DNA from: a virus
Length of the DNA stretch: 26,525 nt
Direction: 5' to 3' (one strand)
IMG/VR virus record: IMGVR_UViG_3300042939_000177
Span: 1-26,525 of that record
A model generated the notes under the pieces. That model was given only the letters and a program-made list of their open reading frames with translations. It did not search any database and was not told the DNA's origin. This document shows positions 1 to 26,525 of this stretch, piece after piece; position 1 is the stretch's first letter, and each line of letters starts with the position of its first letter. The translations under genes and the position numbers were made by a program.

Positions 1-183
1 TTCATCTACTAAATCCATTAAGGTTTCAGTAGCCAAGTTAGTCATTCGACTCAGCTCTCCCCATCCGCAAACCGGATAGAAGAATTGCTGGCCGTCTTCT
101 GACTTCCTTATTACCTCGAACCAATGGTCTTTATATTGCAAAATGTAACTTCCAGAATCGGAAATTACTTCAATTACCCTCAT
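1..183 (-). CDS. Hypothetical protein, 3' end cut by window edge
   Basis: This is an open frame of 61 codons read leftward from an ATG at 183-181 and leaving the window without a stop. An AAGGAGG box lies three bases upstream of the ATG, so the start is well supported. The visible part begins MRVIEVISDSGSYILQYK and continues with a mix of beta-prone and helical residues; it shows no signal peptide, membrane segment or motif that I recognise. It follows the transglycosylase gene by 16 bases in the same direction, so it belongs to the same leftward operon and comes after the lysis genes. I cannot assign a function. Confidence 0.7.
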   Translation of the reverse strand, partial: MRVIEVISDSGSYILQYKDHWFEVIRKSEDGQQFFYPVCGWGELSRMTNLATETLMDLVDE

Positions 184-199
184 TTTACCTCCTTAGTTT

Positions 200-676
200 C
201 TACCTTATCACGCTAGCTAGTGCGATTACCTTAGAAGCATACTTCTGCCCCTCAGCACACCGCACACGCCCGCAGTTGTACACCGTTAGCGCCTTATGCA
301 GGTCGCCATGCTGATCCAGCTCTTCTCTTAGAATTTGCGCTCCACACCTTACGTTGAACGTCGCATCCCAAAGTTTGCTAGCATCCGGTAAGCCACACCT
401 AGAGGCATTAAACGGCATAATTTGAGCTATGCCCCTTGCCCCTACCTTAGATATAGCTTTTGGATTATATGCGCTCTCAACCCGCACCAGAGCCTTTAAA
501 ACGCTACGCCGTAGCCCGTAAGCATCGGCGGCACGTTCGACCTCAGCCTCCAGCACTCGTTTTGAAGCATCGACTGGCCGTTTTAGTACCCTACTCCCGT
601 GGTAAACCGCAGTTTCAGGCACTAAAACGCACCAGCCGAGCACTAAAAATCCGGAGATTATTAGCGCTTCCCTCAT
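200..676 (-). CDS. Lytic transglycosylase with N-terminal membrane anchor (endolysin candidate)
   Basis: A 158-aa protein of the SLT/lysozyme-like fold. Residues 5-20 are a hydrophobic stretch (LIISGFLVLGWCVLVP) acting as signal peptide or signal-anchor. The catalytic domain starts near residue 45, with the presumed catalytic Glu67 in RVESAYNPKA, followed by the typical GARGIAQIMP loop and a YNCG...QKYASKV C-terminal block. The family cleaves the MurNAc-GlcNAc bond of peptidoglycan with 1,6-anhydro product. Its start ATG (676-674) overlaps the stop of the upstream holin candidate in an ATGA, which indicates translational coupling. The uncleaved-looking anchor makes a SAR-type endolysin possible. 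Two extra cysteine pairs in the domain could form disulfides. Because it lies in a lysis cassette away from the virion genes, I read it as the host-lysis enzyme, distinct from the transglycosylase domain at 25 kb. Confidence 0.88.
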   Translation of the reverse strand: MREALIISGFLVLGWCVLVPETAVYHGSRVLKRPVDASKRVLEAEVERAADAYGLRRSVLKALVRVESAYNPKAISKVGARGIAQIMPFNASRCGLPDASKLWDATFNVRCGAQILREELDQHGDLHKALTVYNCGRVRCAEGQKYASKVIALASVIR

Positions 677-834
677 TTTCTTCTTACCTGTGCTGTGATA
701 GCCGCTGGATCATCTCCGAGCACATACACTTTAAACCCAACAAAGCACGTCACCACACCAACGAAAAAAGCAACATGCAGCAAGGTTACAGCAACACCAG
801 TCAACGTAAACAATAGGTTTTTAATCGTTTGCAT
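673..834 (-). CDS. Small holin candidate, 53 aa
   Basis: The gene has a GGAGG box nine bases before the ATG at 834-832. The product starts MQTIKNLLFTLTGVAVTL and is dominated by an uninterrupted hydrophobic stretch, roughly residues 7-39, long enough for one long or two short membrane helices. It ends in a polar tail with VRRK at the terminus. Small size, a membrane core, a basic C-terminus and a 4-base overlap with the downstream peptidoglycan hydrolase are the usual signs of a holin, which forms inner-membrane lesions at the time of lysis. It follows the lipoprotein stop by one base. I recognise no specific holin family, so the call rests on topology and position. A small membrane regulator of lysis (antiholin) is the main alternative. 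Confidence 0.68.
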   Translation of the reverse strand: MQTIKNLLFTLTGVAVTLLHVAFFVGVVTCFVGFKVYVLGDDPAAITAQVRRK

Positions 835-835
835 G

Positions 836-1015
836 TTACTTAGCCTCCAGCTCTGTTACTTCGTTACAATTTTCCCAAAGGTAGCATTTCAAAGGTACAT
901 TATGAGTTCTCTGTGACTCTTGTTTCTCATCAACACGAGTAACCCAAAGCTTTCCGCCCATCTCAATGCCAGTGCAGCCCGACAAGAACACAACAACAGC
1001 AATTAGTATTTTCAT
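836..1015 (-). CDS. Small lipoprotein in lysis cassette (possible o-spanin)
   Basis: A 59-aa product with a lipoprotein signal: MKILIAVVVFLSGC, with lipobox L-S-G-C and the acylated Cys at residue 14. The mature part is 46 residues, polar, with two further cysteines (KCYLWENC). An AAGGAG box precedes the ATG at 1015-1013 and the stop lies one base before the holin candidate start, so the gene is part of the lysis cassette. Outer-membrane spanins (Rz1-like) are small lipoproteins encoded next to holin and endolysin, which fits. However, this protein is not proline-rich like Rz1, and no obvious inner-membrane spanin with a coiled coil is visible. The other reasonable reading is a superinfection-exclusion lipoprotein. 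Confidence 0.7.
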   Translation of the reverse strand: MKILIAVVVFLSGCTGIEMGGKLWVTRVDEKQESQRTHNVPLKCYLWENCNEVTELEAK

Positions 1016-1097
1016 TTTTATTCTCCTTAGTTAACTTAACCATTAGCGATTAAGCATCGAATGGCAGTCTCTCACCCTGCCACTCTGTGCTTACCCC

Positions 1098-1421
1098 CTA
1101 CCAGTCACTAAGCCCCGTCATTGGCCTGCCTAGCCCGTCATTAGGTACAACCCTTTGAACAGTCTCAGAGCCGGTTAAATCCCTATCAAATAGGCTCCTA
1201 ACTGGCCTGGTAGTTGTTACAATGCTGTAACCAGTACCCCACACGCCGTTATCCGACGGAACGGGTAACACTGGCTGAACAGGTATCCCAACCGGCGCAC
1301 TAGCCGCTTTTGCTCTATCCTCAGCTATCCAACCCTCAACGATTTCCATCATCTCGTCGTTAGTTTGACCGACTGCTATAGTCGGCACCAACACCAATAG
1401 ACTTAATGTTAATTTAACCAT
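1098..1421 (-). CDS. Exported hypothetical protein
   Basis: A 107-aa product with a clear N-terminal secretion signal (MVKLTLSLLVLVPTIAVGQ), probably cleaved after about residue 16-18, with no lipobox. The mature portion has a short acidic helix (roughly residues 20-40), then a proline/valine-rich linker (VGIPVQPVLPVPSD) and a C-terminal part without recognisable motif. A GGAG box precedes the ATG. It overlaps the 3' end of the upstream 59-aa gene by 13 bases. Being exported and placed just before the lysis cassette, it may act in the periplasm, but I see nothing that identifies an enzyme or spanin. Confidence 0.72.
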   Translation of the reverse strand: MVKLTLSLLVLVPTIAVGQTNDEMMEIVEGWIAEDRAKAASAPVGIPVQPVLPVPSDNGVWGTGYSIVTTTRPVRSLFDRDLTGSETVQRVVPNDGLGRPMTGLSDW

Positions 1422-1588
1422 GTTATTTCTCCACTGTTTTTCACTTTATAGCCAACTAAAATCCTGGATTGCGTAACGTACATCGCCGCTGTTGGTGCCA
1501 TATACGCCCACCACAAAACCGCCTTCTTACTGTTTACTGTTTCATAATTTATTGAGCCGTTTTCGTGCTCAAATTGTATTTCATACAT
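1409..1588 (-). CDS. Hypothetical small protein, 59 aa
   Basis: A gene shorter than 60 codons with a very strong start: GGAGG in GAGGAGGATTAG, where the SD overlaps the stop of the previous gene, eight bases before ATG 1588-1586. The product begins MYEIQFEHENGSINYETV and has a central apolar segment (AVLWWAYMAPTAAMYV, about residues 23-38) followed by a short beta-prone tail. The apolar segment is short for a membrane helix, so a small soluble fold is equally likely. The 3' end overlaps the exported-protein gene by 13 bases. Function unknown. Confidence 0.62.
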   Translation of the reverse strand: MYEIQFEHENGSINYETVNSKKAVLWWAYMAPTAAMYVTQSRILVGYKVKNSGEITWLN

Positions 1589-1591
1589 TGT

Positions 1592-1768
1592 CTAATCCTC
1601 CTCAGCCGCTTTTTTGATTGAATTATCCTTAACTGTATCGATTAACCTATCAACGTAATCCCCAAAAATGTCGTCGCTGGCAACCTCTCGCAAAGCTTCG
1701 TCGATAGTCATGCCAGCGCCGATCAAGAGCATCATGCGCCTGGCAAACCGTTCTCTAATGCTTTCCAT
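1592..1768 (-). CDS. Hypothetical helical protein, 58 aa
   Basis: I choose the ATG at 1768-1766 because an AAGGAGG box lies nine bases upstream; the frame is open further upstream but that part overlaps the preceding gene and lacks a start with SD. The product, beginning MESIRERFARRMMLLIGAG, is strongly helical and charged, with an acidic C-terminus (KKAAEED). The segment GMTIDEALREVASDD looks like a short helix-turn-helix-like hairpin but is not diagnostic. It begins one base after the stop of the 166-aa gene, and its initiation leader is nearly identical to that gene's leader. Function unknown. Confidence 0.65.
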   Translation of the reverse strand: MESIRERFARRMMLLIGAGMTIDEALREVASDDIFGDYVDRLIDTVKDNSIKKAAEED

Positions 1769-1789
1769 CTTATTTAGCCTCCTTAAACG
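1766..1789 (-). repeat. Repeated translation-initiation leader, copy 1
   Basis: On the minus strand TTAAGGAGGCTAAATAAG precedes ATGGAAAG. It is nearly identical to the leader at 2268-2289 (TAAGGAGGATAAATAAG, then ATGGAAAA). Two genes of this operon therefore share one initiation cassette of about 22 bases. Confidence 0.6.
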
Positions 1790-2270
1790 TACCATTAGCC
1801 AACTTGACATATACCGACCAAGTAAGGCTTTCGAGATTGTGCATACTTTCATATTCGTTAGAGCCGTTTGCCTTTTCCCATGATAGTACTAAGGCACCAT
1901 TTTGGGCATAATAGGCAACTGCTCCGTATATGTCGGCGCAATTGTCATTAATTGCATCCAATTTCTGTTTAATCTCTTCTTTTAATTGCTGGAATTTCTC
2001 GCTTTTGGAATGTTCCCGCTCAGTGTCGTGATCGTACTCAACAAAAACGTAGAGGTTACCCCCTGCTAGTATTTCTCCTGAGTATTCGCAACGGTCTATT
2101 TTCTGATAGTCGTACGCAATTTGCTTAACTACTTCCAGATCAATGCTGAGATCCTTTACTCGGCAATTGATCGAATTGTAATCGCCTCGGCAACTAACCT
2201 GCTTATTGGTAATACCAATCGCTTTTAATTTTGCCGCTATTTCTTGTGCTTTTGTTTTCCTCTTTTCCAT
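1770..2270 (-). CDS. Hypothetical protein, possible LPD29-type domain
   Basis: A 166-aa protein with an AAGGAGG box before ATG 2270-2268. The N-terminal half has a helix (residues 5-18) followed by VSCRGDYNSINCRVKDLSID and later GEILAGGNLYVFVEYD. That pattern (CRGDYNSINxxVKDL ... GNxYVFVEYD) reminds me of the LPD29 family of large polyvalent protein-associated domains found in phages and mobile elements, though I cannot verify this by search. The middle (about residues 78-105) is a charged helix. The C-terminal part, with YYAQNGALVLSWEKANGSN, may be a separate small beta domain. It is the largest gene of the leftward hypothetical cluster. No catalytic motif is visible. Confidence 0.72.
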   Translation of the reverse strand: MEKRKTKAQEIAAKLKAIGITNKQVSCRGDYNSINCRVKDLSIDLEVVKQIAYDYQKIDRCEYSGEILAGGNLYVFVEYDHDTEREHSKSEKFQQLKEEIKQKLDAINDNCADIYGAVAYYAQNGALVLSWEKANGSNEYESMHNLESLTWSVYVKLANGTFKEAK

Positions 2271-2289
2271 CTTATTTATCCTCCTTAGT
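2268..2289 (-). repeat. Repeated translation-initiation leader, copy 2
   Basis: Partner of the copy at 1766-1789; one substitution within the SD-to-ATG interval. The TAA inside the leader is also the stop codon of the frameshifted gene. Confidence 0.6.
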
Positions 2290-2499
2290 AGTTTCCTAGT
2301 TTAAACTCTCCAATCATCTCCAATGCCATTACCTCCGCAAGTTTGAGCCTATCCGATTTGGGAAACAGGTACTTTACAGCATCGGTCATTGTTCCAAACT
2401 CTAATAAATATTGTTTAGCCGCTGGTAGTAAGCAGTACCTATCAAGATATGCGATAGCTCGGTTTTATCGGCTACCCCTTGGGATAGCCTGTAAATCAT
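2285..2499 (-). pseudogene. Frameshifted small gene (about 71 codons if repaired)
   Basis: Two reading frames join into one plausible protein. From ATG 2499-2497 the frame reads MIYRLSQGVADK, then runs into a stop after 32 codons. The alternate frame is open from 2464 down to a TAA at 2287-2285 and reads RAIAYLDRYCLLPAAKQYLL and onward to GEFKLGNY, a well-behaved helical sequence with no start codon before ATG 2389. Adding one A to the AAAA run at 2466-2463 (minus strand) would fuse the two. The stop overlaps the SD of the next gene (TAAGGAGG), the usual arrangement in this operon, which supports a real 3' end. Either a sequencing or assembly error in a short homopolymer, a real inactivating deletion, or a shorter gene starting at ATG 2389. 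The upstream ATG lacks a good SD. Confidence 0.5.
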
Positions 2500-2505
2500 A
2501 ACAAT

Positions 2506-2709
2506 CTATTTGTTTTTAGAGCTCTTATTCGCCTTAATGCAGTAATAAGTCTCGTATTCTTTACCTTGCTTACCAACCTCACGTTCGTTAGGCTGTTCAA
2601 GCCTAATCGTATATTTATACTTAAACCCTGTTGGCTTGCTACGGTCAGTTACAATGCCCCAACCTAGTCCAAAATATACCTGGTCGCCTACTTTAATAGT
2701 CCTACTCAT
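2506..2709 (-). CDS. Small SH3/KOW-like hypothetical protein
   Basis: A 67-aa basic protein starting MSRTIKVGDQVYFGLGWGIV, with AGGGG as SD before ATG 2709-2707. The VGDQVYFGLGWGIVTDR stretch has the glycine/valine spacing of a small SH3-like or KOW-like beta barrel, and the C-terminus is a lysine-rich tail. Such domains bind nucleic acid or protein, but the resemblance is only structural. A conserved intergenic block upstream is shared with the gene starting at 3296. Function unknown. Confidence 0.6.
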   Translation of the reverse strand: MSRTIKVGDQVYFGLGWGIVTDRSKPTGFKYKYTIRLEQPNEREVGKQGKEYETYYCIKANKSSKNK

Positions 2710-2746
2710 GATTATTCCCCTAGTTGCTAGCGTTATTGCTAGTTAA
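2707..2746 (-). repeat. Repeated intergenic block, copy 1
   Basis: The plus strand reads CATGATTATTC, CCCTAGT, GCTAGC and then GCTAGT. The same order of elements occurs at 3294-3335. The block holds the SD of the 67-aa gene (AGGGG) and a pair of GCTAG boxes that can form a small hairpin. Confidence 0.5.
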
Positions 2747-2748
2747 GA

Positions 2749-2773
2749 GATAGCTGGTATTGCACCAGCTATC
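2749..2773 (-). repeat. Perfect 10-bp inverted repeat (RNA hairpin)
   Basis: GATAGCTGGT and ACCAGCTATC flank a 5-base loop in the gap between the 49-aa gene and the 67-aa gene. On the transcribed (minus) strand it is followed by TCTTAACT, with no T run, so it is not a classical intrinsic terminator. It may stabilise or attenuate the leftward message. Confidence 0.6.
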
Positions 2774-2780
2774 GATTTAA

Positions 2781-2930
2781 CTAACAAGTCGCTAGATACT
2801 GCTTAAACAGCTTAATGGCCTCCCGCTTAGTGTAGCCAAGATACTGTTTGCGTATATAATCTTCACCGATAATGGCTGATAACTCATAAGCACCCTGGAA
2901 TGTTTTACGAATCATTATCTTAACTTTCAT
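2781..2930 (-). CDS. Hypothetical small protein, 49 aa
   Basis: The ATG at 2930-2928 lies one base after the stop of the 57-aa gene, with a weak GAGAG upstream, so translation is probably coupled. The product is basic, begins MKVKIMIRKTFQGAYEL, and ends with the segment YLGYTKREAIKLFKQYL. The GYTKREAIKxF pattern is one I have seen at the C-terminus of many short uncharacterised phage proteins, which supports it being a real gene. Function unknown. Confidence 0.6.
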   Translation of the reverse strand: MKVKIMIRKTFQGAYELSAIIGEDYIRKQYLGYTKREAIKLFKQYLATC

Positions 2931-2931
2931 G

Positions 2932-3105
2932 CTAGCACTCTCTAATATCTAATATCTCAACCACTGCGCCAGTTACCGCAATAAATTGACCGTTTTGATC
3001 ATGTAAATTTACAGTTACAGTATCGCCTACCGCCGGCGCTGTATCTGCACGATACTCGCCAGTGGTAAATCCGTTATTGTTTTGTATTGCTAATGTATAA
3101 AGCAT
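2932..3105 (-). CDS. Hypothetical small protein, 57 aa
   Basis: The frame starts at ATG 3105-3103, two bases after the stop of the upstream 62-aa gene, with GAGGG as SD inside the end of that gene. The product (MLYTLAIQNNNGFTTGEYRA...) is acidic and beta-prone, with alternating hydrophobic residues such as GDTVTVNLHDQNGQFIAVTG, and resembles a small beta-barrel. No family is recognised. Confidence 0.6.
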   Translation of the reverse strand: MLYTLAIQNNNGFTTGEYRADTAPAVGDTVTVNLHDQNGQFIAVTGAVVEILDIREC

Positions 3106-3107
3106 GA

Positions 3108-3296
3108 TTACTTACCCTCGCTGATAGACTTGATGTAATCTGCTACTTGCTCGTACGTATCGGCAGAAACAATCGGTGTCCAGATATCGCCTGTCTCAAC
3201 GCCACAATAGTCAGCTTGATAGCCGCCGCTTGTCTTGATTATATCGAAACCATTGATATCAAGCTTAATGCTAAATGTTTGCAAGGTTCGTATCAT
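3108..3296 (-). CDS. Hypothetical small protein, first gene of leftward operon
   Basis: A 62-aa product, MIRTLQTFSIKLDINGFDII..., with AGGGAG as SD before ATG 3296-3294. It looks like a small alpha/beta protein: an N-terminal pair of strands and a C-terminal helix (DTYEQVADYIKSI). It is the first gene after the predicted leftward promoter and is the head of a string of small genes that ends with the lysis cassette. Function unknown. Confidence 0.65.
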   Translation of the reverse strand: MIRTLQTFSIKLDINGFDIIKTSGGYQADYCGVETGDIWTPIVSADTYEQVADYIKSISEGK

Positions 3297-3335
3297 GATT
3301 ATTCTCCCTAGTGTGGCTAGCTTAATTGCTAGCTA
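3294..3335 (-). repeat. Repeated intergenic block, copy 2
   Basis: Partner of the block at 2707-2746, upstream of the 62-aa gene. It contains CATGATTATTC, CCCTAGT and two GCTAGC boxes separated by six bases. Here it lies just downstream of the predicted leftward promoter, so it forms the 5' leader of the operon. Confidence 0.5.
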
Positions 3336-3342
3336 TACTTAT

Positions 3343-3369
3343 ATAGTACTGTACTATGACTCATAGTAC
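3343..3369. promoter_or_regulatory. Palindromic operator in leftward promoter
   Basis: GTACTATGACTCATAGTAC at 3351-3369 is a perfect palindrome with 9-base arms around a single C. A further ATAGTAC half-site at 3343-3349 makes a second palindrome with GTACTAT 3351-3357. Three half-sites therefore lie between and over the -10 and -35 of the predicted leftward promoter, the expected layout of a repressor-binding region. Confidence 0.65.
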
Positions 3370-3371
3370 AA
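3343..3371 (-). promoter_or_regulatory. Predicted leftward promoter
   Basis: Reading the minus strand, TTGTAC (-35, plus-strand positions 3366-3371) and TACTAT (-10, 3343-3348) are separated by exactly 17 bases. The hexamers match the sigma-70 consensus only partly (3/6 and 4/6), but position and spacing fit the leftward operon that starts at 3296. A perfect palindrome fills the spacer, so regulation by a repressor is expected. Confidence 0.5.
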
Positions 3372-3411
3372 TATAAAAGATGCACAAAACAACAAAAGAA
3401 AGTAAAATACA

Positions 3412-3455
3412 ACTACGCAAGATTTTGCATAGCACTACGCAAGATTTTGCATAGT
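3412..3455. promoter_or_regulatory. Two tandem near-palindromic operators before the HTH gene
   Basis: A 21-base sequence is repeated exactly at 3412-3432 and 3434-3454, so the copies are 22 bp apart (two helical turns, same face). Each is a near-palindrome with arms ACTAcGCAA and TTGCaTAGT around GATT, the outermost base pairing only in the second copy. The pair ends 16 bases before the regulator start codon, which suggests autoregulation. A weak -10-like TAAAAT at 3403-3408 would place the transcription start on the first copy. Confidence 0.7.
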
Positions 3456-3470
3456 TGGGATAAGTAGCAA

Positions 3471-3761
3471 ATGAATTCGGCATCCTTGCAAGTGACTAGA
3501 CTGAAAGTAGCAGACAAATGGGGAGTAGGATCGTATAAGCACCTATCGCCATGGCCTAAAGGTAATCTATATAGATACGTACGGCGTAGTATGGGACTTA
3601 GTCAAAGTAAGATAGCAGATATCTTCGGATGCAGTCTTAAAGCTTGGAAGTATAGAGAGAGTACTAACAGACACTTATGCATCGCTGAAATACTCGCCTT
3701 GCACGAGCTATCAGGTCTCACGGATTCCGAGTTTATGAAATTGCTGAATGATATCGCATAG
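3471..3761 (+). CDS. Helix-turn-helix transcriptional regulator
   Basis: A 96-aa protein whose C-terminal two-thirds (about residues 31-95) is a compact helical DNA-binding domain. The helix-turn-helix reads SQSKIADIFGCSLKAWKYRE, with the expected Ala and Gly positions of an XRE/Cro-type motif. It is followed by two helices ending SEFMKLLNDIA. The N-terminal 30 residues are basic and have no motif. The ATG has only a weak SD (GGGA). It is the only plus-strand gene in the control region and sits between the leftward small-gene operon and the rightward structural operon, directly downstream of two tandem near-palindromes it probably binds. I infer a phage repressor or late-switch regulator; nothing shows whether it governs lysogeny. 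Confidence 0.8.
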   Translation: MNSASLQVTRLKVADKWGVGSYKHLSPWPKGNLYRYVRRSMGLSQSKIADIFGCSLKAWKYRESTNRHLCIAEILALHELSGLTDSEFMKLLNDIA

Positions 3762-3773
3762 TTGCATGGTTAC

Positions 3774-3789
3774 TAGTATTAGAATACTA
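3774..3789. repeat. Perfect 16-bp palindrome downstream of regulator
   Basis: TAGTATT and AATACTA flank AG just after the regulator stop codon. There is no following T run and the arms are AT-rich, so an operator is more likely than a terminator. The surrounding 192-base gap (3762-3953) otherwise holds only a candidate promoter. Confidence 0.45.
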
Positions 3790-3892
3790 ATTAACTAACA
3801 TAGAAACCAAGTCTAAACCTGGTGTAACTACTTGAAAACACTAGCCAGAAAAACCAAAACCAAACACAATTCGAAAACAGAGCGGGTACCGG

Positions 3893-3922
3893 TTAAGTAT
3901 ATATCCCTATACATGCTAAAAT
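3893..3922 (+). promoter_or_regulatory. Candidate late promoter for the terminase/structural operon
   Basis: TTAAGT (3893-3898) and TAAAAT (3917-3922) are 18 bases apart, and the -10 is preceded by TG in TGCTAAAAT, an extended -10. It lies 31 bases upstream of the terS start codon, which has its own SD (GGAG at 3943-3946). It is the best promoter-like sequence in the 192-base gap. Confidence 0.45.
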
Positions 3923-3953
3923 TTTCCAAACTTGTTTAAAACGGAGTTCTACA

Positions 3954-4385
3954 ATGTCAGATGATGAAAATATAAAAAATCCTGAAATTGAGGTTTTGCC
4001 ACCTGTATTGAGGGCGAAGCCGCATTTACCGAATCATGTTAGGGATGAACAGTTAGCGTTACAGATACGGGACATGGGCAAGGTAGGGCTGACTAAGACG
4101 CAAGCGGCTAACTGTGCCAGGATTAGTACTTATGTATTGGATAAGTATTATTTAGAGGATTACATGCAGGGTGTGAGTGGGATGCAGCGGGGTTTAGCGT
4201 CTGTGGCTGTGTCTGAGGCTATGAATGGGAATACGCCGATATTGTTGCATTTGTTAAAGACTAGGTTAGGTTGGAGTGAGCAGCAGGTGATCGAGCACAT
4301 AGGCGAGGTGCGAGCAGTAGTTTCTAATAAGCCATTATCTAAGGAGGAATTTATACAGAAGTATCTAGCAAAGGATGAGGAATAA
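3954..4385 (+). CDS. terS: Terminase small subunit
   Basis: A 143-aa acidic-to-neutral protein at the canonical place just before the large terminase. Residues about 40-66 form a helix-turn-helix (GLTKTQAANCARISTYVLDK), followed by a helical oligomerisation region. It carries the LLHLLKTRLGWSEQQ segment typical of small terminase subunits, where it precedes the C-terminal arm that contacts the large subunit. The subunit recognises the packaging site and recruits the motor. The start has GGAG eight bases upstream. Unusually, two zinc-ribbon genes separate it from terL. Recognition is by motif and position, not by search. Confidence 0.8.
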   Translation: MSDDENIKNPEIEVLPPVLRAKPHLPNHVRDEQLALQIRDMGKVGLTKTQAANCARISTYVLDKYYLEDYMQGVSGMQRGLASVAVSEAMNGNTPILLHLLKTRLGWSEQQVIEHIGEVRAVVSNKPLSKEEFIQKYLAKDEE

Positions 4386-4389
4386 TTTT

Positions 4390-4428
4390 ACCCTCCCCCT
4401 GGGGGGAAAGAGGGGGTGGAGGTAGGGG
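4390..4428 (+). other. C-tract/G-tract leader overlapping an SD
   Basis: CCCTCCCCCT is followed directly by G6, G5, GGAGG and G4 runs, ending at the ATG at 4429. The C run can pair with several of the G runs, including the ones around the SD at 4418-4422, so the element could mask or expose ribosome binding. Multiple G runs could also form a quadruplex. Confidence 0.45.
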
Positions 4429-4740
4429 ATGCTCAGGGAGCTGAATGATAATAGAGCTTTGCTTAACGCAACATTCATGGGGTTAAGAGGTGAGTTCCTA
4501 GGGGTATTAGGGGGCAGATTTTTTACCTTGTCAAGACCCTTTTTTTGCATGAAAAAAAAAGTTCAATATTATCAATGTAGTAAATGCTGTTATATTTCTG
4601 TCATAGGTGACCAAACATGGTTTGAGTGTGGAAATCGGCATTGTCGGCGCAAGTTGAGTATTGAGTATTGCAAGGTGAGTAAACGGGTATATGAGGGTGT
4701 ATGGGGATTGAGCACGGGTACAAGGAAGAGGAGAGGTTAG
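4429..4740 (+). CDS. Zinc-ribbon protein 1 (between terS and terL)
   Basis: From ATG 4429 (GGAGG six bases upstream) the product is 103 aa. A second ATG at 4549 would give a 63-aa protein consisting of the zinc ribbon alone, but it has no SD, so I keep the longer form. The ribbon is YYQCSKCCYI ... FECGNRHC, i.e. C-x2-C, 13-14 residues, C-x4-C, followed by a basic tail (TGTRKRRG). The first 40 residues look uncharacteristic and may be partly leader. The pattern resembles the second zinc ribbon at 4740 and, more distantly, Ogr/Delta-type phage regulators. An A9 run directly after ATG 4549 could cause slippage. Confidence 0.62.
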   Translation: MLRELNDNRALLNATFMGLRGEFLGVLGGRFFTLSRPFFCMKKKVQYYQCSKCCYISVIGDQTWFECGNRHCRRKLSIEYCKVSKRVYEGVWGLSTGTRKRRG

Positions 4741-4919
4741 TGTTTCGTTGTCCGGTTTGTGAGCATTTAAGTATGCAAAAAGGTGGTAGTGAAGATACCT
4801 GTTATGGGATATATGCAGGGCTAAGTGGTGAGTATTTTGTTTGTGCTAACCCGACTTGTAATGTTGACCGTATTTACGGGGATAACTGCGTACTAATGTT
4901 AGACAAGAACAAGTGTTAA
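4740..4919 (+). CDS. Zinc-ribbon protein 2, Ogr/Delta-like
   Basis: I prefer a GTG start at 4740: AGGAG lies at 4729-4733 and the codon overlaps the preceding stop by one base. An ATG at 4701 in the same frame would add 13 residues. The protein begins directly with the ribbon: FRCPVCEHLS ... YFVCANPTC, i.e. C-P-x-C, 27 residues, C-x4-C. This is the layout of the Ogr/Delta zinc finger of P2-like phages (C-x2-C-x22-C-x4-C), which activates late transcription through the RNA polymerase alpha subunit. The similarity is in cysteine spacing and the CP.C / C.N..C flanks only. The end overlaps the terL start by seven bases. Other options are a terminase accessory or a general nucleic-acid-binding ribbon. 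Confidence 0.62.
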   Translation: MFRCPVCEHLSMQKGGSEDTCYGIYAGLSGEYFVCANPTCNVDRIYGDNCVLMLDKNKC

Positions 4920-6331
4920 GCGATAGTACAAATATTGATGAGAATGTTGTATGGGCACCCCAAGCTGGGCCGCAGGAGGCTTTTGTTGAGTGTCCTATAA
5001 CGCTAATAGGGTATGGCGGCGCTCGTGGCGGAGGTAAGACGGATGGTGTATTGGGCAAGTTTGCTATTAAACAAGAGCAAATGGGCGCTGACTTTAACGC
5101 TATCTTTTTCCGTAAAGAGCTGCCTCAAGCTGATGACCTTATTGAACGTGCCAAACAAATATACATCCCCCTTAAAGCGCATTGGCAAGACCAGAAAAAA
5201 CAGTTTACCTTCCCATCGGGTGGTCGCCTACGTTTTAGACCTTTAGGCAACGATACCGATGCTGAAAAGTACCAAGGCCAAAACCTATCAGATTGCGCTA
5301 TAGAAGAGGCAGGTAACTATGCCGACCCATCCCCTATCTGGAAGCTATTTGGAGCGCTACGAGGCAAGGGAGGCGGTCAAATCATTTTAACTTTTAACCC
5401 TGGTGGTGTAGGGCATAGTTGGTTAAAAGAACTGTTTATTAAGCCCGCTCCTAAAGGTATGCAGGTGCTTAAAAAAGAGCTACCTAACGGGGCAAGCTTT
5501 GATTACATTTACATTCCTAGCCGAGTGCATGACAATCAAATACTGTTAGCTAAAGACCCTGATTATATAAATCGCCTGCACATGGTTGGTAGTCCTGAGC
5601 TGGTGCGGGCATGGCTAGAAGGAGATTTTGAAATCCATGAAGGCAGTTACTTTCCTGAGTTTAGCTCTAAACATATTATTAGCCCTTTCAACATTCCCAA
5701 ACACTGGCCTAAATATATGGGGTATGATTGGGGGTATCACAGTCCTTTTGCTGCTGTCTGGGGTGCCGTTAGTAGTGGACGTACTGACGGAGGTGCTGAA
5801 GTACCGTATCCTAAAGGCTCAATTATCATCTATAGAGAAATCTGGGGCAAAGGAGTGGATAACGTCAATCAAGCTGAACGAATCGCAGCACTATCAATAG
5901 GCGAAAATCCAATCTGCGCCGCTGACCCATCCATATTTAAAAACCAAGGCGGGCCTACCATAGCTGACCAATTACACCGAGTATTTGATAAGTATAAACA
6001 CCCCTACTTTAGAGAGGCTGATAACGAGCGAGTTTCGGGCTGGTCGCAAATCAGGCAACGACTAATTGCTAGTCCACCTTTGCTATACATATTTGCTACT
6101 TGCCCATATTTGCTAGAAACCTTACCATCGATGACTATAGACAAACGAAAACCAGAGGACATGGACACCACAGGTAACGATCACGGTGCCGATGCCTTAC
6201 GATATTTGTGTAAAGCTAGACTTATAGACTCTAAGTGGGATGAGCCAGAACAAACAGTGCAAAAAGGCATGATAAAACTACAGAGCTATATTTCTAAGAT
6301 GAGAGCTAAAAACAAAAGGCCGCAAATATGA
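4913..6331 (+). CDS. terL: Terminase large subunit (ATPase and nuclease)
   Basis: A 472-aa DNA-packaging motor protein. It starts at GTG 4913 because no ATG lies before the conserved WAPQAGPQEAF adenine-binding segment. The ATPase domain has Walker A GGARGGGKT (residues 35-43), Walker B with catalytic Glu in DCAIEEAG (127-134) and coupling motif TFNPGG (160-165). The RNase H-like nuclease domain follows with Asp272 (GYDWGYH), Asp338 (AADPS) and Asp427 (HGADALRY). All key residues are present, so the enzyme should be functional. It hydrolyses ATP to translocate DNA into the prohead and cuts concatemers. It overlaps the zinc-ribbon gene by seven bases and the portal gene by four. Confidence 0.95.
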   Translation: MLSDSTNIDENVVWAPQAGPQEAFVECPITLIGYGGARGGGKTDGVLGKFAIKQEQMGADFNAIFFRKELPQADDLIERAKQIYIPLKAHWQDQKKQFTFPSGGRLRFRPLGNDTDAEKYQGQNLSDCAIEEAGNYADPSPIWKLFGALRGKGGGQIILTFNPGGVGHSWLKELFIKPAPKGMQVLKKELPNGASFDYIYIPSRVHDNQILLAKDPDYINRLHMVGSPELVRAWLEGDFEIHEGSYFPEFSSKHIISPFNIPKHWPKYMGYDWGYHSPFAAVWGAVSSGRTDGGAEVPYPKGSIIIYREIWGKGVDNVNQAERIAALSIGENPICAADPSIFKNQGGPTIADQLHRVFDKYKHPYFREADNERVSGWSQIRQRLIASPPLLYIFATCPYLLETLPSMTIDKRKPEDMDTTGNDHGADALRYLCKARLIDSKWDEPEQTVQKGMIKLQSYISKMRAKNKRPQI

Positions 6332-8934
6332 AAGTTAAAACACCCAGGCCACTCGTTAAAAAGTATTCGCCTGATTGGTGGAAAAAACAGATTATTGAGT
6401 CAGATAAACGGTTTGAAAAGTTTATCAGAGCTGCTGACGAATCAATTAAGGTATTTAACGGCCAAAAAGAGATTGAGACCCTTAAAGACGCTCCACGCCG
6501 TCTAAACGTGTGGTGGTACTGCACTAATACCCTGTTACCTGCTTATTATAGCTCTACACCAAAAGCAGAGGTAGATTTAAGAAAGCGTTCCGGCGGTACT
6601 TCTTACGAGTTAGGCAGTGTAGTGCTTGAGCGCAATACACAGTATTCAATGGACTGTAACTTTGATTTTGACAAAGTTGGATACAATGCAGCATTACAGT
6701 TTTTGCTAGCAGGCCAAGCCGTACTATGGGCTAGGTATGAGCCTAAGTTTGAAAAAGTATATCAAGAAATTGCAGTTATTCGTGATCCTAGTGGCGCATT
6801 GTTTACAGGAGACGGGAAACCTTATGACGGAGATGTTGAAGACCTTAAAGAATCAAGTCCTGGCATACTTATTGCGTCTGTTGAAGTTGAGCAAAAAGTT
6901 AATGAACGAGCTATTCTCGATGTCGTACAATACTCAGACTACAGATGCTCAGACGCTAGAAACGAATCAGAAATCGAATGGCAGGCAAAACGTGCCTACC
7001 TGGACAGGTCAGAAGCAGAGGCTTTATTTGGTGAAGAAAAGGCAAACACACTAAACTATAACAGTGTTCCTGAAACATTAAAGAAAGAATACAGTCGAGA
7101 CCGTGAAAGCACTAAGCTAGAAGGCAAGGCAGAAATTTGGGAAATCTGGTGCGAAAAGACCAACCGAGTTTACTGGCTACAAACTGATAACGATAATCCT
7201 ATTATTGACGAGCAAGAACCCTCAATTAAGTTTGAGAAGTTTTATCCTTGTACTGTAATTAGACAAACCCAAGACCCTAACAGCATTATTCCTGTATCTG
7301 ATTACACACACGTTAGAGACCAAATCCTTGAAATTGAGCGCCTAACTACTCGTATCCATGCGCTAACTCAGGCTATCAGACCTAACTTTATTTACGATGC
7401 TTCAGTCGGCGATACCGTAGAGCAGTTGTTTCAAGACGACCTAAAAGGTATTGGCGTAACTAACTGGCAATCACAACGCAATAGAGGTGGACTTGCTGGC
7501 TCGCTAGAGTTTTTGCCTGTTGATAACTTTGTTAACGTACTAAAAGAGTTACAAGGTAATCGCCAAAACGCACTGCAACAGCTATATGAAACGCTAAAAG
7601 TATCCGACTTACTGCGTGGTACATCTGAACAATACAAGTCAGCGACGGCTAACAGATTAGAAAATCAATGGTCATCCCTTGGCCTGATTGTTCGTCAAAA
7701 CATGTTCTGTAAGTTTATTTCAGATGCCATATCACACCTTGGCGCAATTATTGCGGAACAGTTTGACGAGCAGCGCATACTAGAAATTGCGGATGCTGAT
7801 GCTCTTATTGAGCCTACTATCTTTATTCCGCAGCCGCCGCCACCTCCACCAGCGCCAGAAGGTATGCCACCTGAGATGGCTCCGCCGCCGATGATGCCGC
7901 CGCAGCCAGACCCGATAGCGCTAATAGAGGAGCAAAAAGCAGAGATTATTAGTATTTTGCGTGACAACAAAAGGCGCAATTACAGGATACAAATTGCTTC
8001 TGATTCCATGGTTGCTATCGACCAGCAACAGCAGCAGCAAGAAGGTACAATGCTGATGCAAACAGCAGGTGCGTTTTTTGACCAAATGCGTGGATTAGTA
8101 GAGCAATACCCACCCCTAGCGCAGTTTAGCCTAGCCCTGTTTCAAAACATGATTAAACGTTTTAAGGGAGGCAAGGAACTCGATGGCATATTTACTAAGG
8201 CTTTTAAGCAGATTGAGGAAATTGCTAAAGCGAAGGAAGAAGCAGCTAAGCAACCTCCGCCGCCGGATCCAGTCATGCAAGAGATGCAAGCCAGAATGCA
8301 GATTGCACAAATCGAGTCTCAGACAAGGCTTCAGCAAGCTCAAATGGAAGCTCAAGACCGTGCTGTTAAGAATCAAATCGAGATTCAAAATCAGCAGTTA
8401 AAGATGCAGCGTGACCAGCTTGATGCTCAATTAGAAGTACAAGACCAGCAGTTTAAAGAGTATATGGAGCAGCAAAAGCTGGCTATCGCTCAACAGGAAG
8501 TGCAGGTTAAGGCGCAAGCTGTTCAAGTTGATATGCTTAAAGTGCAATCTTCCGCACAGTCCGAAGCAGATAAAGCTCTTATTAAGCAAGAAAGCTCGCA
8601 GATGCAGCACATCCTTGAAATTCAAAAGTTGGAACTGGAGCAGATGCGTATTCGACTATCTGAATCAGAAAAACTTATGGAAGAGCGCAGACTGGCTAGC
8701 GAACAGCAGCTTGAGCGTATCCGTATCAGCATGGATCAGTTAGCCACTAAGCCAGCGCAAGTTGAAACTCAAACAGTACAACCAGAAAAGAAACGCCGTA
8801 AAAAGATAAGCACTATTATTTCTGATGAGCAAGGTAACCCAGTAGGAATAGAAGTAACTGAGGAGCCGGATAAGCGAGTTGGAAAACTTATAACGGACGA
8901 ACAAGGAAATGTTTTAGGTATGGAGATGGAATAG
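6328..8934 (+). CDS. Portal protein with extended coiled-coil C-terminus
   Basis: An 868-aa protein that follows terL with an ATGA overlap. The first 500 residues match the large podovirus portal family by order and motifs: a WWYCTNTLLPAYYSSTPKAE region, VVQYSDYRCSDARNESEIEW, a DYTHVRDQILEIERLTTRIH helix and RGTSEQYKSATANRLENQW. The portal dodecamer is the DNA channel at one capsid vertex and binds terminase and connector. Residues about 500-528 are a proline/methionine-rich linker. Residues about 630-810 are an exceptionally glutamine-rich coiled coil, which could form the internal barrel known from P22 portal. The tail ends with two copies of a DEQGN-containing unit (residues 830-843 and 854-867). 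Confidence 0.88.
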   Translation: MKVKTPRPLVKKYSPDWWKKQIIESDKRFEKFIRAADESIKVFNGQKEIETLKDAPRRLNVWWYCTNTLLPAYYSSTPKAEVDLRKRSGGTSYELGSVVLERNTQYSMDCNFDFDKVGYNAALQFLLAGQAVLWARYEPKFEKVYQEIAVIRDPSGALFTGDGKPYDGDVEDLKESSPGILIASVEVEQKVNERAILDVVQYSDYRCSDARNESEIEWQAKRAYLDRSEAEALFGEEKANTLNYNSVPETLKKEYSRDRESTKLEGKAEIWEIWCEKTNRVYWLQTDNDNPIIDEQEPSIKFEKFYPCTVIRQTQDPNSIIPVSDYTHVRDQILEIERLTTRIHALTQAIRPNFIYDASVGDTVEQLFQDDLKGIGVTNWQSQRNRGGLAGSLEFLPVDNFVNVLKELQGNRQNALQQLYETLKVSDLLRGTSEQYKSATANRLENQWSSLGLIVRQNMFCKFISDAISHLGAIIAEQFDEQRILEIADADALIEPTIFIPQPPPPPPAPEGMPPEMAPPPMMPPQPDPIALIEEQKAEIISILRDNKRRNYRIQIASDSMVAIDQQQQQQEGTMLMQTAGAFFDQMRGLVEQYPPLAQFSLALFQNMIKRFKGGKELDGIFTKAFKQIEEIAKAKEEAAKQPPPPDPVMQEMQARMQIAQIESQTRLQQAQMEAQDRAVKNQIEIQNQQLKMQRDQLDAQLEVQDQQFKEYMEQQKLAIAQQEVQVKAQAVQVDMLKVQSSAQSEADKALIKQESSQMQHILEIQKLELEQMRIRLSESEKLMEERRLASEQQLERIRISMDQLATKPAQVETQTVQPEKKRRKKISTIISDEQGNPVGIEVTEEPDKRVGKLITDEQGNVLGMEME

Positions 8935-8935
8935 T

Positions 8936-9361
8936 ATGGCAAATGCAATATACAACAAGGCAAAGTATAAGTGGATGGCTCCTGGTACTCTAGGAAGCTC
9001 ACAGGGCGATAGTATCGATATGCTTGATGATACTATCAAGGTGGCTCTTATCGATACAGGTGCTTACACCTTTTCGCAAACACATGAGTATTGGTCATCC
9101 GCCTCGTCGGCATTAGTGGGCACTGCGGCAACGCTCGCATCTAAAACGCTAACAGATAACGTGTTTGATGCTGCTGATGTAACTTACACTTCTGTTACTG
9201 GTAACAGTGTAGAGGCTTTAATTATCTACAAGGATACAGGCTCCGCCGCTACATCGCCGTTAATTGCGTATATTGATGTTGTGGCAAGCGGATTACCTGT
9301 TACGCCAAACGGCGGTAACATTACTATTACTTGGAACGCTTCTGGAATCTTTGCGTTGTAG
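8936..9361 (+). CDS. Conserved phage structural protein, unknown role
   Basis: A 141-aa beta-rich protein starting one base after the portal stop. It carries the pattern DDTIKVALIDTGAYTFSQTH, LTDNVFDAADVTYTSVTGN, IYKDTG and LPVTPNGGNITITWNASGIF, which I recognise as a common family of uncharacterised phage proteins found near head and connector genes in many siphoviruses and podoviruses. A Gly/Thr-rich beta sandwich is likely, consistent with a minor head, neck or fibre-attachment protein. I cannot give a precise role. Confidence 0.75.
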   Translation: MANAIYNKAKYKWMAPGTLGSSQGDSIDMLDDTIKVALIDTGAYTFSQTHEYWSSASSALVGTAATLASKTLTDNVFDAADVTYTSVTGNSVEALIIYKDTGSAATSPLIAYIDVVASGLPVTPNGGNITITWNASGIFAL

Positions 9362-9370
9362 GATGCAAAA

Positions 9371-9823
9371 ATGGACTTAACGCCGTTAATTGAAGAACTA
9401 AAAAAACCTGAGTATCAAGATAAAACTGATGCTGAGTGTGTTGATATGGTCAATGCTAAAACTGTTGTAGTTAGGCGGCCTGTATCTGCTGCGTTACTTA
9501 AACAGCGCTGTATTGAACAGGGCTTTTGGGGAGACCTTCAGTTAGCGGCTGCTGATTCTGCAGAAACAGGCGAGCGTCGCAAACTAGCATTGGAAGTGGT
9601 TAGCTGGCTAAACGATACTCGTATGCCACTAGAGCTAATTAACCTAGATGAGCCATCTGTTCAAAACATAATGATAGAATTATACAATGAACAGTTTATT
9701 CCAATGGAAACTCTTACAGAGTTACAAGCACTGCCAAACACGACAATTAGTTGGTGTGAGAGTGTAGGGCTTGGCAAGGAGATTGGATTAGGTTTTGTTA
9801 TCAACGCAAGGAGGGCAATATAA
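9371..9823 (+). CDS. Conserved phage protein, unknown role
   Basis: A 150-aa mostly helical protein. The opening, LIEELKKPEYQDKTDAECVD followed by NAKTVVVRRPV, is characteristic of a family that commonly travels with the preceding 141-aa family in phage structural operons. The rest is helical with a tryptophan in SWLNDTRMPLELINLD. It begins ten bases after the previous gene and ends three bases before the next. Conserved pairing suggests joint function in the virion or its assembly; no motif shows a catalytic activity. Confidence 0.72.
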   Translation: MDLTPLIEELKKPEYQDKTDAECVDMVNAKTVVVRRPVSAALLKQRCIEQGFWGDLQLAAADSAETGERRKLALEVVSWLNDTRMPLELINLDEPSVQNIMIELYNEQFIPMETLTELQALPNTTISWCESVGLGKEIGLGFVINARRAI

Positions 9824-9826
9824 GCC

Positions 9827-10327
9827 ATGGCGAATGATATTTTAACTAAATACGCTACCTCTACTACGCTAACAGCGGCAGTAGCTTCACTATTATCTGA
9901 CACAAGTTTGCTTGCTGGTATTGAATCAAGTGTTATCGATAACAGAACAAACGGATACGATGATTACCTTGTAAGCGGTAAAATTACTACGGGCACTACG
10001 CCAACAACAGGCAGACAAATAGAAGTATGGGCGGTCGCCTGGGACGGTAACGCTTGGCCTGATGTATTTGACGGAACTTCATCTTCTGCAACTATAACAA
10101 GCGCTGAAATTAAAACTTCAATCTGTAAACCTGTTGCAATTTTGCCAACTAACGCTACTTCTAATCAAACTTATCCTTTTACTGGCGTTAGCTTAAAACA
10201 GGTATTTGGTGGCGCTTTACCATCTCAGTGTGTGCTGTTTGTAGTACACAACACCGCAGTTTCTCTTAACGCCACCGCAGGAAATCACGAGTTAAGAATA
10301 CAGGGCGTATATCCACAGGTGCAGTAA
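9827..10327 (+). CDS. Conserved phage structural protein (beta-rich)
   Basis: A 166-aa Thr/Ser/Gly-rich protein beginning MANDILTKYATSTTLTAAVA. Features such as RTNGYDDYLVSGKITTGTTP, IEVWAVAWDGNAWPDVFDGT and VVHNTAVSLNATAGNHELRIQ-type strands mark a family of phage virion-associated proteins with a jelly-roll-like beta composition. The gene directly abuts the LamG protein (stop at 10325-10327, ATG at 10328) and probably works with it, for example as a fibre or head-surface component. Function not assigned beyond that. Confidence 0.72.
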   Translation: MANDILTKYATSTTLTAAVASLLSDTSLLAGIESSVIDNRTNGYDDYLVSGKITTGTTPTTGRQIEVWAVAWDGNAWPDVFDGTSSSATITSAEIKTSICKPVAILPTNATSNQTYPFTGVSLKQVFGGALPSQCVLFVVHNTAVSLNATAGNHELRIQGVYPQVQ

Positions 10328-11878
10328 ATGGCACTGAAGGACGGATTAGTTAGGGCGTATGTTCCTTGGCTGGGGGCTTCCGGCGGGCGACTTATAGATA
10401 GGTCGAACGCTAGAAATCATGCCACGTTGTCAGGCATGGATCCAGGCACAGACTGGACGGCTGCTACTGTTAACGGACTATCTGGTACTGTTCTTGATTT
10501 CGACGGTACTAACGACACAGTTACCGCTACTGCTACACAATCACTTACGACTTATCCTTTTACTTTATCGTCTTGGGCTTCAAACAGAGCGCTGCCAGCC
10601 TCTGTTTATCATCAAAGTTTAGCAGTTGGTACAGGCTCTAGTAACTATTTTGCTGTTGGTTTTGTTAATATCAGCGGCAGTTTAAGAGCTAGCATTGTAG
10701 GTCGTAATACTACATTTACTCAAAGTAACTCGACTGTAAATCGCTCTCTGAATACTTGGTATCACCTAGTCGGAGTATTTGAGTCGGCTACAAGTAGAAA
10801 GCTGTATGTTAATGGAGTTTTAGACCATACAGGTACGACTAGTGTTACGCAATTAGCTAACGGAACTGGTATAAGAGTAGGTTCTCAATTTGCAACCCAC
10901 TTTTTTAACGGTCAAGTTGCCGAAGGTTTAATCTGGAATAGAAGTCTTAGCGATGCAGAAATTCGCAATCTGTATTTGTTAGGCCCTGGCAATTTATTTA
11001 AACCTAAACCAAGACGGTTAGGATTTGTTGCAGCAGGTGGTGGCGGGCAAACAATCAATGCTAACCTGTTTACTAATACTAACACGTTTTATAACGCTAC
11101 AGTTACAGCCGGTGCCGTTAATATATCGGCCAATCTGCTTACAAATACTAGCACGTTCTACGATGCAACAATTAGCTCTGGCACTGCTAATATAGATGCT
11201 AATTTACTAACTAACACCAGCACATTCTATAATGCTACTGTTACTGCTGGCGCTGTTACCATATCGGCTGACCTGCTCAGCAACGCTAATACATTCTACA
11301 ATGCTGTTGTGTCCATTGGCGACACTATCGTTGCAGACCTATACACAAATAACAGTACAATTTACAACGCAGTAATTACCGCTGGCGCTGTAAATATATC
11401 GGCTAACTTACTTACCAATACCGCTACTATTTACCTGCCTACTGTAACGCAGCTAGTCGATACGATTGTTGCTGATAGGCTAAACAATACTAGCATTATT
11501 TACTTGCCTACCTTAACAGGTGGTTCTACCGCTCCTACGGACACATCCGATATTCTTACAAAGGTTAGCGATAAGCGTAAACGCCGCAAGTTACAACAGC
11601 AGTTAGAAGAAGAAAATATAGCGGCTCAAATCCTTAAATCTCGACAAGGTAAACAACAAAAAGCCGAAGAGCCTAAAAAGGCTTTTGAAATAAAAATAAA
11701 GACTAAGCAGGAAGAAGTAGTTTTAGCTACCCCTGAAATAGAAAAACCTGCTACAGTTGAATTATCACAAGAACAAGTGCAAGATATACAAAACGCAGTT
11801 ACACAGTTTAAAATAAAACAAAACAACAATAAAAAAATACAAACCTTGTTGTTTTTAGCTAGTACGCTTGATGACTGA
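10328..11878 (+). CDS. LamG/concanavalin-like domain protein with seven internal repeats
   Basis: A 516-aa protein in three parts. Residues about 1-222 form a LamG-like (concanavalin A fold) sandwich, recognisable from LDFDGTND, WYHLVGVFESATSRKLYVNG and the closing WNRSLSDAEIRNLYLLGPG. Such domains bind carbohydrate or protein. Residues about 243-398 are seven tandem units of 22-23 residues with consensus I-x-A-x-L-x-T-N-T-x-T-F-Y-N-A-x-V-x-x-G. The remainder (400-516) is a Lys/Glu/Gln-rich helical tail, unlike the rest. The composition suits a virion surface adhesin or head decoration fibre displaying a binding domain. Head-gene context makes a capsid-surface position as likely as a tail position. 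Confidence 0.78.
   Translation: MALKDGLVRAYVPWLGASGGRLIDRSNARNHATLSGMDPGTDWTAATVNGLSGTVLDFDGTNDTVTATATQSLTTYPFTLSSWASNRALPASVYHQSLAVGTGSSNYFAVGFVNISGSLRASIVGRNTTFTQSNSTVNRSLNTWYHLVGVFESATSRKLYVNGVLDHTGTTSVTQLANGTGIRVGSQFATHFFNGQVAEGLIWNRSLSDAEIRNLYLLGPGNLFKPKPRRLGFVAAGGGGQTINANLFTNTNTFYNATVTAGAVNISANLLTNTSTFYDATISSGTANIDANLLTNTSTFYNATVTAGAVTISADLLSNANTFYNAVVSIGDTIVADLYTNNSTIYNAVITAGAVNISANLLTNTATIYLPTVTQLVDTIVADRLNNTSIIYLPTLTGGSTAPTDTSDILTKVSDKRKRRKLQQQLEEENIAAQILKSRQGKQQKAEEPKKAFEIKIKTKQEEVVLATPEIEKPATVELSQEQVQDIQNAVTQFKIKQNNNKKIQTLLFLASTLDD
11054..11523 (+). repeat. Seven tandem 22-23-residue coding repeats
   Basis: Units of about 66-69 bases encode I-x-A-[ND]-L-x-x-N-x-x-x-[FI]-Y-x-x-x-[VIL]. 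The nucleotide copies have diverged at synonymous sites while the protein pattern persists, so the array is old and under selection rather than freshly amplified. Units 6 and 7 have YLP in place of YNA. Confidence 0.8.
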
Positions 11879-12203
11879 TATGAGCAAATATAAATTGTTT
11901 CAGTGGTGTCCTATTCAAGAAAAAGTGGTTCCTATTGAGCAAGTACAAAAAAGAGTACAGTCAAATGCTCGTGACTTGTTTATTCAAGACGAGATGGAGC
12001 CGACACGAAATCCGCTAAATCCAAATCAAGTATATACCAGTAAATCAAAGCTCCGAGCAGCGTACAAAGCTGTTGGTGCTGTTGAGGTTGGTGATGCTTA
12101 CGATAAAGGGTACATCCCCGACCGTGAGTCGGGCGCATCCGAACGTCAAGCAATCAACAAAATAAAACAACGTATGATTGATAGGTATAGACATGCAAGA
12201 TAA
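11871..12203 (+). CDS. Conserved small phage protein upstream of scaffold
   Basis: The product is 110 aa from ATG 11871, which overlaps the previous stop; ATG 11880, just after that stop, is an equally plausible start giving MSKYKLFQWCPIQEKVV. The C-terminal half has QVYTSKSKLRAAYKAVGAVE and VGDAYDKG, a pattern (TSKSKxRxxxKxxGxxEVG) common to short phage proteins located just before scaffold and capsid genes. It is basic and helical at the end. Its role is not established; association with capsid assembly is inferred from position only. Confidence 0.68.
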   Translation: MTDMSKYKLFQWCPIQEKVVPIEQVQKRVQSNARDLFIQDEMEPTRNPLNPNQVYTSKSKLRAAYKAVGAVEVGDAYDKGYIPDRESGASERQAINKIKQRMIDRYRHAR

Positions 12204-13218
12204 TAATATCGAAGACACTGAGGTAACAGTAGAGCGAGCACCAGCTACTTTATCAATTCGTGAGACGCTCAAGAATCAGATGAGCGAAAACAATGATAGT
12301 GTAGAAACTCAAACACCCGCTAAGGATAGTAGCGAACAAAGCGACGAAGTAGCAGTTTCTCAAGAGCCAACTGCCCAGCCAGCTCAACAGGCTTACGCTC
12401 CCCCTGCGGACATGAACGCCGCTGAAAAAGAGGCTTTTCTTAATCCTACTTCTGCCAATGCCCATATTTTACAATCCTACTTAAATCGCAGAGCGTATGA
12501 AACACGTTCTGACTATAGTCGTAAAATGAAAGAGGTGGAGCAGCTTAGACAGCAAACCGCTGGACTGTACGACACCATTAAACAATACGAAAACGATTAT
12601 GCCAAGAGCGGAATATCAATCGCTGACATAACTAAAAGAGCTGTAGCCTGGGATAAGGCTATGCAAGCTGATCCAGTATCAACAGCTATGGAATGGCTAG
12701 AGTCTTACGGCCTAACTATTAATGACCTAGCCAATAACGCTTATCAACAGCCACAAGCACAGCCTAATTACCTAACTAAAGAAGATGCTGAGCGCATCGC
12801 AGAAGAGCGATTTCAGGCTATACAAAACGAGCAGCAAAAAAAGGCTATTGATTACTACAACCAGCAGGTTGTAAACTCGTTTATGAATAGCAAGCCGTTA
12901 TTTCGTGATCCTGAAACAGCCTCGCAGTTAGAGGCTGAGATGGCTCCGGTGGTGCAAGCGCTAAATGCTACAGGGCGGTATTCCTCCCCTGAACAAGTGC
13001 TTGAAACTGCTTACAATTACGTAGTAAACGGCAATCCGACTTTTTCCGGTCTCGTTCAAAAAATGACCGCAAAGCCGGTAATAGAGCAGCAACAACAGGT
13101 CGTAGAAAAGGCCAAGAAAGCTGCCAAATCAATATCTGGCTCCGCAGGAAGCGGCACTCCCAGGGTAACATCTAATAACTTACGGGATAACCTGCGGAGA
13201 CGCTTTAGCGGCGAATAG
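12193..13218 (+). CDS. Scaffolding protein
   Basis: A 341-aa protein taken from ATG 12193; the gene overlaps the preceding one by 11 bases. It is acidic and disordered at the N-terminus (residues about 1-75, rich in E, T, P, Q), helical in the middle with repeated Gln/Glu, and basic at the C-terminus (NNLRDNLRRRFSGE). A disordered acidic start, a long helical body and a short basic C-terminal capsid-binding helix is the classic scaffolding-protein layout, and the gene stands immediately before the major capsid gene. Scaffolds direct prohead assembly and leave before or during packaging. No protease gene is seen, so P22-like release of intact scaffold is plausible. Confidence 0.82.
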   Translation: MQDNNIEDTEVTVERAPATLSIRETLKNQMSENNDSVETQTPAKDSSEQSDEVAVSQEPTAQPAQQAYAPPADMNAAEKEAFLNPTSANAHILQSYLNRRAYETRSDYSRKMKEVEQLRQQTAGLYDTIKQYENDYAKSGISIADITKRAVAWDKAMQADPVSTAMEWLESYGLTINDLANNAYQQPQAQPNYLTKEDAERIAEERFQAIQNEQQKKAIDYYNQQVVNSFMNSKPLFRDPETASQLEAEMAPVVQALNATGRYSSPEQVLETAYNYVVNGNPTFSGLVQKMTAKPVIEQQQQVVEKAKKAAKSISGSAGSGTPRVTSNNLRDNLRRRFSGE

Positions 13219-13232
13219 CCTGTAAAGCCACA

Positions 13233-13260
13233 AGGTTATCCCAAAAACAAAGGATAACTT
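13233..13260 (+). promoter_or_regulatory. RNA hairpin at the capsid gene ribosome-binding site
   Basis: AGGTTATCC (13233-13241) pairs with GGATAACTT (13252-13260), nine pairs including one G-U, around a 10-base A-rich loop. The SD of the capsid gene (AAGGA, 13250-13254) lies partly within the descending arm, and ATG follows at 13263. It could tune initiation or protect the capsid message. Confidence 0.6.
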
Positions 13261-13262
13261 AA

Positions 13263-14219
13263 ATGGCTAATTTACAAGAGGCAATAGTTGCTACCCTCTG
13301 GGATCAGTCAGATGATATTGCGGATGTTGTGTTACATCACAACCCGCTAACATCTACGCTTGATTCCAAGGGTAAGATTCGTAAGTTTAGTGGAGGCTAC
13401 GAACTCCGCAAACCTGTAATGTATAACGATGCTGCCGTAGGTGGTTTCTATCAGGGCTATCAGTCTTTCGACCTTAGCTCGATTGATGACCTAACAGCGT
13501 TTCAGTTTGGCGTTAAACAGGCTTATGAGCCTGTAGCGATGAACGGACGTGAGTATCGTGCTAACACAGGCGAGGCTCAGCTACTTGACCTAGCAGAGCA
13601 GAAGATGGAAGCCGCAATCAAGCGTCTAAAGAACACCGTATCAACCTCACTTCGTGGCGATGGTACTGGAAACAATGGACTAGAGTTTGACGGTATTAAG
13701 AAGGCAGTTTCGACTTCTCCGTCATCTGGTACATACGGCAAGATAGATCGTGCTTCTAACTCGTTTGCTCGTAACTACGCTACGCAAGTAACGCTTACTG
13801 CTGCAAACGTACAAGAGACCATTACAGATGTAGTTAGCCGCCTAACCCGTGGCAACGAGGCACCTGACCTTGGTCTTATGGATCGTACCGCATGGAAGCA
13901 CCTCCATAGCTCACTAACCGCAATTCAGCGTATTCAGCTACCTACCAAGAAGGCTGTCGCTGGTTTCCGTGTTCTTAGCTATGACGGTGTTGATTTCGTG
14001 TTTGACGGTGGATTTGAGTCTGCGGTTCTCGAAACCAATTCATGCCGATTACTCAATACTGAGTATTGGACATTTGACATGGTTCGTGGCGCTGACTTTA
14101 AGCCGCTAACACCAACAATGGATCGTCCGGTTGATCAGGATGCTTTCTTCACGGTTATTATCGTTGAAGGAAACCTATGCTGCTCTGCTCCGGCTCTCCA
14201 GGGTGTAATTTACGCTTAA
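13263..14219 (+). CDS. Major capsid protein (HK97-type fold)
   Basis: A 318-aa protein directly after the scaffold. Recognisable features are the N-terminal TLWDQSDDIADVVLHHNPLT region, GGYELRKPV, GFYQGYQSFDLSSIDDLTAF (the strand region preceding the E-loop part), the helical spine AEQKMEAAIKRLKNTVSTSL, GDGTGNNGLEFDGIKKAV and the C-terminal P-domain and A-domain segment with LLNTEYWTFDMVRGADFKPL. This is the family of capsid proteins seen in many podoviruses and siphoviruses. It forms the icosahedral shell. No N-terminal prodomain is evident. A downstream GGAGG starts the decoration gene after 15 bases. Confidence 0.9.
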   Translation: MANLQEAIVATLWDQSDDIADVVLHHNPLTSTLDSKGKIRKFSGGYELRKPVMYNDAAVGGFYQGYQSFDLSSIDDLTAFQFGVKQAYEPVAMNGREYRANTGEAQLLDLAEQKMEAAIKRLKNTVSTSLRGDGTGNNGLEFDGIKKAVSTSPSSGTYGKIDRASNSFARNYATQVTLTAANVQETITDVVSRLTRGNEAPDLGLMDRTAWKHLHSSLTAIQRIQLPTKKAVAGFRVLSYDGVDFVFDGGFESAVLETNSCRLLNTEYWTFDMVRGADFKPLTPTMDRPVDQDAFFTVIIVEGNLCCSAPALQGVIYA

Positions 14220-14234
14220 TAGGAGGGATGGAAT

Positions 14235-14720
14235 ATGTCACAGGTAGGATCATTCGGAGTTAATTACAAGATAACCTTCACAGGAACAGATTTGCCGTTA
14301 CCGGCACCTCTGATGACTGTTGGTTCGCTACCAGAAGGTGAGTTTGTATTTGTTCAGGCTGATGGAGCTATTGACCAGTACGGTTTCGTTAAAATCGAAG
14401 CTGATGGTCAGGCTGCACAGCTAACAACTACAAACGCAGGCTCACAGGGACTTCTTGTTGGCGTAGCTCAGGTAGCTGCTGCTGATAACGAGTACCTTTG
14501 GGTATGGGTTGGCGGTCTAAACGGCGGTGGAGCTGGCAAGGGTATTAAGGGCAAGCTAGCAGCTTCATACGTTGCTAAGGCTAACCTGTTTACCACTGCA
14601 ACTGCTGGCGTGGCTGATGATGCTTCTACAACTAAGATTTCTTATGTTGTAGGACTTACAACTAACACGGGAGCAGCAGCAGTTGAGTTGTTCTCTGTTG
14701 GACATCTGAAGGTAAACTAA
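14235..14720 (+). CDS. Probable capsid decoration protein
   Basis: A 161-aa Gly/Ala/Thr-rich beta protein with a strong SD (GGAGG at 14221-14225). Phrases such as LPEGEFVFVQADGAIDQYG and GLLVGVAQVAAADNEYLWVW resemble the small beta-tulip head-stabilising proteins that follow the major capsid gene in many phages. The assignment comes from position and composition; a minor capsid or cement function is the inferred role. A G6/C6 hairpin follows the stop. Confidence 0.68.
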   Translation: MSQVGSFGVNYKITFTGTDLPLPAPLMTVGSLPEGEFVFVQADGAIDQYGFVKIEADGQAAQLTTTNAGSQGLLVGVAQVAAADNEYLWVWVGGLNGGGAGKGIKGKLAASYVAKANLFTTATAGVADDASTTKISYVVGLTTNTGAAAVELFSVGHLKVN

Positions 14721-14726
14721 CCTAAT

Positions 14727-14748
14727 AGGGGGGTAGTAATACCCCCCT
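14727..14748 (+). terminator. GC hairpin with GTAA tetraloop after decoration gene
   Basis: AGGGGGGTA and TACCCCCCT form a perfect 9-bp stem closed by GTAA, a GNRA tetraloop. No U run follows (TTACTTGAG), so it is more likely an attenuator or mRNA 3'-end stabiliser than a strong terminator. Confidence 0.6.
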
Positions 14749-14763
14749 TACTTGAGAGGATTT

Positions 14764-15069
14764 ATGCCACAGGTAAGTAATTTAATTGGATTAGGTATGC
14801 CTCCAGAGCATGCGGTTCAGATTTGCGACGGGGTTCAACCTGCCGTTGTAAATGCTACTGCTGCTGGGGTTCGTACCAAGCAAGCTATCAATAACGTAAA
14901 CGATACTACTCCAACATTGGCAGAGCTAACGACTTCGTTCGGCGCTCCAGCTACGGTAGGCAGTGGTTTTGTAGGTGTTGTAAAAGATAATGATGCCGAT
15001 ACTAACTGCTTTGTGGTTGTGTCTAACGGAACATCGTTCTTTTACCTCAAGTTTACAAAAGCGTTATAG
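14764..15069 (+). CDS. Small virion-associated protein, 101 aa
   Basis: The start ATG 14764 has GAGAGGA three bases upstream. The product (MPQVSNLIGLGMPPEHAVQI...) has a short helical start and a beta-rich rest ending GFVGVVKDNDADTNCFVVVS and FFYLKFTKAL. The N-terminal VSNLIGLGMPPEHA...ICDG opening looks like a short adaptor, and the rest resembles a small trimeric beta domain of the kind found in fibre bases. It lies between two G6/C6 hairpins, among capsid-proximal small genes. Function unknown. Confidence 0.66.
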   Translation: MPQVSNLIGLGMPPEHAVQICDGVQPAVVNATAAGVRTKQAINNVNDTTPTLAELTTSFGAPATVGSGFVGVVKDNDADTNCFVVVSNGTSFFYLKFTKAL

Positions 15070-15074
15070 CTTAT

Positions 15075-15101
15075 CGGGGGGAGCAATCCCCCCTACTTTT
15101 T
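15075..15101 (+). terminator. GC hairpin with GCAA tetraloop and T run
   Basis: GGGGGGA and TCCCCCC form a perfect 7-bp stem closed by GCAA, a GNRA tetraloop, followed by TACTTTTT. This is a credible intrinsic terminator or attenuator. The next gene has no obvious new promoter, so partial read-through is expected. Confidence 0.66.
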
Positions 15102-15110
15102 AGGTGATTT

Positions 15111-15368
15111 ATGCCAGATTTTACCCCAACCAACCCAGGCGCATTATTTCCAGCTTCAAGACTAACCGCAGTTACGCCGAGCAATTCTACTATTCTAACT
15201 GGCGTAAGAGCCGTATGGGTAGGCGGTGCGGGAGACATAGCAATTATGGCAGTAGATGATTCGGCTGCTGTAACTTTTACTGTTCCTTCGGGAACAATGC
15301 TTCCCGTGTTTGCTAAGCGAATTATGGCAACGGGAACCAGTGCCACTAACATTGTAGCTTTGTATTAG
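15111..15368 (+). CDS. Small protein, spike-base-like family
   Basis: An 85-aa beta-rich protein with AGGTG as SD. It shows the pattern SRLTAVTPSNSTILTGVRAVWVGGAGDI, ... VTFTVPSGTMLPVFAKRIMA and TGTSATNIVALY, which matches a family I know from gene transfer agents and phages as spike base protein (RCAP_Rcc01079-like). In those particles it anchors a head spike. Taken with the neighbouring decoration candidate, a head-surface or fibre-base role is reasonable, but I have not confirmed the match by search. It is followed by a 26-codon gene. Confidence 0.68.
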   Translation: MPDFTPTNPGALFPASRLTAVTPSNSTILTGVRAVWVGGAGDIAIMAVDDSAAVTFTVPSGTMLPVFAKRIMATGTSATNIVALY

Positions 15369-15375
15369 GAACTAT

Positions 15376-15456
15376 ATGGGAATAAGTATAAGCATAACGC
15401 CAGTATTACCCGCTCCGGTACAGCATCCTGAACCGATACCTGTACCGCCAGAATAG
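15376..15456 (+). CDS. Proline-rich microprotein, 26 aa
   Basis: A very short frame with its own SD: AGGA at 15367-15370 (overlapping the previous stop), five bases before ATG 15376. The product opens MGISISITPVLPAPV and ends HPEPIPVPPE: an alternating beta-like N-terminus, then a proline every two or three residues. The frame fits exactly between its neighbours. It may be a virion-associated peptide or adaptor tail; no family is recognised. Confidence 0.52.
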   Translation: MGISISITPVLPAPVQHPEPIPVPPE

Positions 15457-15470
15457 AGGGTACTAAATAA

Positions 15471-15511
15471 ATAGGTTCAGTGTTATATAAACAATATAAC
15501 GCTTAACCTAT
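15471..15511 (+). promoter_or_regulatory. Long RNA hairpin before the 224-aa gene
   Basis: Positions 15471-15488 and 15494-15511 form an 18-bp stem with one G-U pair and one mismatch and a 5-base loop (AAACA). The stem ends one base before the GGAGG SD (15513-15517). A structure this long would be an RNase III-type processing site or translation modulator candidate. No T run follows, so it is not a simple terminator. Confidence 0.65.
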
Positions 15512-15520
15512 AGGAGGATT

Positions 15521-16195
15521 ATGGCACAAATTGATTGGAATAGTATTATTTCAGGTCAACCATCGAACAAAAAGCGATACGCTGGCGCTAATGTAAAGTT
15601 TTTTTATGCTTACAGCGAGAACGAGGAGAAATCACAAAAGGAGGGTCGCCCGATATTTGATGAGATTCCTTCCATCAGTATTCAATGGCCTGGTCAGGAT
15701 GAGACCGTAAGGCGTATTGAGCCACAGGACATGGCAGAGTATTCAGAACTTTATGCTCGTTTTAAGGCTGGTTCTGAGCCTGTAACAGAAGGAACACCGC
15801 TAGCAGAATGGCCGATGATGAACGGTTCTGCTATGCGAGAGTTGCAATACCTTGGATTTAAGACTGTTGAGCAGGTAGCTAACGCTACAGAGGAAGCAAA
15901 ACGCAAGTTAGGACCACTATCCAAATTTGCTAAAATGGCACAGGAGTGGTTGTCCGCTGCTCATTCAAGCCAGAACGATGTGGCAAAATTGCGTCTTATG
16001 TTAGAGCAAGAACAAGCGAAACGCATCGCACTAGAAGAAAAGCTAGAGCTAATGTTTCAGCGAGTTGAAGCTAATGAAGGCACAGACTTAAGGTCGCATC
16101 GAAAGGAGGTGATCCCATTAACCGAGGCTGAGGACGATTTTGACGAGCCTGTTGAGGAGAAACCTAGATTAAGGGGGCGACCTAGAAAAGTATGA
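15521..16195 (+). CDS. Conserved phage protein with C-terminal AT-hook
   Basis: A 224-aa protein with a strong SD (GGAGG). It has an N-terminal beta region containing EGRPIFDEIPSISIQWPGQD, then GTPLAEWPMMNGSAMRELQYLGFKTVEQVA, whose second half is a helical hairpin like the HhH-type DNA-binding folds, then a coiled coil (about residues 155-190). It ends in an acidic stretch and LRGRPRKV, an AT-hook-like element. I recognise the overall plan from uncharacterised phage proteins. The DNA-binding elements suggest contact with packaged or replicating DNA, but its location among head genes does not prove it. The stop overlaps the next start in ATGA. Confidence 0.72.
   Translation: MAQIDWNSIISGQPSNKKRYAGANVKFFYAYSENEEKSQKEGRPIFDEIPSISIQWPGQDETVRRIEPQDMAEYSELYARFKAGSEPVTEGTPLAEWPMMNGSAMRELQYLGFKTVEQVANATEEAKRKLGPLSKFAKMAQEWLSAAHSSQNDVAKLRLMLEQEQAKRIALEEKLELMFQRVEANEGTDLRSHRKEVIPLTEAEDDFDEPVEEKPRLRGRPRKV
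16102..16115 (+). other. 14-base complement of the 16S rRNA 3' tail inside a gene
   Basis: AAAGGAGGTGATCC is the exact complement of the widely conserved 16S 3' end (GGATCACCTCCTTT), yet no usable start codon opens a gene here: the downstream ATT frame ends after four codons. It encodes K-E-V-I-P within the 224-aa gene. Confidence 0.6.
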
Positions 16196-17049
16196 GTATA
16201 GCCACGGTAATACGAAACGTAGCAAATGAGGCTGGTTACACGGTAGAGTCGAATATCCTTACATCGACCGAGACCACTACCAAGCAGCTAGTCGCTATTG
16301 CTAATCGTATTAACCGTGACATATTCGAGGCGTTTCCCTGGCCGAAATGTTTTGCGTCAGGGAGTATCACCACGGTGGCTGGTCAAGCGACGTATGCTTT
16401 GCCAGCCGCCTTTTCCATGTATCAATACGAAACCTTTTGGAATCAATCAACAAGGTGGCGAGTATTAGGGCCAATTTCAGAACAAGACTTTGCACAGATT
16501 CAAGGATATGGAGTTTTGCCTACCGTTTATCAACGGTTTCAAATCAGAGGCATGAGCAACAACGAGATACTAATTAGCCCTACTCCTGGCTCAAGCGGAC
16601 AAATCCTTATATTTGAATATATTGCTGATAGAAGTGTAGTGCCTAAAACTTGGACTACTAGCACTTACTTTGCGCCTAATGCCTACTGTTTTTACAACGG
16701 TAATTACTATCAAACAACGGCTGGTGGCACTACTGGAGCGACTGCGCCGACTCATACAACGGGTAGCGCTACTGATGGCAGCGTAACTTGGAATTATTAC
16801 AACGGTCCTTACAGCGAGTTTTTAGCTGATACAGACACTAGCATCTTTCAAGAGAAGTTACTTGAGCAGGGTATTTTAGAAAGGTTTGCACAGATACACG
16901 GGCTAGAAGGCGTTAAACCTGCATTTGACACACAATTAGTAGAGGAGTTTGGTAGAACTAAAGGTGGCAAGGTTATTTACGCAGGGGCGTTAAATAGGCC
17001 GTCACAGTTTGGTAGGAACAACGTAGTTACATTTGGGACTTGGATATAA
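16192..17049 (+). CDS. Head-tail connector protein (P22 gp4-like adaptor)
   Basis: A 285-aa protein whose N-terminal part (IRNVANEAGYTV ... IANRINRDIFEAFPWPKC) and beta stretch (TTVAGQATYALPAAFSMYQY) match the podovirus/GTA adaptor family that attaches below the portal. The central RGMSNNEILISPTPGSSGQI and C-terminal helices fit too. Residues about 158-204 are an inserted module, NAYCFYNGNYYQTTAGGTTG ... GSVTWNYY, typical of small beta domains found on phage tail proteins. The insertion may expose a binding surface on the neck. The gene overlaps its upstream neighbour by four bases and shares one base with its downstream neighbour (TAATG). Confidence 0.75.
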   Translation: MSIATVIRNVANEAGYTVESNILTSTETTTKQLVAIANRINRDIFEAFPWPKCFASGSITTVAGQATYALPAAFSMYQYETFWNQSTRWRVLGPISEQDFAQIQGYGVLPTVYQRFQIRGMSNNEILISPTPGSSGQILIFEYIADRSVVPKTWTTSTYFAPNAYCFYNGNYYQTTAGGTTGATAPTHTTGSATDGSVTWNYYNGPYSEFLADTDTSIFQEKLLEQGILERFAQIHGLEGVKPAFDTQLVEEFGRTKGGKVIYAGALNRPSQFGRNNVVTFGTWI

Positions 17050-18593
17050 TGGCAGAACAGAACTTTAATCCTAACGCTCCTGCTTTTGCTAGAAGCTCTC
17101 CCAAAGCTTATTATGCTTGGTTGACTAGCCAGGGGTTGCCACATGCTGCGGCGTATCAGCAAACTACATCTATTTTCGGCTCTCCTAAATCCCCAGGCCA
17201 AATAGAAAAAGAAAAAGCCGATGCCGCTCAAACAGGCGGGTTGGTACAGGTAGGCGGTGCTGTATTAGGCGCTGTTGCTGCTAATGAAGCATTAAGAGGC
17301 TTTCCAAATATAAAAGGTGCATTTACTCCTGCCGAAGCTCCTAATATGGCACCAAGTGGCACAATAGGTTTAACTAGGGCTGCTCCACCGTCAATGAGCG
17401 TAGATGGCTCAGGCGCAACACTTAACATTGATGCTACGGCTCCTAAAGTTATTGCATCGCAAGGGACTACTTCCACAGTAGAATTGCCTACTGGGGGAAC
17501 ACAAACAGTCCCTACTGAAGCACTAAACGACCCTGGATTTTGGTCTAACGTAAACTGGGGTCAGGTAGCGCAAGGCGGTCTTGCACTAGCGCAAATGTAC
17601 GGTGCTTATAAAAATTTTCAAAAAGGAGATAAGTTCGGTGGTGGTTTAGGCATGGCTGCGGGGGCAGGGAATCTTGCTGCTTCAGGAGCATTAGGCGCAG
17701 GGGCGCAAACTGCCGCAGGTGAATTAGGCGGTGGCTACCTTATCCCTGGATTAAATTTAGCTATGGGTGCTTACGGTGCTTATAAAACTGCCGAAATGAC
17801 TGGCGAAATGGCAGCGGGCAAACAAAGAGACGTAGGAGCTGCGGCAAGTGGAGCTATGGCCGGAGCTGCGATTGGATCAGTTGTTCCAATACTAGGAACA
17901 GCGGTAGGTGCGGCAGTAGGTGCTTTAGCAGGTTATGCTGGAAGTAAATTTGCTGGAAGCTCTAAACGCAAACCACAAGTAATGCGAGATAATATCAGAC
18001 AGGTATTACAGCAGAACAATATATTAGATGAGAACTTTCAAGGCACTTTAGCAGACGGTAGCAAATACGATTTTGGTAAGGATGGTTCGACTCTTAAATG
18101 GTCAAACATTGATAAAATTGCCAAAGCACAACCTACGGCATGGGGAGCTGCGGTTCCTGCCGCTGATGCTCTTGCTGCATCGTATGGTTTTGTTGGACAG
18201 AAAGCTTCTGATTTAGCTGCTTGGTACGCTAAGGGTGCGGTAAGTAACAGCGGAGATGATGCAAATATAGCATTAAAAAACATGCAGCATTTTGCAAAAC
18301 AACAGGGCATTACATTTGATTTAGTTAAAGGCAAGCTAGACCAAGCATTAAACGATAAGCGTATAACGCAGGACAAATATAACTATTATGTAAGCGGGGC
18401 GCAGCAGTTAGTTGGTGGCAGTTCTGCTAGTCCAGCAGTAGTACAAAGGGCAGAAAAAGGCAAAGTAGTACGTCAAAGCCCTGGCTTGTATCGTGATGAT
18501 AAAGGCAGGTTAGTTGCTGGTAACAGCATGAAAATAGCGCTATCAAATGCTTATCAAAAACAAAAGGAAAAGGAAAATGGAACAAGGAAATAA
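17049..18593 (+). CDS. Gly/Ala-rich virion protein (ejection protein candidate)
   Basis: The ATG at 17049 overlaps the previous stop by one base; product 514 aa. The N-terminus (FNPNAPAFARSSPKAYYAWL) is followed by a low-complexity region and then, residues about 174-307, a long Gly/Ala-rich stretch with glycine-zipper spacing. That stretch includes a membrane-compatible segment AAIGSVVPILGTAVGAAVGA. The C-terminal domain is soluble and helical. Membrane-inserting internal virion proteins that are ejected into the host often look like this, so I infer a DNA-ejection or internal role. The last 45 residues contain RQSPGLYRDDKGRLVAGN, a motif repeated in the next gene. Confidence 0.68.
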   Translation: MAEQNFNPNAPAFARSSPKAYYAWLTSQGLPHAAAYQQTTSIFGSPKSPGQIEKEKADAAQTGGLVQVGGAVLGAVAANEALRGFPNIKGAFTPAEAPNMAPSGTIGLTRAAPPSMSVDGSGATLNIDATAPKVIASQGTTSTVELPTGGTQTVPTEALNDPGFWSNVNWGQVAQGGLALAQMYGAYKNFQKGDKFGGGLGMAAGAGNLAASGALGAGAQTAAGELGGGYLIPGLNLAMGAYGAYKTAEMTGEMAAGKQRDVGAAASGAMAGAAIGSVVPILGTAVGAAVGALAGYAGSKFAGSSKRKPQVMRDNIRQVLQQNNILDENFQGTLADGSKYDFGKDGSTLKWSNIDKIAKAQPTAWGAAVPAADALAASYGFVGQKASDLAAWYAKGAVSNSGDDANIALKNMQHFAKQQGITFDLVKGKLDQALNDKRITQDKYNYYVSGAQQLVGGSSASPAVVQRAEKGKVVRQSPGLYRDDKGRLVAGNSMKIALSNAYQKQKEKENGTRK

Positions 18594-19167
18594 ACTTAAA
18601 GGGGCACTAACAAAGGCACCAAGAGAAAAGGCTATGCAAAGGCTATCGCCTGGCGTATATCGAGGCGAAAAAGGTGGGCTTGTTACTGCTGGAGGAAGAG
18701 CTATACAGAGACCGCAACAGCAGCCGCAGCAGCCTCAGCGCCCGCCACAACAGGGAAGTATAGGCTCTATAATTGGGTCGGCTACTCCACGGCCAGGGGC
18801 AACAAATGAGAACCTTCAAGGAATGTCACCAGAGGACATGGCGATGTATTATGCTCAACAGGCCGCTAACCGTCAGGAAGCTATTAACGCAGCGCCAGAG
18901 CCAATGAGATTTAGCCAGGTACTACCGCAAGGCCCTATGCAAAATCAGATGTTTAACTTTCCGCAGATGCCACAGCCATCGGCTAACAACGGCGGGCAGT
19001 ATCGGTTAAGCCCTGGTGTATATGGCACTCGTGACCAAGCTATGCAGCAGTACAATCAACAGATGCAGGATATGGGCATGTCCAGACCAATTTATCAGGT
19101 ACCACAAGGACAAACATTTGACTTTGTAAAGCCAGAACAAATTATACCTTATTTGCGTAGGGGATAA
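18577..19167 (+). CDS. Gln/Pro-rich virion protein with SPG-Y motifs
   Basis: A 196-aa protein from ATG 18577, chosen because AAAAGGAAAAGGAAA lies directly upstream and MEQGNKLKGALTKAP is a good start; it overlaps the previous gene by 17 bases. It is rich in Q, P and M with little predicted secondary structure. It has RLSPGVYRGEKGGLV near residue 21 and RLSPGVYGTRDQ near residue 142, echoing the C-terminus of the neighbour. Disordered, motif-bearing proteins of this size are common in the ejection/tail block of podoviruses. Function unknown. Confidence 0.62.
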   Translation: MEQGNKLKGALTKAPREKAMQRLSPGVYRGEKGGLVTAGGRAIQRPQQQPQQPQRPPQQGSIGSIIGSATPRPGATNENLQGMSPEDMAMYYAQQAANRQEAINAAPEPMRFSQVLPQGPMQNQMFNFPQMPQPSANNGGQYRLSPGVYGTRDQAMQQYNQQMQDMGMSRPIYQVPQGQTFDFVKPEQIIPYLRRG

Positions 19168-19170
19168 TGA

Positions 19171-20700
19171 ATGGCGTTTCAAGGCTTCACAATGTCACCG
19201 CCCTATGGCGGGTTGGATTTAGTAAGTCCAATAGACAACATGGATCCAGCTTTTGCGTTGGAGCTGGTAAACGTGTTTCCTGGAGCCGGAGCGCCAACAG
19301 TTAGGTTAGGGTATAGTCAGTTTGCTAATGTAGGTGTGTCAACGCCTGTTCGTACTATTGTGCCATTGAACCTAAAAGACGGCTCTACTCAACTAATAAG
19401 TTGTACTGTTAATAAAATATACAAAATTACTACAGCGGGAGTTGTTACAAATGTTACAGGTGCAACAACGCCAACTAGCGGAGAATGGCAGCATACTACT
19501 TACGCAAATAACCTGTATTTGTGTAACGGTGCAGATAATGCACAAGTGTATAATGGCACTTCTACAAGTGACATAACCTTCACCGGAGTTAGTAAAAACC
19601 TACTTATTAACGTAGCAGCGCATAAGGAGAGGCTTTACTTTGTTGAGAAAAATACCGCAAAAGTATGGTACGGAGGTTTGCAAGTTACTGGTACAGGCGG
19701 TACTCCTGCTCTTACTTCTTTCGATTTTCAGTACGTTTTTACTAGGGGGGGTTATCTTGTTGGCATCGGCAGTTATAGCAACAGCGCTAACGTAGCTGTA
19801 CAGGATTACTTTTGGGCTTGTAGCTCAGAAGGTGAGATCGTGTTTTACAGCGGTAGCTATGCGGGCGACCCGACAAGTTGGGGATTAGTCGCTAAATATT
19901 ACATTGGTAAGCCGCTAGGGTACAGGGCGTTTGTAAGAGTAAACAATGACGTTTGGATTCTAACCGAGCAAGGAATTATTCCAATTTCAGGTTTGTTTCA
20001 ATCAGACCCAGAAGCAGCGCTAAACGTAGTTAGCCAAAAAATTAACCCACTAATTTCTGAATACGCTAGCCAGACACCTTTTGACCATCAATGGACTGGC
20101 GTGTTTTGGCCGCAGGGTAGAAGGGTATATATAACCGTTCCTACAAGTGGCACAGGGTGCAAGTTTTTAGTTTATTCTATCGATACTAAAGGTTGGACAG
20201 AGTTTAAGCTATTTAATGACGAGCATGGCTTATCAATAAACATATTCAACAAATATCCTTTTTATGGTTCTGCTACTGGCATAATTTGGCAGGGCGAATA
20301 CGGACAAGCCGATGCCGTTACTTCTACAACTAGCCAGCCTATTCAATTTAGCGGCAGAACTGCTTTTAGTTTTTATGGTAGTCGTGGCAATTACAAAGCG
20401 TTTAAAGACATACGCCCAATAATGAAAACCAAGAGGGGCATAACATTAAGTCTTGGATTAGATATAGACTTTAAGCGATTGCCAACAGTCGCTACAATTA
20501 CTACACCGGCAGGAACATTTACCCCTTGGGGCAGCCCGTGGGGTAGCCCGTGGTCATCTGATATTGAATACGTGTTTGATAGGTATGCTGCACAGGGGCA
20601 AGGTCATTGTGCGGCGGTGCGTTTTGGTGGTTCCCTAAAAAACGCAACCATGCAAATACTAGGATTTGAGATACGATATGATATGGGTGGACAAGTATAA
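19171..20700 (+). CDS. Tail nozzle / P22 gp10-like protein
   Basis: A 509-aa protein with the order of a beta-propeller tail factor. PPYGGLDLVSPIDNMDPAFA and ELVNVFPGAGAPTVRLGYSQ open it; LYLCNGADNAQVYNGTS, AAHKERLYFVEKNTAKVWY, YVFTRGGYLVGIGSYS and GRPLG-like GKPLGYRAFVRVNNDVWILT continue; TPWGSPWGSPW is near the C-terminus. I recognise this as the common podophage family equated with P22 gp10 or T7 gp12. It forms the tail barrel below the connector and, in P22, helps stabilise packaged DNA. Length is close to the usual value. The preceding gap is three bases, with only a weak SD (GGGGAT). Confidence 0.82.
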   Translation: MAFQGFTMSPPYGGLDLVSPIDNMDPAFALELVNVFPGAGAPTVRLGYSQFANVGVSTPVRTIVPLNLKDGSTQLISCTVNKIYKITTAGVVTNVTGATTPTSGEWQHTTYANNLYLCNGADNAQVYNGTSTSDITFTGVSKNLLINVAAHKERLYFVEKNTAKVWYGGLQVTGTGGTPALTSFDFQYVFTRGGYLVGIGSYSNSANVAVQDYFWACSSEGEIVFYSGSYAGDPTSWGLVAKYYIGKPLGYRAFVRVNNDVWILTEQGIIPISGLFQSDPEAALNVVSQKINPLISEYASQTPFDHQWTGVFWPQGRRVYITVPTSGTGCKFLVYSIDTKGWTEFKLFNDEHGLSINIFNKYPFYGSATGIIWQGEYGQADAVTSTTSQPIQFSGRTAFSFYGSRGNYKAFKDIRPIMKTKRGITLSLGLDIDFKRLPTVATITTPAGTFTPWGSPWGSPWSSDIEYVFDRYAAQGQGHCAAVRFGGSLKNATMQILGFEIRYDMGGQV

Positions 20701-20702
20701 TT

Positions 20703-21587
20703 ATGGCAAAAGATAAGAAAGGCGCATTAGCTAAAGACCCAGGCAAAAAGACCCAAACTTCATTTGACCCTGTTAGGGCGCAGCGTCGTGTTGATTTCCT
20801 TACAAAAAATCGACCTAACGACCCTGAGATAAAGCGGTTGCAAACTAAGATTAAAAAGAACGCTCCCGCAGGTTCTATACCTGCAACGCCACAAGAAATA
20901 ACAGAAGGCGGATTTAGGGGCGCAGGCCAGGCATACGAAAATATGTTGGGCAGATTCCTGGGGGCAGACCCATATCAAATGGGGCAGATGTATCAGGGTG
21001 CATTTGGGCAGGAGATGGACAGATACCGTCAAAACATGATGGATCAGTTTAACCGTCAAAACCAAGAGGAGTTTCAGCGCCAGGATGTAGCTACACAACA
21101 GCAGATTGCAGAGCGAGGACTAGACCCTAGCAGCCCAGCAGCACAGGCATTGATGAAAGCTAATACGCAGCGCCAGGATTTAGCTAGGCAGGAGGCGATG
21201 AGCGCAGCAGAGCAGGGTGCTTATGGCGTACAGGAACAGGCTTTTGGACAGGCGTATAAGACTGCCATGTCACCTTACGAGCAGTGGGGTATTTTGCAAC
21301 AGCCTTATATGGCAGGAATACAGGCACAGTACCAGGGGCAACAGCTATCGCAACAGCAGCAGTTTGAGGCACAGCAAAACGAATTAACTCGTAGAGCACA
21401 GATGCGTATTGCAGGAATGAACAGAGGAGGCGGCGGCGGCGCTCCTCAGCTAACTCCGTATGAGCGCATGGAGATAGAGTCGTTATCTACAGGTTATCCA
21501 GGGGCGCAGCCTAATCCCGTAGCGCAGGGCGTACAAGGTTTTGCTGGCGGAGCTGGACAAGCTATAACCTCTAACCTAAGAAGGTAA
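20703..21587 (+). CDS. Gln-rich internal virion protein candidate
   Basis: A 294-aa protein, helical and glutamine/methionine-rich. The N-terminus is lysine-rich (MAKDKKGALAKDPGKK). A helical bundle follows with QQQIAERGLDPSSPAAQALM and repeated QGAYGVQEQAFGQAYKTAMS, then a Gly-rich linker and a short C-terminal tail. Proteins of this composition follow the nozzle gene and precede the larger ejection proteins in P22-like operons (compare gp7/gp20/gp16), which is the basis for calling it a likely ejected internal protein. No catalytic motif. Confidence 0.65.
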   Translation: MAKDKKGALAKDPGKKTQTSFDPVRAQRRVDFLTKNRPNDPEIKRLQTKIKKNAPAGSIPATPQEITEGGFRGAGQAYENMLGRFLGADPYQMGQMYQGAFGQEMDRYRQNMMDQFNRQNQEEFQRQDVATQQQIAERGLDPSSPAAQALMKANTQRQDLARQEAMSAAEQGAYGVQEQAFGQAYKTAMSPYEQWGILQQPYMAGIQAQYQGQQLSQQQQFEAQQNELTRRAQMRIAGMNRGGGGGAPQLTPYERMEIESLSTGYPGAQPNPVAQGVQGFAGGAGQAITSNLRR

Positions 21588-21590
21588 GAA

Positions 21591-22808
21591 ATGGCAACAT
21601 TAGAAGAAGCGTTATACGGCCTCAACTTTACACCGGCAGAGAATCCGTACGGTATTGCTGCTACGCAAGTAGGTCAGCTAGGACCAAAGCTAATCAATCC
21701 TTACGGCTCTACAGGCCAGGCGGTCGGGATAGGTTTAGGTACGATTCTTCTTCAATCGTTGCTAGGTTATCAGGCGCGTTCTCAGGCCGCACAAGAAACG
21801 CTACAGCTTAACACTCTAGCTAACCAAATGCAGGAGCTTAGCGACGCTCAAGCCAGGACTGATTTTATCACTGGCGTAGAAGATCCTATGTATCAGAGCA
21901 GGCTATCTACGCTTGCTACAGCGCTAGGTGCTCAGGAAAGAGCACGTAAAGCCGATTTAGCAAAACTTCGCGGAGTAGCTGATTTAGATGTAGAAAAACA
22001 GCGTGCGATTGATGCAGGTGTTCCTTTGTCTGAATTACCAGCTTTAGATAAATTGCGAACTGAAAGACGCAAACAGTTATTTGGATTGCCTGTGAGTGAG
22101 TCATCTACTATAGAAGCGCCAACAGCAGGTAGTACATTTCAAACTGGCAGTGCAGATGCTTTGCTAACAAGTCCTGAAATGCAGCAAGTTTTAACTAAAG
22201 CAGACAAAGAGGCGTTAGCGGCTAGAGCTAAACTAACAGTAGCACAAAGGGAAGAAACAGATAAACTACGCAAAGAATTTAGCGGACTTCCAGAAGTTAA
22301 AAATTACAGTTTAATTGATACAGCAGCGCGAGTAGTTACAAAGGCAGTTAAAGATCCAAGTGCTGTAGCAACGCAAGAACTTGTAAGACGCGCAGTACAG
22401 TTAATCGAGCCAGGTATGGCTGTACGTGAAGGTGAGCAAGCTGCAATTATGAACAGTCAAAGTATTCCCGATCAGTTCAAAGGCCAGTTGCAGAAGGCAT
22501 TGACTGGAGAAGGTGGGCTACAAGAAGACGTGCGTGCTGGTATTTTGCGAATTGCTCAACGTGCGTATGAGTCACAAGCAGAGCGTTACAAATCCACTAA
22601 AGACTTTTATGAAGGCATTGCTAAAGAGCGCAATTTACCTGTTAAAGAGATTTCTTACCTTGGCGAAAGTCAGCCGTGGAGTGCATTTGAAGTGCAAAAC
22701 AAAGAAACTCAATTAAATAACATCTTAAGCCAATTAAAGAGCACGACAGACCCAGCTAGAATTAAAGAACTAAAACAACAAGCAGCAACTATTTATAGCG
22801 GTAAATAA
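21591..22808 (+). CDS. Internal virion / ejection protein candidate
   Basis: A 405-aa largely helical protein starting three bases after its neighbour. The N-terminal part has an apolar segment (GQAVGIGLGTILLQSLLGY, about residues 43-61) that could insert into membrane. The C-terminal half carries EETDKLRKEFSGLPEVKNYS, ... AVQLIEPGMAVREGEQAAIM and SQAERYKSTKDFYEGIAKER, a pattern I know from a widespread family of phage internal structural proteins. It overlaps the next gene by a single base (TAATG). I infer it is co-packaged and ejected with the 875-aa protein. Confidence 0.7.
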   Translation: MATLEEALYGLNFTPAENPYGIAATQVGQLGPKLINPYGSTGQAVGIGLGTILLQSLLGYQARSQAAQETLQLNTLANQMQELSDAQARTDFITGVEDPMYQSRLSTLATALGAQERARKADLAKLRGVADLDVEKQRAIDAGVPLSELPALDKLRTERRKQLFGLPVSESSTIEAPTAGSTFQTGSADALLTSPEMQQVLTKADKEALAARAKLTVAQREETDKLRKEFSGLPEVKNYSLIDTAARVVTKAVKDPSAVATQELVRRAVQLIEPGMAVREGEQAAIMNSQSIPDQFKGQLQKALTGEGGLQEDVRAGILRIAQRAYESQAERYKSTKDFYEGIAKERNLPVKEISYLGESQPWSAFEVQNKETQLNNILSQLKSTTDPARIKELKQQAATIYSGK

Positions 22809-25435
22809 TGGCAACAGCAGAGGAGTTATTTGCACAGATTCAAAGCTACGAAGCGCCGACAATTCCAGCGGATAAGGCCGCCGAGTTTGCGGCTGCTCGT
22901 CAAGCAGTGCAAGAAGCGCAGAGCAACGTTGATTTGTATGGGCGCTTGGGTACTGGGCTATCGTTTGCTGGGCAGGGATTAACTCTTGGATTGGCAGACG
23001 AAGCATTAGCAGGATTGAGTGGTCTCTTTGGCGGTCCATCTTACTCCGAGTCTTTAGCAGCTCAACAAGCTCAACGTGAGCAAATGCGGACAGAATATCC
23101 TACTACTGCTCTTGTTTCAGAGTTAGCTGGGGGCGTTGCTGGGGCTTTGCCAGCCGCTGCAATTAGTGCGCCAGGATTAGGTTCTCGATTATTGTTAGGA
23201 GCAACAGGCAAGGCAGCTCCTACAGTCGCGCAACTTGCAGCTATCGGCGCGACTCAAGGCGGTATTTACGGAGCAGCTTCTGCAGAACCAGGAGAGCGAT
23301 TAGCTGGCGGTTTAATGGGCGGTGGTATTGGTGGCGTTGCTGGCCCAGTGGTGGGGAAAGCTGTTCAATATGGCACTGAAGCCTTGGGGGGTGTTCTTGG
23401 TCGTGCTGGTACGACACTTGGCAGCGAGCGTGGGGCTATAAGCTTTGGTGGCCCTAAGTACACCCCAGCAGAAGTGCAACTAGCAAAAGTATTATCTCAA
23501 ACAGCGCCAGAAAATTTACGTGGAGCTGAAGAAGCGTTTATTCGTGCTGGACAATATGGCAAGCCAGTATTCTTACCTGAAGCTGTAGAATCGCCAGCAC
23601 TTTATCAGCAAGCTAAGTTAATCGCGAACTACCCTGCTTCAACTGAAATAGCTAAAACAGCAATAGAGGAACGCGCTGCTGATGCTGTTAATCGCATTGC
23701 ATTAACTCTTGATGTAGTTAGCCCTGATAGAAATGTAACATCAGGTGCAAACAAATTAGTCGAAGGAGCAAAATCACTACTTGATGAATTAGGCGTAGCA
23801 CGCAAAAAAGCTACTCAAGGACTGTACGAAGCTGCTTTTGAAAAGACGCCACAGTTAACGGCTGCTGATGCCGTAGAACTAGTACAAACAAATCCGCGTA
23901 TTCAACAAGCAATCAAAGCTGTTAAAAAAGAATTGCCTGAGTTGGTAGATCAACCAGATACAAGCATAGAGGTACTACATCAGGCACAGCAATATCTTAA
24001 CGGAAAAGCACGAGCGGTTAAAAACAAGTTTACTGCTGGCAAAATTAAAGATGCGCGCACTGAGTTAATGGCTGCAATTAAAGCAGAGTCACCTGATTAT
24101 GCTAAAGCGACAGACACTTTTGCTAAAATGTCTAAAGGACTTACCGCGAAAGAGGAAAGCAAGATTGGGTTTCTTGCTAATGTAAGCCCAGATAAGCCTG
24201 GAACTATTGGCAGAGTATTTGCGCTAGACGCGGATGTGATTGCTAGTTTACGCGATGACTTTAAGCAAGATGGAAAATTGGCAGAATGGGAATCTGGTGT
24301 CAGGTCTTATTTGCAACGCGCACTAGAACAAGCACAAGACAACCGCAATCCTATTAACAAGATTATTGGTTCGCCTGGTTTGCGTGACAAACTAAAAGCA
24401 GCTTTAGGCGATAAATACGATGCCATTATTGAACCACTTACTATTGAGCAAAATATCCTTAAAGGCCAGCGCGAATACTTTGCTGGATCGCCAACAGAGC
24501 CATTACGACAAACTGGTGAATCACTTAAAGAAAGCATTGGGGCAATTAAATCAGCAGTATCAGCGGCAAAAGACCCTATTGGTGCTGCTGGTAAGTTTCT
24601 TTCTAAGGCGTTGGGTAGCGAACAAGATGAAAAGTTTTATCGTGACTATGCCAAGTTGTTGTTTAGTGCTCCAGAGCAAGGGCTAGAAACGCTCGGTAAC
24701 GTAAGTAAATTGGCCGATGCATTACGAGCAGCACGAGTAGCCGGAGAACAAGCTGGTGGTATTGGTGGCGCTGCTGCTGGTCGTGAAGCTGCTGCTGGCT
24801 TGGATATTGTCGGCGAATCGGGCAAGGTAAGACGGCAAGAAATGCTAGGCATGGCGGGTGCTGGTACTGCTGCTGCTGTAGTCGCTCCAGAACTTGAAGA
24901 CTTATTTAATCAAATACAAAGTTACGAGCCTGCTGCACCTACTCCGCAACCTGAAGCCGTTAGTCGTAGCAAAGAAAAAGGTAAGGGCATCCCCACTAAA
25001 GAAGTAAGTGCATTGCTTGATGAGGTGCCACGCGAATATGGAATCAATCCAAGATGGGTTAAAGCTATTGCCCAAGTCGAATCAAGTTTTAACCCTAAAG
25101 CTGTTGGACCAAAAACTCGATTTGGTCAAGCGCAAGGATTGATGCAACTTATGCCAGCTACGGCAAGGGCATTGAAAGTTGAAAACCCATTTGACCCTAA
25201 GCAAGCGATTGAGGGTGCTAGTAAATTATTAGTTGAACTAGACAATGCTTACGGCAAATATAAAGACAAGCGGTTGTTGTTTGCTGCATATAACTCTAGG
25301 CCGTCAACAGTAAAGGCAGCTATTAGTCAAGCTAAAGCCGCAGGTAAGGATATTACTTGGGAAAACATAGCTGAATATATGCCAATTGAAACACAGAATT
25401 ACGTTAAAAAAGTAACAAAACTAATAGAAGCATAA
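22808..25435 (+). CDS. Large ejection protein with C-terminal lytic transglycosylase
   Basis: An 875-aa virion protein. It opens with EELFAQIQSYEAP, then a Gly/Ala-rich membrane-compatible region (about residues 40-200) and a long helical body. From about residue 735 there is an SLT-type lytic transglycosylase domain: the probable catalytic Glu758 in QVESSFNPKAVG, AQGLMQLMPATARAL and FAAYNSRPSTVKAA (usually AYNAGPxxV in the family). The motif LFNQIQSYEP recurs at residues 699-708, just before that domain. Such enzymes locally open peptidoglycan during genome entry. With the lysis enzyme at 200-676, the phage encodes two transglycosylases for opposite steps. The gene ends with an SD for the fibre gene. 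Confidence 0.86.
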   Translation: MATAEELFAQIQSYEAPTIPADKAAEFAAARQAVQEAQSNVDLYGRLGTGLSFAGQGLTLGLADEALAGLSGLFGGPSYSESLAAQQAQREQMRTEYPTTALVSELAGGVAGALPAAAISAPGLGSRLLLGATGKAAPTVAQLAAIGATQGGIYGAASAEPGERLAGGLMGGGIGGVAGPVVGKAVQYGTEALGGVLGRAGTTLGSERGAISFGGPKYTPAEVQLAKVLSQTAPENLRGAEEAFIRAGQYGKPVFLPEAVESPALYQQAKLIANYPASTEIAKTAIEERAADAVNRIALTLDVVSPDRNVTSGANKLVEGAKSLLDELGVARKKATQGLYEAAFEKTPQLTAADAVELVQTNPRIQQAIKAVKKELPELVDQPDTSIEVLHQAQQYLNGKARAVKNKFTAGKIKDARTELMAAIKAESPDYAKATDTFAKMSKGLTAKEESKIGFLANVSPDKPGTIGRVFALDADVIASLRDDFKQDGKLAEWESGVRSYLQRALEQAQDNRNPINKIIGSPGLRDKLKAALGDKYDAIIEPLTIEQNILKGQREYFAGSPTEPLRQTGESLKESIGAIKSAVSAAKDPIGAAGKFLSKALGSEQDEKFYRDYAKLLFSAPEQGLETLGNVSKLADALRAARVAGEQAGGIGGAAAGREAAAGLDIVGESGKVRRQEMLGMAGAGTAAAVVAPELEDLFNQIQSYEPAAPTPQPEAVSRSKEKGKGIPTKEVSALLDEVPREYGINPRWVKAIAQVESSFNPKAVGPKTRFGQAQGLMQLMPATARALKVENPFDPKQAIEGASKLLVELDNAYGKYKDKRLLFAAYNSRPSTVKAAISQAKAAGKDITWENIAEYMPIETQNYVKKVTKLIEA

Positions 25436-25444
25436 GGAGCATTT

Positions 25445-26440
25445 ATGGCTTGGAGCGGAGGCACATTTACAAGAGCAAATCCTACATGGGCTAGCGATGC
25501 TGCGGGTATGATAGGTATTGAGCCAGGGCGGCACGATATGCAAGACAATGACTTTACCACTGGCATCAATCAGTGCATAAACAAGGATGGTTCTAACTCC
25601 TTTACAGCTAATCCTAACCTTGGTGGTTTTAGACCAACTAACATAGCTGCTGGTACTGCCGCTGCTCCTGCATTGTGCGTTAACAACGATACAAACACTG
25701 GAGTTTTTGGCCCTGCTGCTGATACATGGGCGGTTGCTACTAATGGCGTCGAAAGATTGCGCGTCGATAGCACTGGTAAGGTGGGAATTAACTGCACTCC
25801 CACTGAATATATTTCCGTACTTGCACCTGCTTCTACTACGGCGGCTATTTCTCTTAGAGGAAACAATGTTGCATCTACAAGCGAATTTGTTTTAATTCAA
25901 GCTACGGATGGAGCCACAACTTACGTCTATAATCGTGCTAACGGGCCTATGATTTTTGGGACAAATAGCACAGAAAATATGCAAATAGATAGTGGAGGCG
26001 CCAAGCGTTTTAAAAACGGCTATCATTATTACGAAGCTAGTGCAATTACAAGTGGAGCGGGTACTAACGCTTTAAAATACCATACTTCAACTGGACTCGT
26101 AACTTGGGACACGTCAAGCCGATTAATTAAAGATAACATCGAAAATTGTCCCTTAGGGCTTGCTGCTGTATTGGCTTTAAAGCCTCGCAAGTATTTTAGA
26201 ACTGATGATCAGAAAAACGAAGTGGGCTTTATAGCTGATGAGGTGGAGCAGGTAGTTCCAGAGGTTGTATCCTATGCTCAAAAATCCAGGTTTACTGGAA
26301 ATGAGCAGGACACTGAGATTGTACCTAGCGCCGTAGCGTATGAGAAGCTAACCGCTGTACTTTGCAAAGCTATTCAAGAGCTAAACGCCAAAGTAACAGC
26401 GCTAGAGAATCAGTTATCAGCAACTACTGTACTACCATGA
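25445..26440 (+). CDS. Tail fibre/spike with C-terminal S74 chaperone domain
   Basis: A 331-aa protein with AAGGAG as SD. The N-terminal third (DMQDNDFTTGINQCINKDGS) is an attachment-like region common to phage fibres. The middle is beta-rich (GVFGPAADTWAVATNGVERL, RVDSTGKVGI). From about residue 222 it is an intramolecular chaperone (peptidase S74): SSRLIKDNIENCPLGLAAVL, LKPRKYFRTDDQKNEVGFIA, DEVEQVVPEVVS and a final helix KAIQELNAKVTALENQLS. The domain trimerises the fibre and then cuts itself off; the nucleophilic serine is probably Ser224 or Ser225. The protein is short, so a compact fibre tip or receptor-binding component is likely. It ends in an ATGA overlap. Confidence 0.84.
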   Translation: MAWSGGTFTRANPTWASDAAGMIGIEPGRHDMQDNDFTTGINQCINKDGSNSFTANPNLGGFRPTNIAAGTAAAPALCVNNDTNTGVFGPAADTWAVATNGVERLRVDSTGKVGINCTPTEYISVLAPASTTAAISLRGNNVASTSEFVLIQATDGATTYVYNRANGPMIFGTNSTENMQIDSGGAKRFKNGYHYYEASAITSGAGTNALKYHTSTGLVTWDTSSRLIKDNIENCPLGLAAVLALKPRKYFRTDDQKNEVGFIADEVEQVVPEVVSYAQKSRFTGNEQDTEIVPSAVAYEKLTAVLCKAIQELNAKVTALENQLSATTVLP

Positions 26441-26525
26441 AACTAAGACTTGTCAGAGTATCAGAGTACAACGGCGCAACTATGGGTGTGTTATGTATTA
26501 ATGACATGCCTGAGTTTGTTACGTT
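26437..26525 (+). CDS. DUF5675-like protein, 3' end cut by window edge
   Basis: The open frame starts with an ATGA overlap to the fibre gene and leaves the window. The visible 29 residues begin MKLRLVRVSEYNGATMGVLC and continue INDMPEFVT. The pattern [LV]xRxxxxxxxTxGxLxxxxxPxFxTLE is the N-terminus of DUF5675, a family often placed beside phage structural and lysis genes. The visible part is too short for more than a family suggestion. Confidence 0.6.
   Translation, partial: MKLRLVRVSEYNGATMGVLCINDMPEFVT

Follow-up and report, generated by a model that had tools for sequence, protein, structure and literature searches.

At positions 3343–3455 of the window (the whole stretch of DNA analysed, a virus record of 26,525 bases), a divergent control region carries two different types of operator-like element around one helix-turn-helix (HTH) gene, and sequence comparison suggests that these unrelated elements probably have two readers. 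An earlier note had proposed both the coordinates and the divergent arrangement, and the sequence elements that it named are confirmed. One is a perfect palindrome at the predicted leftward promoter, PL; the other is a tandem pair of near-palindromes in the predicted leader of the HTH gene. The features of the region are as follows.

3108–3296, minus strand: 62-aa gene that leads the leftward operon, within a block that differs in the close relative L001
3316–3333, minus strand: GCTAGC-N6-GCTAGC, an inverted repeat ahead of the ribosome-binding site within the 5′ leader of the leftward transcript; a hairpin in many relatives, with changing sequence
3343–3371, minus strand: predicted PL core, read from the sequence (−35 TTGTAC at 3371–3366, 17 bp, −10 TACTAT at 3348–3343)
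3350–3370, no strand: perfect 21-bp palindrome TGTACTATGA-C-TCATAGTACA, operator candidate at PL, from the inverted repeat, its symmetry in L001 and enrichment in relatives
3381–3408, plus strand: predicted promoter of the HTH gene, a consensus match only (−35 TGCACA, 16 bp, −10 TAAAAT)
3412–3433, no strand: first near-palindrome ACTACGCAAGATTTTGCATAGC, identical in L001 and with related pairs in six relatives
3434–3455, no strand: second near-palindrome ACTACGCAAGATTTTGCATAGT, a sequence repeat 22 bp past the first
3471–3761, plus strand: 96-aa XRE/Cro-type HTH regulator, from profiles, model and homologues; recognition helix at residues 56–65 in the predicted model
3954–4385, plus strand: candidate small terminase gene (terS), the next rightward gene, placed by synteny ahead of the large terminase gene

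Two element types in the intergenic region

The 19-bp palindrome described earlier (GTACTATGACTCATAGTAC) is present at 3351–3369, and its perfect symmetry even reaches 21 bp. Relatives measure 33–36 kb and about a quarter of the phage genome probably lies outside the window; within the window the palindrome is present once and is the sole one with perfect arms of at least 8 and a loop of 0–1. Its length alone is not decisive, because shuffling the whole window produces arms of at least 9 in 41 of 200 trials; when dinucleotides of the promoter zone only are shuffled, about 1% of shuffles equal the observed palindrome. The extra half-site also claimed for PL does exist, as ATAGTAC at 3343–3349, but it is mostly the predicted −10 hexamer, since PL reads TTGTAC, 17 bp, TACTAT. 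Clade-A relatives have TTGACA...TACTAT at the PL position, and L001 has TATAAT. Both promoters, PL and that of the HTH gene, are predictions from consensus matches only, and such matches number 15 in the window against 16.7 in shuffles, which is chance level.

Directly behind PL, the leaders of many relatives contain a 5′ hairpin, seen in the window at 3316–3333 and also at about 2726–2743. Stem mismatches across relatives are of the G-T type in five cases, of the A-C type in none and of other types in four; these mismatch types suggest that the element at 3316–3333 acts as an RNA hairpin.

On the other side of the region, ACTACGCAAGATTTTGCATAG occurs exactly twice, at 3412–3432 and 3434–3454, 22 bp apart as previously reported, and no shuffle yields any copy of this repeat pair. 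Each near-palindrome is built 8-4-8 with a single non-complementary pair (C opposite A). Related pairs of the form CTAYGCAA-N3/4-TTGCRTAG are found in six other relatives: where the HTH gene starts in L037, L003, L054 and L055, and near recT, between two leftward genes and far from the HTH homologue, in L051 and L053. When all viral contigs were scanned for such pairs, six stretches turned up, five in phages of this HTH family and the sixth in an apparently unrelated contig (L056). Transcription from the predicted rightward promoter (TGCACA, 16 bp, TAAAAT) would start at the first repeat; the sequence AGTAAAATA at this promoter is present in clade-A relatives too. A terminator role for the repeats was considered and rejected, as both strands fold and a terminator scan gave about the chance level.

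The HTH regulator

The AlphaFold model of the 96-aa protein (pLDDT 85; helices 33–41, 45–52, 56–65, 71–81 and 85–95) has a five-helix lambda-repressor-like fold with an HTH. Its top Foldseek/VIA matches are mostly XRE-type, with Z up to 7.9, a middling value, and its structural neighbours include restriction controller proteins, DdrO, P22 c2 and P2 C. The model thus points to an XRE/Cro fold, a match that is generic for XRE domains. The best Pfam profile, Xre-like-HTH, scores 16.2 bits against a curated cut-off of 25.8, and the match to PHROG 2328 (repressor) has an E-value of 0.003; relatives reach about 1e-5. A homologue sits immediately before terS in nearly all terS relatives with sufficient upstream sequence, and each of 18 relatives' records holds exactly one. 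None occurs in 50,697 named phage records, and the island of the window has no significant match among named phages.

Across residues 32–96 of 75 homologues, variability is highest at positions 56 and 57, where the recognition helix begins. By a register offset of about 21, partly our own reading of the model, they would align with R35 and T36, two residues through which C.Esp1396I contacts bases (PMC4041747). Oddly, the predicted DNA-contact residues of the regulator appear to change faster than the operator candidates beside them.

A near-twin phage separates the two elements

L001 provides a natural experiment. Its outer flanks are 99% identical to those of the window on both sides, and between its divergent segments lies a nearly identical island. 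DNA identity falls to 54% in the 57-aa leftward gene, 71% in the 62-aa gene, 58% in the PL leader, 67% in the palindrome and 52% over HTH residues 1–70, the DNA-binding domain; identity is 100% over the 45-bp repeat element, which lies inside an identical run of 85 bases. The palindrome of L001, CATTATGA-T-TCATAATG, differs by two symmetric substitutions (C-G to T-A and T-A to C-G). Both changes in its right arm are paired with complementary changes in its left arm and the dyad symmetry is intact; dyad symmetry is therefore likely to be under selection. The recognition helix reads LKAWKY in the window and VDTWRN in L001. Because this helix changes while the repeats do not, the HTH protein is unlikely to read the repeats, and because the HTH domain and palindrome differ while the repeats are identical, two readers are likelier than one. 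The joint change in the window and L001 is one event, and the two phages form a ready-made pair for studying how a phage operator and the small repressor that reads it change together.

Conservation and reassortment in the wider family

In pooled counts over 62 relatives, three palindrome classes far exceed expectation upstream of the HTH gene: CTATG-N2-5-CATAG occurs 9 times against 0.05 expected, YTATGANTCAT 12 times against 0.15, and CTGTNNACAG 20 times against 0.25. Downstream of the HTH gene, the PL palindrome classes show no enrichment in the same pooled set. Single-phage significance is weak (5 of 60 below 0.05), and only the pooled motif counts are strong. A regulatory role of the palindrome at PL is supported by this enrichment together with the compensated changes in L001. 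Clade-A phages have the TATGANTCATA core at PL, upstream of the PL −35, and one of them near its HTH promoter too, so that the same operator type appears to stand at both divergent promoters there; the palindrome of the window is found once only. Clade-A phages also hold CTATGA and TTATGA half-sites together in one genome, and the difference between the palindromes of the window and L001 therefore need not mean altered specificity.

When relatives are paired by PL similarity (at least 75% identity), 22 of the 45 pairs differ at both residue 56 and residue 57, and their HTH domains are often just 33–49% identical; in L005 and L003, PL is 96% and the HTH 38% identical. These 45 pairs are not independent, and several separate lineages agree (L003/L005, L085/L088 and L122/L134). 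PL and HTH cassettes thus reassort freely. As 22 of the 45 pairs differ at both predicted contact residues, the palindrome is not generally coupled to the HTH, and because promoter and HTH cassette reassort, the HTH protein is only the leading guess for the reader of the palindrome. If promoters truly ignore changes in their regulator, this would conflict with the common view that repressor and operator evolve together. Large terminase matched 211 relatives in the viral collection, which makes this a common family, and the named phage records searched contain no relative of its HTH, so that the switch could be studied across a broad natural series.

Gene order and lifestyle

Rightward, the HTH gene is followed by the terS candidate, the large terminase gene (4913–6331, PHROG 2) and the portal gene; the leftward side of the window holds small genes and a lytic transglycosylase. 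In G005, a nearly full-length relative, the leftward operon contains an Erf-type annealing protein/recombinase, a RusA-type resolvase and small genes; the genes for an O-like initiator and for a second small HTH protein (HTH_17) lie nearby on the other strand. Because of the Erf protein and the resolvase, the leftward operon is early and not just a lysis operon. The earlier description of a switch between a small-gene/lysis operon and the regulator was therefore too narrow. Gene content puts the early genes on the left and the late genes (terminase and virion) on the right. Neither a tyrosine integrase (PF00589) nor a serine recombinase (PF00239) was found in the 17 records searched, and an S24 domain (PF00717, CI-type repressor) was absent from 17 records that include nearly full-length relatives, the window itself being incomplete. 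A virulent lifestyle is likely and, because integrase and CI-type repressor were not found, the region is probably the early/late switch of a probably virulent phage rather than an immunity region. Scanning 84,980 genomes with a TerL profile identified no host and no close prophage, as only two MAG contigs matched, at 48% identity.

Several observations concern other genes. The window encodes an 875-aa protein (22808–25435) whose end looks by eye like a lytic transglycosylase (YGINPRWVKAIAQVESSFNPKAVG...), a separate SLT protein at 200–676, and a small protein (1098–1421) that looks secreted, carries a WGTGYS motif and recurs in the early operons of the distant relatives G005, G001, L053, L037 and G014. 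A large terminase reading frame of about 767 aa in L055 (1497–3800) has an intein-like insertion (CFVGSTKVV...VVKNC). Relatives also carry lambda-like iteron arrays (L067:8280–8350, L073:4200–4270, L059:4940–5040, L066:6259–6320 and L037:1712–1775), in which palindromes of phage-specific sequence recur every 21–24 bp inside or just behind an O-like initiator gene; L037 has four DnaA-box-like TGTGGATAA repeats.

Which protein reads which element

From the elements, their conservation pattern, the gene order and the predicted fold, all of them shown here, we infer the promoters, binding, repression and readers of a tentative preferred reading: an early/late region in which the HTH protein represses PL through the palindrome and another protein acts on the repeats. 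PL would drive the leftward early operon, and the rightward promoter would drive the XRE/Cro-type HTH gene, the first gene on the late side (terminase and virion). The 21-bp palindrome would serve as a dimeric-repressor operator over the PL core promoter and shut off early transcription. The HTH protein, acting like Cro, would be its most economical reader in the window, and has a modest lead as such. The tandem 22-bp elements, two helical turns apart where the HTH transcript begins and in its leader, would form a second, unrelated operator, read by a different protein that sets the amount of HTH protein.

It is quite possible, if doubtful, that the HTH protein reads neither operator, the palindrome being the site of a factor that many relatives share (a regulator of the host, or another one of the phage) while the fast-changing cassette has different targets, such as other promoters, genes of the host or incoming phages. 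PL operator classes do stay constant while HTH contact residues are swapped, the two contact residues vary more than any others of the folded domain, and one relative carries the second small regulator (HTH_17) and an O-like initiator; yet no other reader was identified, the HTH gene is fixed beside the region in nearly all relatives examined, and palindrome and HTH changed together in L001. The replacement of base-contact residues between close relatives whose own promoters stay is also the reason for a rather unlikely reading, in which the HTH cassette diversifies fast, has its targets outside its own control region and leaves both operators to other regulators. With similarly low probability, such targets could be promoters of the host or those that drive the early genes of competing phages.

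The earlier note had left a choice between one protein reading both elements and two regulators that may compete. That the HTH regulator alone reads both, through ACTAYG half-sites at differing spacing, is improbable: the outer letters ACTATG and ACTACG/ACTATG are common to the window, L037 and L003, but the half-site spacing differs by 7 bp, the repeats are invariant despite the change from LKAWKY to VDTWRN, and in L051 and L053 they lie far from the HTH gene. The unchanged repeats of L001 and the distant ones of L051 and L053 favour two regulators. Nor is it supported that the shared ACTAYG letters make the elements one type, for they amount to five or six letters only and the L001 palindrome (CATTATGATTCATAATG) lacks ACTATG. 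An alternative to a DNA operator, that the tandem element is a hairpin in the HTH mRNA controlling translation or decay, is about as hard to credit. The leader RNA of the window folds strongly (z −7.3) just upstream of the ribosome-binding site, but both strands fold equally, as expected of any tandem palindrome; mismatches in relatives are both C-A and U-G in the mRNA sense, with no bias, and the element of L051 and L053 lies between two leftward genes. Finally, the size (19–20 bp) and spacing (21–22 bp) of the near-palindromes resemble the iteron arrays of relatives, which would make them lambda-type replication-origin iterons. This is highly improbable, because two element-bearing relatives, G005 and L037, hold a different, lambda-type array in addition to the CTAYGCAA element; the arrays of G005, G007, G009, G010, G014 and L037 lie in or just behind the O-like gene and have other sequences.

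Comparison with known systems

A limited literature search found no description of this phage family's switch, and its parts recall several known ones. As in the lambdoid cI/cro region, promoters diverge, palindromic operator candidates lie over core promoters and relatives carry lambda-like replication genes (O-like initiator, Erf and RusA-type resolvase); unlike it, the records searched have one HTH gene only, no CI/S24 protein and no integrase, and the regulator is on the late side. In phi29, divergent early and late promoters are controlled by protein p4. The likeness to a phi29-type switch, in which a virulent phage has a control element where its early and late operons diverge, is one of working only.

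In fold, the predicted model comes nearest (Z 7.9) to the restriction-modification C proteins (C.Esp1396I, PMC4041747; C.Csp231I, PMC3115060), some of which use two palindromic operators set apart. The elements here are not GACTtatAGTC pairs (consensus in PMC3115060), however, and no adjoining restriction-modification genes were recognised; the restriction-controller reading that the fold matches had prompted was dropped on operator sequence and gene context.

The nearest case described is the immB region of PY54 and N15, with Cro and a single OR3 operator (PMC4488713); it shares a small all-helical HTH protein and, between divergent genes, one palindrome (present once in the window). In PY54, Cro recognises a single palindrome and discriminates operators that differ only in peripheral base pairs, two of which set specificity, and CI reads unlike sites (PMC4488713). 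Here too, related operators differ at peripheral base pairs and unlike second sites occur, which CI reads in PY54; the sequence pattern in the window and L001 would agree with peripheral-base specificity, but reassortment argues against a general rule. In contrast to PY54 and N15, no CI-type partner (Peptidase S24) or integrase was found, and the HTH gene heads the late operon beside terS. The region represents an ordinary type of phage switch; the regulator gene that adjoins it changes unusually fast.
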